A stretch of DNA of 64,000 nucleotides from Xylophilus sp. ASV27 (GTDB taxonomy: Bacteria; Pseudomonadota; Gammaproteobacteria; Burkholderiales; Burkholderiaceae_C), in NCBI RefSeq assembly GCF_016428875.1, contig NZ_JAELTO010000008.1:1-64000 (forward strand), given 5' to 3'. A program made the position numbers and the translations under genes. A model generated the notes under the pieces. That model saw only the letters and a list, made by a program, of their open reading frames with translations. It did no database searches and was not told the origin of the DNA. This document shows positions 1 to 64,000 of the stretch, in pieces; position 1 is the stretch's first letter; each line of letters starts with the position of its first letter.

Positions 1-154
<154 letters not shown>

Positions 155-210
155 CCGCCAAGGCCGCGGCCCAGCCGGCCCCGCCGGCGCGCCGCGCCCG
201 CAGCCGATGA
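155..210 (+). CDS. Possible C-terminal tail of a truncated upstream gene
   Basis: From 157 an open frame reads about 17 Ala/Pro/Arg-rich residues to a TGA at 208-210. That stop overlaps the ATG of the FIST gene at 207 in an ATGA arrangement, the usual sign of translational coupling between operon neighbours. An Ala/Pro/Arg-rich end is common for basic C-terminal tails in this group, but the piece is too short to identify. It may also be fortuitous open frame in GC-rich DNA. Confidence 0.3.
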
Positions 211-1484
211 AACTCTTTCCCTACGCCCACGCCACGCATCCCCAATGGCGCATGGCCGTCGGGCTGGTGCTGGCGCAACTGCGCGCGCGGATGGCGCTGC
301 CCGACCACGCGGCGGCGCCCCCGCTGGGCATCGTCTACATCACCGACCACTACGTGGCCGAGGCCGAGGCCATCCTGGAGACCCTGGGCGCCGAGCTGCC
401 CGAGGTGATCGACTGGGCCGGCACGGTGGGCATCGGCGTGTCGGCCAACAACGCCGAGTACTTCGACGAGCCGGCGCTGTGCGTGATGCTGTGCGACCTG
501 CCGCCCGAGCACTACCGCGTGTTCTCGGGCGTGGCGCCGCTGGGCACGCTCGCCACCGGCAGCTTCCAGGCGCACACCGCGCTGCTGCATGCCGATCCGC
601 AACTGCCCGACCTGCCCGAGCTGATCGCCGAGCTGGCCGAGCGCACCGCCACCGGCTACCTGTTCGGCGGCCTGGCCGCCAGCCGCCAGGGCAGCGTGCA
701 GTTCGCCGTCGGCGGCAACGGCAACATCCGCGGCCATGGGGGCGCCAGCGGCGTGTTCCATGGCGGCCTGAGCGGCGTGGCATTCGGTGAGGGCATTGCG
801 CTGGTATCGCGCGTGACCCAGGGCTGCCGCCCGGTCGGCGCCGTCCACCGGATCACCGGCGCGCAGGACAACGTCATCACCGGGCTCGACGGCGAGCCGG
901 CGCTCGACGTGCTGCTGCGCGAGCTGGGCGTGTCGCTCGAGCGCTCGCAGCAGGCGCTGGCCGCCGTGCGCAACACCCTGGTCGGCCTGCAGTCGGCCGA
1001 AGACGGCGCGGCCAGCGATCTGGTCGGCCGCACCGGCCACTTCGGCGTCGATACGCGGGTGCGCCACATCATCGGACTCGACCCGGCGCGCCACGGCGTG
1101 GCGGTGGCCGAACGCGTGGCGCCCGGCATGCGCATGGCGTTCTGCCAGCGCAATGCCCAGGCGGCGCGCGCCGACCTGGTGCGCATCTGTGCCGAGATCC
1201 GCGAGGAGCTGGAGCCCGAGGAGATGCCGCTGGCCACCGCCGCAGCGCTCGCGGCGCCGCAAGCCGAGTCCGCCCCGCACCTGGCGCGGCGCATTGCCGG
1301 CGCCCTCTACGTCAGCTGCGCCGGCCGCGGCGGCCCGCACTTCGGCGGCCCGAACGCGGAGTTGCAGATCGTGCGGCATGCGCTGGGGGACGTGCCGCTG
1401 GTCGGCTTCTTCGCCGGCGGCGAGATCGCGCGGCACCACGTGTATGGATACACGGGGGTGCTGACGGTGTTCGCGCGCGGGTAG
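207..1484 (+). CDS. FIST-domain signal-sensing protein
   Basis: A 425-residue protein with the FIST N-terminal domain (about residues 1-220) and FIST_C domain (about 220-400). FIST domains are predicted to bind small ligands, probably amino acids, and occur alone or fused to signalling modules. The Gly-rich block FGGLAAS...GGASGVFHGGLSG around residues 150-190 is the family signature. There is no signal peptide or membrane segment, so it is cytosolic. I place the start at the ATG at 207; a longer frame beginning at 138 is adapter-derived. It converges on the dadA-like gene, with 10 bases between the stops. The ligand is unknown. Confidence 0.85.
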   Translation: MKLFPYAHATHPQWRMAVGLVLAQLRARMALPDHAAAPPLGIVYITDHYVAEAEAILETLGAELPEVIDWAGTVGIGVSANNAEYFDEPALCVMLCDLPPEHYRVFSGVAPLGTLATGSFQAHTALLHADPQLPDLPELIAELAERTATGYLFGGLAASRQGSVQFAVGGNGNIRGHGGASGVFHGGLSGVAFGEGIALVSRVTQGCRPVGAVHRITGAQDNVITGLDGEPALDVLLRELGVSLERSQQALAAVRNTLVGLQSAEDGAASDLVGRTGHFGVDTRVRHIIGLDPARHGVAVAERVAPGMRMAFCQRNAQAARADLVRICAEIREELEPEEMPLATAAALAAPQAESAPHLARRIAGALYVSCAGRGGPHFGGPNAELQIVRHALGDVPLVGFFAGGEIARHHVYGYTGVLTVFARG

Positions 1485-1494
1485 GTGTTCGCCT

Positions 1495-2799
1495 TCAGGC
1501 CGCTGCGGCGGCGATGCGCGGCAGTGCGCTCTGCATGCCGGTGAAGGCGAAGTCCACTTCCGGCGACAGCCCGCTCACGATGCGCGCGATCGACTTGCCC
1601 GAGCCGCAGGCGTGCGTCCAGCCCAGCGTGCCGTGCCCGGTGTTGAGGAACAGGTTGCCCAGTTTCGTGCGGCCGATCAGCGGCACGTTGCTCGGCGTGG
1701 CGGGCCGCAGGCCGGCCCAGAACTGGGCCTGCGACGTGTCGCCGGCGCCGGGGAACAACTGCTCCACGCGGCGCACGATGGCCTCGCAGCGCACCCGGTT
1801 GAGGTTGCGGTCGTAGCCGTTGAGTTCGGCCGTGCCGGCGATGCGCAGGCGGTCGCCCTCGGGCGTGGTCAGGCGCGAGAACACCAGCTTGAATTCGTCA
1901 TCCGTGAGCGAGACCTGGTGCGCGCGCGCGGCGTCGAGCACCGGCATGGTGACCGAGTAGCCCTTGGCCGGGTAGATCGGCAGGCGGATGCCCAGCGGCG
2001 CGGCCAGCAGCGGGCTGAACGAGCCCATGGCCAGCACGAAGGCATCGCCTTGGATGCGTTGGAAGCGGCCTTCGGCATCGGTCACCTCGACGTGGTCGAT
2101 GCGGCCGCCGGCCTCGCGCAGCGCGGTGATGGTGTGGCCCATGCGGAACTGCACGCCGGCCTCGGCGGCGCGCCGGGCGAGCGCGCGGGCGAACTGGTTG
2201 GCGTCGCCGGATTCATCCTCGGCGGTGAAGGTGGCGCCGGCCAGCTGCGGGCGGATGTGGGCCAGCGCGGGCTCCATGCTCACCGCCTCGTCGGCCGAGA
2301 TCACGCGGCGGTCGCAGCCCAGCTCGCGCATCTGGCGCGCCGGCGCTTCGGCGCCGTCGAATTCCTTCTGGCTGGTATAGAAATGCAGGATGCCTTGCGT
2401 GCGCTGGGCATATTCCAGGCCGAGTTCGGCGCGCAGCTGCTGCAGGGTCTCGCGGCTGTAGGTGCCCAGGCTGACGATCTGCTCGATGTTGTGGCGCGTG
2501 CGCGCCGGCGTGCATTCGCGCAGGAACTGCAGACCCCAGAGCCACTGGCGCAGGTCGGCGCGGATGCGGAACAGCAGCGGCGCGTCTTCCCGCGCCAGCC
2601 ATTGCAGCACCTTCAGCGGCGCGGAAGGGTTGGCCCAGGGCTCGGCGTGGCTGACCGAGATCTGGCCGCCGTTGGCGAAGCTGGTTTCGGCCGCCGGCGT
2701 GGGCTGGCGGTCGATGACCGTGACTTCGTGGCCGAGCTGCTGCAGGTAGTGGGCGGAGGTGATGCCGAGAAGGCCGGAGCCGAGGACGATGGCGCGCAT
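1495..2799 (-). CDS. dadA: D-amino-acid dehydrogenase (DadA family flavoprotein)
   Basis: A 434-residue FAD enzyme that oxidatively deaminates D-amino acids, or possibly glycine, to 2-oxo acids and passes electrons to the respiratory chain. The N-terminal dinucleotide-binding motif VLGSGLLGITSAHYL is at residues 5-19, and the DAO-type C-terminus has the GHGTLGWTHACGSG motif near 390. Length matches DadA (about 430). An AAGGA ribosome site lies just upstream of the ATG. A glycine riboswitch sits on the same strand about 90 bases upstream, which suggests that glycine, rather than or besides D-alanine, is the relevant substrate or signal. The family call is firm; the substrate is inferred. Confidence 0.88.
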   Translation of the reverse strand: MRAIVLGSGLLGITSAHYLQQLGHEVTVIDRQPTPAAETSFANGGQISVSHAEPWANPSAPLKVLQWLAREDAPLLFRIRADLRQWLWGLQFLRECTPARTRHNIEQIVSLGTYSRETLQQLRAELGLEYAQRTQGILHFYTSQKEFDGAEAPARQMRELGCDRRVISADEAVSMEPALAHIRPQLAGATFTAEDESGDANQFARALARRAAEAGVQFRMGHTITALREAGGRIDHVEVTDAEGRFQRIQGDAFVLAMGSFSPLLAAPLGIRLPIYPAKGYSVTMPVLDAARAHQVSLTDDEFKLVFSRLTTPEGDRLRIAGTAELNGYDRNLNRVRCEAIVRRVEQLFPGAGDTSQAQFWAGLRPATPSNVPLIGRTKLGNLFLNTGHGTLGWTHACGSGKSIARIVSGLSPEVDFAFTGMQSALPRIAAAAA

Positions 2800-2832
2800 G
2801 GCGAAATCCTTTCAGGGTTTCTGCAAGGGCTG

Positions 2833-2877
2833 TGCGCGCACGGTTGCGGGAGGAATTGAAGCAACCGGACGCACGCA
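2833..2877 (-). promoter_or_regulatory. Candidate riboswitch expression-platform hairpin
   Basis: On the minus strand, between the glycine aptamer and dadA, an 8-bp stem (2833-2840 with 2870-2877), a 2-base bulge and a 7-bp stem (2841-2847 with 2861-2867) enclose a 13-base loop. No U-run follows, so it does not look like an intrinsic terminator. The inner arm CGGTTGC is complementary to GCAACCG inside the aptamer hairpin at 2920-2938, so the two could compete. Its 3' side ends 34 bases before the ATG, which fits control of translation or Rho access. Confidence 0.45.
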
Positions 2878-2887
2878 TCCCGTTGCC

Positions 2888-3006
2888 GCTCCCCCTGTCC
2901 TCGGTACCTGAGAGATTCACCCCGCAACGGTTGCGGGGCTTGCTCCTTCGGTGCGTGGCGGGCGGCCCCCATGGGACATGGGGCGCGCCGCGACGTCTCT
3001 CCAGAC
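2888..3006 (-). ncRNA. Glycine riboswitch (single aptamer)
   Basis: The minus strand carries the conserved glycine aptamer segments in order: GGAGAGAC (about 2998-3005), GCACCGAAGGAGCAAG (about 2938-2954), a GC hairpin around 2920-2938, then AATCTCTCAGGTACCGAGGACAG (about 2894-2917). It binds glycine and controls the downstream dadA-type gene. Only one aptamer is seen; there is no second CCGAAGG core before the start codon. Glycine riboswitches usually control gcv genes or glycine transporters, so this target is unusual. Confidence 0.9.
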
Positions 3007-3165
3007 GGCATGTGACTGATGTTGCAGTACCAGACCGTTGTCGGGACGGCCCACCTGAGCGTTCATGGGAGTTTGCGCCTTCGGTGGAATGGCGTGGCCG
3101 CCATTCGCTCTCCTGCTGCCCGCGATTCTACGGTGCCGGCGGCGGCGCTGCCAAGCCGGCGCGGA

Positions 3166-3549
3166 TCAGCCGCGTTCGTCCGGCCACCGCGTGCCGTTGC
3201 GCATCGCGGCCAGCGCCTGGGCCTTGACCTCGGCGCGGGTCAGCGTCGAGGGCGCGCTCTGCGGCGGCTGCACGGGATAGACGTCGTCGAATGGCAGTTC
3301 GCCGGCCGCGCGTGCACGCTGCAGTTCGGCCACCACCTGGGCACGGGTCAGGCCCGAAGCGGGCGCCTGGATCGCAGGCATGCCGTAGGCTTCGCCGGCT
3401 TCGAGTTCGCCTGCGGCTCGGGCGCGCTGGAGTTCCGCGACGACGCTGGCGCGGGTCACCGGCGCGGCGGCCACGGCCTCCTGGGCGAAGGCGGTCTGGC
3501 CGGCAGCCAGGGCGATCAGGGAAGCGGCGAGGAGGGTACGGGTGTTCAT
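3166..3549 (-). CDS. DUF4148 family exported protein
   Basis: A 127-residue protein with a signal peptide (MNTRTLLAASLIALAAGQTAFA, cleavage near residue 22). It then carries three degenerate copies of a short motif of the type LTRAxVxAELQRARAAGEL (about residues 33-52, 65-84 and 103-115). This is the DUF4148 family, which is essentially confined to Burkholderiales and has no known function. It is probably periplasmic. The gene stands alone on the minus strand, 219 bases from the divergent transporter-acyltransferase gene. Confidence 0.85.
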   Translation of the reverse strand: MNTRTLLAASLIALAAGQTAFAQEAVAAAPVTRASVVAELQRARAAGELEAGEAYGMPAIQAPASGLTRAQVVAELQRARAAGELPFDDVYPVQPPQSAPSTLTRAEVKAQALAAMRNGTRWPDERG

Positions 3550-3768
3550 GGCAGTGTCTTTCAAGAAAGGTTCAACGGGCGGGCCGTATCGGGTGAGGCG
3601 GTCCGTTTTCGCCGAGGGCTCGAAAGCGATGCGGCGATGGATGCACTGTAGGAGTCGCCGCGCGTCGGATAAACAGCGTTGCGGGCCATGCATCGTTGCG
3701 GATTCCGTAACAAAGCCCGTACCCGGAAGGCCTTCCTGCACAATGTTTTGATCGTCAGGAGCCCGTGC

Positions 3769-5718
3769 ATGCCCGATTCGCTTTCCGTGCCGGCCGACAC
3801 GCCGGTGCATCCGAACCAGTTCGCACTGCTGCGCCAGCGCCGCTTCGCGCCCTTCTTCTGGACCCAGTTCGCGGGCGCGGCCAACGACAACCTGTTCAAG
3901 TTCGCCTTCACGGTGCTGGTCACCTACCAGCTCAGCGTGTCGTGGCTGCCGCCCTCCATGGCCGGGCTGGTGATCGGGGCGCTGTTCATCCTGCCCTTCC
4001 TGCTGTTCTCCGCCACCTCGGGGCAACTGAGCGACAAGTACGACAAGACCCGCATGATCCGGTTCGTCAAGGACCTGGAGATCGGCATCATGCTGCTGGC
4101 GGCTGCGGGTTTCCTGCTGGGCCAGGTGCCGGTGCTGCTGGCCTGCACCTTCCTGATGGGCCTGCATTCCACGCTGTTCGGGCCGGTGAAGTTCGCCTAC
4201 CTGCCGCAGGTGCTGCATGCGCGCGAGCTGACCGGCGGCAACGGCGTGGTCGAGATGGGCACCTTCGTCGCCATCCTGCTCGGCAACGTGGCGGGCGGCC
4301 TGCTGGTGGCCGTGCCGCAGGTCGGGCCGGCCTGGGTGGCGGGCGCCTGCGTGGCGCTGGCGCTGGCCGGGCGCGCGGTGGCACAGGCCATCCCCCCGGT
4401 GCCGGCCACGGACCCGCAGCTCGTCATCAACTGGAATCCGCTGAGCGAGACCTGGCGCAACCTGCGGATCGCGCGGCGCAGCCCGGTGGTGTTCCGCTCG
4501 CTGCTGGGCATCAGCTGGATGTGGTTCTTCGGCGCGGTGTTCCTGAGCCAGTTCCCGAGCTTTGCCAAGGAGGTGCTGCACGGCGACGCGCACGTGGCCT
4601 CGCTGCTGCTGGTGCTGTTCTCGATCGGCATCGGCGTGGGCTCGCTGCTGTGCGAGGTGCTGAGCCGCCGCCACGTGGAGATCGGCCTGGTGCCGGTGGG
4701 CGCCATCGGCATGAGCGTGTTCGCCGTGGACCTGTACTTCGCCTCGCGCGCCCTGCCGCCTGCGGCGGAGATGGGCGTGGCGGATTTCATCGCCCGCCCC
4801 GCCCACTGGCGCGTGATGGCCGACCTGGCGCTGCTGAGCCTGTTCGCGGGGCTCTACAGCGTGCCGATGTACGCGCTGATCCAGTTGCGCAGCCAGCCCA
4901 CGCACCGCGCGCGCATCATCGCCGCCAACAACATCCTCAATGCGCTGTTCATGATCGCCAGTGCGATCATCGCCGGCGGCCTGCTGGCGGCGGGCTTCAG
5001 CGTGCCGCAGATCTTCCTGTTCACCGGCCTGGCCAACGCCGTGGTCGCGGCCTACGTCTTCCTGCTGGTGCCCGAGTACCTGCTGCGCTTCATCGCCTGG
5101 GTGGCGACGCATTTCGTGTACCGCTTCCAGATCCGTGGCGAGGAGCAGATCCCGGCGCACGGCCCGGCCGTGCTGGTGTGCAACCACGTGAGCTTCGTCG
5201 ACCCGGTGCTGCTGATGGCGGCCAGCCCGCGCCCGATCCAGTTCGTGATGGACCACCGCATCTTCGCCACGCCGGTGCTGGGGTGGTTGTTCCGGCTGGT
5301 CAAGGCGATCCCGATCGCGGCGCGCAAGGAGGACGCGGCCGTCTACGCCGCCGCCTTCGAGCGCGTCGCGCAGGCCCTGCGCGATGGCGAGCTGGTGGCG
5401 ATCTTCCCGGAAGGCGGCATCACCGAGGACGGCGAACTGCAGCCCTTCAAGGGCGGCATCATGAAGCTCCTGGAGCAGGCCCGGGCCGACGGCCTGCAGG
5501 TGCCGGTGGTGCCGATGGCGCTCGGCAACCTGTGGGGCTCGTTCTTCAGCCGCATCGAGCTGCGCGGCGGACGGCGCGCCGCCATGGTCAAGCCGTTTCG
5601 CCGCGGCATTTTCAACCGCGTGGCGCTGGAGGTGGGCATGCCCGTGCCGCCCGACCGGGTTCAGCCCGCCGCGCTGCAGGCCGACGTGGCGCGGCTGCTG
5701 CGCCGGGCCGCGGCCTGA
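3769..5718 (+). CDS. LplT-like MFS transporter fused to PlsC-type acyltransferase
   Basis: A 649-residue fusion. Residues about 15-440 are an MFS transporter of the LplT type (lysophospholipid flippase), with about 12 membrane segments and the loop motif SGQLSDKYDKTR. Residues about 450-649 are a glycerophospholipid acyltransferase with the NHVSFVD active-site motif near 471 and FPEGG near 546. In E. coli these functions are split between LplT and Aas. Here the Aas acyl-ACP synthetase domain is missing, so the acyl donor must come from elsewhere. The likely role is retrieval and re-acylation of lysophospholipids at the inner membrane. The start at 3769 follows an AGGAG site. Its stop is directly adjacent to the convergent Bug gene's stop. 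Confidence 0.87.
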   Translation: MPDSLSVPADTPVHPNQFALLRQRRFAPFFWTQFAGAANDNLFKFAFTVLVTYQLSVSWLPPSMAGLVIGALFILPFLLFSATSGQLSDKYDKTRMIRFVKDLEIGIMLLAAAGFLLGQVPVLLACTFLMGLHSTLFGPVKFAYLPQVLHARELTGGNGVVEMGTFVAILLGNVAGGLLVAVPQVGPAWVAGACVALALAGRAVAQAIPPVPATDPQLVINWNPLSETWRNLRIARRSPVVFRSLLGISWMWFFGAVFLSQFPSFAKEVLHGDAHVASLLLVLFSIGIGVGSLLCEVLSRRHVEIGLVPVGAIGMSVFAVDLYFASRALPPAAEMGVADFIARPAHWRVMADLALLSLFAGLYSVPMYALIQLRSQPTHRARIIAANNILNALFMIASAIIAGGLLAAGFSVPQIFLFTGLANAVVAAYVFLLVPEYLLRFIAWVATHFVYRFQIRGEEQIPAHGPAVLVCNHVSFVDPVLLMAASPRPIQFVMDHRIFATPVLGWLFRLVKAIPIAARKEDAAVYAAAFERVAQALRDGELVAIFPEGGITEDGELQPFKGGIMKLLEQARADGLQVPVVPMALGNLWGSFFSRIELRGGRRAAMVKPFRRGIFNRVALEVGMPVPPDRVQPAALQADVARLLRRAAA

Positions 5719-6678
5719 TCACTCGATCGTCGCGCCCGATTCCTGCACGATGCTGCGCCACTTCTGGTAGTCGTTGCCCAGCAGCTGCGAGAACTGCTCG
5801 GGCGTCATCGCCTGCGGCTCCGCGCCCTGGCCGTGGATCGCGGACTGCACCTCCGGCATGGCCAGCAGGCGGTTCACCTCCGCGTTCATGGTGTTCACGA
5901 TCTCCCTGGGCGTGCCGGCCGGCATGAACAGGCCATACCAGGTGCTCACGTCGAAATCCTTGAAGCCGGATTCGGCCACCGTGGGCACGTCGGGCAATGC
6001 CGTGCTGCGGCGCGCCGAGGTGACCGCCAGCGGGCGCAGCTTGCCGGCCTTGATCTGGCCCATGGCCGAAGGCACCGAGGACACCATCAGGTCCACGTTG
6101 CCCGCCAGCACGTCCATCATGGCCGGGTTGGAGCCCTTGTAGGGCACGTGGCGGATCCTGATGCCTGCGGTGTTCTTGAAGATCTCGCCCGCCAGGTGGA
6201 TGGTCGTGCCGTTGCCGGGCGAGCCGTAGGTGATGGTGTCGGGCGCGGCGCGCGCGGCGTTCACCACGTCGGCCAGCGTCTTGAAGCGCGAATCGGCGGC
6301 CGTGACGATGATCACCGGCGTATACGCCACGTGGGCCACGGCCACCAGGCTCCTGGTCGGGTCGTAGCTCAGGTTCTTGTAGAGCCAGGGCGCGACGACC
6401 ATGTTGTCCTTCTGGCCCATCACCATGTCGTAGCCGGTGGGCGCGGCCTTGGCGGCCTCGGCGATGCCGATGGTGCCGCCCGCGCCGCCGCGGTTGTCCG
6501 GGATCACCGTCCACTTGCTGACCTCGGTGAGCTTGTTGGCGACCAGGCGCGACAGGATGTCGGTGCCGCCGCCGGGCGGGAACGGCACGATCAGCCGGAT
6601 CGGCTTGCTGGGGTAGGTCTGGGCCTGCGCGGCCACGGTGAAGGCGAGGGCTGCGAGCGCCAGCATCTTGCGGATCAT
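5719..6678 (-). CDS. Tripartite tricarboxylate transporter (Bug/TctC) receptor
   Basis: A 319-residue periplasmic solute-binding protein of the Bug family. It has a signal peptide ending AAQA near residue 19 followed by YPSKPIRLIVPFPPGGGTD, the typical mature start of the family. It would bind a carboxylate-type ligand for a TctAB-type membrane complex. No tctA or tctB gene lies nearby, so it is an orphan receptor, as is very common in Burkholderiales. The ATG at 6678 is chosen because it gives a clean signal peptide and follows a GGAGA site; a longer frame upstream lacks both. Confidence 0.9.
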   Translation of the reverse strand: MIRKMLALAALAFTVAAQAQTYPSKPIRLIVPFPPGGGTDILSRLVANKLTEVSKWTVIPDNRGGAGGTIGIAEAAKAAPTGYDMVMGQKDNMVVAPWLYKNLSYDPTRSLVAVAHVAYTPVIIVTAADSRFKTLADVVNAARAAPDTITYGSPGNGTTIHLAGEIFKNTAGIRIRHVPYKGSNPAMMDVLAGNVDLMVSSVPSAMGQIKAGKLRPLAVTSARRSTALPDVPTVAESGFKDFDVSTWYGLFMPAGTPREIVNTMNAEVNRLLAMPEVQSAIHGQGAEPQAMTPEQFSQLLGNDYQKWRSIVQESGATIE

Positions 6679-6835
6679 GGGAGAGTCTCCTGGGCGGGTT
6701 TTTCGGCTGTCGCGGGCCGACGGGCGGCCTGCGAGCCGGGCAGTGTGCCGCAAAACCGCCGGCGGGCGCCATGCCATTGCAAGACGGGGCACGGCTGCCG
6801 TGGGGCCTTGGGTATCGTTCGCCGTACATTTGGAT

Positions 6836-6890
6836 GAAAAAGGCCTGTAGCCCTTGTATATCCTGGACTTATAGCTATCAAAAACGTAGT
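6836..6890 (+). repeat. Class A palindromic repeat, copy 1 (degenerate)
   Basis: A degenerate copy of the dispersed element described under the copy at 53653: GTAGCCCTTG...CCTGGACTTATAGCTATCAAAAA. The central stem has decayed, but the AT-rich TATAGCTATC arm is kept. It lies just upstream of the ribosome site of the interrupted zinc-ribbon gene. Confidence 0.65.
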
Positions 6891-6908
6891 AAACGAAAAG
6901 AGGTGCAC

Positions 6909-8003
6909 ATGGGCAAGGCATTGCGGCTTTCCGAGAAGTGGTTCAACCGGGGCCTGTGGCTGGTGGCACTGGTGTTTGCCAGCTTCCTGATCGGGCTGGG
7001 CGGCACGCTGGTGGGCGACCTGCCGCGGGTGGAGCAGCGGCACACGCTGGAGGACTTCATGGACCCGGCCGCCACCGCCAGGCAGCGCGCGGCACAGGAC
7101 GCCGCGCAGCTGGCGCAGCGCCAGGCCCAGGACGCGCTGGAGCAGGCACGGCTGCGGCAGAAGGTGGCGCAGTCTGATTCGCAGGCCGCGCGCGAGACCT
7201 TCGACAACTGGCTGGCCACGCGCAGCGTCACCCAGCGCTCCGAGCAGGACGCCGAGCTGCTGGCCCGCACCCGCGCGCTCGACGGCCTGCGGGTGCAGTA
7301 GCGTCTGGCCGAGCAGCAGGTGCAGGCCCAGCAGCAGAAGGCGCTCGACGCGCGCCAGGCCGAGGCCCGCGCGCGGGAAGGGCTGGCCGCTCTGCAGGAG
7401 GCGGCGCAGAAGCGGCTCGATGCCGAACTGCGGCGCGTGGAACTGCGCGTGTTCCTGTACCGGCTGTTGCTCACGCTGCCGCTGCTGGTGGCGGCCGGCT
7501 GGCTGTTCGCCAGGAAGCGCGGCAGCACCTGGTGGCCCTTCGTCTGGGGCTTCATCTTCTTCGCGCTGTTCGCCTTCTTCGTCGAACTGGTGCCCTACCT
7601 GCCGAGCTACGGCGGCTACGTGCGCTACCTGGTCGGCATCGTCGTCACGGTGCTGGTCGGGCGCCAGGCCGTGGTCGCGCTGCAGCGCTACCGCGAGCGC
7701 CAGTTGCTGGCCGAGCAGCAGCCCGATACGGTGCGCCGCGAAGAGCTGAGCTACGACACCGCACTGGGCCGCCTGGCCAAGGGCGTGTGCCCGGGCTGCG
7801 AGCGCACGGTGGACCTGAAGGCGCCCGACATCGACTTCTGCCCGCACTGCGGCATCTGCCTGCACGAGCACTGCGGCCGCTGCCAGGTGCGCAAGAGCGC
7901 CTTCTCCAAGTTCTGCCACGCCTGCGGCGCCCCGGGGCGGCTGCTGCCGGCCGCGCCGGGCGCGTCCGCCGCCACGACCGGCCCGCGCGGGCCGGCCGGG
8001 TAG
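6909..8003 (+). pseudogene. Zinc-ribbon membrane protein interrupted by one amber codon
   Basis: One continuous frame of 364 codons with a single in-frame TAG at codon 131 (7299-7301). Upstream: a membrane segment (about residues 17-36) and a Gln/Ala-rich coiled coil. Downstream in the same frame: more coiled coil, three membrane segments (about residues 181-272) and two zinc-ribbon-like Cys clusters (CPGC, CPHCGIC, CGRC, CHAC; about residues 296-340). The gene start follows an AGAGG site. Reading CAG instead of TAG would restore it, a single C-to-T change in a Gln-rich stretch. Either the gene is dead, the TAG is suppressed, or the base is a sequencing error. Function unknown; similar proteins are sometimes named serine endopeptidase without clear support. 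Confidence 0.8.
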
Positions 8004-8146
8004 CCCTGCCGTTCTCGGGCCGGGGCAAAGCGCGCTAGGATCGACCTGCGCCGCGCGCTCAAGACCGGCCGGAATGCTGCGGGGTGTGCCTGCGGCCATT
8101 CAAGGCAGGGCGCATTCCGTCCCCTCCCAAGCTCCAAGGACCCGAC

Positions 8147-9592
8147 ATGACCACCCCCAGCTATACCGACACCCGCCTCCTGATCGACGGTGTCTGGTGC
8201 GATGCCGCCAGCGGCAGGACGATCGACGTCGTCAACCCCGCCACCGGCAAGACCATCGGCAAGGTTGCCCACGCCGGCATCGCGGACCTGGACCGCGCGC
8301 TGGCCTCGGCGCAGCGCGGCTTCGAGGCCTGGCGCCGCATTCCGGCCAACGAGCGCGCCACGACCATGCGCAAGGCCGCCGCGCTGGTGCGCGAGCGCGC
8401 CGCCGACATCGGGCGCCTGCTGACCCAGGAGCAGGGCAAGCCCTTCGCGGAGGCGCGCGGCGAGGTGCTGGCCGCGGCCGACATCATCGAGTGGTTCGCC
8501 GACGAAGGCCGCCGCGTCTACGGCCGCATCGTGCCCTCGCGCAACCTGTCGGCGCAGCAAATGGTGCTCAAGGAGCCGCTGGGCCCGGTGGCGGCCTTCA
8601 CGCCGTGGAACTTCCCGGTCAACCAGATCGTGCGCAAGCTCGGCGCGTCGCTGGCCAGCGGCTGCTCGTTCCTGGTCAAGGCGCCGGAAGAAACGCCGGC
8701 CTCGCCGGCCGCGCTGCTGCAGGCCTTCGTCGATGCGGGCGTGCCGGCCGGCACCGTGGGCCTGGTGTTCGGCGATCCGGCCGAGATCTCGGGCTACCTG
8801 ATCCCGCATCCGATCATCCGCAAGGTCACCTTCACCGGCTCCACGCCGGTGGGCAAGCAACTGGCCTCGCTGGCCGGCCTGCACATGAAGCGCGCCACCA
8901 TGGAGCTGGGCGGCCATGCGCCGGTGATCGTCGCGGCCGATGCCGACGTGGCGCTGGCGGTGAAGGCCTCGGGCGGCGCCAAGTTCCGCAACGCGGGCCA
9001 GGTCTGCATCTCGCCCACGCGCTTCCTGGTGCACAACAGCATCCGCAAGGAATTCGCCGAGGCGCTGGTCAAGCATGCCGAGGGCCTCAAGCTCGGCGAC
9101 GGCCTGGCCGAGGGCACGACCCTGGGCCCGCTGGCCAATGCGCGCCGCATCACCGCCATGGCCAAGGTGCTGGACGACGCCCGCGCCAAGGGCGCCAAGG
9201 TGGCCACCGGCGGCGAGCGCGTGGGCACCGAAGGCAACTTCTTCGCGCCCACCGTGCTGACCGACGTATCGCTCGACGCCGACGTGTTCAACAACGAGCC
9301 GTTCGGCCCGGTGGCGGCGATCCGCGGCTTCGACACGCTGGAGGAGGCCATCGCCGAATCCAACCGCCTGCCCTACGGCCTGGCCGGCTATGCGTTCACG
9401 CAGTCGATCAAGAACGCGCACCTGCTGTCGCAGCAGATGGAGGTGGGCATGCTCTGGATCAACCAGCCCGCCGCGCCCACGCCCGAGATGCCCTTCGGCG
9501 GCGTGAAGGATTCGGGCTACGGCTCCGAAGGCGGCCCGGAGGCCATGGAGGCCTACCTGATCACCAAGGCCGTGTCGATCATGGCGGTGTAG
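8147..9592 (+). CDS. NAD(P)-dependent aldehyde dehydrogenase, succinate-semialdehyde type
   Basis: A 481-residue aldehyde dehydrogenase that oxidises an aldehyde to the acid with NAD(P)+. Visible family features: [10 protein letters not shown] (cofactor and substrate channel), FTGST (Rossmann turn), general base Glu253 in MELGG, catalytic Cys287 in NAGQVC, and PFGGVKDSG near the C-terminus. Overall similarity is to the GabD/succinate-semialdehyde dehydrogenase group, but the substrate cannot be fixed from sequence, and alpha-ketoglutarate semialdehyde is an alternative. The start at 8147 follows an AAGGA site. A class A repeat behind the gene can act as its terminator. Confidence 0.88.
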
Positions 9593-9629
9593 CCGGCGGG
9601 TGCGCCGCTTGCGCGCACTTGCAGGTCGA

Positions 9630-9683
9630 AAGTGCCTCAAGCCCAGGTATTTCCTGGGCTTTTTGCTATATATTTAGTAGCAC
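9630..9683 (+). repeat. Class A palindromic repeat, copy 2; also a terminator-like hairpin
   Basis: AAGCCCAGG, a short loop, CCTGGGCTT and then a T-run at 9639-9664 form a hairpin with a U tail, so this copy can serve as an intrinsic terminator for the aldehyde dehydrogenase gene. To its right lies the arm palindrome TGCTA-N9-TAGCA (9663-9681). The rest of the 214-base gap before tgt shows nothing else recognisable. Confidence 0.8.
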
Positions 9684-9806
9684 TCCCGCGCCGTATCCTG
9701 CGAGGCCCGCGGGCTGCGCAGCATGTGCGGCAGCGCCAAGGTATGGCGCGGCCTTGGCAGGCTCTTCCGCCCAGGCCATGAGGCCGCTGCCGGACCTGCC
9801 CGCCGG

Positions 9807-12303
<2,497 letters not shown>

Positions 12304-12391
12304 GTGGTGTCAGGAAAGCGTGTGCCCGGGGCGCACGACGGCGTTGGCACGGGGGAATGAAGAGGTGAAGGACGCGGCGCGAAACCCGCCA

Positions 12392-13474
12392 TTATCCCGC
12401 CACCACACCCGCCGGCGGCGCGCGCTCCAGCAGCATCGCATCCCCATAGCTGAAGAAGCGGTAGCCCTGGGCGATCGCATGCCGGTACAGCGCCATCACG
12501 TGCTCGTAGCCGGCGAAGGCGCTCACCAGCATCATCAGCGTGGAGCGCGGCAGGTGGAAGTTGGTGAGCAGCACGTCGACCACGCGGAACTGGAAGCCCG
12601 GCGTGATGAAGATGTCGGTATCGCCCGCGGCCTGGCCGCTGCGGGCCCAGGATTCGAGCGTGCGCACGGTGGTCGTGCCCACGGCCACCACGCGGCCGCC
12701 GCGGGCGCGCGCGCCGGCGATGGCCTGTTGTGTGGCGGCCGGTACCTCGTAGCGCTCGTGGTGCATGGTGTGCTCGGCGATGCGCTCGACCTTCACCGGC
12801 TGGAAGGTGCCGGCGCCCACGTGCAGGGTGAGGCTGGCGCGCTGCACGCCGCGTGCGTCCAGCGCGGCCAGCACGGCGTCGTCGAAGTGCAGCGCGGCGG
12901 TGGGCGCGGCCACGGCGCCGGGGGCGCGGGCGAAGACGGTCTGGTAGCGCCGCGCGTCCTCGGCCGAGTCGGCATGCGTGATGTAGGGCGGCAGCGGCAC
13001 GTGGCCGTGGCGTTCCATCAGGTCGTAAGGGGTTTCGCCCGCAGCGCCCTCGAAGCGGAACAGGAACAGCGGCCCTTCCTCGCGTGGCCAGCGGCCGAGC
13101 AAGGTGGCGCCAAAGCCGCCGGCCATGGCGAGCCTGGTGCCGGGCTGCGGCTTCTTGCTGACCTTCATGTGGCAGACCACCTGGTCGCCCTGGAGCACGC
13201 GCTCGACCAGCAGCTCGACCTTGCCGCCGCTCGGCTTCTCGCCGAACAGCCGCGCCTTGACCACCTTGGTGTCGTTGAAGACCAGCAGGTCGCCCGGCCG
13301 CAGCAGGCCGGGCAGGTCACGGAAGACGCGGTCGGCGGGCGCCATGCCGGTGCCGTCGAGCAGGCGCGAGGCGCTGCGCTGCGCGGCGGGATGCTGGGCG
13401 ATCAGCGCCTCGGGCAGGGCGAAGTCGAAATCGGCGACGCTGAAGTCGCGTGCGGGGGGGGAGAGGTCGGTCAT
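12392..13474 (-). CDS. queA: S-adenosylmethionine:tRNA ribosyltransferase-isomerase
   Basis: A 360-residue QueA, which transfers and isomerises the ribosyl moiety of SAM onto preQ1-tRNA to give epoxyqueuosine. The family motifs [36 protein letters not shown] and [11 protein letters not shown] are all present. The start at 13474 gives the usual length; an upstream extension runs into recG leader sequence. The gene diverges from recG with only 55 bases between the start codons, so the two promoters must be packed together or overlap. Confidence 0.96.
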
Positions 13475-13529
13475 GGCGCTTGAGGACGGGACGCGTCCGT
13501 ACCAAGGAAGGGGAGGGCAGAATTCTCCC

Positions 13530-15785
13530 ATGTCCGCGCTGCCTTCGCCCGCCCCCGCTCCCGCCGCCGCGCCACGGCCTGCGCCGGCGAAGAAGGCGGC
13601 CGCCAGCCCGGCGCGGCAGGCGCTGCTCAAGCTCGGCCTGCGCCGCGACATCGACCTGGCGCTGCACGTGCCGCTGCGCTACGAGGACGAAACCCGCATC
13701 CAGCGCATTGCCGATACCCGCCATGGCGAGACGGCGCAGGTGGTGGGCACGGTGGTGCACAGCGAAGTCGTGCTCCAGCCCAGGCGCCAGTTGAAGGTGC
13801 TGATCGACGACGGCAGCGACACGCTGGAGCTGCGCTTCTTCACCTTCTACCCCTCGCATCGCAAGGCCCTGGCCGAGGGCGCGCAGGTGCGGGTGCGCGG
13901 CGAGGTGCGCGGCGGCTTCGCCGGCCGGCAGATGCTGCACCCGGCCTTCAAGCCGGCGGATGCGCCGCTGCCCGCCGGCCTGACGCCGGTCTACCCGGCG
14001 AGCGCGCAACTGCCGCAGGCCTATCTGCGCAAGGCGGTGCAGACCGGGCTGTCGCGCGCCGACCTGTCGGAGACGCTGCCGCCCGGCGCGCCGCCGTATC
14101 CCGGCGGCCCCGGGATTTATGGCAAAAAAGGCCCGCAGCCCAGGTGGAGCCTGGGCGACGCGCTACGGTTTTTGCACTACCCCGCGCCCGATACCGCGCT
14201 GGCCACGCTGGAGGACCGCAGCCACCCGGCATGGCAGCGGCTCAAGGCCGAGGAACTGCTGGCCCAGCAGCTCTCGCAGCTCGAAGCCAAGCGCGCGCGC
14301 GACGGCCTGCGCGCGCCGCTGCTGCAGGCCGCGTCCGATGCCGATGCGCTGCCGGCGCAACTGCTGGCCGCGCTGCCGTTCGACCTGACCGCCGCGCAGC
14401 GCCGCGTGGTCGAGGAGATCGCGCAGGACCTGGCGCGCCCCGCGCCCGGCGGCGGCGCCGTGCCCATGCACCGCCTGCTGCAAGGCGACGTCGGCGCCGG
14501 CAAGACCGTGGTCGCGGCGCTGGCGGCCTGCATCTGCATCGAGGCCGGCCACCAGTGCGCGCTGATGGCGCCGACCGAGATCCTGGCCGAGCAGCATTTC
14601 CAGAAGCTGGTCGGCTGGCTCGCGCCGCTGCTCGCCGCGCGCGGCCTGCAGGTGGCCTGGCTCACCGGCAGCCAGAAGAAGAAGGAGCGTAGCGCCGCGC
14701 TGGAGCGGGTGGCCAGCGGCGAGGCCGCGCTGGTCGTCGGCACGCACGCCGTGATCCAGGGGTCGGTGCTGTTCCGCCACCTCGCGCTGGCCATCATCGA
14801 CGAGCAGCACCGCTTCGGCGTCGCGCAGCGCCTGGCCCTGCGCGGCAAGCTGCAGGGCGGCATCGCCGCCGGGCCGCCCCAAGGCGATGCAGCCCCCTCG
14901 GGGGGCAGCGACCCGCGCAGCGGCGGAGCGTGGGGGCATAGCCTCGCCGCCGAGCCGCACCTGCTGATGATGACCGCCACCCCCATTCCGCGCACGCTGG
15001 CCATGAGCTACTACGCCGACCTGGACGTCTCCACCATCGACGAACTGCCGCCCGGGCGCACCCCCATCGTCACCCGGGTGGTGGCCGACAGCCGGCGCGA
15101 CGAGGTGGTGGCGCGCATCGGCGCGCAACTGGCGCAGGGCCGGCAGGTCTACTGGGTGTGTCCGCTGATCGAGGAGAGCGAGGCGGTGGACCTCACCAAC
15201 GCCACCCAGACCCACCAAGACCTGCAGGCCGCGCTGCCGGGCGTGGCCGTGGGCCTGCTGCATTCGCGCATGCCGCCGGCCGAGAAGAAGGCGGTGATGG
15301 CCGAATTCAGCGCCGGCCGCATGGGCGTGCTGGTCAGCACCACGGTGATCGAAGTCGGCGTGGACGTGCCCAACGCCTCGCTCATGGTCATCGAGCATGC
15401 CGAGCGCTTCGGCCTGTCGCAACTACATCAGTTGCGCGGGCGCGTGGGCCGCGGCGCGGCGGCCTCGGCCTGCGTGCTGCTCTACGCCCCGCACGAGGGC
15501 GGCCGCGTCAGCGAGGCCGCGCGCGAGCGCCTGCGCGCCATGGCCGAGACCCACGACGGCTTCGAGATCGCCCGGCGCGACCTGGAGATCCGCGGGCCCG
15601 GCGAATTCCTCGGCGCGCGCCAGTCCGGCGCCGCGCTGCTGCGCTTCGCCGACCTGCAGGCCGACGCCGACCTGCTGCAGTGGGCGCGCGAACTGGCGCC
15701 GCGCATGCTCGATCTGGACCCCGACCTGGCCCGCCGCCACGTCGAGCGCTGGCTCGGCGGCCGGGCGGAATTCCTGAAAGCCTGA
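13530..15785 (+). CDS. recG: ATP-dependent DNA helicase RecG
   Basis: A 751-residue RecG, the branch-migrating helicase that regresses stalled forks. An N-terminal wedge OB fold is followed by helicase motifs: GDVGAGKT at 319-326, [17 protein letters not shown], and the C-terminal [13 protein letters not shown]. coli RecG is 693 residues. Most of the excess lies in two low-complexity insertions at about residues 190-215 and 446-474, each coinciding with a dispersed repeat (see 14119 and 14866). The first 35 residues are Ala/Pro-rich. The start at 13530 follows a GGGGAGGG stretch. oxyR lies downstream, an arrangement seen in other beta-proteobacteria. Confidence 0.95.
14119..14175 (+). repeat. 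Class A palindromic repeat, copy 3, inside recG
   Basis: GCCCAGG (14138-14144), TGGA, then CCTGGGC (14150-14156), flanked by an A-run on the left and GGTTTTTGC on the right, matches the dispersed class A element. It is read in frame within recG as roughly residues 197-215, in the linker between the wedge and helicase parts, where other RecG proteins have a short connecting segment. Confidence 0.55.
14866..14940 (+). repeat. GC-rich repeat inside recG
   Basis: GCCCCCTCGGGGGGC (about 14890-14905) followed by AGCGACCCGCGCAGCGGCGG and AGCGTGGGGGC resembles a GC-rich repeat that I associate with intergenic regions in Comamonadaceae. It is translated in frame as a Gly/Pro/Ser/Ala-rich loop, between the DEQHRFG block and [10 protein letters not shown], replacing a loop of about 10 residues in E. 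coli RecG. Confidence 0.5.
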
Positions 15786-15801
15786 GCGTCGGGTCAGACG
15801 C

Positions 15802-15893
15802 AAAAGGCCGTGGAGCAGGCCATGCGCGGACATCTGTCCCCTGCAAGGGGGTTGGCGAACACGCGCAGCGCGCGGCCGGGGGTGTTTCACTTG
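15802..15893 (+). repeat. GC-rich intergenic repeat between recG and oxyR
   Basis: GGACATCTGTCCCCTGCAAGGGGG...GCGAACACGCGCAGCG...CCGGGGGTG. Its right part, CACGC-CAG-GCG then CCGGGGGTGT, recurs at 55117-55187. The C-run and G-run segments can pair. It fills most of the 128 bases between recG and oxyR. Confidence 0.5.
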
Positions 15894-15913
15894 CGCTGCG
15901 GGACAATGGCTCC

Positions 15914-16870
15914 ATGACCCTGACAGAACTCAAGTACATCGTCGCCGTCGCCCGCGAGAAGCACTTCGGCAAGGCGGCCGAGGCCTGCTACGTCTCGCAG
16001 CCCACGCTGTCCGTGGCGATCAAGAAGCTCGAGGAGGAACTGGAGGTCAAGCTGTTCGAGCGCAGCGCCAACGAGGTGGCCGTCACCCCGCTCGGCGAGG
16101 AGATCGTGCGGCAGGCGCAGAGCGTGCTCGAACAGGCCGCCGGCATCAAGGAAATCGCCAAGCGCGGGAAAGACCCGCTGGCCGGCGCGCTGACCCTGGG
16201 CGTGATCTACACCATCGGCCCCTACCTGCTGCCCGACCTGGTGCGCCAGGCCATCCACCGCACGCCGCAGATGCCGCTCATGCTGCAGGAGAACTTCACC
16301 GTCAAGCTGCTGGAAATGCTTCGCACCGGCGAGATCGACTGCGCCATCATGGCCGAGCCCTTCCCCGACACCGGCCTGGCCATGGCCGCGCTCTACGATG
16401 AGCCCTTCCTGGCCGCCGTGCCCAGCACCCACCCGCTGGCCGCGCGCAAGGAAATCACGGCCGAGGAGATCAAGAGCGAGACCATGCTGCTGCTGGGCAC
16501 CGGCCACTGCTTCCGCGACCACGTGCTGGAGGTGTGCCCCGAGTTCGCGCGCTTCTCCAGCAACGCCGAAGGCATCCGCAAGAGCTTCGAGGGCTCCTCG
16601 CTGGAAACCATCAAGCACATGGTGGCCGCCGGCATGGGCGTGACCCTGGTGCCGCGCCTGTCGGTGCCCCGGGGCGCACTCGGACCCAAGGGCCGCCGCC
16701 GCAAGGCCGACGACGAGCCGCACGTGCACTACATCCCCTTCGCCGGCACCCCGCCCATGCGCCGCGTTGTGCTGGCCTGGCGCCGCAGCTTCACCCGCTA
16801 CGAGGCGATCGCGGCGTTGCGCAATTCGATCTATGCCTGCGAGCTGCCGGGCGTGGTGCGGCTGTCGTAG
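15914..16870 (+). CDS. oxyR: Hydrogen-peroxide-sensing LysR regulator OxyR
   Basis: A 318-residue LysR-family regulator. An N-terminal winged helix-turn-helix (AREKHFGKAAEACYVSQPTLS, about 14-34) is followed by the effector domain. The redox pair is present at exactly the E. coli positions: Cys199 in GTGHCFRDH and Cys208 in LEVCP. It senses peroxide by forming the 199-208 disulfide and activates antioxidant genes. The dps gene, a classical OxyR target, lies 2 kb downstream. The start at 15914 gives standard family length. The C-terminal AWRRSF-RYEAI motif is typical. Confidence 0.95.
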   Translation: MTLTELKYIVAVAREKHFGKAAEACYVSQPTLSVAIKKLEEELEVKLFERSANEVAVTPLGEEIVRQAQSVLEQAAGIKEIAKRGKDPLAGALTLGVIYTIGPYLLPDLVRQAIHRTPQMPLMLQENFTVKLLEMLRTGEIDCAIMAEPFPDTGLAMAALYDEPFLAAVPSTHPLAARKEITAEEIKSETMLLLGTGHCFRDHVLEVCPEFARFSSNAEGIRKSFEGSSLETIKHMVAAGMGVTLVPRLSVPRGALGPKGRRRKADDEPHVHYIPFAGTPPMRRVVLAWRRSFTRYEAIAALRNSIYACELPGVVRLS

Positions 16871-16920
16871 CGACGCTCGCGCCTGCGCGATGGCCGCCCA
16901 CTTCGAAGATCGTGGGCTAA

Positions 16921-17566
16921 TCTTACTGTGTCATAAAAGATGCTTTGCGCTTGCCCTTCCGCAGCATGGGCACTGCCCGAGACGAGCGATCAGTTGGTAG
17001 CCCAGTCGATGACGCAGTGTCGTGATCGAAGTCGCCACGTGGCGTTGCGCGCGCAGGACTGCCTCGGGGGACGTAATCCTCGGGAACGGCAGGCACCTGG
17101 CGTTCGATGAAGTTTTTTTACCACCGACAGACTTGTCGGCGACGAGGCGCTCGGCCATGAGGAACCCGTAGGCCGCGATGCTCAACGCGGCGTGATGATG
17201 GAACCCGGTGTCGTCGATGATCCACCAGCCGCCCTGACTGAAGTCCATCTTGGGCATCACCCACTGGCACACGCGACGCAGCATCTGCGTGTCGGACCAC
17301 TCGGCTTTGGCGACGAAGTGGTGCAGTGCTTGGTGCCGGGCGCTGGCGTGTGTCGGGTCCACTCGCGTGGCCATGGGCTCCACGCTCTTGCGCGACAGAG
17401 GAAGCATCAGGCCCGTGCAGTAACCGCGAAGGCCCGCGTGCCGGTCCACGTGACCCAGGCCTTCGCTCAGGTGCTCCAGATAGCTATCGAAGCGCTCGGC
17501 TGCATTCATCGATCCTCCAAATCGAGGTCCGGAAGATCAAATTATCACATTTATGACACAGTAAGA
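16921..17566 (-). mobile_element. Internally deleted IS701-family element (non-autonomous)
   Basis: Perfect 17-bp terminal inverted repeats TCTTACTGTGTCATAAA (16921-16937) and its complement (17550-17566) bound a 646-bp element containing one transposase-derived frame. The flanking tetranucleotides are CTAA (16917-16920) and TTAA (17567-17570). Both fit the YTAR target of this group, but they are not identical as an intact target duplication would be. A full IS701-type element is roughly twice as long. Confidence 0.85.
16931..17509 (-). pseudogene. IS701-family transposase with the catalytic core deleted
   Basis: A 192-residue frame. Residues 1-103 match the N-terminus of IS701-type DDE transposases, including LRGYCTGLMLPLSRKSVEPMA and WWIIDDTGF. 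The next residue jumps to the C-terminal HHHAALSIAAYGF...TLRHRLGYQLIARLGQCPCCG block. The middle, with the other catalytic acidic residues, is missing, and the joint near 17200 is in frame, so it probably makes a stable but inactive protein. It could still act in trans as an inhibitor; that is speculation. Confidence 0.85.
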
Positions 17567-17914
17567 TTAATTGGCTTGGGCATGTTTCTCCGTTCCAGGG
17601 CCAGTCAGGGCGTACATCGCGCAGCATCCCAACAGTCCTGCAAGCAGCAGATACATGCTTTCCAGCGGTAGGTTGGCGGTCTGCTGCGCCAGCCAAGGTC
17701 CGAGGCTGGCGCCTATGAAGAGAACGAAGGTGTAGAGCGCCACCGCCAACCCGCGTGTCGAGGCATTGCTCACACTGGCTACTTGGGCAATCAGGCTGGG
17801 CACACTGATGCCGATACCGGCAACGAAGAGAAAGCTGGCGCTCAGCAAGGCCATCACGTGTTCGCCGCCCGCAAAGCCGCTCAGTGCAAGACCGAGGGCG
17901 GCGCAAATCAGAGC
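17567..17914 (-). pseudogene. MFS transporter, 3' fragment
   Basis: About 115 codons of a major-facilitator transporter, with three hydrophobic segments, ending ...GTEKHAQAN. The frame continues to the right past the GTG at 17857 to about 17914, where it meets the IS481-type fragment on the opposite strand; the first nine or so membrane segments are absent. The TAA stop (17567-17569) lies in the TTAA target at the right end of the IS701 element. It is a remnant, not a working transporter. Confidence 0.75.
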
Positions 17915-18072
17915 AGACCTTGCTGCGCTATGTGGCCCCGTACCACCACCAGTTGCCGCAGTCAGCGCTCAAGAGCAAGACGCCATTGCAGGCAATGAAG
18001 GAATGGCATCAGACGCACCCGCACCTGTTCCACAAGCAGCCTATGATCGTCCGGGATGTGACATGTCAATAG
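17908..18072 (+). pseudogene. IS481-type transposase, C-terminal fragment
   Basis: About 54 codons reading SEQTLLRYVAPYHHQLPQ, then ALKSKTPLQAMKEWH and a stop at 18070-18072. This is the conserved C-terminal end of IS481-family transposases (LRYV-YN-QLPQSAL-SKTPLQAMK-WH). The catalytic domain is absent. Its 5' boundary coincides with the broken end of the MFS fragment, so both were probably cut by the same event. A related IS3-group origin is less likely. Confidence 0.75.
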
Positions 18073-18090
18073 CGCTTGGGAGGTACATCA

Positions 18091-18705
18091 ATGAAATCAA
18101 TCGTCTTGCAGTATCTTGTCGTTTTCGGGACCGTTTCTGCGCTTTTGGGCTGCGCATCTGGCAATAGCAAGCCGGAAGCTGCAAAGGTCGACAGCGATCC
18201 GGCAGCCTCCGCACGCATAAGGTTGTTTGGCAACAACGGAACGGGCGTTGTGTTCTACCGCAACCAGTCTTGCGTTCCCCAGAACAGGCAGGGGGGTGAA
18301 CGGGTGTCTGGCGGTATGGGGCAGTCTTTCAAGGCCCTTGTGCAGGTGGACCAGACCGAGAGCATTGGCATGCCACCCAGCCAGCGCTCCACGCGGCGTC
18401 GCGATGGCATCCTGGCCAGGGAGTTCTCCAAGGAATACCACGTGAAGGCCGGCGAGCCGATCACCGTGACCATGGGGTTCACTGGTACGCCGCAGATGGT
18501 CACCATGAATGGCGTCACGCGGTCGGGACGGTCAGAGTCTTGCTCTGTTCCTGGTGGCACCTTTGTGCCAGAGGCGGGGAAGGACTATGACGTCTATCTG
18601 GACATCCGGCGCAGTGAGGGTATCTGTCTGGCAACGGTCGAGGCCATTGATGCTGCGGGCGGGTCGGTGCCAGCGCAGGTGCGGCCGGCTACGGTGTGCA
18701 TGTAG
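18091..18705 (+). CDS. Lipoprotein of unknown function
   Basis: A 204-residue protein with a lipoprotein signal (hydrophobic residues 4-19, lipobox LLGC with Cys20). The mature part carries two further pairs of cysteines (SCVPQN near 61 and ESC-VPGG near 153) that could form disulfides, and no membrane segment. I recognise no family. A GGGAGG site precedes the ATG by 8 bases. It starts 18 bases after the IS481-type fragment, so it could be part of the accessory segment or the first host gene beyond it. Confidence 0.75.
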   Translation: MKSIVLQYLVVFGTVSALLGCASGNSKPEAAKVDSDPAASARIRLFGNNGTGVVFYRNQSCVPQNRQGGERVSGGMGQSFKALVQVDQTESIGMPPSQRSTRRRDGILAREFSKEYHVKAGEPITVTMGFTGTPQMVTMNGVTRSGRSESCSVPGGTFVPEAGKDYDVYLDIRRSEGICLATVEAIDAAGGSVPAQVRPATVCM

Positions 18706-18744
18706 ATAGATCATTGCCGGCACCTGCCGGCCCCAATCTCCGCG

Positions 18745-18759
18745 ATAGATTCACTCTGT
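18745..18759 (+). promoter_or_regulatory. Weak OxyR-like half-site upstream of dps
   Basis: ATAG-N7-CTGT resembles one OxyR half-site pair (ATAG-N7-CTAT) with one mismatch, about 70 bases upstream of the dps start. A second in-phase copy is not visible. Suggested only because OxyR controls dps in many bacteria and oxyR is encoded close by. Confidence 0.2.
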
Positions 18760-18827
18760 TGCGCCGCGTCATCCCGCAAGGTTACAGTGCTTGGCACATT
18801 TTCTTGTATCAAACCAGCGGAGCTGAC

Positions 18828-19448
18828 ATGGCCAAGACCGATTCCAAGAGCGACAAGAGCAACAAGCACGACAAGCACAAATCCCCGATCACCGAAGCTC
18901 CGGCCGCTGCGGCCGGCAAGGTGCCGTCCAAGGGCGCGGCGCTGGTGGCGCCGTCCTCGGGCAGCAAGGGCGCGCCGGTGATCAACATCGGCATCGACGA
19001 GCGGGACCGCGCGGCCATCGCCGAAGGCCTGTCGCGCGTGCTGGCCGATACCTACACGCTCTACCTCACGACCCACAACTTCCACTGGAACGTGACCGGG
19101 CCGCACTTCAACTCGCTGCACGCCATGTTCATGGCCCAGTACACCGAATTGTGGAATTCGACCGACGTGATCGCCGAGCGCATCCGTGCGCTGGGCCATT
19201 ACGCGCCGGGCTCGTATGCGGAGTTCAGCAAGATCGCCACCGTGGCCGATGTGCCGCAGACACCGCCCAAGGCGATGGAGATGGTGCGCATCCTGGTCAA
19301 GGGCCATGAGACGGTGTCGCGCATCGCGCGCGAATTCATCCCGGTCGCCGAGGAGGCCGGCGACGACCCGACCGCCGACATGCTGACCGCGCGCTGCACG
19401 GTGCACGACCAGACCGCCTGGATGCTGCGCTCGCTGCTGGAAGAGTGA
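18828..19448 (+). CDS. dps: DNA-protecting ferritin-like protein Dps
   Basis: A 206-residue Dps. The ferritin-like domain (about residues 50-206) has the family ferroxidase signature: THNFHWNVTGPHF, then H--F-AQY-ELW and D-IAERIRALG. Dps dodecamers oxidise and store iron using hydrogen peroxide and coat DNA in stress. The first 48 residues are an unusually long Lys/Ser/Ala-rich tail (KSDKSNKHDKHKS), a type of tail that mediates DNA binding in E. coli Dps. ATG at 18828. Confidence 0.95.
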   Translation: MAKTDSKSDKSNKHDKHKSPITEAPAAAAGKVPSKGAALVAPSSGSKGAPVINIGIDERDRAAIAEGLSRVLADTYTLYLTTHNFHWNVTGPHFNSLHAMFMAQYTELWNSTDVIAERIRALGHYAPGSYAEFSKIATVADVPQTPPKAMEMVRILVKGHETVSRIAREFIPVAEEAGDDPTADMLTARCTVHDQTAWMLRSLLEE

Positions 19449-19562
19449 GCTGCGCCGGCCGGCGCCGTGGAGCGGGTACGTTAAGAAGACCGAAAGGCGG
19501 CTGCGGGCACAATCCTGGCCTGTCTTTCCACCCTCGACCCCCGGGCGCATGCCCGCCTCCCC

Positions 19563-20510
19563 ATGACCGCACTCGTGCCGCAGCGCGGCCGCCTCGGCCT
19601 CTACCTCGACCTGATTCGCTGGGACCGGCCCGCCGGCTGGCTGCTGCTGCTGTGGCCCACGCTGTCGGCGCTGTGGGTGGCCAAGGGCGGTTTCCCGGGC
19701 TGGCACCTGCTGAGCGTGTTCGTGGGCGGCACCTTCCTGATGCGCAGCGCCGGCTGCTGCGTCAACGACGTGGCCGACCAGGAGTTCGACCGCCACGTCA
19801 AGCGCACGGCGCTGCGCCCGGTGACCAGCGGAGCGGTGTCGGTGCGCGAAGCGCTGCTGCTGGCCGCGGTGCTGGCGCTGGCGGCCTTCGGGCTGGTGCT
19901 GACCACCAATGCGGCGACGGTGGTGTGGTCTTTCGCCGCGCTGGCGATCACGCTGATCTACCCCTATGCCAAGCGCCACGTGGCCATGCCGCAGGCGGTG
20001 CTGGGCGTGGCTTTCAGCGCCGGCATACCGATGGCCTTCACGGCGGTCCAGGGCAGCGAATCATGGCTGTTCACCGCCATTCCCGGCGACGACGGCCTGT
20101 GGCTGGCCGCGATAGAGGGCGGCGTGCCGGCGGTGGCCTGGTGGCTGGTGCTCGGCAACCTGTTCTGGGTGCTGGCCTATGACACCGAGTATGCGATGGT
20201 CGACCGGGACGACGACCTGAGGATCGGCATCCGCACCTCGGCCATCACCCTGGGCCGCTTCGATGTGCCGGCCATCGTGCTGTTCTACCTGCTGTTCCTG
20301 GGAATCTGGGCCGTGGCGCTGCACCGCTACGCGCTCGGCACGGTGTTTCATGCGGCCCTGGGGCTTGCGCTGGCGCAGGTGGTCTGGCACTGGCGCCTGA
20401 TACGCAGCCGCACGCGCGAGGGCTGTTTCCGCGCCTTCCGCGTGAACCACTGGCTGGGGCTGACCGTGTTTGCCGGCATTGCCGCGGGCTTTGCACTTCA
20501 GAAGGGCTAA
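19563..20510 (+). CDS. ubiA: 4-hydroxybenzoate polyprenyltransferase
   Basis: A 315-residue integral membrane prenyltransferase that attaches the polyprenyl chain to 4-hydroxybenzoate in ubiquinone synthesis. Both aspartate-rich motifs are present: [15 protein letters not shown] (about residues 66-80) and [13 protein letters not shown] (about 206-218). About eight membrane segments are seen. It is convergent with proC; the two stop codons are separated exactly by a 161-bp MITE. Confidence 0.95.
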
Positions 20511-20671
20511 GGCAACGCTGAACAAGCCCCTCGCGTGCCGCGCTTCCCTGCCGTGGGCGGTCTGCGGCCTTGCAAATCCTCGCCATGGCGACGGCCATGG
20601 CTGCGGTGTGCGCCTTGCATCCCGTCCCACACCAGGGCGCGCGCCACCACGGGGATTTATTCAGCGTTGCC
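20511..20671. mobile_element. 161-bp MITE with CTAA target duplication
   Basis: The ends are inverted repeats: GGCAACGCTGAACAAGCCCC (20511-20530) against the complement of 20651-20671 (GGCAACGCTGAATAAATCCCC), with 12 perfect terminal bases. CTAA flanks both sides (20507-20510 and 20672-20675), a perfect 4-bp YTAR-type target duplication as made by IS5-subgroup elements. No coding potential. It inserted at the ends of ubiA and proC, and the duplicated CTAA now supplies the TAA of ubiA and the TAG of proC. Confidence 0.85.
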
Positions 20672-21520
<849 letters not shown>

Positions 21521-21611
21521 GGTGCGGAGGGCCTTTGGCAATGAAGGGGGCAGGGCGCGCATTGTCGCGCGGCTGCGTGCCGGCTTGGGCCGCCGTTCGT
21601 GGGAATATGAA

Positions 21612-21665
21612 CGAAAAGTGCTTGTAGCCCAGGTGTTTCCTGGGCTTATAGCTATCATTTTTGTA

Positions 21666-21667
<2 letters not shown>
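21612..21667 (+). repeat. Class A palindromic repeat, copy 4
   Basis: GTAGCCCAGG, GTTT, CCTGGGCTTATAGC then TATCATTTTTGTATCA: a good copy with the central stem intact. It sits between the start of proC and the end of glpK, reaching the glpK stop codon. Confidence 0.8.
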
Positions 21668-23159
<1,492 letters not shown>

Positions 23160-23221
23160 GGTGGGAAGGAGTGTGCCCAAAAGGGCCGCGCGCGGCGGCG
23201 GGAGTTGCCCGGTGGCGAGGA

Positions 23222-24004
23222 TCAGGCCCGCGCCGTATCCCAGCGCACCTGGGCGTCGGCCAGCAGCGCAGGAAACGGATCTGGCGGCACCACGTCGGTG
23301 AACAGCCGGTCGATCTGCGACAGAGTCGCCAGCTCGACCATGGCCGGGCGATTGAACTTGCTGCCGTCGGCGGCCAGCCAGACCTCGCGCGCCTGGCGGA
23401 TGATGGTTTGCGCCACCTTCACCTCGCGGTAGTCGAAGTCGCGCAGCGTGCCGTCGGACTCGATGCCGGAGATGCCGATCAGCGCGATGTCCACGCGGAA
23501 CTGGCGGATGAAGTCCACCGCCGCCTCGCCGATGATGCCCAGGTCGCGCGCGCGCACTGCGCCGCCGGCCACGATCACCTCGCAGCCCGGGTTGGCGCTG
23601 AGGATGGTGGCCACGTTCAGGTTGTTGGTGATCACCCGCAGCCCGCGGTGCTGCAGCAGCGCCTTGGCGATCGCCTCGGTGGTGGTGCCGATGTTGAGGA
23701 TCAGCGAACAGTCGTTGGGCACCTGCGCCGCCACCGCGCGCGCGATGCGCGCCTTGCCCTCGGCGTTCAGCGCCTCGCGCTGGCGGTGGGCGATGTTCTC
23801 GATGGTCGAGCCCGGCATGCGCACGCCGCCGTGGAAGCGCGCCAGCAGTTGCGCCTCGGCCAGGCGCTGCACGTCGCGCCGCACCGTCTGCAGGGTGACG
23901 CCGAGCATTTCGGCCAGTTGCTCCACCGTCATGGAGCCGCGTGCGCGCACGGCGTCCAGCAGGCGGATCTGGCGCGGATTGGTGTTCACGTGGGGAGTGG
24001 CCAT
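23222..24004 (-). CDS. glpR: DeoR-family glycerol-3-phosphate regulon repressor
   Basis: A 260-residue DeoR-family repressor: an N-terminal helix-turn-helix ([22 protein letters not shown], about 25-46) and a sugar-phosphate-sensing C-terminal domain with [10 protein letters not shown] and VAGGAVR. In this family glycerol-3-phosphate relieves repression. I choose the ATG at 24004; a TTG at 24019 would add five residues. It heads the glpR-glpK operon and faces the glpS promoter region, so it probably represses both directions. Confidence 0.92.
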
Positions 24005-24029
24005 GGTGCTGTCGGACAAGGTGCTTGAC

Positions 24030-24105
24030 TCTAAATCGAACCAAAGCGAGCGAATTAAGGGAAAACTCTAGGTCTAAACGAAAATAAACGAACAAGAATC
24101 GCAAC
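24030..24105. promoter_or_regulatory. Candidate GlpR operator region
   Basis: This AT-rich stretch in an otherwise very GC-rich region lies between the divergent glpR and glpS genes. It holds two direct copies of AAACGAA exactly 10 bases apart (24076-24082, 24086-24092), the second extending to AACGAACA, the half-site known for E. coli GlpR. A further TCGAAC lies near 24038. The one-turn spacing would place two repressor subunits on one face of the DNA. Confidence 0.45.
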
Positions 24106-24231
24106 ACTTCATCACAAGCAGCCCCGGGCTGCGAGGAACGCGGCCAGATGGGCATGGGCGAACACACAGTGCTTGGTGGAAAAAGAAAGCGCACGCATGG
24201 CAAATGCCGTGCGGTGGCGGGGGGGCAGGCC

Positions 24232-25305
<1,074 letters not shown>

Positions 25306-25306
25306 C

Positions 25307-26373
25307 ATGGCCCGTATCGACCTCGACCTGGCGCATGCCTACCAGGACAACCCGCAGCAGGACAGCGACTACGCGCTGCTGCCACTCAAGATGGCGTTCC
25401 GCGACGGCGGCGCCTATGCGCTGCTGGGGCCTTCGGGCTGCGGCAAGACCACAATGCTCAACCTGATGTCGGGCTTGCTCGTGCCCTCGCACGGCACGGT
25501 GAAGTTCGACGGGCGCGACGTCACGCGGCTGAGCCCGCAGCAGCGCAACATCGCCCAGGTGTTCCAGTTTCCGGTGATCTACGACACCATGACGGTGGCG
25601 CAGAACCTGGCCTTTCCGCTGCGCAACCGCAAGGTGCCCGAGGCGCAGATCAAGGCGCGCGTCGGCCAGATCGCCGAGATGCTGGAGATGAGCCACCAGC
25701 TCGACCAGCGCGCCGCCGGCCTGTCGGCCGACCAGAAACAGAAGATCTCGCTCGGCCGTGGCCTGGTGCGGCCCGACGTCTCGGCCGTGCTGTTCGACGA
25801 GCCGCTGACCGTGATCGACCCGCACCTGAAGTGGCAGCTGCGGCGCAAGCTCAAGCAGATCCACCATGAGCTCAAGCTCACGCTGATCTACGTCACCCAC
25901 GACCAGGTCGAGGCGCTGACCTTCGCCGACGAGGTGGTGGTGATGACGCGCGGCCGCGCCGTGCAGGTCGGCACCGCCGACGCGCTGTTCGAGCGGCCCG
26001 CGCACCGCTTCGTCGGGCACTTCATCGGCTCGCCGGGCATGAACTTCCTGCCCGTCACGGCCGACGCGCAAGGCCTGGCCCTGGCCGGGCGCCGCCTGCC
26101 GCTGGCGCGCAGCCTGCCGGAAGGCCCGCTGCTGCTGGGCATCCGTCCCGAGTACCTGGCGCTGGTGGCGCCCGACGCCGAAGGCGGCATGCCGGCCGTC
26201 GTCGAGCGGGTGCAGGACGTCGGCACCTACACGCTGCTGAGCGCGCGCATCGGCGAGCATGCGGTCAAGGCGCGCCTGCCGGCGGGCAGCGCCGCGCCGC
26301 GGGCGGGCGACACGGTCGGACTGCAGGTGCTGGGCGCGCATACCTGCTTCTACAAGAATGAGGAGTTGGTGCC

Positions 26374-26377
<4 letters not shown>
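25307..26377 (+). CDS. glpT: Glycerol ABC transporter ATPase GlpT
   Basis: A 356-residue ABC ATPase with a canonical Walker A GPSGCGKTT and Walker B LFDEPLTVIDP, but a degenerate signature LSADQKQKIS in place of LSGGQ. With GlpS, which has the opposite pattern (odd Walker A, good signature), the dimer would contain one composite site built from the two better halves. The C-terminal regulatory domain resembles MalK/UgpC. It overlaps glpP by 4 bases (GTGA). Confidence 0.9.
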
Positions 26378-27262
<885 letters not shown>

Positions 27263-27270
<8 letters not shown>

Positions 27271-28078
27271 CACGCGCCGCTTTCGCAAGCGCACCCTGTT
27301 CCTGATCGCCTACCTGGTGTTCGCCCTGCTGCCCATCTACTGGATGGTCAACATGAGCTTCAAGACCAATACCGAGATCCTGGCGAGCTTCTCGTTCTTT
27401 CCCCAGCATTTCACCTGGGACAACTACAGGACCATCTTCACCGACGAGTCCTGGTATTCGGGCTACATCAACTCGATGATCTACGTGGCCATCAACACCG
27501 TGATCTCGGTGTCGGTGGCGCTGCCGGCGGCCTATGCGTTCTCGCGCTACAGCTTCTTCGGCGACAAGCACGTGTTCTTCTGGCTGCTGACCAACCGCAT
27601 GACGCCGCCGGCGGTGTTCCTGCTGCCCTTCTTCCAGCTCTACACCACCGTGGGGCTGATGGACACGCACATCGCCGTGGCGCTGGCGCACCTGCTGTTC
27701 AACGTGCCGCTGGCGGTGTGGATCCTGGAAGGCTTCATGAGCGGCATCCCGCGCGAGATCGACGAGACGGCCTACATCGACGGCTACTCCTTCCCGCGCT
27801 TCTTTCTCACGATCTTCCTGCCGCTGATCAAGGCCGGCGTGGGCGTGGCGGCCTTCTTCTGCTTCATGTTCAGCTGGGTCGAGCTGCTGCTGGCGCGCAC
27901 GCTGACCAGCGTCAATGCCAAGCCGATCGTCGCGACCATGACGCGCACCGTGAGCGCCTCGGGCATGGACTGGGCCACGCTGGCCGCCGCCGGCGTGCTG
28001 ACCATCGTGCCAGGCGCCATCGTGATCTGGTTCGTGCGCCACTACATCGCCAAGGGCTTTGCCATGGGGCGCGTATGA
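27263..28078 (+). CDS. glpQ: Glycerol ABC transporter permease GlpQ
   Basis: A 271-residue MalG-type permease with six membrane segments and an EAA-type loop (EIDETAYIDGYSFPRFFLTIFLPLIK, about 168-193). It is the second channel subunit beside GlpP, translationally coupled by the overlap at 27263-27270. The name GlpQ follows the Rhizobium glycerol ABC system and must not be confused with the E. coli phosphodiesterase of that name. Confidence 0.92.
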
Positions 28079-28163
28079 AACACCCCCGAAGCGCTTTCGG
28101 CGCCTTCCCCTCAAGGGGGCGCCACCAGCGGCCCGGCAAAGCCGGTTCCGGGGTGGCCCGCGC
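28079..28163 (+). repeat. GC-rich repeat within the glp operon
   Basis: ACACCCCCGAAGCGC...CCCCTCAAGGGGGCGCC...GCGGCCCGGCAAAGCCGG...CCGGGGTG. The segment CGGCCCGGCAAAGCCGG recurs at about 56314-56330. The C- and G-rich ends can pair across the element. It separates glpQ from glpU (141 bases), the only long gap in the transporter operon. Confidence 0.6.
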
Positions 28164-28219
28164 ATATGCCTCTTGCGCGCACACACCGCGGCTGCGGCCC
28201 GTACCCTGGGAGAAGACAG

Positions 28220-28528
28220 ATGTTTGATTGGATGGCCTGGACCACTCCGGTGGCGGTGTTTTTTACCTGCATCGTGCTGATGCTGGCGGGCATGACGGTC
28301 TGGGAGATCAAGTCGCCCACCACGCTGCGCCGCGGCTTCCTGCCGATCGCCACCACGCGCGGCGACCGCCTCTTCATCGGCCTGCTGGCCGCTGCCTATC
28401 TCAACCTCGCCTTCGTCGGGCTGGCCCCGAACATCGAGGGGTGGCTCGGAATGGCAGAGCCGCCGTCGATCTGGATCAGCTTCGTGGCATCGATGCTGCT
28501 GCTGGTCGTCGTGATGCGCAAAGGCTAG
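28220..28528 (+). CDS. glpU: Small membrane protein GlpU (DUF2160)
   Basis: A 102-residue protein with about three hydrophobic segments, matching DUF2160, a small integral membrane protein regularly encoded with glycerol ABC transporters. Its role in transport has not been established. The start at 28220 follows GGGAGAAG. It lies between the permease genes and the binding protein gene glpV. Confidence 0.85.
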   Translation: MFDWMAWTTPVAVFFTCIVLMLAGMTVWEIKSPTTLRRGFLPIATTRGDRLFIGLLAAAYLNLAFVGLAPNIEGWLGMAEPPSIWISFVASMLLLVVVMRKG

Positions 28529-28606
28529 TTTTCTTGGCCCCCCGCTCCCCGGGGCCTTCGGCTGCGCAAAGTCGTGAGGGGACGTCCACCAACAAGGAGA
28601 TTCGTG

Positions 28607-30340
<1,734 letters not shown>

Positions 30341-30352
30341 TACCACTTGCTC

Positions 30353-30383
30353 GCGGCGCCGTCCCTCCCGTGGACGGCGCCGC
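30353..30383 (+). promoter_or_regulatory. 12-bp perfect hairpin between glpV and glpD
   Basis: GCGGCGCCGTCC (30353-30364), a 7-base loop, then GGACGGCGCCGC (30372-30383). No T-run follows, so it is not a classical intrinsic terminator. It is well placed to stabilise the 3' end of the glpV message, raising binding-protein yield above that of glpD. Confidence 0.6.
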
Positions 30384-30466
30384 GGCCGGAACAATGGCGC
30401 CTGACCGCGCGCGGCGAGCCCAGGGGGCCCGCCCGAGCCGCGGCGCCAGGATGCGACAAGCCCAAG

Positions 30467-32065
30467 ATGACCGACGCTTCACCTCTCCCCACCCCGCGCG
30501 CGCCCTTGCTGGCGCAACTCGCCGAGGACCGGCGCTATGACCTGGCCGTGGTCGGCGGCGGCGCCACCGGCCTGGGGGTGGCGCTGGACGCGGCTGCGCG
30601 CGGCTTCTCCGTCGTGCTGCTGGAGTCGCATGATTTCGCCAAGGGCACGTCCTCGCGTGCCACCAAGCTGGTCCATGGCGGTGTGCGCTACCTGGCCCAG
30701 GGCAACGTGGCCCTGGTGCGCGAGGCGCTGCACGAGCGCGCCACCCTGCTGGCCAACGCGCCCCATCTGGCGCAGCCGCTGCCATTCGTGATGCCTTCCT
30801 ACAGGCTGTGGGAGGCGCCGTTCTACGGCATTGGCCTCAAGCTCTATGACGCGCTGGCCGGCAGGAGCGGTCTCGGCGCAACCGAATTCCTGGGCCGCGA
30901 CGCCACCTTGACGCGGGTGCCGGGCGCCCAGCCCGCCGGCCTCAAGGGCGGCGTGCAATACTGGGACGGCCAGTTCGACGACGCCCGTCTGGCGCTGGCG
31001 CTGGCGCGCACCGCCGCCGCGCGCGGCGCGCTGGTGGTCAACTATTGCGCCGTCAAGTCGCTGGTCCATGAAGGCGGCAAGGTGGTCGGCGTGGCCTGCG
31101 AGGACCGGGAAACCGGGCGCGTTTTCACCGTGCGCGCCGGCTGCGTGGTGAACGCCACCGGCGTCTGGGTCGATACCCTGCGCCAGCAGGACGGCGCCGA
31201 CACCGGCCGCCCGGTCAGGCCCCTGGTGGCGCCCAGCCAGGGCGTGCACCTGGTCGTGGACCGGAGCTTTCTGCCGGGTGACCACGCACTGCTGGTACCC
31301 AAGACCACCGATGGCCGTGTGCTGTTCGCCGTGCCCTGGCTCGGCAAGGTCATCCTCGGCACCACCGACACCCCCCGCGAGGACCTGGCGCTCGAGCCGC
31401 GTCCGTTCGAAGAAGAGATCGCCTTCATCCTCGGCGAGTCGGCGCGCTACCTGCGGCGAGCCCCGACCCGGGGCGACGTGCGCAGTTGCTGGGTCGGGCT
31501 GCGTCCGCTGGTCAAGCCGCAGGGCGACGACGGCGAGAACACCAAGGCCATCAGCCGCGAGCACACCGTGCTGGTCAGCCCCAGCGGCCTGGTGACGGTC
31601 ACCGGCGGCAAGTGGACCACCTACCGTGCCATGGCCGAAGACGTGCTGCAGCGCTGCTTCGACGCCCGGCTGCTGGCGGCGCGGCCGGCAGGTGCCACGG
31701 TGCATCTGCCCTTGGTGGGAGCCCCTGCGGCGGCGCAGGTCCGCCAACGGATCAGCGATGCTCCCGGCCTGCACAGCTATGGCGCCGAGGCGGCCGCAGT
31801 GGCGGCCCTGCCTGGAGGCGAGACCGAGCTGGCGCCCGGCCTGAGCGAGGCGATGGTGCGATTTGCCGTGCGGCACGAGTACGCGCGCACCGTGGAGGAC
31901 GTGCTGGCGCGGCGCTCGCGGCTGCTGTTCCTCGACGCGGCGCTGGCCCAAGGCCTGGCGCCGCGCGTGGGGGCGCTGCTGCAGGAGGAGGGCATCGGCG
32001 ATCCGGGCGTGGCCGCCTTCGAGGCATTGGCGCAACAGTACGCCCATCCGCAACCGTCTGCTTGA
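30467..32065 (+). CDS. glpD: Glycerol-3-phosphate dehydrogenase (aerobic, FAD)
   Basis: A 532-residue flavoprotein that oxidises glycerol-3-phosphate to dihydroxyacetone phosphate and feeds electrons to ubiquinone. The FAD motif VVGGGATGLGVALDAAARG (about 28-46), SHDFAKGTSSRATKLVHGGVRYL, and the C-terminal DAO domain are present. It completes the pathway with GlpK. It follows glpV by 126 bases. Its stop codon lies inside the -35 box of the ribosomal promoter downstream. Confidence 0.96.
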   Translation: MTDASPLPTPRAPLLAQLAEDRRYDLAVVGGGATGLGVALDAAARGFSVVLLESHDFAKGTSSRATKLVHGGVRYLAQGNVALVREALHERATLLANAPHLAQPLPFVMPSYRLWEAPFYGIGLKLYDALAGRSGLGATEFLGRDATLTRVPGAQPAGLKGGVQYWDGQFDDARLALALARTAAARGALVVNYCAVKSLVHEGGKVVGVACEDRETGRVFTVRAGCVVNATGVWVDTLRQQDGADTGRPVRPLVAPSQGVHLVVDRSFLPGDHALLVPKTTDGRVLFAVPWLGKVILGTTDTPREDLALEPRPFEEEIAFILGESARYLRRAPTRGDVRSCWVGLRPLVKPQGDDGENTKAISREHTVLVSPSGLVTVTGGKWTTYRAMAEDVLQRCFDARLLAARPAGATVHLPLVGAPAAAQVRQRISDAPGLHSYGAEAAAVAALPGGETELAPGLSEAMVRFAVRHEYARTVEDVLARRSRLLFLDAALAQGLAPRVGALLQEEGIGDPGVAAFEALAQQYAHPQPSA

Positions 32066-32090
32066 CAGACCCTGATCTTTTTGCAAGAAT
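32062..32090 (+). promoter_or_regulatory. Sigma-70 promoter of the spc/alpha ribosomal operon
   Basis: TTGACA (32062-32067), a 17-base spacer, AAGAAT (32085-32090). The -35 is a perfect consensus match and overlaps the TGA stop of glpD. The start of transcription would be near 32097, about 143 bases before rplN. Confidence 0.65.
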
Positions 32091-32096
32091 CGCTGG

Positions 32097-32239
32097 CTTC
32101 GCTCTAAAAGGGTGAAGTATCTGCCCAGCTCAAGCGCCGCGAAAATGGTTTTTCGGCGTGGACGACGGGCCCAAGACTGACCGGATTTTCGGCGTGCCTT
32201 CGTGGTGCCGGGCTTCCTGTACAAGTTGGGAATATTGAA
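32097..32239 (+). promoter_or_regulatory. Structured leader of the rplN operon
   Basis: A leader of about 143 bases with no gene. It contains a hairpin (CGCCG at 32135-32139 with CGGCG at 32154-32158, A/T pairs inside) and two direct copies of TTTTCGGCGTG (32150-32160 and 32186-32196). Leaders of this type often bind a ribosomal protein for autoregulation, but no known class is recognised here. Confidence 0.4.
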
Positions 32240-32608
32240 ATGATCCAGACAGAATCCCGGTTGGAAGTCGCCGACAACACCGGCGCGAAGTCCGTGCTGT
32301 GCATCAAGGTGCTCGGCGGCTCCAAGCGTCGCTACGCGAGCGTGGGCGACATCATCAAGGTGAGCATCAAGGAAGCTGCTCCGCGCGGCCGCGTCAAGAA
32401 GGGCGAGGTCTACAGTGCAGTGGTGGTGCGTACCGCCAAGGGCATCCGTCGCGGCGACGGCTCCCTCGTCAAGTTCGACGGCAATGCCGCCGTGCTGCTC
32501 AATGCAAAGCTGGAGCCCATTGGCACCCGCATCTTCGGACCGGTGACGCGCGAACTGCGCACCGAGAAGTTCATGAAGATCGTGTCCCTGGCTCCCGAAG
32601 TTCTCTAA
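32240..32608 (+). CDS. rplN: 50S ribosomal protein L14
   Basis: 122 residues, beginning [17 protein letters not shown], the standard L14 sequence and length. L14 binds 23S rRNA at the subunit interface. It is the first gene of the spc operon here. In E. coli the S10-operon gene rpsQ lies just upstream; in this window glpD does. The ribosome-binding site is weak (GGGA, 8 bases from the ATG), which would make the leader structure important. Confidence 0.98.
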
Positions 32609-32617
32609 GGACACGCC

Positions 32618-32938
32618 ATGAACAAGATTCGCAAGGGCGACCAAGTCATCGTGCTCACGGGGCGCGACAAGGGCAAGCGCGGCACGGTGTCGCTGCGCAA
32701 GGATGATTCGCACGTGATCGTCGACGGCATCAACCTGGTGAAGAAGCACACCAAGCCGAACCCCATGAAGGGCACCACCGGCGGCATCGTCGAGAAGGCC
32801 ATGCCCATCCACCAGTCCAACGTGGCGATCTTCAATGCCGCCACCGGCAAGGCTGACCGCGTCGGCATCAAGCTGCAGGCTGACGGCAAGCGCGTGCGCG
32901 TCTTCAAGTCCAGCGGCGAAGAAATCAAGGCCGCCTGA
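32618..32938 (+). CDS. rplX: 50S ribosomal protein L24
   Basis: 106 residues with the KOW motif [19 protein letters not shown] at 6-24, the RNA-binding element of L24, an assembly initiator of the large subunit. AAGGA ribosome site; 9 bases after rplN. Confidence 0.98.
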
Positions 32939-32949
32939 GGGGTATACAA

Positions 32950-33489
32950 ATGGCACGTCTCCAACAACACTACCGCGAGAAGGTCGTTCCCGAACTCACC
33001 GAGAAGTTCGGCTACACATCCCCGATGCAGGTTCCCCGTCTCACCAAGATCACACTCAACATGGGCGTGTCCGAGGCGGTGTCCGACAAGAAGGTCATGG
33101 ACAACGCCGTGGCCGATCTGACCAAGATCGCCGGCCAGAAGCCGGTCGTGACGAAGGCCAAGAAGGCCATCGCCGGTTTCAAGATCCGCGAAGGCCAGGC
33201 CATCGGCTGCATGGTCACCCTGCGCGGCGTGCAGATGTATGAATTCCTGGACCGTTTCGTCACCGTGGCCCTGCCGCGTGTGCGTGACTTCCGTGGTATC
33301 TCCGGTCGTGCCTTCGACGGCCGCGGCAACTACAACGTCGGCGTCAAGGAACAGATCATCTTCCCCGAGATCGAGTACGACAAGGTCGATGCCCTGCGCG
33401 GTCTCAACATCAGCATCACCACGACGGCCAAGACCGACGAAGAAGCCAAGGCGCTTCTCGCCGGCTTCCGTTTCCCGTTCAAGAACTGA
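32950..33489 (+). CDS. rplE: 50S ribosomal protein L5
   Basis: 179 residues, standard L5 length. It binds 5S rRNA and contacts S13 across the subunit bridge. Conserved blocks include [12 protein letters not shown] near 35 and [18 protein letters not shown] near 113. It follows rplX by 11 bases. Confidence 0.98.
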
Positions 33490-33497
33490 GGTGTCGT

Positions 33498-33803
33498 GTG
33501 GCTAAAGTAGCTTTGATCCAGCGCGAACTCAAGCGCGAAAAACTGGCAGCCAAGTACGCGACCAAGTACGCCGAACTGAAGGCCATCGCCGGCGATGCCA
33601 AGCGCAGCGACGAAGAGCGTCACGCAGCCCGCCTGGGCCTGCAGAAGCTCCCGCGCAACGCCAATCCGACCCGTCAGCGCAACCGTTGCGAACTGACCGG
33701 CCGCCCGCGTGGCACCTTCCGTCAATTCGGCTTGGCACGCGCCAAGATCCGTGAACTGGCTTTCGCCGGCGACATCCCCGGTGTCACCAAGGCCAGCTGG
33801 TAA
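33498..33803 (+). CDS. rpsN: 30S ribosomal protein S14
   Basis: 101 residues with a GTG start. It lacks the CxxC pairs of the zinc-binding form, so it is the C-minus, long S14 type normal for proteobacteria. The C-terminal [20 protein letters not shown] block is diagnostic. It sits in the 30S head near the decoding region. Confidence 0.97.
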
Positions 33804-33823
33804 GCAGGCAGGAGAGATTCGAC

Positions 33824-34219
33824 ATGAGCATGAGTGATCCCATCGCCGACCTGCTGACCCGTATCCGCAATGCGCAAATGGTGGCCAAGGCCACCGTTTC
33901 CGTGCCGTCTTCCAAGGTGAAGATCGCCATCGCGCAAGTGCTCAAGGATGAGGGTTACATCGACGGCTTCCAGGTCAAGACCGAGGGCAACAAGTCCGAG
34001 ATCGAGATCGCCCTCAAGTACTACGCCGGTCGCCCTGTGATCGAGCGCATCGAGCGCGTGAGCCGCCCCGGCCTGCGCGTGTACAAGGGCCGTGATTCCA
34101 TTCCCCAGGTCCAGAACGGCCTGGGCGTCGCCATCGTCACCACTCCGCAAGGCGTGATGACCGATCGCAAGGCGCGCGCTACCGGTGTCGGCGGCGAAGT
34201 GCTTTGCTACGTGGCTTAA
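33824..34219 (+). CDS. rpsH: 30S ribosomal protein S8
   Basis: 131 residues beginning [18 protein letters not shown], full-length S8. It binds the central domain of 16S rRNA early in assembly. In E. coli it is the autoregulator of the spc operon, acting at rplE; no S8-type mimic was identified here by eye. Confidence 0.98.
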
Positions 34220-34243
34220 AGCAGGCATTGAGGAGAAACTGAA

Positions 34244-34777
34244 ATGTCCCGCGTAGGAAAAATGCCAGTCGCCATCCCGCAAGGCGTGGATGTGTCGATC
34301 AAGGATGACCAGATCCACGTCAAGGGTACGGGCGGCTCGCTGTCGCTCGCGTCCCATGCACTGGTCAAGGTCTCGAACCAGGACGGCAAGCTCAGCTTCG
34401 TCCCGGCCAACGAGTCGCGCGAAGCCAATGCCATGAGCGGCACGCTGCGCCAGCTCGTGAACAACATGGTGGTGGGCGTGAGCAAGGGCTTCGAGAAGAA
34501 GCTGTCGCTGATCGGTGTGGGCTACAAGGCCCAGGCCCAGGGCGCCAAGCTGAACCTTCAGGTCGGCTACTCGCACCCGGTCAACGTGGACATGCCTGCC
34601 GGCATCACCGTTGCCACGCCGACCCCGACCGAAGTCGTGATCAAGGGCGCCGACCGCCAGCGCGTCGGCCAGATCGCAGCGGAAATCCGCGCGATCCGCC
34701 CGCCCGAGCCCTACAAGGGCAAGGGCATCCGCTATGCGGATGAAAAGGTCACGATCAAGGAAACCAAGAAGAAGTAA
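34244..34777 (+). CDS. rplF: 50S ribosomal protein L6
   Basis: 177 residues, two-lobed L6 with the C-terminal [12 protein letters not shown] motif. It lies near the factor-binding site of the large subunit. AGGAG site 8 bases before the ATG. Confidence 0.98.
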
Positions 34778-34788
34778 GGAGCTGCACC

Positions 34789-35157
34789 ATGTCTTTGACC
34801 AAAAAAGAGCAGCGTCTTCGTCGTTCGCGCCAGACCCGCATCCGCATCGCGACGCAGGGTGTGGCTCGCCTGACGGTGAACCGTACCAATCTGCACATCT
34901 ACGCCAGCGTGATCTCCGGCGACGGCACCAAGGTGCTGGCAAGCGCGTCCACGGCCGAGGCCGATGTGCGCAAGTCGCTCGGCGGTGCGGGCAAGGGCGG
35001 CAACGCCGCTGCTGCCACCGTCATTGGCAAGCGCATCGCTGAAAAGGCGAAGGCTGCCGGTGTCGAGAAGGTCGCTTTCGACCGCGCCGGTTTCGCCTAC
35101 CACGGCCGCGTGAAAGCGCTTGCCGATGCCGCCCGCGAAGCGGGTCTGCAGTTCTAA
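34789..35157 (+). CDS. rplR: 50S ribosomal protein L18
   Basis: 122 residues, slightly longer than E. coli L18 (117). It binds 5S rRNA together with L5. An Arg/Lys-rich N-terminal tail ([13 protein letters not shown]) and the C-terminal [21 protein letters not shown] block are typical. Confidence 0.98.
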
Positions 35158-35176
35158 GCGCAGGACGGAATACATC

Positions 35177-35698
35177 ATGGCTAAATTTCAACCCAAGGTG
35201 CAAACCGAAGGCCAAGACGACGGTTTGCGCGAGAAGATGATCGCGGTCAACCGCGTGACCAAGGTCGTCAAGGGCGGCCGTATCCTCGGTTTCGCTGCAC
35301 TGACCGTGGTCGGCGACGGCGATGGCCGCGTCGGCTTCGGCAAGGGCAAGTCCAAGGAAGTGCCCGCTGCCGTGCAGAAGGCGATGGAAGAAGCTCGCCG
35401 CAACCTGAAGAAGGTCGCGCTCAAGAACGGCACCCTGCACCATCAGGTGACGGGACACCACGGTGCTGCCAACGTGTTCCTGGCGCCGGCCCCCAAGGGT
35501 ACCGGCATCATCGCCGGCGGCCCGATGCGCGCCGTGTTCGAGGTGCTGGGCGTGACCGACGTCGTTGCGAAGAGCCATGGCTCTTCCAACCCTTACAACA
35601 TGGTCCGCGCGACCTTCGACGCTCTTACCAAGGCAACGACTGCCTCGGAAGTGGCGGCCAAGCGCGGCAAGTCGGTCGAAGACATCTTCGCCGCCTGA
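35177..35698 (+). CDS. rpsE: 30S ribosomal protein S5
   Basis: 173 residues, with the double-stranded RNA-binding-like N-terminal domain and the [19 protein letters not shown] block near 36. S5 shapes translational accuracy. The start at 35177 (MAKFQPK) is standard. Confidence 0.98.
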
Positions 35699-35711
35699 CC
35701 GGAGTATCGAG

Positions 35712-35894
35712 ATGACGACGCAACAAACCGTCAAGGTGCAGCTGGTGCGCAGCCCCATCGGCACCAAGGAATCGCACCGCGCCACCGTCCGTGGCCTGGG
35801 CCTGCGCAAGCTCAACAGCGTGAGCGAGCTGCAGGACACGCCCGCAGTGCGCGGCATGATCAACAAGATCAGCTATCTGGTCAAAGTGCTCTAA
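35712..35894 (+). CDS. rpmD: 50S ribosomal protein L30
   Basis: 60 residues, usual L30 length, with the [21 protein letters not shown] block. It lies between rpsE and rplO as in other proteobacteria. Confidence 0.97.
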
Positions 35895-35906
35895 CAGAGG
35901 CAAGAC

Positions 35907-36338
35907 ATGGAACTCAATGGCATCAAGCCGGCCGAAGGCGCCAAGCACGCGAAGCGTCGCGTCGGCCGCGGCATAGGCTCCGGCCTCGGCAAGACCGCTG
36001 GTCGTGGTCACAAGGGTCAGAAGTCCCGTGCGGGCGGCTACCACAAGGTCGGCTTCGAAGGCGGTCAAATGCCGCTGCAGCGCCGCCTGCCCAAGCGGGG
36101 CTTCAAGTCGCAGACGCTGAAGTTCAACGCCGAAGTGACGCTGACGGCTCTCGAACAGCTCGGCCTGGCCGAGGTGGACATGCTCGCCCTCAAGCAAGCC
36201 GGCCTGGTGGGTCAACTGGTCAAGGTGGTGAAGATCATCAAGACCGGCGAACTGACCAAGGCGGTGAAGCTGACCGGCGTCGGCGCTACCGCAGGTGCCA
36301 AGGCTGCCATCGAGGCAGCCGGCGGTAGCCTGGCCTGA
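35907..36338 (+). CDS. rplO: 50S ribosomal protein L15
   Basis: 143 residues with the Gly/Arg-rich N-terminal extension ([20 protein letters not shown]) that threads into 23S rRNA. It directly precedes secY. Confidence 0.98.
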
Positions 36339-36377
36339 GCCTTCCTTCCCTTTAGCAACCGTTGAAAGACATCCGCA

Positions 36378-37691
36378 GTGGCTACTAGCGCAGCAACTCT
36401 CGCAAAGACCGGCAAGTTCGGCGACCTGCGTCGTCGGCTGGTGTTTCTGCTGCTTGCGCTGGTCGTCTACCGTGTCGGCGCGCACATTCCGGTTCCCGGC
36501 ATCGACCCGGCGCAACTCCAGCAGTTGTTCCAGGGCCAGCAGGGCGGCATCCTGAACCTGTTCAACATGTTCTCCGGCGGTGCGCTGTCGCGCTTCACCG
36601 TGTTCGCCCTCGGCATCATGCCGTATATCTCGGCCTCCATCATCATGCAGCTGCTGGGCTATGTACTGCCCAGCTTCGAGCAGTTGAAGAAGGAGGGCGA
36701 GGCCGGCCGGCGCAAGATCACGCAGTACACCCGCTACGGTACTCTGGGCCTCGCGCTGTTCCAGTCCTTCAGCATCGCCGTGGCGCTGGAAAGCTCTGCC
36801 GGTCTGGTGCTGAACCCGGGCTTCGGCTTCCGCCTGACCGCGGTCTTCAGCCTGACGGCGGGCACGATGTTCCTGATGTGGCTGGGTGAGCAGATCACCG
36901 AGCGTGGCCTGGGCAATGGCATCTCGATCCTGATCTTTGCAGGTATCGCGGCGGGCCTGCCCAATGCCGTAGGCGGGCTGCTGGAACTGGTGCGCACCGG
37001 TGCGATGAGCGCGATCGTGGCGATCTTCATCGTGCTGGTCGTGGCGCTGGTCACCTACTTCGTGGTGTTCGTGGAGCGGGGCCAGCGCAAGATCCTGGTG
37101 AACTACGCGCGGCGCCAAGTAGGCAACAAGGTGTACGGTGGCCAATCTTCGCATCTGCCGCTCAAGCTGAACATGGCTGGCGTGATTCCGCCGATCTTCG
37201 CATCGTCGATCATCCTTCTGCCCGCCACCGTGGCGAACTGGTTCAGCACGGGTGACTCCATGCGCTGGCTCAAGGACATCTCCGGTGCCCTGACGCCTGG
37301 TCAGCCGATCTACGTGCTGCTCTATGCGACGGCGATTGTTTTCTTCTGCTTCTTCTACACGGCCCTGGTGTTCAACAGCCGGGAGACCGCGGACAACCTG
37401 AAGAAGAGCGGTGCGTTCATCCCGGGCATCCGCCCTGGAGACCAGACCGCACGCTATATCGACAAGATCCTGGTCCGGCTGACGCTGGCCGGTGCGGTGT
37501 ACATCACCTTTGTCTGTCTGCTGCCCGAGTTCCTGATCCTGAAGTACAACGTGCCGTTCTATTTCGGCGGCACCTCACTGCTGATCATCGTCGTGGTGAC
37601 CATGGACTTCATGGCCCAGGTTCAGAACTATCTGATGTCCCAGCAATATGAATCGCTACTGAAGAAGGCAAATTTCAAGACTGGCGGTTGA
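36378..37691 (+). CDS. secY: Protein translocase channel subunit SecY
   Basis: 437 residues with ten membrane segments, the central pore of the Sec translocon. Signatures: [16 protein letters not shown] near 28, [15 protein letters not shown] near 76, and the cytosolic loop [18 protein letters not shown] start at 36378. Encoded, as usual, inside the spc operon between rplO and infA, with a 39-base gap before it. Confidence 0.98.
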
Positions 37692-37697
37692 TTTTGC

Positions 37698-37916
37698 ATG
37701 GCGAAAGACGATGTCATTCAGATGCAAGGGGAAGTGGTCGAAAATCTGCCAAACGCAACTTTTCGCGTGAAGCTGGAAAATGGCCACATCGTGTTGGGTC
37801 ACATCTCGGGAAAGATGCGCATGCACTACATACGCATCCTGCCCGGCGACAAGGTGACGGTGGAGTTGACGCCCTACGACTTGTCGCGGGCCCGTATTGT
37901 GTTCCGCGCCAAGTAA
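37698..37916 (+). CDS. infA: Translation initiation factor IF-1
   Basis: 72 residues, OB fold, sequence [19 protein letters not shown] typical of IF-1. It occupies the A site during initiation. Its place between secY and rpmJ is the beta-proteobacterial arrangement (in E. coli infA lies elsewhere). Confidence 0.97.
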
Positions 37917-37949
37917 GCCGGAACGAACCATGAGTTTTAGGAGAATGCA

Positions 37950-38063
37950 ATGAGAGTTTCGGCTTCGGTCAAGAAAATCTGCCGCAACTGCAAGATCATC
38001 CGCCGCAAGGGTGTGGTACGCGTGATCTGCACCGACCTGCGCCACAAGCAGCGTCAGGGTTGA
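37950..38063 (+). CDS. rpmJ: 50S ribosomal protein L36
   Basis: 37 residues: [19 protein letters not shown] and so on to KQRQG. It keeps the zinc ligands (CRNC, then a Cys and a His), so it is the C-plus form. AGGAG site before the ATG. Confidence 0.97.
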
Positions 38064-38082
38064 AGAGTTTTAGAGGACGAAC

Positions 38083-38448
38083 ATGGCACGTATTGCTGGC
38101 ATCAACATCCCGCCGCACAAGCACGCTGAGATTGGCCTGACCGCCATTTTCGGTATCGGTCGCACCCGCGCCCGCAAGATCTGCGAAGCGAGCGGCATCG
38201 CTTACTCGAAGAAGATCAAGGATCTGACCGACGCCGATCTCGAGAAGATCCGTGACCAGATCGCGCTCTTCACGATCGAAGGCGACCTGCGTCGTGAAAC
38301 GACGATGAACATCAAGCGCCTGATGGACATCGGCTGCTACCGCGGTTTCCGTCACCGTCGCGGCCTGCCGATGCGCGGTCAGCGTACCCGTACCAATGCC
38401 CGCACCCGCAAGGGTCCGCGCAAGGGCGCGGCGGCTCTGAAGAAATAA
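38083..38448 (+). CDS. rpsM: 30S ribosomal protein S13
   Basis: 121 residues with the [18 protein letters not shown] helix-hairpin-helix near 22 and the [14 protein letters not shown] basic tail. It forms the head bridge to L5. First gene of the alpha-operon part. Confidence 0.98.
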
Positions 38449-38467
38449 CCGGGACTGAAAGAGAAAC

Positions 38468-38872
38468 ATGGCCAAGTCTCCTGCCAATAACGCCGCGCAG
38501 CGCGTTCGCAAGAAGGTCCGGAAGAACGTTTCGGACGGCGTTGCACACGTGCACGCTTCGTTCAACAACACCATCATCACGATCACCGACCGCCAGGGCA
38601 ATGCCCTGTCGTGGGCTTCGTCGGGTGGCCAGGGCTTCAAGGGTTCGCGCAAGTCGACTCCGTTCGCCGCTCAGGTCGCTTCGGAAGTCGCCGGCCGTGC
38701 CGCGATCGAACAAGGCATCAAGAACCTGGACGTCGAGATCAAGGGCCCGGGCCCAGGTCGCGAATCCTCGGTGCGGGCCCTCGGCGCGCTGGGCATCCGC
38801 ATCACCTCGATCTCCGACGTGACGCCGGTGCCGCACAACGGTTGCCGTCCCCAGAAACGCCGCCGTATCTGA
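38468..38872 (+). CDS. rpsK: 30S ribosomal protein S11
   Basis: 134 residues with [18 protein letters not shown] near 28 and the C-terminal [16 protein letters not shown]. It is part of the platform near the E site. An intrinsic terminator follows it directly. Confidence 0.98.
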
Positions 38873-38891
38873 GCGTTCGCGCTCGATGATG

Positions 38892-38920
38892 AGCCTGCGG
38901 CTACAATCGCAGGCTTTTTT
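38892..38920 (+). terminator. Intrinsic terminator or attenuator after rpsK
   Basis: AGCCTGCG (38892-38899), an 8-base loop, CGCAGGCT (38908-38915), then a run of six T. It lies inside the alpha operon, between rpsK and rpsD, so it should reduce expression of rpsD, rpoA and rplQ relative to upstream genes. Confidence 0.8.
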
Positions 38921-38943
38921 CCGCTTTTTTCCATAAGCCCACC

Positions 38944-38985
38944 GCTAGCCGCAACTGACGGCTAGCTCCCGCATCCTGCATGCGG
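38944..38985 (+). promoter_or_regulatory. Two hairpins in the rpsD leader
   Basis: GCTAGCCG/CGGCTAGC (38944-38951 with 38959-38966, 7-base loop) and CCGCAT/ATGCGG (38969-38974 with 38980-38985, 5-base loop) stand side by side just upstream of rpsD. This could be an S4-binding or processing structure; no described class is recognised. Confidence 0.5.
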
Positions 38986-39008
38986 AAGATGACACAAAGG
39001 ACGCTCAA

Positions 39009-39632
39009 GTGGCACGCTATCTCGGCCCCAAGGCCAAACTTTCCCGCCGTGAAGGCACCGACCTGTTCCTCAAGAGCGCACGCCGCTCCATCGCGGACAA
39101 GGCCAAGTTCGACTCCAAGCCCGGCCAGCATGGCCGCACTTCCGGTCAGCGCACGTCCGACTACGGCCTGCAGTTGCGCGAGAAGCAGAAGGTCAAGCGC
39201 ATGTACGGCGTGCTCGAGAAGCAGTTCCGCCGCTACTTCGAGCAGGCCGATCGCCGTAAGGGCAACACCGGCGCCAACCTGCTGTTCCTGCTCGAGTCGC
39301 GCCTGGACAACGTGGTCTACCGCATGGGCTTCGGCTCCACCCGCGCGGAAGCACGCCAACTGGTGTCGCACAAGGCGATCACGGTGAACGGCCAATCGGT
39401 CAACATCGCGTCCTACATGGTCAAGACCGGCGACGTGGTGGCCGTGCGCGAGAAGTCCAAGAAGCAGAACCGCGTCGTCGAGGCCCTGCAGCTGGCCCAG
39501 CAAGTCGGTCTGCCGGCCTGGGTGGAAGTCCAGATCGACAAGGCCGAAGGCGTCTTCAAGAAGGTGCCCGACCGTGACGAGTTCGGTGCCGACATCAACG
39601 AATCGTTGATCGTCGAACTGTATTCGCGCTAA
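39009..39632 (+). CDS. rpsD: 30S ribosomal protein S4
   Basis: 207 residues with the N-terminal [19 protein letters not shown] region and the S4 RNA-binding domain ([27 protein letters not shown], about 98-124). It nucleates 16S assembly and in E. coli represses the alpha operon. Here it is set off by a terminator-like hairpin on each side. The start codon is the GTG at 39009. Confidence 0.98.
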
Positions 39633-39656
39633 TTCATTTCTGCGCTGCTCCAGCGC

Positions 39657-39684
39657 GAGGCGCCTTCGGGGCGCCTCTTGTTTC
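39657..39684 (+). terminator. Terminator-like hairpin between rpsD and rpoA
   Basis: GAGGCGCC (39657-39664), TTCGG loop, GGCGCCTC (39670-39677), then TTGTTT. A strong 8-bp stem with an imperfect T-tail; probably a partial terminator or processing site ahead of rpoA. Confidence 0.7.
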
Positions 39685-39768
39685 ACTCCTTGGCGCGCGG
39701 GGCACCGCCTGCCAGGGCTTCACAGCCTTACCGGTGTAACGAGCTGGGGGTATTGAGAGGAAGTCCGC

Positions 39769-40761
39769 ATGCAAACCAATCTGCTGAAACCCAAAGCCAT
39801 CAACGTCGAGCAACTTGGTCCCAATCGCGCCAAGGTGGCTCTGGAGCCCTTCGAGCGCGGCTACGGCCACACGCTGGGCAACGCGATCCGTCGCGTGCTG
39901 CTGTCGTCCATGGTGGGTTACGCAGCGACCGAGGTCACGATTGCAGGCGTTCTGCACGAGTACTCGTCGATCGACGGCGTGCAGGAAGATGTCGTCAACA
40001 TCCTCTTGAACTTGAAGGGCGTGGTGTTCAAGCTCCACAACCGCGATGAAGTGACGCTGTCGCTGCGCAAGGATGGCGAAGGCGTGGTCACCGCCGGCGA
40101 CATCCAGACGCCGCACGACGTCGAGATCATCAATCCCGATCATGTCATCGCGCACCTGTCGCAAGGCGGCAAGCTCGACATGCAGATCAAGGTGGAGAAG
40201 GGCCGCGGCTATGTGCCGGGCACGATGCGCCGCTACGCCGACGAAGCGACCAAGTCGATTGGCCGCATCGTGCTGGATGCGTCGTTCTCGCCGGTCAAGC
40301 GCGTGAGCTACACGGTCGAAAGCGCCCGTGTCGAGCAGCGTACCGACCTGGACAAGCTGGTGGTCGAGATCGAAACCAACGGTGCCATCTCGGCTGAGGA
40401 CGCCGTGCGCGCATCGGCCAAGATCCTGGTGGAGCAACTGGCGGTGTTTGCCCAGCTCGAAGGCGGCGAACTCGCCGCGTTCGACGCTCCTGCACCGCGC
40501 GGTGGCAACACGCCGTTCGACCCGATCCTGCTGCGTCCCGTGGATGAGCTGGAATTGACGGTGCGTTCGGCCAACTGCCTGAAGGCCGAGAACATCTATT
40601 ACATCGGCGACCTGATCCAGCGCACCGAGAACGAGCTGCTCAAGACCCCGAACCTGGGCCGCAAGTCGCTCAACGAAATCAAGGAAGTGCTGGCATCCCG
40701 CGGCCTCACGCTCGGCATGAAGCTCGAAAGCTGGCCGCCGGCAGGGCTCGACAAGCGCTGA
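39769..40761 (+). CDS. rpoA: RNA polymerase alpha subunit
   Basis: 330 residues. The N-terminal domain (about 1-235) dimerises and scaffolds the polymerase, with [20 protein letters not shown] near 27. The C-terminal domain (about 250-330) binds UP elements and activators, with the LRSANCLK-like and [15 protein letters not shown] helices. Start ATG at 39769 after GAGAGGAAG. Confidence 0.98.
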
Positions 40762-40877
40762 TAGAATTTGCGCCCCCGCTTGCGAGGGCGTTCTCGAGAA
40801 TTTCGGTCCCCTCTGGATCGAGTGCCACGGGCAGTACCTGATACGGCTGCCTGTTTTTATAACGAAAGGAAAGCACC

Positions 40878-41276
40878 ATGCGCCACGGACACGGTCTCCG
40901 TAAACTCAACCGCACCAGCTCGCACCGCCTTGCGATGCTGCAGAACATGATGAATTCGCTCATCGAGCACGAAGCCATCAAGACCACGGTCCCCAAGGCC
41001 AAGGAACTGCGCCGCGTCATCGAGCCGATGATCACGCTCGCCAAGGAAGACACGCTGGCCAACCGCCGCCTGGCCTTCAACCGCCTGCGTGACCGCGACA
41101 GCGTCACCAAGCTGTTCACCGTGCTCGGCCCGCTGTTCAAGGCGCGTCCGGGCGGCTACACCCGTATCCTCAAGATGGGTTTCCGCGTGGGCGACAATGC
41201 TCCCATGGCGCTGGTCGAACTGGTCGAGCGTTCTGCCGCAGAAGAAACTTCCGCCGAAACCGCAGCGGCCGAATAA
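40878..41276 (+). CDS. rplQ: 50S ribosomal protein L17
   Basis: 132 residues beginning [17 protein letters not shown], normal L17. A C-terminal Glu/Thr/Ala-rich tail follows the core. The 116 bases between rpoA and rplQ contain a weak hairpin followed by TTTTTAT (near 40828-40860). It is the last protein gene of the operon. Confidence 0.98.
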
Positions 41277-41282
41277 ACAGGC

Positions 41283-41288
41283 TATAAT
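41283..41288 (+). promoter_or_regulatory. Perfect -10 box upstream of tRNA-fMet
   Basis: TATAAT 12 bases before the tRNA 5' end. No good -35 hexamer is seen 16-18 bases upstream. It would give a transcript starting only a few bases before the tRNA, separate from the ribosomal operon. Confidence 0.45.
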
Positions 41289-41299
41289 CTACTTCTTGT

Positions 41300-41376
<77 letters not shown>

Positions 41377-41410
41377 CACAATCAGTGATTCCTTTTGGGA
41401 GCCACTGTTC

Positions 41411-41441
41411 AAAAAGCCCACTCTCCGGTGGGCTTTTTTTT
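41411..41441 (+). terminator. Intrinsic terminator after tRNA-fMet
   Basis: AAAAAGCCCA, loop, TGGGCTTTTTTTT: a strong stem with a long T-run, ending the tRNA and probably the read-through ribosomal transcript. Its A-run also makes it bidirectional. Confidence 0.9.
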
Positions 41442-41452
41442 GGCCTTTCCGC

Positions 41453-42481
41453 ATGCAGCTTTCTTCCTCGCTACGTGCGCTGTCGTGGTGCCTGGTCCTG
41501 TCGCTGTCGGCATGCGCGCCGGTGGCGCGGGCGCCGGTTCCGCGGACACCGCCGCCATGCGCGCAGGCGTCGCAATGGCCGCCCATGGATCCGCGCGTCG
41601 CGACCTTGGTGGCCGAGGCCCGGCTGCAGCACCGGCTGTTCGGTGGGCAGACCATCGATCCCCAGGGGCATCTGGTGCAGGCCGGTTTCTACGAGGCCGA
41701 GACCGATCGGCCGCCGGGTGAGTCAACGCCCACCTGGCGTCGCGTACTGGGTTTCTGGCAGTCTCTCGATCCCGGCAAGCCGCGCGAGGTGCGCGGCGAG
41801 AACGGCCGCTTCACCCCTGTCGCTCCCTTGCTGGAAGCGCTGCAGGCGCAGGAGGACTCCGGCGCGCTCGACGAGCCGCAGCGCGCGGCGTTGGCGAACT
41901 CCGTGCTGCGCGTGGCCCTGGTCGACAACCCCTGGTCGGCCGCCTTCATCAGCTACCTGGAGAAGACCGCCGGCCTGGACGAGCAGGAATTCGCGTTCTC
42001 CGACGCCCACCACGTCTACGTGGAGCAGGCCTTCCGCACCGCAGCCGCCGAGCCGTCGGCTGCCGGTGCCGTGGCCGGCGCCTACCGCGCCTGCGACATC
42101 GCGACGACCACGCCCCGTGCTGGCGACCTGATCTGCCACACGCGCGGCGCGAGCGCCGGCCTCGACGGCTTCGAGTCGCTGCGCAGCGCTCTGGCGGCGC
42201 GGCGTCTGCCGCCGCTGCCGGGCCTGCCGATGCATTGCGATCTGGTGGTGGCGGTCGACCGCGAACACGGTCTGCTGGAGAGCATCGGGGGCAACGTGCT
42301 GCAGTCGGTCACGCTGCGGCAGATGGCGCTGGACCCCGCCCCTGTGTCCGCCGTGAGCCAGCGCTACTTCACCCGCCTGCCCGAGGACGACGCCGCATCC
42401 TGCACCGGCGGCAGCGCCTGCGCGCCGGCCGGCAACTTCAACCGCCAGCCGTGGGCCGTGCTGCTGCAATGGCGCAACTAG
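41453..42481 (+). CDS. DUF2272 family lipoprotein
   Basis: A 342-residue predicted lipoprotein (signal residues 1-20, lipobox LSAC). The mature protein matches the DUF2272 family, which is thought to resemble CHAP/NlpC-like cysteine hydrolases. The segment AYRACDIATTTPRAGDLICHTR and the later GLPMHCDLVVAVDRE fit a catalytic Cys/His arrangement. A role in the cell envelope, perhaps peptidoglycan-related, is inferred only. It is convergent with the molybdopterin enzyme gene (7 bases apart). Confidence 0.75.
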   Translation: MQLSSSLRALSWCLVLSLSACAPVARAPVPRTPPPCAQASQWPPMDPRVATLVAEARLQHRLFGGQTIDPQGHLVQAGFYEAETDRPPGESTPTWRRVLGFWQSLDPGKPREVRGENGRFTPVAPLLEALQAQEDSGALDEPQRAALANSVLRVALVDNPWSAAFISYLEKTAGLDEQEFAFSDAHHVYVEQAFRTAAAEPSAAGAVAGAYRACDIATTTPRAGDLICHTRGASAGLDGFESLRSALAARRLPPLPGLPMHCDLVVAVDREHGLLESIGGNVLQSVTLRQMALDPAPVSAVSQRYFTRLPEDDAASCTGGSACAPAGNFNRQPWAVLLQWRN

Positions 42482-42488
42482 GAGGCCG

Positions 42489-44537
42489 TCACACCGGCGC
42501 CACCTCGACCAGGCAGTCGTAGAAGGTTGGCGCCCGGCCCAGGTCGGTCAGGCGCTGGCTGGTCAGCTCGTTGACGTTGGTGCCATCCAGGCCCGACTTG
42601 CGCCACCAGATGCCCAGGCCGTGCACCACGCCGGCCCGGGCGCGCGCGCTGACCTCGGCCTTGCAGCGGTATTCGCCGCGCGCGTTGAAGACGCGCACCA
42701 CGGCCCCGGTGGCGATGCCGCGCGCGGCGGCGTCGGCGGCGTTGATCTCCAGCAGCGGTTCGCGCTCCATGTCGCGCAGGCTCTTTACGTTGACGAAGGT
42801 CGAATTGAGGAAATTGCGGGCCGGCGGCGAGATCATGGCCAGCGGGTAGGGCGAACCGGCTTCGGCCACCTCGTAATTGGGCAGGTGGTCGGGCAGGCCG
42901 TCCTGGCCCTGCGCGGCCAGGCGCTCGCTGAAGAATTCGCAGCGGCCCGATGGCGTGGGGAAGCCGCCCTGGGCGAACGGCGCCTCGGGCAGGTCCAGCG
43001 GCGCGAAGCCGTCCTGCAGCAGGCGCTCGAAATCGACCTGCGGGCCATACGCCTGCCGGCACAGCGCCTCGTCGTCGTCGCGAAAGCAGTCCTCGTCGAA
43101 GCCCATGCGCTGGGCCAGCGCGCGGAACACGGCGGTGTTGGGCCGTGCCTGGCCCAGCGGCGCGATGGCCGGGCGGTTCAGCAGCACGTCGGTGTGGCCG
43201 TAGGCGATCTGTATGTCCCAGTGTTCGAGCTGGGTGGTGGCGGGCAGCAGGTAGTCGGCGTAGTCGGCGGTATCGGTCTGGAACTGCTCCAGCACCACGG
43301 TGAACAGGTCCTCGCGCGCGAAGCCGGCGGCCACCTTGGCCGATTCCGGCGCCACTGCCACCGGGTTGCTGTTGTAGACCACCAGCGCCTCGACGCGCGG
43401 GCCGAAGCCGGGGGAGGCTTCGCGCAGCAGTTCGTCGCCGATGGTCGACATGTTGAGGGTGCGCGGCCGGCGCCCGGCCAGCAGATCGGGCCGCTGCAGC
43501 ACGGCGCGCTGCACCGGGAAGGCGCCGGAGCTGCTCAGCAGCATGCCGCCGGCCCGGTTCCGCCAGGCGCCGACCAGCGCCGGCAGGCTGGCGATGGCGC
43601 GCGTGGCGTTGCCGCCGCCGCGCACCCGCTGCATGCCGTAGTTCAGGCGGATCGCGGCCGGGCGGGTGGTGCCGTAGGCGCGCGCCAGTTCGCGGATCTG
43701 CGCCTCGGGCACGCCGCAGACGGCGGCGGCGCGCGCCGGCGGCCATTGCAGGGCGCGCTCGCGCAGCGCGGGCCAGCCGAGCGTGTAGCGCTCCAGGTAG
43801 TCGTGGTCCAGCCAGTCGTGCACGATGCATTCGTGCATCAGCGCAAAGGCCAGCGCCGCGTCGGTGCCGGGCAGCAGCGCCACGTGCTCGTGGCATTTGT
43901 CGGCGGTCTCGGTGCGGCGCGGGTCGATGCAGACCAGTCGCGCGCCATTGCGCTTGGCCTCCAGCGCCAGGCGCCAGAAATGCAGGTTGCTGCCGATGGA
44001 GTTGCTGCCCCAGATCAGGATCAACCGCGCCTCGGCGAAGTGCTGCACCCGCATGCCGAGCTTGCCGCCGAGCGTCTGCACCAGGCCTTCGCCGCCGGCC
44101 GAGGAGCAGATGGTGCGGTCCAGCAGCGAGGCGCCCAGTCGGTGGAAGAAGCGCCGGTCCATGCTCTCTGCCTGCACCAGCCCCATGGTGCCGGCGTAGC
44201 TGTAGGGCAGGATGGCCTGCGGGTCGCGCGCGGCGATGGCCGACAGCCGCGCCGCGATGTCGTCCAGCGCCTCGTCCCATCCGACCGGCTCGAAGAGGCC
44301 GGCGCCCTTGGGGCCGGCGCGGCGCATCGGCTGCAGCAGGCGCTCCGGGTGGTAGGTGCGCTCGGGGTACTTGGCCACCTTGGCGCACAGCACGCCGGCG
44401 GTCATGGGGTGCGCCGGGTTGCCCTGCACGCGCACGGCCACGCCGTCCTGCACCGTGGTCAGCAGGGCGCAGGTGTCGGGACAATCGTGCGGGCAGGCGC
44501 CGCGCACCGGGGGGGTGGAGGGGGCTGGCTGGGACAT
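42489..44537 (-). CDS. Molybdopterin-dependent oxidoreductase, [4Fe-4S] type
   Basis: A 682-residue member of the DMSO-reductase superfamily with bis-MGD cofactor and an N-terminal [4Fe-4S] cluster: Cys15, Cys19 and Cys23 in CPHDCPDTC, and Cys51 in GVLCAK. Formate-dehydrogenase/thiosulfate-reductase-like domains follow, with the C-terminal molydopterin dinucleotide domain at about 570-680. There is no Tat signal or partner subunit gene nearby, so it is probably a soluble single-subunit enzyme; its substrate is unknown. ATG at 44537 preceded by AGGAAAG; a GTG 13 codons upstream is possible. Confidence 0.85.
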   Translation of the reverse strand: MSQPAPSTPPVRGACPHDCPDTCALLTTVQDGVAVRVQGNPAHPMTAGVLCAKVAKYPERTYHPERLLQPMRRAGPKGAGLFEPVGWDEALDDIAARLSAIAARDPQAILPYSYAGTMGLVQAESMDRRFFHRLGASLLDRTICSSAGGEGLVQTLGGKLGMRVQHFAEARLILIWGSNSIGSNLHFWRLALEAKRNGARLVCIDPRRTETADKCHEHVALLPGTDAALAFALMHECIVHDWLDHDYLERYTLGWPALRERALQWPPARAAAVCGVPEAQIRELARAYGTTRPAAIRLNYGMQRVRGGGNATRAIASLPALVGAWRNRAGGMLLSSSGAFPVQRAVLQRPDLLAGRRPRTLNMSTIGDELLREASPGFGPRVEALVVYNSNPVAVAPESAKVAAGFAREDLFTVVLEQFQTDTADYADYLLPATTQLEHWDIQIAYGHTDVLLNRPAIAPLGQARPNTAVFRALAQRMGFDEDCFRDDDEALCRQAYGPQVDFERLLQDGFAPLDLPEAPFAQGGFPTPSGRCEFFSERLAAQGQDGLPDHLPNYEVAEAGSPYPLAMISPPARNFLNSTFVNVKSLRDMEREPLLEINAADAAARGIATGAVVRVFNARGEYRCKAEVSARARAGVVHGLGIWWRKSGLDGTNVNELTSQRLTDLGRAPTFYDCLVEVAPV

Positions 44538-44648
44538 GGCCTGGCTTTCCTGTAGGGGCTGTGCCGCATTGTCCACCGAGCTGCGGGGTTAGACTGTGCC
44601 GCACCACCGGCGCGCAGCCTCCGCGCGGGCGCGCCGCAGGAGCTCCAC

Positions 44649-45875
44649 ATGCCAAGCCTCGTTGAACCCATCGCCGCCGACTCGCCCGAGATCGCCGCCA
44701 TCGTCGGCATCCGACGCGACATCCATGCCCATCCCGAACTCGGTTTCGAGGAGGTGCGCACCGCCGATCTGGTCGCGCAGAAGCTCACCGAATGGGGCAT
44801 CCCCGTGCACCGCGGCCTGGGCCGCACCGGCGTGGTCGGCGTGCTGCGCGGAGCGCGCGACAGCAGCGGCCGCACGCTCGGCCTGCGCGCCGACATGGAT
44901 GCGCTGCCGCTGCAGGAGTCCAACACCTTCGCCCACGCCAGCCGCCACCCCGGCCGCATGCATGCCTGCGGCCACGACGGCCACACCGCCATCCTGCTGG
45001 CCGCGGCGCAGCACCTGGCGCGGCACCGCGACTTCGACGGCACCGTCTACCTGATCTTCCAGCCGGCCGAGGAGGGCGGCGGCGGCGGCCGGGTGATGGT
45101 GGAGGAGGGCCTGTTCGAGCAGTTCCCGGCCGAGGCCGTGTTCGGCCTGCACAACTGGCCGGGCCTGCGCGCCGGCCAGCTCGCCGTCAGCGCCGGGCCG
45201 GTGATGGCCTCGTCCAGCGAATTCAGGATCACCATCCACGGCAAGGGCGCGCATGCGGCCCTGCCGCACCTGGGCATCGACCCGGTGCCGATCGCCTGCC
45301 AGATGGTGCAGGCCTTCCAGAGCATCGTCAGCCGCAACAAGAAGCCGCTGGACGCGGGCGTGATCTCGGTCACCATGATCCATGCCGGCGACGCCACCAA
45401 CATCGTGCCCGACCAGTGCGTGCTCGAAGGCACGGTGCGCACCTTCTCGCTCAAGCTGCTGGACCTGTTCGAGCGCCGCATGCGCCAGGTGGCCGAGCAC
45501 ACCTGCGCCGCCTTCGACGCCCGCTGCGACTTCGTCTTCGAGCGCAACTACCCGCCCACCATCAACCACGCCCACGAGGCCGAGTTCCTGCGCCGCGTGG
45601 CCTGCGAGGTGCTGGGCGCGGAGAACGTGCTGGAGCAGGAGCCGGTCATGGCCGCGGAGGACTTCTCCTTCATGCTGCAGGCGCGCCCCGGCGCCTACGC
45701 CTTCCTGGCCAGCGGCGACGGCGCCCACCGCGACGCCGGCCACGGCATGGGGCCCTGCATGCTGCACAACCCGAGCTACGACTTCAACGACGCGCTGATA
45801 ACGCCGGGCGCCAATCTGTGGGTGCGGCTGGTGCACGAGTGGTTCGCCGCGCCACGGCGCCACGCGGCCCCTTGA
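44649..45875 (+). CDS. M20-family amidohydrolase (HipO/aminoacylase type)
   Basis: A 408-residue zinc metallo-hydrolase that cleaves N-acyl amino acids such as hippurate. Metal-binding residues are visible in HACGHDGH (about 105-112), the PAEEGGGG acid pair and the C-terminal HNPSYDFND block. A dimerisation (lid) domain lies at about 190-300. Divergent from the molybdopterin enzyme with 111 bases between; the repeat CTGTGCCGCA occurs twice there. The exact acyl substrate is unknown. Confidence 0.88.
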   Translation: MPSLVEPIAADSPEIAAIVGIRRDIHAHPELGFEEVRTADLVAQKLTEWGIPVHRGLGRTGVVGVLRGARDSSGRTLGLRADMDALPLQESNTFAHASRHPGRMHACGHDGHTAILLAAAQHLARHRDFDGTVYLIFQPAEEGGGGGRVMVEEGLFEQFPAEAVFGLHNWPGLRAGQLAVSAGPVMASSSEFRITIHGKGAHAALPHLGIDPVPIACQMVQAFQSIVSRNKKPLDAGVISVTMIHAGDATNIVPDQCVLEGTVRTFSLKLLDLFERRMRQVAEHTCAAFDARCDFVFERNYPPTINHAHEAEFLRRVACEVLGAENVLEQEPVMAAEDFSFMLQARPGAYAFLASGDGAHRDAGHGMGPCMLHNPSYDFNDALITPGANLWVRLVHEWFAAPRRHAAP

Positions 45876-45885
45876 TCCACAGCGG

Positions 45886-45944
45886 AAAATGCTCCAATCC
45901 CAGATTCCGCCTGGGCCATTAGCTCTACTTTCAATAGCAAAAAA
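45886..45944 (+). repeat. Class A palindromic repeat, copy 5
   Basis: AATCCCAGATTCCGCCTGGGCCATTAGC split around a short loop, then TAGCTCT...AATAGCAA. The central stem is partly decayed. It fills the gap between the amidohydrolase and the ACBP gene and abuts the latter's ribosome site. Confidence 0.65.
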
Positions 45945-45955
45945 GGATTGCCACC

Positions 45956-46216
45956 ATGACCGACCTCACCGCCGCCTTCGAAACCGCCGTCGCCCAGTCC
46001 AAGACCCTGCCGGCGCGCCCTGACAACCCGACCCTGCTCAAGCTCTACGCGCTCTACAAGCAGGCCACCGAGGGCGACAACACCGGGAAGAAGCCCGCCT
46101 TCAGCGAGATCGTCGAGCGCGCCAAGTGGGACGCCTGGAGCAAGCTCAAGGGCACCGCACCGGACGCGGCGCGGCAGCAGTACATCGACCTGGTGGAGGC
46201 GCTGAAGGCCGCCTAG
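45956..46216 (+). CDS. Acyl-CoA-binding protein (ACBP)
   Basis: An 86-residue four-helix ACBP. The hallmark block LYALYKQATEGDN (about 31-43), KPAFSEIVERAKWDAWSKLKG and the C-terminal YIDLVEALK are all present. It binds long-chain acyl-CoA esters in the cytosol, buffering and transporting them. ACBP is mainly eukaryotic but occurs in several proteobacteria. It is convergent with the metallopeptidase gene (2 bases between stops). Confidence 0.93.
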   Translation: MTDLTAAFETAVAQSKTLPARPDNPTLLKLYALYKQATEGDNTGKKPAFSEIVERAKWDAWSKLKGTAPDAARQQYIDLVEALKAA

Positions 46217-46218
46217 CC

Positions 46219-47394
46219 TTAGTCGCTCGGAGCCGCCGGCGCCGTGGCCTGCTGCTGCGGCAGCTCGGTCTCCAGCGCCGCGCGGCGCTCGGGTGGGGGC
46301 AGGGCCGCCAGGCGCCGCACCTCGGCGTAGAAGCGCGGCCACGGGTCGCCCGGCTGGCGGGCGAGGCGGGCGAACAGCGCCTCGAAGGCCGGCACCAGCG
46401 CGTCGTAGGCGGCTTGCGCGCCGAAGGCGGCATTGTTGGCGCGCGCCACCCAGTCGTCGTAGCCCGCGTACTGGCGCGGGTCACCGCCCCAGCCCGCGCG
46501 CAGGCGCGCATAGCGCGCCCGGAAGTCGTCCATTGCTTCTTTTTTCATAGCTAGAAGCCCAGATATGTCCTGGGCTTCAGGCGTATTCTGTGCATAAATG
46601 GCGGTCAGGCGCGCGCGCGTCTGCTGCACCAGGGCGCGGAAGGCGCTGCGCGCGCCGGCAAAGCGGGCGTATTCGGCGCGCGCCGCGTCCGAGGCCTCGC
46701 TGGCGAGCCAGCGCTGCTGGCCCATGCGTTCCACCGCGGTGGCGAAGGACTCGTTGAAGGTGGTGTCGTCCTTGGCGTAGGCCACCTGGTGCGCCAGCTC
46801 GTGAAAGATGATGCGCGCCAGCTCGCCCTCGGGGTAGCCGATGAAGGTGTTGAGCAGCGGGTCGCCGCCCAGCCAGTTGGTCCAGCCCAGGGTGGAATAG
46901 GCCGGCACGCCGTACACGGTGGTCTCGAAGTCCTCGGCCCGCATGCGCGCGGCCTCGGCCCGCGCCTGCGCTTCGTCGTAGTAGCCGCGGTAGCCGATGC
47001 AGCCGGCCACCGGGAAGCACCAGGTGTGCAGCGTCAGCGACAGCGGCGGCGCGGCCACCACGTTCCACAGCGCGGCACTGCGGTGCAGGTCGGCGTAGCG
47101 CCGGTAGCTGGCGTTGTCGGGCAGCCCCAGTTCGCGCGAGGCGTAGCCGCGGATGCGCTGGGCCAGCCGCAGCCGCTGCTTGAGCGCGGCGGGCGTGCTG
47201 GCGTCGGCCAGCCATTGGTCGACCGGCCGGGCCGCCTGCATCAGGCGCAGGTGGCCGCTGACCGACTGCCAGTAGTAGCCGGCGGTGCTGCGCGTGTCGG
47301 CGCAGCCCGACAGCGCCGCGCCCAGCAGCAGGGCGCTCAGGCCGCGCGCAAGCTGCGCTCGCCGGGCGCGGCGGGGAGGCGGGGAAGGGGGCAC
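46219..47394 (-). CDS. Lipoprotein metallopeptidase (putative aminopeptidase family)
   Basis: A 391-residue predicted lipoprotein: a basic N-terminus, hydrophobic stretch and lipobox LSGC. The zinc motif HELAH lies at residues 198-202, followed by NESFATAVE with the likely third ligand Glu, as in the DUF2265 putative aminopeptidase family. I choose the GTG at 47394 because it gives a proper lipoprotein signal; a frame starting at 47499 adds 35 residues without one. Residues about 264-285 are encoded by a class A dispersed repeat. Periplasmic. Confidence 0.8.
   Translation of the reverse strand: MPPSPPPRRARRAQLARGLSALLLGAALSGCADTRSTAGYYWQSVSGHLRLMQAARPVDQWLADASTPAALKQRLRLAQRIRGYASRELGLPDNASYRRYADLHRSAALWNVVAAPPLSLTLHTWCFPVAGCIGYRGYYDEAQARAEAARMRAEDFETTVYGVPAYSTLGWTNWLGGDPLLNTFIGYPEGELARIIFHELAHQVAYAKDDTTFNESFATAVERMGQQRWLASEASDAARAEYARFAGARSAFRALVQQTRARLTAIYAQNTPEAQDISGLLAMKKEAMDDFRARYARLRAGWGGDPRQYAGYDDWVARANNAAFGAQAAYDALVPAFEALFARLARQPGDPWPRFYAEVRRLAALPPPERRAALETELPQQQATAPAAPSD
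46541..46600. repeat. Class A palindromic repeat, copy 6, inside a gene
   Basis: CATAGCTAGAAGCCCAGATA, TGT, CCTGGGCTTCAGGC then GTATTCTGTGCATAAA. Nearly identical in its core to copy 8 at 53653. It is read in frame in the metallopeptidase gene as a segment of about 20 residues (AIYAQNTPEAQDISGLLAMK). Confidence 0.85.
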
Positions 47395-47538
47395 GGTCAG
47401 CAGAGCGGCGTCAGCGAAGTTTCGGCTGGAAGTGTAGAGTTCCCAGGGCGTGCGGTCATCGGCGGTGCCAGCGATTGCGCTCTTGTCCGACACCCGCATG
47501 GTTGACGCCCGGCATCAGTGGCAGAAAACTCCCAACCC

Positions 47539-48882
47539 ATGGATTCCCTCACCGGCAAGATCGAACGCGAACTCCGTCAATTGCCCGTGCCCGTGGCATT
47601 GCGGCTTCCGTCGGGCCAGCGCGTCGGCCCGGACCCGGCCTCGGTGCTGCTGAGCTTCCATGACGCCATCGCCCTGGCCCAGCTCGCCAACCGTCAGATC
47701 GGGGCGGTGGGCGAGGCCATCGTCGAAGGCCGGGTCGACGTGCAGGGCCGCATGTCCGACCTGATGGCCGCCGTGGCCGGCCTGCTGCCCGGCAACCCGA
47801 CCGCCAGCAACACCTCCTGGTGGACCCACATGCTGCGCCGGGCCAAGTCGCTGACCCAGCACACGCGCGAGCGCGACGCCGCGCAGATCCAGTTCCACTA
47901 CGACATTTCCGACGACTTCTACGCCCTCTGGCTGGACCCGCGCCGCGTGTACTCCTGCGCCTACTACCGCGACGAGGGCATGACCCTGGCCCAGGCGCAG
48001 GAGGCCAAGCTCGACCTGATCTGCCGCAAGCTCGACCTGCGCGCGGGCGAGCGCTTCCTGGACATCGGCGCGGGCTGGGGCGGCCTGCTGCTCTGGGCCG
48101 CCGAGCACTACGGCGTGGACGCCACCGGCATCACGCTCTCGCGCAACCAGCATGCCTACGTCAACCGCCTGATCGAGGAGCGCGGCCTGTCCGGCCGGGT
48201 GCGGATGGAACTGCGCGACTACCGCGACATGGACACCGGGCAGCCGTTCGACAAGATCGCCTCGGTCGGCATGTTCGAGCACGTGGGCCGGGTCAACATG
48301 GTGCGCTACTTCCGCACCGTGCAGAAACTGCTGCGCCCGGGCGGGCTGATCATGAACCACGGCATCACCGCCGGCGGGCTCACCAACGCGCAGCTCGGCG
48401 CCGGCATGGGCGACTTCATCGAGAAGTACATCTTCCCCGGCGGCGAACTGCTGCACGTGAGCCAGGTCATGCACGACCTGGCCGAGGTCGGGCTGGAGAT
48501 GGTCGATACCGAGAACCTGCGGCCGCACTACGCGCGCACGCTCTGGGCCTGGTCGGACGCGCTGGAGTCCCGGCTCGACACCGCGCGCGAGATTCTGGCC
48601 GCCACCGGCGACGCCACGCGCGCCGAGAAGGTGCTGCGCGCCTACCGGCTCTACCTGTCGGGCTGCGCCATGTCCTTCGAGCAGGGCTGGATCTCGCTGC
48701 ACCAGATCCTGGCGACCCGGCCCAACCACCAATTGGAAGGCGGCGCCATCCGCGCGGCCCAATCGGACTATCCGTTCCGGCGCGATTACATTTACGGAGA
48801 AAAAAGCACACCATGTTCAAATTCAAATCCCAAGCCACCGCAGAAGTCATCCTCCTCGAAGCCAGCGCCCAGCAGGTGCTGA
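47539..48882 (+). CDS. cfa: Cyclopropane-fatty-acid-phospholipid synthase
   Basis: A 447-residue SAM-dependent enzyme that cyclopropanates unsaturated phospholipid acyl chains. SAM motif FLDIGAGWGGLLLWAAEHYG near 180; also FHYDISDDFYALWLDPRRVYSCAYY near 127 and GMFEHVG. ATG at 47539 chosen; a GTG at 47518 would add seven residues. After FRRDYIYGEK, where the family normally ends, the frame runs on for about 26 Ser/Pro/Lys-rich residues across the start of the DUF1840 gene, suggesting loss of an earlier stop codon. Confidence 0.92.
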   Translation: MDSLTGKIERELRQLPVPVALRLPSGQRVGPDPASVLLSFHDAIALAQLANRQIGAVGEAIVEGRVDVQGRMSDLMAAVAGLLPGNPTASNTSWWTHMLRRAKSLTQHTRERDAAQIQFHYDISDDFYALWLDPRRVYSCAYYRDEGMTLAQAQEAKLDLICRKLDLRAGERFLDIGAGWGGLLLWAAEHYGVDATGITLSRNQHAYVNRLIEERGLSGRVRMELRDYRDMDTGQPFDKIASVGMFEHVGRVNMVRYFRTVQKLLRPGGLIMNHGITAGGLTNAQLGAGMGDFIEKYIFPGGELLHVSQVMHDLAEVGLEMVDTENLRPHYARTLWAWSDALESRLDTAREILAATGDATRAEKVLRAYRLYLSGCAMSFEQGWISLHQILATRPNHQLEGGAIRAAQSDYPFRRDYIYGEKSTPCSNSNPKPPQKSSSSKPAPSRC

Positions 48883-49136
48883 AGATCATCGGCAAGGAAG
48901 CGTTGCCGCAGGGCATCGTCACCGTCGCGCAGATCCCCGCGGCCATCGCCGCGCTGGAAGCCGCGGTGCGGCATGACGAAGAACAGCCGCACCAGCTCGC
49001 CGACGAGAACGCCGACGGCGCAGGCCACCATGCGCACGGCGAGAACAGCGTCACCCTGCGCCAGCGCGTGGCGCCCTTCATCGACATGCTCCGGCGCAGC
49101 GCCGCCGAGAAGAAGGACGTGGTCTGGGGCGTGTGA
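48813..49136 (+). CDS. DUF1840 family protein
   Basis: A 107-residue cytosolic protein, MFKFKSQATAEVILLEASAQ to the end KKDVVWGV, of the DUF1840 family found mainly in Burkholderiales; function unknown. The centre carries a His/Glu-rich stretch (DEEQPHQLADENADGAGHHAHGE). AGGAG-like site GGAGAAAAAAG before the ATG. The start overlaps the last 70 bases of the cfa frame in another phase. Confidence 0.85.
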   Translation: MFKFKSQATAEVILLEASAQQVLKIIGKEALPQGIVTVAQIPAAIAALEAAVRHDEEQPHQLADENADGAGHHAHGENSVTLRQRVAPFIDMLRRSAAEKKDVVWGV

Positions 49137-49156
49137 AGCGCCCGGCAGTCCGGTCG

Positions 49157-49266
49157 GTGCTATGTAAGAAGTAGCATGTAGCCCTGGAAGCATCAGTGCT
49201 TCAGTGCTCGAAGTGTCTGAAGTCCTTTTTCAACCAGGGCTTCATGCTATATTTTTTGTGGCTATC
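49157..49266. repeat. Class A palindromic repeat, copy 7 (long form)
   Basis: Outer arms GCATGTAGCCCTGG (49173-49186) and CCAGGGCTTCATGC (49234-49247) pair, enclosing about 47 bases with an inner hairpin GAAGCA-TCAG-TGCTTC. To the left is TGCTA-N9-TAGCA, itself palindromic; to the right TATATTTTTTGTGGCTA. It lies between the DUF1840 gene and a Bug gene. Confidence 0.75.
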
Positions 49267-49267
49267 C

Positions 49268-50284
49268 TCAATCCACCGTAGCGCCCGAGGTCTTCACCAC
49301 CTTGGCCCACTTGCGGTGTTCGCTGTCGATCAGCGCGGCGAATTCCTGCGGCGTATTGCCACCGGGAATGGCGCCCTGAGCTTGCATTTTCTCCTTCAGG
49401 GCCGGCGACTTCAGCGCCTTGGCCAGCTCCTGCTGGAGGCGGTTGACGATCTCCGGCGCGGTGCCCGCCGGCGCCAGCAGCCCGAACCACGAACTGGCCT
49501 CGAAGCCCTTGAGCGCCGGGCCGCCGGCCTCTTCCACCGTGGGCACGTCGGGCAGGGCGGGCGAGCGCTGCGCGCTGGTCACTGCCAGCGCCACCAGCTT
49601 GCCGGCCTTGATCTGCTGCATGGAGGAGGGCAGGTTGTCGAACATCACGTCCATGTTGCCGCCCACCAGGTCCAGCAGCGCCGGGCCCGAGCCGCGGTAC
49701 GGGAAGTGGACCATGTAGATGCCGGTCATCGACTTGAACAGCTCGCCGGCCAGGTGGATCGAGGTGCCGTTGCCGCTGGAGGCCATGTTGAGCCTGCCCG
49801 GCCGCTCCTTGGCCACGCGGATGAAGTCCTGGACGTTGTGGATGCCCATGGCCCTGGCCTTCTCGGCGTTCATTTCCATCACGTTGGGCACGGCGGCCAC
49901 CAGCGTGACCGGGGCGAAGTCCTTGATCGGGTCGTAGGGCAGCTTGCCGTAGAGCGCGCGGTTGATGCCGTGCGTGCCCACCGTGCCCATCAGCAGCGTG
50001 TAGCCGTCCGGCGCGGCCTTGGCCACCGCCTCGGCGCCGATGTTGCCGCCCGCGCCCGGCCGGTTGTCCACGATGAACTGCTGGCCGAAGGCCCTGGACA
50101 GCTCGGGCGCCACGGCGCGCGCGAGGATGTCGGTGGTGCCGCCCGGCGCAAAGGGCACGACGATGCGCACCGGCTTGCCCGGCCAGGCGGCCTGTGCCAG
50201 CGCCGTGGCCGAGCACAGCGCGCCCACGGCCAGCGTGGCGGCGGACAGCAGGGTGCGCAGGGCGCGTCTCCGGGGGAAATGCAT
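49268..50284 (-). CDS. Bug/TctC-family periplasmic receptor
   Basis: A 338-residue solute-binding protein with a twin-arginine-like basic start ([11 protein letters not shown]), a hydrophobic segment and a cleavage site near ALAQA (residue 31), followed by [21 protein letters not shown]. An orphan receptor for a carboxylate-like solute. A second Bug gene lies next to it on the same strand, but the 145-base gap and low similarity argue against recent duplication. AAGGAG site before the ATG. Confidence 0.9.
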
Positions 50285-50429
50285 GCGGTTCTCCTTGGTG
50301 CAGATGGCGCGAGCTTGGCAGCGGCCCATGGCCTTGGCAGCACGTGAAAACCCGCAGCCATGGCACCGGCGCAAAAAAGCCGCCCGGAGGCGGCCGAACG
50401 AAACCTGCGGCCTGGGCCGCGCGTGCCGA

Positions 50430-51416
50430 TCAGTCGGCGTAGGCGCCGGCTTCCTTGATGATCGGGGTCCACTTGGCGATCTCGGCCAGCACGAACTCCT
50501 TGTGGCCGGCCGGCTCGATGCGCTTGTCGTGCGCGATCACGGCGCCCAGGGCCTCTTCCTTCTTGATGAATTCAGGGTCCTTCAGGGCGACCTTCAGCGC
50601 GTCGTTGAGCTTCTTCAGCACGGCCGGCGGCGTGCCCTTGGGGGCGTACAGGCCGTGCCAGATCGTGACCTGGAAGTTGGGCACGCCCACTTCCTGCATC
50701 GTCGGCAGGTCCTTCAGGGCCGGCGTGGTCAGGCGCTGGGGCGTGGTCACGGCATAGGCCTTGACCTTCTTGGCCTCGATCTGCTGCGTGGTGTTGGTGG
50801 TCTGGTCGCACAGCAGGTCGACCTGGTTGCCCATCAGGTCGGCGATGGCCGGCGCCGCGCCCTTGTAGGGCACGGGCGTCATTTCCGTCTTGAGGGCGCT
50901 CTGGAACAGCAGGCCGCACAGGTGCGAGGCCGAGCCGACGCCGGCATTGGCCAGGTTGATCTTGCCCTTGTTGGCCGCGATCCAGCCGGTGAGCTCCTTG
51001 TAGTTGTTGGCCGGCAGCGTGGGCTTGCCGACCAGCGTCATGGGCACGTCGTTGATGATGCCCAGGTATTCGAAGTCGCTCTCGACCTTGAACGGCAGCT
51101 TGCGGTACAGGCCGGGCATGGTGGCCATGCCGATGTGGTTGAGCAGCAGGGTGTAGCCGTCCGGGTTGGCGCGGGCGACCTTGGCGGTGCCGATGGAGCT
51201 GCCGGCGCCGGCGGCGTTGTCGATGATCACGCTCACTCCGCCCAGCGGCTTGCGCAGTGCCTCGCCCAGGTCGCGCGCCACGCGGTCGGTCGGGCCGCCG
51301 GCGGTGAACGGCACCACGATGGTGATCGGCTTGCCGGCGGGGAATTCCTCGGCCTGCACACCGAATGCGCCGAGCGCGGCGGCCGCCAGCACGGAGAGGG
51401 AGAGCAGTTTACGCAT
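50430..51416 (-). CDS. Bug/TctC-family periplasmic receptor
   Basis: A 328-residue receptor; signal peptide ending GVQAEE near residue 22, then [20 protein letters not shown]. It differs from its neighbour in the ligand region, with two cysteines (HLCGLLF, DLLCDQ) that could form a disulfide. ATG at 51416 gives a proper signal peptide. No TctAB genes nearby. Confidence 0.9.
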
Positions 51417-51524
51417 GGAAGAAGAATCCTCAGAAAAGTAACAGGATGAAATCGCGCGATCCTCGCACACCGGGGGGAAGCCGGCCAGAGGGCAAACACT
51501 TAAAACGCCCGGCCCCGGGCCCGC

Positions 51525-52778
51525 TCACTGGTAGCTGCGCGCGTCCTCGATGAGCTTGCCGTCGTTCGGCAGGCTGCCCGGCGGGCGCAGTTCGACCTCG
51601 CCGCGCAGCTTGGTGACTTCGCGGATCGCCTGGCCCAGGTGCTGCGCCAGGCCGGTGTCCGGGGCGGCGCATTCGGCCAGCAGCAGCAGGCGGTCGTCGG
51701 CCATTGCGCCGGAGACCACGAGGCGCAGCCGGCCCAGGTCGGGGAAGCGGCGGCCGATCTCGGCCACCTGGGCCGGGTGCACGAACATGCCGCGCACCTT
51801 GGTGGTCTGGTCGGCGCGGCCCATCCAGCCGCGGATGCGGGTGTTGCTGCGGCCCGTGGGGCAGCGGCCCGGCAGCACGGCCGAGAGGTCGCCGGTGCCG
51901 AAGCGCACCAGCGGGTAGGCCGGGTTGAAGCTGGTGACGACCAGTTCGCCGACCTCGCCCTCGGCCACCGGGTCGCCGGTGCCGGGAGTGACGATCTCGA
52001 CGATCACGCCCTCGTCCAGCACCAGGCCTTCGCGCGCGGCGGTCTCGTAGGCGATCAGGCCGAGGTCGGCGGTGGCGTAGCACTGGTAGGCCTCCACGCC
52101 GCGCGCGCGCACCCAGTCGCGCAGCGAGGGCGGAAACGCCTCGCCCGAGACCAGCGCGCGGCGCAGCTGCGGCAGCGCGGTGCCGCGCTCGGCGGCCTTC
52201 TCCAGCAGGATGCGCAGGAAGCTCGGGGTGCCGACGTAGCCGCTGGCGCGCAGTTCGGCCAGCGCCTGCACTTGCTGCTCGGTCTGGCCGGTGCCGCCGG
52301 GGAAGACGGTGCAGCCCAGCGCCTGCGCGCCGCTCTCCATCATGGCGCCGGCGGGCACGAAGTGGTAGCTGAAGCTGTTGTGCAGCAGGTCGCCGCTGCG
52401 AAAGCCCGCGGCGAAGAAGGCGCGCGCCATGCGCCAGTGGTCGCCGCGCTGCGCGTCGGGCTCGTAGAGCGTGCCGGGGCTGGCGAAGATGCGCGGCATG
52501 CCGGGCCCGTAGCCGAATGCGCCGAAGCCGCCCATGGCGTCGCCGCCCTGCGCGCGCGCGGCCTGCTGCTGCTCCAGCAGTTCGTGCTTGCGCGTCACCG
52601 GCAGCCGCGCCAGCGCGGCGCGGCTGCGCACCGCGGCGGCGTCGATGCCGTGCAGGATGCGCGCGAAGGCCGGCGCCCGGGCCTGGGCGTAGGCGATCTG
52701 CGCCGGCAGCGCGGCGAACAGGGCGGCCTCGCGCGCCTCTGGGTCGCGCGTTTCCAGCGCGTCGTAGTGCTCGGTCAT
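51525..52778 (-). CDS. Phenylacetate-CoA-ligase-like AMP-forming ligase
   Basis: A 417-residue adenylate-forming enzyme of the PaaK group, which activates an aromatic or related acid to its CoA thioester using ATP. It shows SFSYHFVPAGAMMESGAQALG, ATADLGLIAYE (the AMP-binding region) and the hinge GRADQTTKVRGMFVHP with the C-terminal lid. It is last in the minus-strand liv-type operon; the gap to livF is 11 bases. The substrate is unknown; phenylacetate catabolic genes are not in the window. Confidence 0.85.
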   Translation of the reverse strand: MTEHYDALETRDPEAREAALFAALPAQIAYAQARAPAFARILHGIDAAAVRSRAALARLPVTRKHELLEQQQAARAQGGDAMGGFGAFGYGPGMPRIFASPGTLYEPDAQRGDHWRMARAFFAAGFRSGDLLHNSFSYHFVPAGAMMESGAQALGCTVFPGGTGQTEQQVQALAELRASGYVGTPSFLRILLEKAAERGTALPQLRRALVSGEAFPPSLRDWVRARGVEAYQCYATADLGLIAYETAAREGLVLDEGVIVEIVTPGTGDPVAEGEVGELVVTSFNPAYPLVRFGTGDLSAVLPGRCPTGRSNTRIRGWMGRADQTTKVRGMFVHPAQVAEIGRRFPDLGRLRLVVSGAMADDRLLLLAECAAPDTGLAQHLGQAIREVTKLRGEVELRPPGSLPNDGKLIEDARSYQ

Positions 52779-52789
52779 GGGCGGCTCCC

Positions 52790-53629
52790 TCAGGCCAGCC
52801 AGCGCTTGCGGCGCTTGTAGCTCTTGACGTCGCGAAAGTTCTTGCGCGCGGCGCCGCCCATGCCCAGGTAGAACTCCTTGACGTCCTCGTTGCCGGCGAG
52901 CGTGGCGGCGCTGCCGTCCATCACCACGCGGCCGCTTTCCAGGATGTAGCCGTAGTCGGCATAGCGCAGCGCCATGGCGGTGTTCTGCTCGGCCAGCAGG
53001 AAGGTGACCTTTTCCTTGTCGTTGAGGTCCTTCACGATGCCGAATACTTCCTCGACGATCTGCGGCGCCAGGCCCATGGAGGGCTCGTCGAGCAGCACCA
53101 TGCGCGGGTTGGCCATGAGCGCGCGGCCGATGGCGCACATCTGCTGCTCGCCGCCCGAGGTGTAGGCGGCCTGGCTGCCGCGCCGCGTCTTGAGCCGCGG
53201 AAAGTAGGCGTAGACCTTCTCCAGGTTGGCCGCCACCTCGCCCTTGTCGTGGCGGGTGTAGGCGCCGGTCAGCAGGTTTTCCTCGATGCTGAGGTGGGCG
53301 AAGCAGTGTCGGCCTTCCATCACCTGCACCACGCCGCGCTCCACCAGCGCGGCGGGCGAGAGCTTTTCGATGCGCTCGCCGCGCAGCTGGATGCTGCCCT
53401 TGGTGACCTCGCCGCGTTCGCCGGCCAGCAGGTTGGAGATGGCGCGCAGCGTGGTGGTCTTGCCCGCGCCGTTGCCGCCGAGCAGCGCGACGATGGCGCC
53501 TTCGGGCACGGCCAGGGAGACGCCCTTGAGCACCAGGATCACATGGTGGTAGATGACCTCGATGCCGTTGACGTCGAGCAGCGGGGGCGGCGCGGCGGCG
53601 GCCGTGGCGGCGGGGAGCGGAGCGTTCAT
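52790..53629 (-). CDS. livF: Branched-chain-type ABC transporter ATPase LivF
   Basis: A 279-residue ABC ATPase. Walker A GGNGAGKTT near 51, signature TSGGEQQM, Walker B MVLLDEPSMGLAP. It is the LivF-type partner of the LivG gene at 57316 in the same operon. The C-terminal extension (FRDVKSYKRRKRWLA) is basic. A class A repeat lies immediately upstream, between it and the binding-protein gene. Confidence 0.92.
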   Translation of the reverse strand: MNAPLPAATAAAAPPPLLDVNGIEVIYHHVILVLKGVSLAVPEGAIVALLGGNGAGKTTTLRAISNLLAGERGEVTKGSIQLRGERIEKLSPAALVERGVVQVMEGRHCFAHLSIEENLLTGAYTRHDKGEVAANLEKVYAYFPRLKTRRGSQAAYTSGGEQQMCAIGRALMANPRMVLLDEPSMGLAPQIVEEVFGIVKDLNDKEKVTFLLAEQNTAMALRYADYGYILESGRVVMDGSAATLAGNEDVKEFYLGMGGAARKNFRDVKSYKRRKRWLA

Positions 53630-53652
53630 GGGCGCTTTCGGTCGAAGACTGG

Positions 53653-53712
53653 ATTTGCTATCGAATAAATAGCTAGAAGCCCAGGTGATTCCTGGGCTTC
53701 AGGCACTTTTGG
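53653..53712. repeat. Class A palindromic repeat, copy 8 (best copy)
   Basis: Left arm TGCTATCGAATAAATAGCT, itself near-palindromic; centre AAGCCCAGG, TGATT, CCTGGGCTT (53677-53699), a 9-bp perfect stem; right arm CAGGCACTTTTGGCTCG. Three palindromes in a row is the element's basic plan. This copy lies in the liv operon between the binding-protein and livF genes. Confidence 0.85.
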
Positions 53713-53720
53713 CTCGATTT

Positions 53721-55040
53721 TTACATGCAGCTGCGCACGGTCACGTTCTTGTCCTTGGCGTACTTGGCCGCGTACTCCTGCACCAGCGGGGTGATGTGGG
53801 TCTTGTCCGACTGGTACCAGTCGGACTTGATCTCCCACTTGCCGCCGTCCCACTGCACGATGCGCGCCCAGTCGTCGCCCATGTGGTTCTGGCAGGAGGT
53901 CTTCACCGGCCGCATCAGCTCGCCAAAGCCCAGGGCCTTGAGCTTGTCGGCGGTCAGGTCGAGGTGTTCGTAGCCCCAGCGCACCTGCTCGGACGCGAGC
54001 GCCTTGCCCTTGCCGTACTTCTCCTGCGCGGCGCGGATCGCCTCGACCTGGAGCATGGAGATCATCATGCCGCGCGTGTGCGCGATCGAGCCGATGCTGC
54101 TGGGCGCGCCAGTGCCCTGGCCCTTGTCGTAGACGTACTTCTTCAGCTCGTCGTGGACCTTGTCCTTGGCGGCGCTGTTGTGGATGGTGATCGCGTTGTA
54201 GCCCTTGGCGCCGGCGCCGATGTCCTTCACGTCGTGGTCGGAGCCGGCCCACCAGATGCCGTAGATCTTCTCGCGCGGGTAGCCGCTGGCCTGCGCCTCG
54301 CGGATGCCGGCGGGCGTCATCACGCCGGCCGACCAGAAAAGCACGTAGTCGGGCTTCTGCTGGCGGATCTGCAGCCAGGTGCTCTTCTGCTCCACGCCGG
54401 GCGGCGTCACCGGGAACAGGCTCACCTCGAAGCCCTCGGCCGCCGCGCGCCGCTGCAGCAGCGGGATCGGCTCCTTGCCGTAAGGGCTGTCGTGGTAGAC
54501 CAGCGCGATCTTCTTGCCCTTCAGGCTGCCCTTCTCCTTCTTGGCGATGTCCTGCAGCATCACGTCGGCGGCGGTCCAGTAGGTGCCCAGCAGCGGGAAG
54601 TTCCACTGGAACACCGTGCCGTCCACCGACTGCGACAGGCCATAGCCCGGCGTCTCGATCGACACCTTGTCGGCATAGGCCTTGTCGGTCACGGCGAAGG
54701 TGATGCCGGTGGACTGCGGGTCGAAGCCCGAGGCGCCGGTGCCCTTGGTCTTCAGGCGCTCGTAGCACTCCACGCCCTTGGCCGCGTCATAGGCGGTCTC
54801 GCACTCCTCGTAGGCCAGCTTCACGCCGTTGACCCCGCCGTCGCGCGCGTTGATCAGCTTCAGGTAGTCCTGCTTGCCGTCGGCCCACGGAATGCCCAGC
54901 GGCGCGAACTGGCCGGTGCGGTACACCAGCAGCGGAATGAACTGCTCGGCCGCCTGGGCCTGCGCCAGCGTGGAGGTGGCGAGCGCCGAGAGTCCGGCGG
55001 CAGCGACGGCCGCAGCGAGCGCGATCTTCTTGAGTTGCAT
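53721..55040 (-). CDS. livK: Branched-chain-type ABC transporter substrate-binding protein
   Basis: A 439-residue periplasmic binding protein (type I fold), with the signal peptide ending LAQAQA near residue 30. EQFIPLLVYRTGQFAPLGIPWADG begins the mature protein. The ligand is unknown. Linked acyl-CoA ligase genes suggest a carboxylic or aromatic acid rather than leucine. It has cysteines (EECETAYDAAKGVECYE, KTSCQN, VRSCM) that can form disulfides. Confidence 0.92.
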   Translation of the reverse strand: MQLKKIALAAAVAAAGLSALATSTLAQAQAAEQFIPLLVYRTGQFAPLGIPWADGKQDYLKLINARDGGVNGVKLAYEECETAYDAAKGVECYERLKTKGTGASGFDPQSTGITFAVTDKAYADKVSIETPGYGLSQSVDGTVFQWNFPLLGTYWTAADVMLQDIAKKEKGSLKGKKIALVYHDSPYGKEPIPLLQRRAAAEGFEVSLFPVTPPGVEQKSTWLQIRQQKPDYVLFWSAGVMTPAGIREAQASGYPREKIYGIWWAGSDHDVKDIGAGAKGYNAITIHNSAAKDKVHDELKKYVYDKGQGTGAPSSIGSIAHTRGMMISMLQVEAIRAAQEKYGKGKALASEQVRWGYEHLDLTADKLKALGFGELMRPVKTSCQNHMGDDWARIVQWDGGKWEIKSDWYQSDKTHITPLVQEYAAKYAKDKNVTVRSCM

Positions 55041-55116
55041 GCTTGTCTCCTGTTGATGGGCACATAGTGCGTGGTTGAGGTGAAACGACGGTAGAGAGGG
55101 GCGGTTGTTCATTCGA

Positions 55117-55187
55117 GGGCGCGCCGCGCCGCCCCCTGAAAGAAGCAGGCGAAGACACGCAGTGCGAAGCCCGGGGGTGTGCCATGG
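55117..55187. repeat. GC-rich intergenic repeat in the liv operon
   Basis: GCCCCCTGAAAGAAGCAGGCGAAGACACGCAGTGCGAAGC split across its length, then CCCGGGGGTGTG. It shares with 15802-15893 the order CCCCCTG, GGCGAA-ACACGC, CAG-GCG, CCGGGGGTGT. It fills the 147-base gap between livK and livM. Confidence 0.55.
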
Positions 55188-56252
55188 TCAATGCGGGAAG
55201 GGCCAGAGGCGGAGCTTTTGGCGGGCCGTAGACCACAGGCGTGCCAGGCCATGCGGCTCGACGATCAGGAAGAACACGATCAGCGCGCCGAAGATCATGT
55301 GCTCCAGCTGCGAGGCGGTGGCGGTCGAGATGTTCAGGCCCAGCCAGTGCGGCACGTAGTTCAGCAGCAGCGGCAGCAGCACGATGAAGGCCGCGCCGAA
55401 GAAGCTGCCGGCGATCGAGCCCAGCCCGCCGATGATGATCATGAACAGCAACTGGAAGGACTTGTCGATGCCGAAGGCCGCCGGCTCCCAGGCGCCCAGG
55501 TGCACGAAGCCCCACAGCGCGCCGGCCACGCCGACGATGAAGCTGCTCACCGCGAAGGCCGAGAGCTTGGCGTACACCGGCCGGATGCCGATCACGCTGG
55601 CGGCCACGTCCATGTCGCGCATGGCCATCCACTCGCGGCCGACCGCGCCGCGCACCAGGTTCTTGGCCAGCAGCGCGAACACCGCGACGATGGTCAGGCA
55701 CAGCAGGTACTTCTGCACCGGCGAATCGAAGCGGTAGCCGAACATCTCCAGCGCGCCCACGCTGACCGAGCCCGAGGACGAATCGTTGGTGACCCACTTC
55801 ATGCGGTTGGTGAACCAGTCCACGAAGAACTGCGCCGCCAGCGTGGCCACCGCCAGGTACAGCCCGCGGATGCGCAGGCTGGGAATGCCGAACAGCACGC
55901 CGAACACCGTGGCGCACAGCCCGCCGCCCAGCAGCGACAGCAGCAGCGGCATGCCCTCGATGCGCGCCTGCAGGTTGTAGGCCGCATAGGCGCCCACCGC
56001 CATGAAGGCGCCGGTGCCCAGCGAGATCTGGCCGCAGTAGCCCACCAGGATGTTCAGCCCGATCGCCGCCAGCGCCAGGATCAGGAACGGGATCGCCACC
56101 GCACGGAAGAAGTAGTCGCTGCCCAGCGAGGGCACGGCGACGAACGCGACCAGCAGGAAGGCCAGCATCGCCCACCGATCCTGCGCCACGGGGAACAGCG
56201 CGAGGTCGGCCCCGTAGCTGCTCTTGAATTGGCCATTCTCTCTATAGAACAT
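55188..56252 (-). CDS. livM: Branched-chain-type ABC transporter permease LivM
   Basis: A 354-residue inner-membrane permease with eight to ten hydrophobic segments. LNILVGYCGQISLGTGAFMAVGAYAAYNLQ split near residues 65-95 and the EAA-like GREWMAMRDMDVAASVIGI block near 205 are typical. It pairs with LivH. The ATG at 56252 is chosen; an upstream extension is GC-rich repeat sequence. Confidence 0.93.
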   Translation of the reverse strand: MFYRENGQFKSSYGADLALFPVAQDRWAMLAFLLVAFVAVPSLGSDYFFRAVAIPFLILALAAIGLNILVGYCGQISLGTGAFMAVGAYAAYNLQARIEGMPLLLSLLGGGLCATVFGVLFGIPSLRIRGLYLAVATLAAQFFVDWFTNRMKWVTNDSSSGSVSVGALEMFGYRFDSPVQKYLLCLTIVAVFALLAKNLVRGAVGREWMAMRDMDVAASVIGIRPVYAKLSAFAVSSFIVGVAGALWGFVHLGAWEPAAFGIDKSFQLLFMIIIGGLGSIAGSFFGAAFIVLLPLLLNYVPHWLGLNISTATASQLEHMIFGALIVFFLIVEPHGLARLWSTARQKLRLWPFPH

Positions 56253-56261
56253 TGCGCTCCC

Positions 56262-56350
56262 CCAGGCTTGCCCACTGCGTGTGGCCGCCAACCCCCCGCC
56301 GGGGGCGGCACCGGCGGCCCGGCAAAGCCGGCTCCGTGGTGTCACCGGCA
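56262..56350. repeat. GC-rich repeat between livM and livH
   Basis: CCCCCCGCCGGGGGCGG followed by CGGCGGCCCGGCAAAGCCGG and CTCCGTGGTG. The 17-base core CGGCCCGGCAAAGCCGG is identical to that at 28079-28163 in the glp operon. Confidence 0.6.
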
Positions 56351-56384
56351 GGGCGGCAGCACAGCCTCGATGTTTGTCTGCTTG

Positions 56385-57314
56385 TCATACGCGGTCGATG
56401 ATCTTGTCGCCGAACAGGCCCTGCGGCCGCACCAGCAGGAAGGCCAGCGCGAGCACGTAGGCGAACCAGTTCTCGATGCCGCCGCCCACGAACGGGCCCA
56501 GGTAGATCTCGGAGAGCTTCTCGCCCACGCCGATGATCAGCCCGCCCAGGATGGCGCCCGGCACCGAGGTCAGGCCGCCCAGGATCACCACCGGAAACGC
56601 CTTGAGCGCGACCAGCGAGATCGAGAACTGCACGCCCAGCTTGCTGCCCCAGATCACGCCGGCCACCAGCGCCACGATGCCGCCGACCGACCAGACGATG
56701 ACCCAGATGCGCGCCAGCGGAATGCCGATGGACTGCGCCGCCTGATGGTCGTCGGCCACCGCGCGCAGCGCGCGGCCGGTGCGCGTCTTCTGGAAGAACA
56801 GCGAGAGCGTGGCCACCAGCAGCGCCGCGATCAGCGCCGACACCAGGTCCTCCTGGCTCAGCAGCAGGCCGCCGGGGAAGGTGTTCTCCAGCACGATCAG
56901 CGGGTCCTTGGGCATGCCCACGTCGATCTTGTAGGTGGCGCTGCCGAACAGCAGTTGGCCCGCGCCGTCGAGGAAGTAGCTGATGCCCAGCGTGGCCATC
57001 AGCAGCGTGATGCCCTCCTGGTTCACCAGCCGGCGCAGCGCCAGCCGCTCCACCAGCCAGGCCACGACCACCATGCACAGCACCGCCGCGACGAAGGCCA
57101 GCAGGTTGCTCAGCAGCCGGTTGTCGAAGCCCAGCCATTGCGGGATCCACTCGGAGAAGCGGGCCATGGCCAGCGCGGCGAACAGCACCATGGCGCCCTG
57201 GGCGAAATTGAAGACGCCCGAGGCCTTGAAGATCAGCACGAAGCCCAGCGCCACGAGCGCGTAGAGCATGCCGGCCATGAGCCCGCCGAAGACGGTTTCG
57301 AGAAAAAATCCCAT
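56385..57314 (-). CDS. livH: Branched-chain-type ABC transporter permease LivH
   Basis: A 309-residue permease with about eight membrane segments, beginning MGFFLETVFGGLMAGMLYALVALGF, and the EAA-like GRALRAVADDHQAAQSIGIP loop near 190. It ends with a LivH-typical GLFGDKIIDRV tail. It starts 1 base after the livG stop. Confidence 0.93.
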   Translation of the reverse strand: MGFFLETVFGGLMAGMLYALVALGFVLIFKASGVFNFAQGAMVLFAALAMARFSEWIPQWLGFDNRLLSNLLAFVAAVLCMVVVAWLVERLALRRLVNQEGITLLMATLGISYFLDGAGQLLFGSATYKIDVGMPKDPLIVLENTFPGGLLLSQEDLVSALIAALLVATLSLFFQKTRTGRALRAVADDHQAAQSIGIPLARIWVIVWSVGGIVALVAGVIWGSKLGVQFSISLVALKAFPVVILGGLTSVPGAILGGLIIGVGEKLSEIYLGPFVGGGIENWFAYVLALAFLLVRPQGLFGDKIIDRV

Positions 57315-57315
57315 A

Positions 57316-58176
57316 TCAGTGTTCTCCCCCCAGATAGGCGCGAATGACCTCGGGATTGCTGCGCACTTCCTGCGGCGTGCCGTCGCCGATCTTCTTGCCG
57401 TAGTCCAGCACCACCACGCGGTCGGAGATGTCCATCACCACGCCCATGTCGTGCTCGATCAGCACGATGGTGGTGCCGAACTCGTCGTTCACGTCGAGGA
57501 TGAAGCGGCACATGTCCTGCTTCTCCTCCACGTTCATGCCGGCCATGGGCTCGTCCAGCAGCAGCACCTGCGGCTCCATGGCCAGGGCGCGGCCCAGGTC
57601 CACGCGCTTCTGCAGGCCATAGGGCAACTGGCCCACGGGCGACTTGCGGTGCGCCTGGATCTCCAGGAAGTCGATGATGCGTTCGACGAACTCGCGGTGG
57701 CGGATCTCTTCCCTCAGCGCCGGGCCCACGCGCAGGGCCTGCAGCAGCAGGTTGCTCTTCATGCGCAGGTTGCGCCCGGTCATGATGTTGTCGAGCACGC
57801 TCATGCCCTTGAACAGCGCCAGGTTCTGGAAGGTACGCGCCACGCCCATCTCGGCCACCTGGCGGCTGTTCATGTGCGTGAAGGTCTGGCCGCGGAAGGT
57901 GATGGCGCCCTGCTGCGGCTGGTACACGCCGTTGATGCAGTTGAGCATGGAGCTCTTGCCCGCGCCGTTGGGGCCGATGATGGCGCGCACCTCGTGCTCG
58001 CGCACGTCGAAGCTGATGTCGGTCAGCGCCTTCACGCCGCCGAAGGCGAGCGAGATGTTCTTCACGTCCAGGATCACCTCGCCCGCGCGCCGCGCCGCGC
58101 TGGGCTCCTGTGCCTGCGGAAGGTCTTGTGGGGGCATGGCGCCAGCCATGGCCTGGAAGGGGACGGCGGCGTTCAT
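57316..58176 (-). CDS. livG: Branched-chain-type ABC transporter ATPase LivG
   Basis: A 286-residue ABC ATPase with an N-terminal extension of about 32 residues before the domain. Walker A GPNGAGKSS near 69, a LivG-type signature LPYGLQKRVD, Walker B LLLDEPMAGM. Partner of LivF. The start overlaps the stop of the acyl-CoA ligase gene by 4 bases (58173-58176). Confidence 0.92.
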   Translation of the reverse strand: MNAAVPFQAMAGAMPPQDLPQAQEPSAARRAGEVILDVKNISLAFGGVKALTDISFDVREHEVRAIIGPNGAGKSSMLNCINGVYQPQQGAITFRGQTFTHMNSRQVAEMGVARTFQNLALFKGMSVLDNIMTGRNLRMKSNLLLQALRVGPALREEIRHREFVERIIDFLEIQAHRKSPVGQLPYGLQKRVDLGRALAMEPQVLLLDEPMAGMNVEEKQDMCRFILDVNDEFGTTIVLIEHDMGVVMDISDRVVVLDYGKKIGDGTPQEVRSNPEVIRAYLGGEH

Positions 58177-60116
58177 GCGGCTTTCCTCACGGGAGCGAAG
58201 GTCTTGGCGTCGCCGATGCGCAGGGTGGCGCTGACGCTGCCGGTGCGGCCGTCCTCGAACTTCACCTGCGTCTCGATGAACTGCTCGGTGCGCCCGGCGT
58301 AGAGCGCGTCCACCAGCGGCGCGTACTTCTCGGCGATGAAGCCGCGGCGCACCTTGTTGGTACGGGTCAACTCGCCGTCGTCGGCGTCCAGCTCCTTGTG
58401 CAGCACCAGGAAGCGGCAGACTTGGCTGCCGGCCAGCAGGGCGTCGGCGGCGAGGTCGGCGTTGACCTTCTCCACGCAGTCCTGCATCAGCGCGTAGACC
58501 TCGGGCTTGCCCGCCAGGTCGGTGTAGCCGGCATAGGGCAGGTTGCGCCGCTCGGCCCAGTTGCCCACGGCGTCGAAGTCGATGTTGAGCATCACGCAGA
58601 CCCGGTCGCGGCCGTCGCCGTAGGCCACCGCTTCCTTGATGAAGGGAAAGAACTTGAGCTTGTTCTCCACGTATTTGGGCGCGAACATGGCGCCGTCGTG
58701 CGCGCCGCCGGCCAGGCGGCCCACGTCCTTCACGCGGTCGATGATCTTCAGGTGGCCGCCGGCGTCGAGGAAGCCGGCGTCGCTGGTGCGGTACCAGCCA
58801 TCGGCGGTCAGCACCTCGGCCGTGGCCTCGGGGTTCTTGTAATAGCCCTGCAGCAGGCCGGCGGACTTGATCAGGATCTCGCCGTTGTCGGCCACCTTGA
58901 TCTGCACGCCGCGGATCGGCACGCCCACCGTGTCGGCGCGCGCCTGGTCGTCGGGCTGCAGGCAGACGAAGACGGCAGTCTCGGTCGAGCCGTAGAGCTG
59001 CTTGAGGTTGACGCCGATGGAGCGGTAGAAGCTGAACAGGTCCGGCCCGATCGCCTCGCCCGCGGTGTAGGCCACCCGCACGCGCGAGAAGCCCAGCGTG
59101 TTGCGCAGCGGGCCGTAGACCAGCCAGTCGCCCAGGCGGTAGTGCAGGCGGTCGAGCGCCCCCACGGCCTGCCCGTCGCGCAGCGCCGGGCCGACGCGGC
59201 GCGCCAGCGCCATGAAGTGGTGGAACATGCCGCGCTTGAGCGCGCCGGCGTCTTCCATGCGGATCATCACGCTGGTGAGCAGGCCCTCGAACACGCGCGG
59301 CGGCGCGAAGTAGTAGGTGGGGCCGATCTCCTTCAGGTCGATCATCACCGTGCTCGCGTCTTCCGGGCAGTTGACCACGTAGCCGCACGACAGCCACTGC
59401 GCGTAGCTGAAGATGTTCTGCCCGATCCAGGCCGGCGGCAGGTAGGCCAGCACCTCCTCGCGCTCGGTCAGGTGGTCGAACTCGGCGCCGGCCGTGGCGC
59501 GGTCGAGCAGGCTCGCATGCGTGTGCACCACGCCCTTGGGCTTGCCGGTGGTGCCGGAGGTGAAGAACATCGCCGCCACGTCGCCCGCCTGCGTGCGCGC
59601 CACCTGCTCGCCGAACCACTCGGGCCGGGCGGCGACGAAGGCCTGGCCGGCCTCGGCCAGCGCGTCCAGCGGCGCCACGCCGGGTTCGGCGTACTGGCGC
59701 AGGCCGCGCGGGTCGTCATACCAGATGCGCTGCAGCTGCGGGCATTCGTCGCGGATCTCCAGCAGCTTGTCGAGCTGCTCCTGGTCTTCCACCACGCAGA
59801 AGCGCACCTCGGCATTGACCAGCGGGAACACGCATTCGGCCGCCACCGCGTCCTGGTACAGCGGCACCGGAATGGCGCCCAGCGACTGCGCCGCGAGCAT
59901 GGTCGCGTACAGCCGCGGCCGGTTGGTGCCGATCACCACCAGATGCTCGCCGCGCGCCAGCCCGGCCTGGTGCAGGCCGCCGGCGATGCGCCCGACCAGC
60001 GCGGCCAGCGCGCCCCAGTCGTAGGTCTGCCAGATGCCGTACTCCTTCTCGCGCAGTGCCGGCGCCGTGGGGCGCGCCTGCGCGTGCTGGAGCAGCAGGC
60101 GGGGGAAGGTGCTCAT
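58173..60116 (-). CDS. Long-chain-type acyl-CoA ligase (AMP-binding)
   Basis: A 647-residue ANL-superfamily ligase. AMP-binding P-loop MFFTSGTTGKPKGVVHTHAS split near 175-195, LYGSTETAVFV near 380, and the hinge region DRVKDVGRLAGGAHDGAMF. It would activate the acid imported by the linked ABC system. First gene of the minus-strand operon; it diverges from the Crp/Fnr regulator gene. ATG at 60116. Confidence 0.92.
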   Translation of the reverse strand: MSTFPRLLLQHAQARPTAPALREKEYGIWQTYDWGALAALVGRIAGGLHQAGLARGEHLVVIGTNRPRLYATMLAAQSLGAIPVPLYQDAVAAECVFPLVNAEVRFCVVEDQEQLDKLLEIRDECPQLQRIWYDDPRGLRQYAEPGVAPLDALAEAGQAFVAARPEWFGEQVARTQAGDVAAMFFTSGTTGKPKGVVHTHASLLDRATAGAEFDHLTEREEVLAYLPPAWIGQNIFSYAQWLSCGYVVNCPEDASTVMIDLKEIGPTYYFAPPRVFEGLLTSVMIRMEDAGALKRGMFHHFMALARRVGPALRDGQAVGALDRLHYRLGDWLVYGPLRNTLGFSRVRVAYTAGEAIGPDLFSFYRSIGVNLKQLYGSTETAVFVCLQPDDQARADTVGVPIRGVQIKVADNGEILIKSAGLLQGYYKNPEATAEVLTADGWYRTSDAGFLDAGGHLKIIDRVKDVGRLAGGAHDGAMFAPKYVENKLKFFPFIKEAVAYGDGRDRVCVMLNIDFDAVGNWAERRNLPYAGYTDLAGKPEVYALMQDCVEKVNADLAADALLAGSQVCRFLVLHKELDADDGELTRTNKVRRGFIAEKYAPLVDALYAGRTEQFIETQVKFEDGRTGSVSATLRIGDAKTFAPVRKAA

Positions 60117-60185
60117 GCCAGTCCTTTGTCTCGGGTTGTGCCGTCGGCCTCCCGGGGCGGGACGGACGGCGCTTGTCTCGACTCC

Positions 60186-60229
60186 AATGTAGGCAGGACT
60201 TTGACGTCCAGTTGTCATTAGGCTGACAA
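60186..60229 (-). promoter_or_regulatory. Candidate Crp/Fnr-type operator and promoter of the liv operon
   Basis: A perfect inverted repeat TTGTCA-N6-TGACAA (60212-60229) lies in the divergent gap. It has the spacing of a CRP site (TGTGA-N6-TCACA) with G/C exchanged at one position. On the minus strand a -10-like TACATT (60186-60191) would put the transcription start near 60179, so the palindrome centre (60220.5) falls close to -41.5, the class II activator position. A second palindrome GGAC-N6-GTCC is at 60196-60209. Confidence 0.5.
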
Positions 60230-60298
60230 TTTGCGGGTTCTCCCTTCCCCGGACTTTCCCCAGGGCGTGTTGTGGCCAGTCGCGGCACGCTGCGCCCC

Positions 60299-61006
60299 AT
60301 GCCCCATACCGCCCTGCATGCCCGCCGCCGTGTGCCCACCGCCGAAGAACTGGGCGGCATCCCCTGGCTCGCGGTGCTGGAGGGGCCGGCCCGGGTCCGC
60401 GCGGTGGCCGCGCTGGTGGTCAGCGACGCCGAGCCTGGCGACTTCATCTGCCGCATCGGCCGGCCGGTGACCTACTGGTTCGGCCTGGTGGAGGGCCTGC
60501 TCAAGATGGGCAACGACAGCCGCGAGGGCGACACCATGACCTTCGCCGGCCTGCCTCCGGGCGGCTGGTTCGGCGAAGGCACCGTGCTCAAGCGCGAGAC
60601 CTACCGCTACAACATCCAGGCCCTGCGCCGCAGCGTGGTCGCCGGCCTGCCGGCGGACGACTTCCACTGGCTGCTGGACCACTCCATCGGCTTCAACCGC
60701 TTCGTCATGAACCAGCTCAACGAGCGGCTCGCGCAGTTCATCGCCGCGCTGGAGACCGACCGCCTGAACAGCCCTGACGCGCGGGTGGCGCGCAGCCTGG
60801 CCGCGCTGTTCAACCCGGTGCTCTACCCCGGCGTGCGCGACGTGCTGCGCATCACCCAGCAGGAACTGGCCTACCTGGTCGGCCTGTCGCGCCAGCGCGT
60901 GAACCAGGCCCTGGCCGTGCTGCAGGCCCAGGGGCTGATCCGCGTTGAATACGGCGGCGTGCGCGTGCTGCAGTTGCAGGCCCTGCGTCAGGTGCAGGGG
61001 TTGTAG
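60299..61006 (+). CDS. Crp/Fnr-family transcriptional regulator
   Basis: A 235-residue regulator: a cyclic-nucleotide-binding-type domain (about 20-145, without an Fnr-like Cys cluster) and a C-terminal winged helix (ITQQELAYLVGLSRQRVNQALAVLQAQG, about 181-208). The effector is unknown. It diverges from the acyl-CoA-ligase/liv operon and is probably its regulator. ATG at 60299; a GTG at 60272 would add nine residues. Confidence 0.88.
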   Translation: MPHTALHARRRVPTAEELGGIPWLAVLEGPARVRAVAALVVSDAEPGDFICRIGRPVTYWFGLVEGLLKMGNDSREGDTMTFAGLPPGGWFGEGTVLKRETYRYNIQALRRSVVAGLPADDFHWLLDHSIGFNRFVMNQLNERLAQFIAALETDRLNSPDARVARSLAALFNPVLYPGVRDVLRITQQELAYLVGLSRQRVNQALAVLQAQGLIRVEYGGVRVLQLQALRQVQGL

Positions 61007-61011
61007 GAGTG

Positions 61012-61121
61012 ATTTTTGCTATGAAATGAATAGCTTGAAGCCTTGGATATGTCTTAATTTCATGCATATTTATTGATGAAATGAAGATACTGTCAGGGCT
61101 TCATGCTATTTATTTTGATGG
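61012..61121. repeat. Class A palindromic repeat, copy 9 (long form)
   Basis: Left TTTTTGCTATGAAATGAATA then GCTTGAAGCC; right GGGCTTCATGCTATTTATTT. About 50 bases lie between the half-cores, containing an inner hairpin (TTTCATGCA with TGATGAAA), as in copy 7. It follows the regulator gene; the rest of the gap to 61234 shows nothing recognisable. Confidence 0.7.
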
Positions 61122-61234
61122 TGCCGCGTCTACCCAGGGGTACCGAGGCCGGGGCGCAGGGTTGCAGTTCCGCTTCGACGCTTGCAGGATGCGTCGTCGC
61201 CAAGGCAACGGACGGCTCCGCGCTGCCTCGAGAC

Positions 61235-62188
61235 CTACAGGTCCAGCACCAGCCTCGAAGACCGCGCCCACGAACAGCAGGGCAGCATCAGGCCCTGCGC
61301 CTGCTCCCGCGCGGACAGGTGGAAGTCGCGGTGCTCGACCTGGCCTTCCAGCACCCGCGTGGCGCATGTGCCGCAGATGCCCTGCTCGCAGGATACCGGT
61401 ATGCAGATGCCGGCGCGGGCCAGGGCGACGGTGATCGGCGTGTCCGCGCGCACCATGACCACCGGGCCGCCGCGCCCGGCCTGGACCTCGATGGCGCCGG
61501 TGCGCGGAGCAGCCTGGGGCACTGGCGCAGGCGCGAAGCGCTCGACGTGCATGCGCTCCGCAGGCCAGCCGCACGCGGTGGCGGCGGTGATGAAGCCGGC
61601 CGGGCCGCACACATAGGCATGCGTGCCCGCCGGCTGCGCAGCCAGCAGGCCGGCCAGGTCGAAGCGGCCATGCCGTTCGTCGTGGTGCAGCGTGGTCCGT
61701 CCGGCCCAGGGCGCGCGGCGCAGGGCGCCGGCAAAGGCGGCGCGGCGCTCGCTGGCGCTGCAGTACACCAGCGCAAACGCGCGGCCCGCGGCATGCAGCG
61801 TCTGCGCCATGCCCAGCAGCGGCGTGATGCCGATGCCGCCTGCGAGCAGCAGCACCGGCGCCGTGCCGTCCTGCAGCGCGAACAGGTTGCGCGGCGGGGC
61901 GATGCGCAGCGTGCTGCCCGGCCGCAGCTGCGCATGCACGGCCGCCGAGCCGCCGCGCCCCGAGGGCTCGTGCTGCACCGCGATGCGGTAGCACCGGCCC
62001 CCGTCCTGCGGATTGCACAGCGAGTACGGCCGTACCCAGCCGCCGTCCAGGTGCAGGTCGATGTGCGCTCCCGCCGCGAAGGCCGGCAGCGCGCCGCCGC
62101 CCGGCGCGGCCAGTTCGAAGCTGTCGATGCCCTCGGCCTCGCGCTGGCGCGCCGCCACCCGGACCTCGATCAGGCCGTCAGAACGCAT
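61235..62188 (-). CDS. PDR/VanB-type oxidoreductase (FMN/NAD/2Fe-2S)
   Basis: A 317-residue phthalate-dioxygenase-reductase-like protein: flavin-binding barrel (about 1-100, RPYSLCN), NAD-binding domain (LLLAGGIGITPLLGMAQ near 114) and a C-terminal 2Fe-2S ferredoxin domain with CEQGICGTC near 268 and a final Cys near 302. It passes electrons from NADH to an oxygenase. No oxygenase subunit gene is visible; it would lie outside the window or elsewhere. It overlaps the porin gene by 11 bases. Confidence 0.9.
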   Translation of the reverse strand: MRSDGLIEVRVAARQREAEGIDSFELAAPGGGALPAFAAGAHIDLHLDGGWVRPYSLCNPQDGGRCYRIAVQHEPSGRGGSAAVHAQLRPGSTLRIAPPRNLFALQDGTAPVLLLAGGIGITPLLGMAQTLHAAGRAFALVYCSASERRAAFAGALRRAPWAGRTTLHHDERHGRFDLAGLLAAQPAGTHAYVCGPAGFITAATACGWPAERMHVERFAPAPVPQAAPRTGAIEVQAGRGGPVVMVRADTPITVALARAGICIPVSCEQGICGTCATRVLEGQVEHRDFHLSAREQAQGLMLPCCSWARSSRLVLDL

Positions 62189-63188
62189 GGCGGATGCCGA
62201 GCGCGAAGGTGCTGCCGCTCGATACCGCCGTGCGGCGGTCGCCCATCAGCATGGCGTAGACGTCGGTGCGCCGGGACAGGCGGTAGTCGTAGCCCACGGT
62301 GGCGAAGGTGCGCTCGATGTGCAGCGCGCCGCTGGTGCGTGCCTGGCTCCACGAGGCCAGCAGATGGCCCGCGCCGGCCGGCACCGATACGCCCAACTGG
62401 GCAATGCCGTCGCGCGTGTCGGCCGCGGCGGTTGCGGTGCCGGAGGTGCGCACCCGGTGGTACTGGCCGTAGACCTTGGCCGGGCCGAAGTCGTAGCTGC
62501 CGCCCCACTGCCAGGCGGTCTGGTCGCCGGAGGTGAAGGGCACTTCGACCTTCTGGCCGACCAGGCCGATGGAGACGGCCTTGCCCGTGTACTGGAGCGC
62601 CGCGCTGGCATTGGGGCCGCGCGCGCTTTCCTTCAGGCCGTAGAGCAGCGTGCCGGTGAATCCGTGCAGGTTCGGCGTCCTGTAGCCGAGCGCATTGTTC
62701 CAGGCCGAGTCGCCGGCGACGCGGCCAGTGCTCTGGAAGGTGTTGCGGATGGCCGGCGAGAACGCGAACGAGCCGCCGAACGGGTTGTAGACCAGCGTGT
62801 GCAGGAAGAGCGGCGTACCGACGCGCCCCAGACTGACCTGGCCCCACTGGCCGCCAAGCCCGAGGTTGGAGGCGCGCGAGAAAAAGCCGTCGCCGTTGTA
62901 GCGGCCGGCCGCGCCAGTGTCGCCCCGGAAGTACGACTCCAGCGTGAAGCTGGCATACAGGCCGCCGCCCAGGTCTTCGCGGCCCTTGAAGCCGAAGAAG
63001 TTGGTGGTCATGTTGCCCGAACTCAGCTGGCTGCTGCGCGCGCCGCCGGCGTCCTTGAACGAGCCGACGGCGGCGTCGATTACGCCGTAGACCTGGACGC
63101 CGCTGCCGCTCGCCTGGGCATGCGCGACGCCGCAGGCCAGCAGGCTGGCGAGGCCGATCGCGCGAAGAGGGAAAAGGGGGCTGCTCAT
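62178..63188 (-). CDS. Gram-negative general porin
   Basis: A 336-residue outer-membrane porin with a signal peptide ending AHAQ near residue 24, then VQVYGVIDAAVG, the standard beginning of beta-proteobacterial porins. Repeated GGQWGQVSLGR / GYDYRLSRRTDVYAM strand patterns and a terminal Phe (GIRHAF) are typical of trimeric 16-strand porins. Overlap with the reductase gene downstream suggests one transcript. Confidence 0.92.
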   Translation of the reverse strand: MSSPLFPLRAIGLASLLACGVAHAQASGSGVQVYGVIDAAVGSFKDAGGARSSQLSSGNMTTNFFGFKGREDLGGGLYASFTLESYFRGDTGAAGRYNGDGFFSRASNLGLGGQWGQVSLGRVGTPLFLHTLVYNPFGGSFAFSPAIRNTFQSTGRVAGDSAWNNALGYRTPNLHGFTGTLLYGLKESARGPNASAALQYTGKAVSIGLVGQKVEVPFTSGDQTAWQWGGSYDFGPAKVYGQYHRVRTSGTATAAADTRDGIAQLGVSVPAGAGHLLASWSQARTSGALHIERTFATVGYDYRLSRRTDVYAMLMGDRRTAVSSGSTFALGIRHAF

Positions 63189-63310
63189 GTCATGTCCTCG
63201 TGAGGTGGTGGCAAGGGAACGAACTGGAATCAACGGGGCGGCGGCTCTCCCCGCCGGCCCGCGCGGGCGGCAAAAGGACGATGCCGGAAGGTCAGGCGGT
63301 GGCGCGGGGG

Positions 63311-64000
63311 CTACGCCACCATCAGCGCGTCGAGCACCCGGTAGTCGGGCGGCGTGGTGTCGATCGGACGGCCGTTGCGCAGCACGCAGCGGTCGCCCTG
63401 CTGGCGCGAGAGCAGCTCCGAGTAGTCGCGCGCGCGCAGCACGATCAGGTCGGCGGCGCCGCCGGCGTGCAGGCGGCCGACGCCGGGCAGGCCCATGATG
63501 TCGGCTGGCACCGCGCAGGCGGCCGCCACCCAGTCGCCCACCGGGCGGTCGAGTTGGGCGATCTTCACCGCCTGCACGAAGGTGTCGAGCATGTCATGGT
63601 CGCCATAGGCGTAGAACGGGTCGCGGCAGTTGTCGCCGGCCACCGCCACGCGCAGGCCGGCGGCGCGTATCTCGTGCAGCACGGTCACGCCGCGCCAGCG
63701 CGGCGTGCGGCCGGGCGCGCGGTCCTGCAGGTACATGTTCACGGTCGGCAGGCTGACGACGTCGATGCCGGCCGCGCGGCAGGCCTCCAGCGTGGCGCGC
63801 ATGTCAGCCTCGGGCTGCACCGCGAGCGAGCAGCAGTGTCCGCAGAGAATGTGCCCGGCAAAGCCGTCCTGGCGCGCCAGCCGGGCCACGCCGGCGAGCG
63901 TGCGGGCCTGCTCATCGCCGGTCTCGTCGACGTGCAGGTCCACGTGCAGGCCACGTTCCTGCGCGAGTCGGAACAGGCGGCGCAGGGCGGTGTCGAACTC
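63311..64000 (-). CDS. Cytosine-deaminase-like amidohydrolase (5' end outside the window)
   Basis: The C-terminal 229 residues of a metal-dependent amidohydrolase; the frame is open to the window edge. It shows LHVDETGDEQ (metal/substrate region), GHCCSLA (metal His) and the Asp in AGDNCRDPFYAYGDHDML, all in the order of CodA-type cytosine deaminases. It would deaminate or hydrolyse a small ring compound; the exact substrate is unclear. The 122 bases before the porin gene show no terminator. Confidence 0.85.
   Translation of the reverse strand, partial: EFDTALRRLFRLAQERGLHVDLHVDETGDEQARTLAGVARLARQDGFAGHILCGHCCSLAVQPEADMRATLEACRAAGIDVVSLPTVNMYLQDRAPGRTPRWRGVTVLHEIRAAGLRVAVAGDNCRDPFYAYGDHDMLDTFVQAVKIAQLDRPVGDWVAAACAVPADIMGLPGVGRLHAGGAADLIVLRARDYSELLSRQQGDRCVLRNGRPIDTTPPDYRVLDALMVA

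Follow-up and report, generated by a model that had tools for sequence, protein, structure and literature searches.

The recG gene of Xylophilus sp. ASV27 contains two in-frame segments that resemble two different dispersed repeats, and it raises the question of whether, and how, genomic repeats have become part of this protein. We address the question in the window, by which we mean the whole stretch of DNA analyzed (64,000 nt, positions 1 to 64,000 of contig NZ_JAELTO010000008.1, forward strand), as well as in recG genes and genomes of related bacteria (G and L handles denote genomes and loci). The features of the gene are as follows, in window coordinates:

13530-15785, + strand: recG coding sequence, 751 aa, with the ATG start picked by eye
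14114-14177, + strand: segment A as a whole, a class-A-like stretch plus adjoining native codons
14114-14156, + strand: left half of segment A plus the palindromic core (residues about 195-209)
14138-14156, + strand: class A palindrome core GCCCAGGTGGAGCCTGGGC, exact, its right arm overlapping native RecG codons
14157-14177, + strand: native codons for D-A-L-R-F-L-H, with an unusual TTT TTG; the class A right end is also resembled
14860-14937, + strand: segment B, a class B repeat (residues 444-470; 84 nt, or 28 codons, more than in short-loop congeners)
14860-14890, + strand: class B stem I, arms GCATCGCC / GGCGATGC and conserved loop GCCGGGCCGCCCCAA, the arms covarying between copies
14892-14906, + strand: class B hairpin II, GCCCCCTCGGGGGGC

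The encoded protein qualifies as a RecG helicase: its RecG_wedge, DEAD, Helicase_C, and RecG_dom3_C domains all score above the Pfam cut-offs, and the top solved-fold match of its predicted model is RecG itself (1gm5). In an AlphaFold2 model built with 20 sequences, pLDDT falls below 50 at residues 1-19, 195-201, 443-470, 690-704, and 747-751; segments A and B are each predicted to be disordered in part, and the stretch at 443-470 is flanked by a helix (431-442) and a strand (477-483). The loop holding segment B lies between what we take to be helicase motif II (DEQHRFG) and motif III (TATPIPR). Much of the first-pass annotation is borne out at this level: both segments match dispersed repeats (the class A core exactly, and each segment by blastn within its own genome), their residue ranges were placed about correctly, and both stand out against a solved RecG, 9wm0 (residues 441-472 of the Xylophilus protein have no aligned counterpart, and a 10-residue gap coincides with segment A).

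Segment B and the class B repeat

The motif II-III loop comprises 37 residues in the window but 9 in the congeners G212 and G133, both of which lack the 28 codons of segment B, and the G212 flanks share 93% amino-acid identity with the window RecG. A third congener, G276, has a long loop of 41 residues that is unrelated to class B. The proposal that segment B is a repeat insertion is thus supported, in a loop that is predicted to be disordered. Within the host genome, blastn places the region 14865-14955 at four other sites (best E = 3.3e-11, 80%), and the recG copy alone is within three mismatches of the class B core; class B is therefore dispersed in its own genome by virtue of diverged copies, together with copies in other genera.

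The class B core is present in 58 of the 299 genomes of the window's family (controls, 0), and, over its 44 positions, it recurs outside recG in other genera (reversed-pattern controls, 0). Copies arranged in arrays are spaced 81-87 nt apart in six genomes (G021, G155, G169, G197, G101, and G056); at L234 (G021 C42:8131-8430), four units follow one another in tandem with a period of about 85 nt, and three of these share their stem I arms. The recG copies show four arm types (GCATCGCC-like, TTCCAGC in G147, GATTCGCC in G048, and GCTTCGCC in G129), and the arms are complementary save for single mismatches in some copies. Pairing of stem I reaches 0.96 over seven positions in the 13 recG copies (shuffled mean, 0.82) and 0.84 in 42 copies outside the recG loop (shuffled, 0.60). 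Nine carrier genomes hold 24 core matches, 9 of which are within recG: the recG copy is the sole match in G000, G076, G147, and G064, one of two in G126, G172, and G079, one of three in G118, and one of 11 in G021. In three more carriers, the core pattern misses the variant recG copy, with one match elsewhere in G003 and none in G129 and G048.

No target duplication was found around the inserts. A candidate, TCGCCGCC, which flanks the window copy on both sides, was rejected by eye, its left occurrence belonging to class B and its right one being absent from the other carriers compared; likewise by eye, the stem arms were not taken from the target, as the short-loop relatives compared are without them. 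Selection of class B for openness in six frames was also considered and discarded, for all six frames are open but composition shuffles average 5.2 (P = 0.43). At gathering scores, Rfam 15 returned no family at segments A or B, and over 17 repeat-bearing loci at E ≤1, it gave three matches, none of them a family of class A or B copies (a tRNA-Sec gene, which adjoins rather than lies inside the class B copy of L226, and two sub-threshold matches). Structured elements elsewhere in the window comprise tandem glycine riboswitch aptamers (2885-3125, - strand; Rfam, the second barely over its gathering score), a match to the Rfam family Bcj11 (4457-4578, + strand; 83 bits), and an inverted repeat of 40 nt that is 75% complementary, with 95 nt between its arms (20504-20678).

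RecG is one of several class B hosts, being frequent among the sampled rows, which were chosen for recG. From 30 loci with the class B core, ten were selected for a coding-like frame across the repeat, and nine of these were run on Pfam. The repeat occurs in both orientations. It interrupts or is contained in a Pfam domain of CreD (L224, inverted), a phosphotransferase-family protein (L227), an acyl-CoA dehydrogenase (L232, inverted), an HI0933-like oxidoreductase (L241, inverted), and the RecG of G013 (L249, inverted). In three other proteins, its position is next to domains or between them: an SNF2 helicase (L223, from G169, with two tandem units in frame, inverted), an FAD oxidase/Fe-S protein (L229), and a Fic protein (L245). 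A coding-like frame also crosses the class B copy in an ABC ATPase gene (L221), and at L231 (G155), a gene like that of the FAD oxidase/Fe-S protein of L229 has two tandem units in frame. The inverted copy in G013 occupies a second RecG loop, near Pantoea residues 472-474, as do inverted copies in G039 and G274. The RecG proteins of these last two carry two repeat inserts each; that repeats were tolerated twice in RecG, as first proposed, fits the window gene and has these two parallels.

The history of class B within recG was followed on a quick maximum-likelihood tree of RecG (134 sequences and 579 columns, loops removed), with family labels assigned by peptide motifs. The 13 carriers are scattered over this tree: their distribution takes 12 changes against a mean of 12.6 for shuffled labels (171 of 500 shuffles gave 12 or fewer), and the nearest relative lacks the insert for 11 of the 13, with G172 and G079 nearest to each other. 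A single ancestral insertion whose nucleotide sequence was maintained (by concerted evolution or by structure at the RNA or DNA level) and which disappeared repeatedly, from G212, G133, and G061 among others, would require 35 losses to account for all 13 carriers. The likeness of the copies speaks for it: nine carriers have near-identical inserts with one arm type, and their pooled pairs agree in 0.914 of codons at identical residues in the insert versus 0.711 in the flanks (for the window and G021 alone, the excess is not significant; P = 0.26). Between the window and eight full-length carriers, third positions are identical in 0.88-1.00 of cases within the insert and in 0.62-0.74 within the flanks; over all 66 pairs of 12 carriers, this identity averages 0.787 and 0.656, respectively, with the insert higher in 52; partial or variant copies reach 0.67 (G147), 0.85 (G003), and 0.50 (G129) relative to the window. 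The one arm type, together with a similar right flank in several carriers (xSVx or like it, preceding EPH), favors shared descent, and the distinct arms of G147, G048, and G129 favor separate insertions. Moreover, dispersed copies across genera are equally alike at the core, such that descent within recG is not needed to explain the likeness. We consider a single origin possible but doubtful, and lean toward several gains of class B in recG combined with some inheritance, loss, or exchange.

Exchange could also have been the main route, if recombination that uses the conserved codons of motifs II and III as anchors carried the insert from one species to another; the conserved flanking motifs, patchy distribution, and near-identical inserts would all be consistent with this. 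Over the 25 codons on each side of the insert, agreement with the window exceeds that in the remainder of the gene by 0.04-0.09 in 8 of 8 carriers and shows the same excess in 1 of 4 insert-free relatives, which is a weak hint, in that it draws on 40-45 codons per pair and may reflect rate variation along the gene, and in that near-flank values overlap (0.74-0.81 in carriers versus 0.65-0.80 in insert-free relatives). Such a route appears unlikely to us. Both this history and that of a single origin concern class B, and both are compatible with a motif II-III loop that is permissive to inserts. A further reading, which we judge quite improbable, is that class B retains its mobility and favors recG as a target. 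At least four lineages would then have received independent copies at almost identical positions in this loop, all with one orientation and frame, making the loop a landing site instead of a merely tolerant one, with stem I arms renewed upon copying.

Repeat families in the motif II-III loop

Our recG sample has one row per genome (129 rows, or 134 with outgroups, including a few duplicates, such as L027 = G186 and L025 = G170) and consists mostly of the best-scoring genes among the matches listed, together with those broken near residue 443; loop frequencies are accordingly those of the sampled rows, not of the whole family. Compared with Pantoea RecG, 65 of 133 recG genes have at least 8 extra residues at motif II-III, and 56 have at least 15. 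The A site has at least 8 extra residues in 82, and at any single site other than the motif II-III loop, at most 6 of 133 genes have 15 or more.

By motifs that were composed after inspection of the loops, 30 of the 54 distinct loops of at least 24 aa (in recG among the matches listed) belong to four repeat families: 13 to class B, 9 to a G-rich hairpin, 6 to family E, and 2 to the TTCGACA element. As controls, the same motifs were run on other recG segments (10 matches among 699), on codon shuffles (58 among 1,080), and on reversed loops (8 among 54, all but one in the G-rich class). In permissive blastn searches against flanking DNA (E ≤0.01), loops and decoys do not separate (33 of 54 versus 133 of 216), whereas at a threshold of 1e-6, which was picked afterwards, 14 of 54 loops and 0 of 216 decoys have matches.

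Among the host genomes, G117 contains 173 copies of the TTCGACA element, and G101 contains 101 (controls, 0). Copies of the G-rich hairpin number 18 in G063, 31 in G274, and 23 in G039 (controls, 0) and are scarce in other hosts (5 in G081, 2 in G292, 1 in G006, which is recG itself, and 0 in G209). By a strict pattern, family E is represented by recG alone in G038, G142, and G186, by nothing in G226 and G017, and by two places in the Xylophilus genome; the window contains two family E copies on the - strand (28130-28150 and 56316-56336), each with CGGAACCGGCTTTGCCGGGCC or a sequence near it followed by a C-run/G-run hairpin; RecG loops of other genera also hold this family. Classes B and E are built alike, with a stem followed by a CCCCC..GGGGG hairpin, and the class B loop of G048 looks, by eye, intermediate between them; the two classes may be related, which would leave three or four origins for the loop repeats. 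An abundance of repeats does not force an insert, as G212 has 114 TTCGACA and 33 G-rich copies in its genome and a short RecG loop nonetheless.

That 24 of the 54 long loops fall in none of the four families indicates that ordinary linker growth also occurs. Carried further, this would make all of the loops GC-rich linkers of Gly, Ala, and Pro, lengthened by slippage and similar to repeats in appearance only, and the unclassified loops, as well as internal tandem codon repeats in the G005 and G075 loops, are in keeping with such growth. For class B, this is contradicted by the recurrence of the core outside recG in other genera and its absence from the reversed controls, and for the TTCGACA element, by the G117 and G101 loops, which hold elements with more than 100 copies in their hosts. 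As a general account of the loops, slippage is very improbable; for the short G-rich class and family E, it may apply.

Segment A and the class A palindrome

Segment A has a different background from segment B. The class A core was searched as GCCCAGGN5CCTGGGC with at most one mismatch, a pattern that is self-complementary, such that each place shows on both strands; it occurs at 268 places in the Xylophilus genome, the recG copy included, compared with 0 for the reversed control. By blastn, the recG stretch itself matches two other places in the genome (E = 2.4e-6, 84% over 43 bases, and E = 3.5e-4). Seven more class-A-like copies are found in the window, at 6838, 9629, 21615, 45886, 46547, 49210, and 53669, some only 64-69% alike.

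The suggestion that segment A is a copy dropped into this particular RecG is not supported. The A-site span is 54 residues in the congeners G212, G133, and G276, equal to that in the window, and the palindrome's right arm is largely built of native-type codons (S-L-x-D-A-L-x-F-L-H) that are present with small changes in relatives. Since the A loop is equally long in three congeners, segment A is old and no fresh insertion; the near-perfect palindrome arises because a class-A-like left half abuts native codons. The F-L beside segment A is coded TTT TTG in 61 of 78 recG genes with a long A loop and in 2 of 19 with a short one, against expectations of 6.7 and 0.3, an excess that is inflated by relatedness.

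Class A cores are lineage specific, GCCCAGG..CCTGGGC in this genus and AGCGCTT..AAGCGCT in Acidovorax-type genomes, and a loose class A pattern matches 28 of 32 genomes, with six genomes having three or fewer matches, near the controls (0 or 1). We used weight matrices, recording the best match over both strands of each recG; six of 24 class A loci that were not class-A-looking were excluded from the matrix, and exclusion of A loops of 45-49 aa left 86 of 117 rows. With a matrix from 19 other-lineage copies, the A site is where recG best matches the left half of class A in 30 of the 49 genes whose A loop is long and in 2 of the 37 whose A loop is short (44 of 117 overall); with one from 15 own-genome copies, these numbers are 24 of 49 and 0 of 37 (29 of 117 overall). 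The A site of G212 scores 29.3 by the own-genome matrix versus 16.2 by the other-lineage matrix, and those of L015, L019, G021, and G172 score higher by the other-lineage matrix than by the own-genome one. Conservation of a segment in lineages that lack the repeat, which the first-pass annotation had named as evidence against insertion, was encountered in small part for segment A: the A site of G118 is weakly class-A-like (6.8) yet is the best match of its gene with the own-genome matrix, in a genome with no class A matches, and the genome of G133 has one. Judged from sequence comparison, segment A is better viewed as an old stretch that the left half of class A would either have given rise to or have overwritten, and the likeness of segment A to the core of each lineage may reflect later overwriting by genomic copies.

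Origin of the segments and known repeat systems

Taken together, we regard it as probable that segment B entered by insertion into a permissive motif II-III loop, that segment A is an older relic, and that selection acted as a filter. Segment B would be an in-frame and probably recent insertion of a short, nonautonomous, structured repeat (class B, about 81-87 nt), the window copy more plausibly representing a gain than relatives a loss. The motif II-III loop would serve as a permissive acceptor, taking in repeats of four families in frame within this bacterial family, and segment A, in the linker that joins the wedge domain to the helicase domains, would be a class A relic. The repeats presumably moved by copying, perhaps aided by a transposase; the inserts may be near neutral, and survivors would be those that kept the frame and landed in disordered loops.

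In-frame repeats in repair genes are already known, from the rickettsial palindromic elements (RPEs) of Rickettsia and from intragenic REPs. In the parts of PMC2229807 and PMC10969869 that concern RPEs, several palindromic families are described in frame in genes for conserved proteins and are apparently tolerated. Like class B in RecG and other hosts, an RPE is palindromic and contributes an in-frame peptide to conserved proteins, but RPEs are 105-146 bp long and rickettsial, whereas class B is about 81-87 nt long, GC-rich, and found in Burkholderiales. REPs of the GTAG and CGTC superfamilies are small stem-loops that bear an unpaired GTAG or CGTC tag, the GTAG type being accompanied by a RAYT transposase. 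Intragenic REPs, as set out in the main text of PMC3733652, are numerous in replication and repair genes (UvrABC, UvrD, RecBCD, and DnaE2), perhaps in linkers or loops, with some ORFs struck twice; their presence in repair genes is suggested there to be non-chance and possibly to change repair. Here, one RecG loop has been taken by several families; RecG has no occurrence in that main text, the gene list being in its supplement.

The BRE section of PMC3110155 describes a GC-rich element of 75-91 bp that forms tandem arrays in Comamonadaceae and occurs between genes and sometimes wholly within coding sequences, and RecG goes unmentioned in that section. Class B may be this published BRE, as compared by description: its unit of 81-87 nt in arrays fits the size and the tandem habit, the family in which it occurs is placed with Comamonadaceae by named relatives, and both have copies within genes. 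Among the matches listed in the open-access literature, we found no paper on repeats in RecG of the window's family and, by title and abstract, none related to the TTCGACA repeat. New here are the repeated use of one RecG loop and the existence, within one genus, of alleles with and without the insert.

The conversion of genomic repeats into parts of proteins is a known but little-understood route, and the RecG loop is a case in point. With insert-bearing and insert-free alleles in one genus, and several repeat families in one inter-motif loop, neutrality and altered function are simple to compare.
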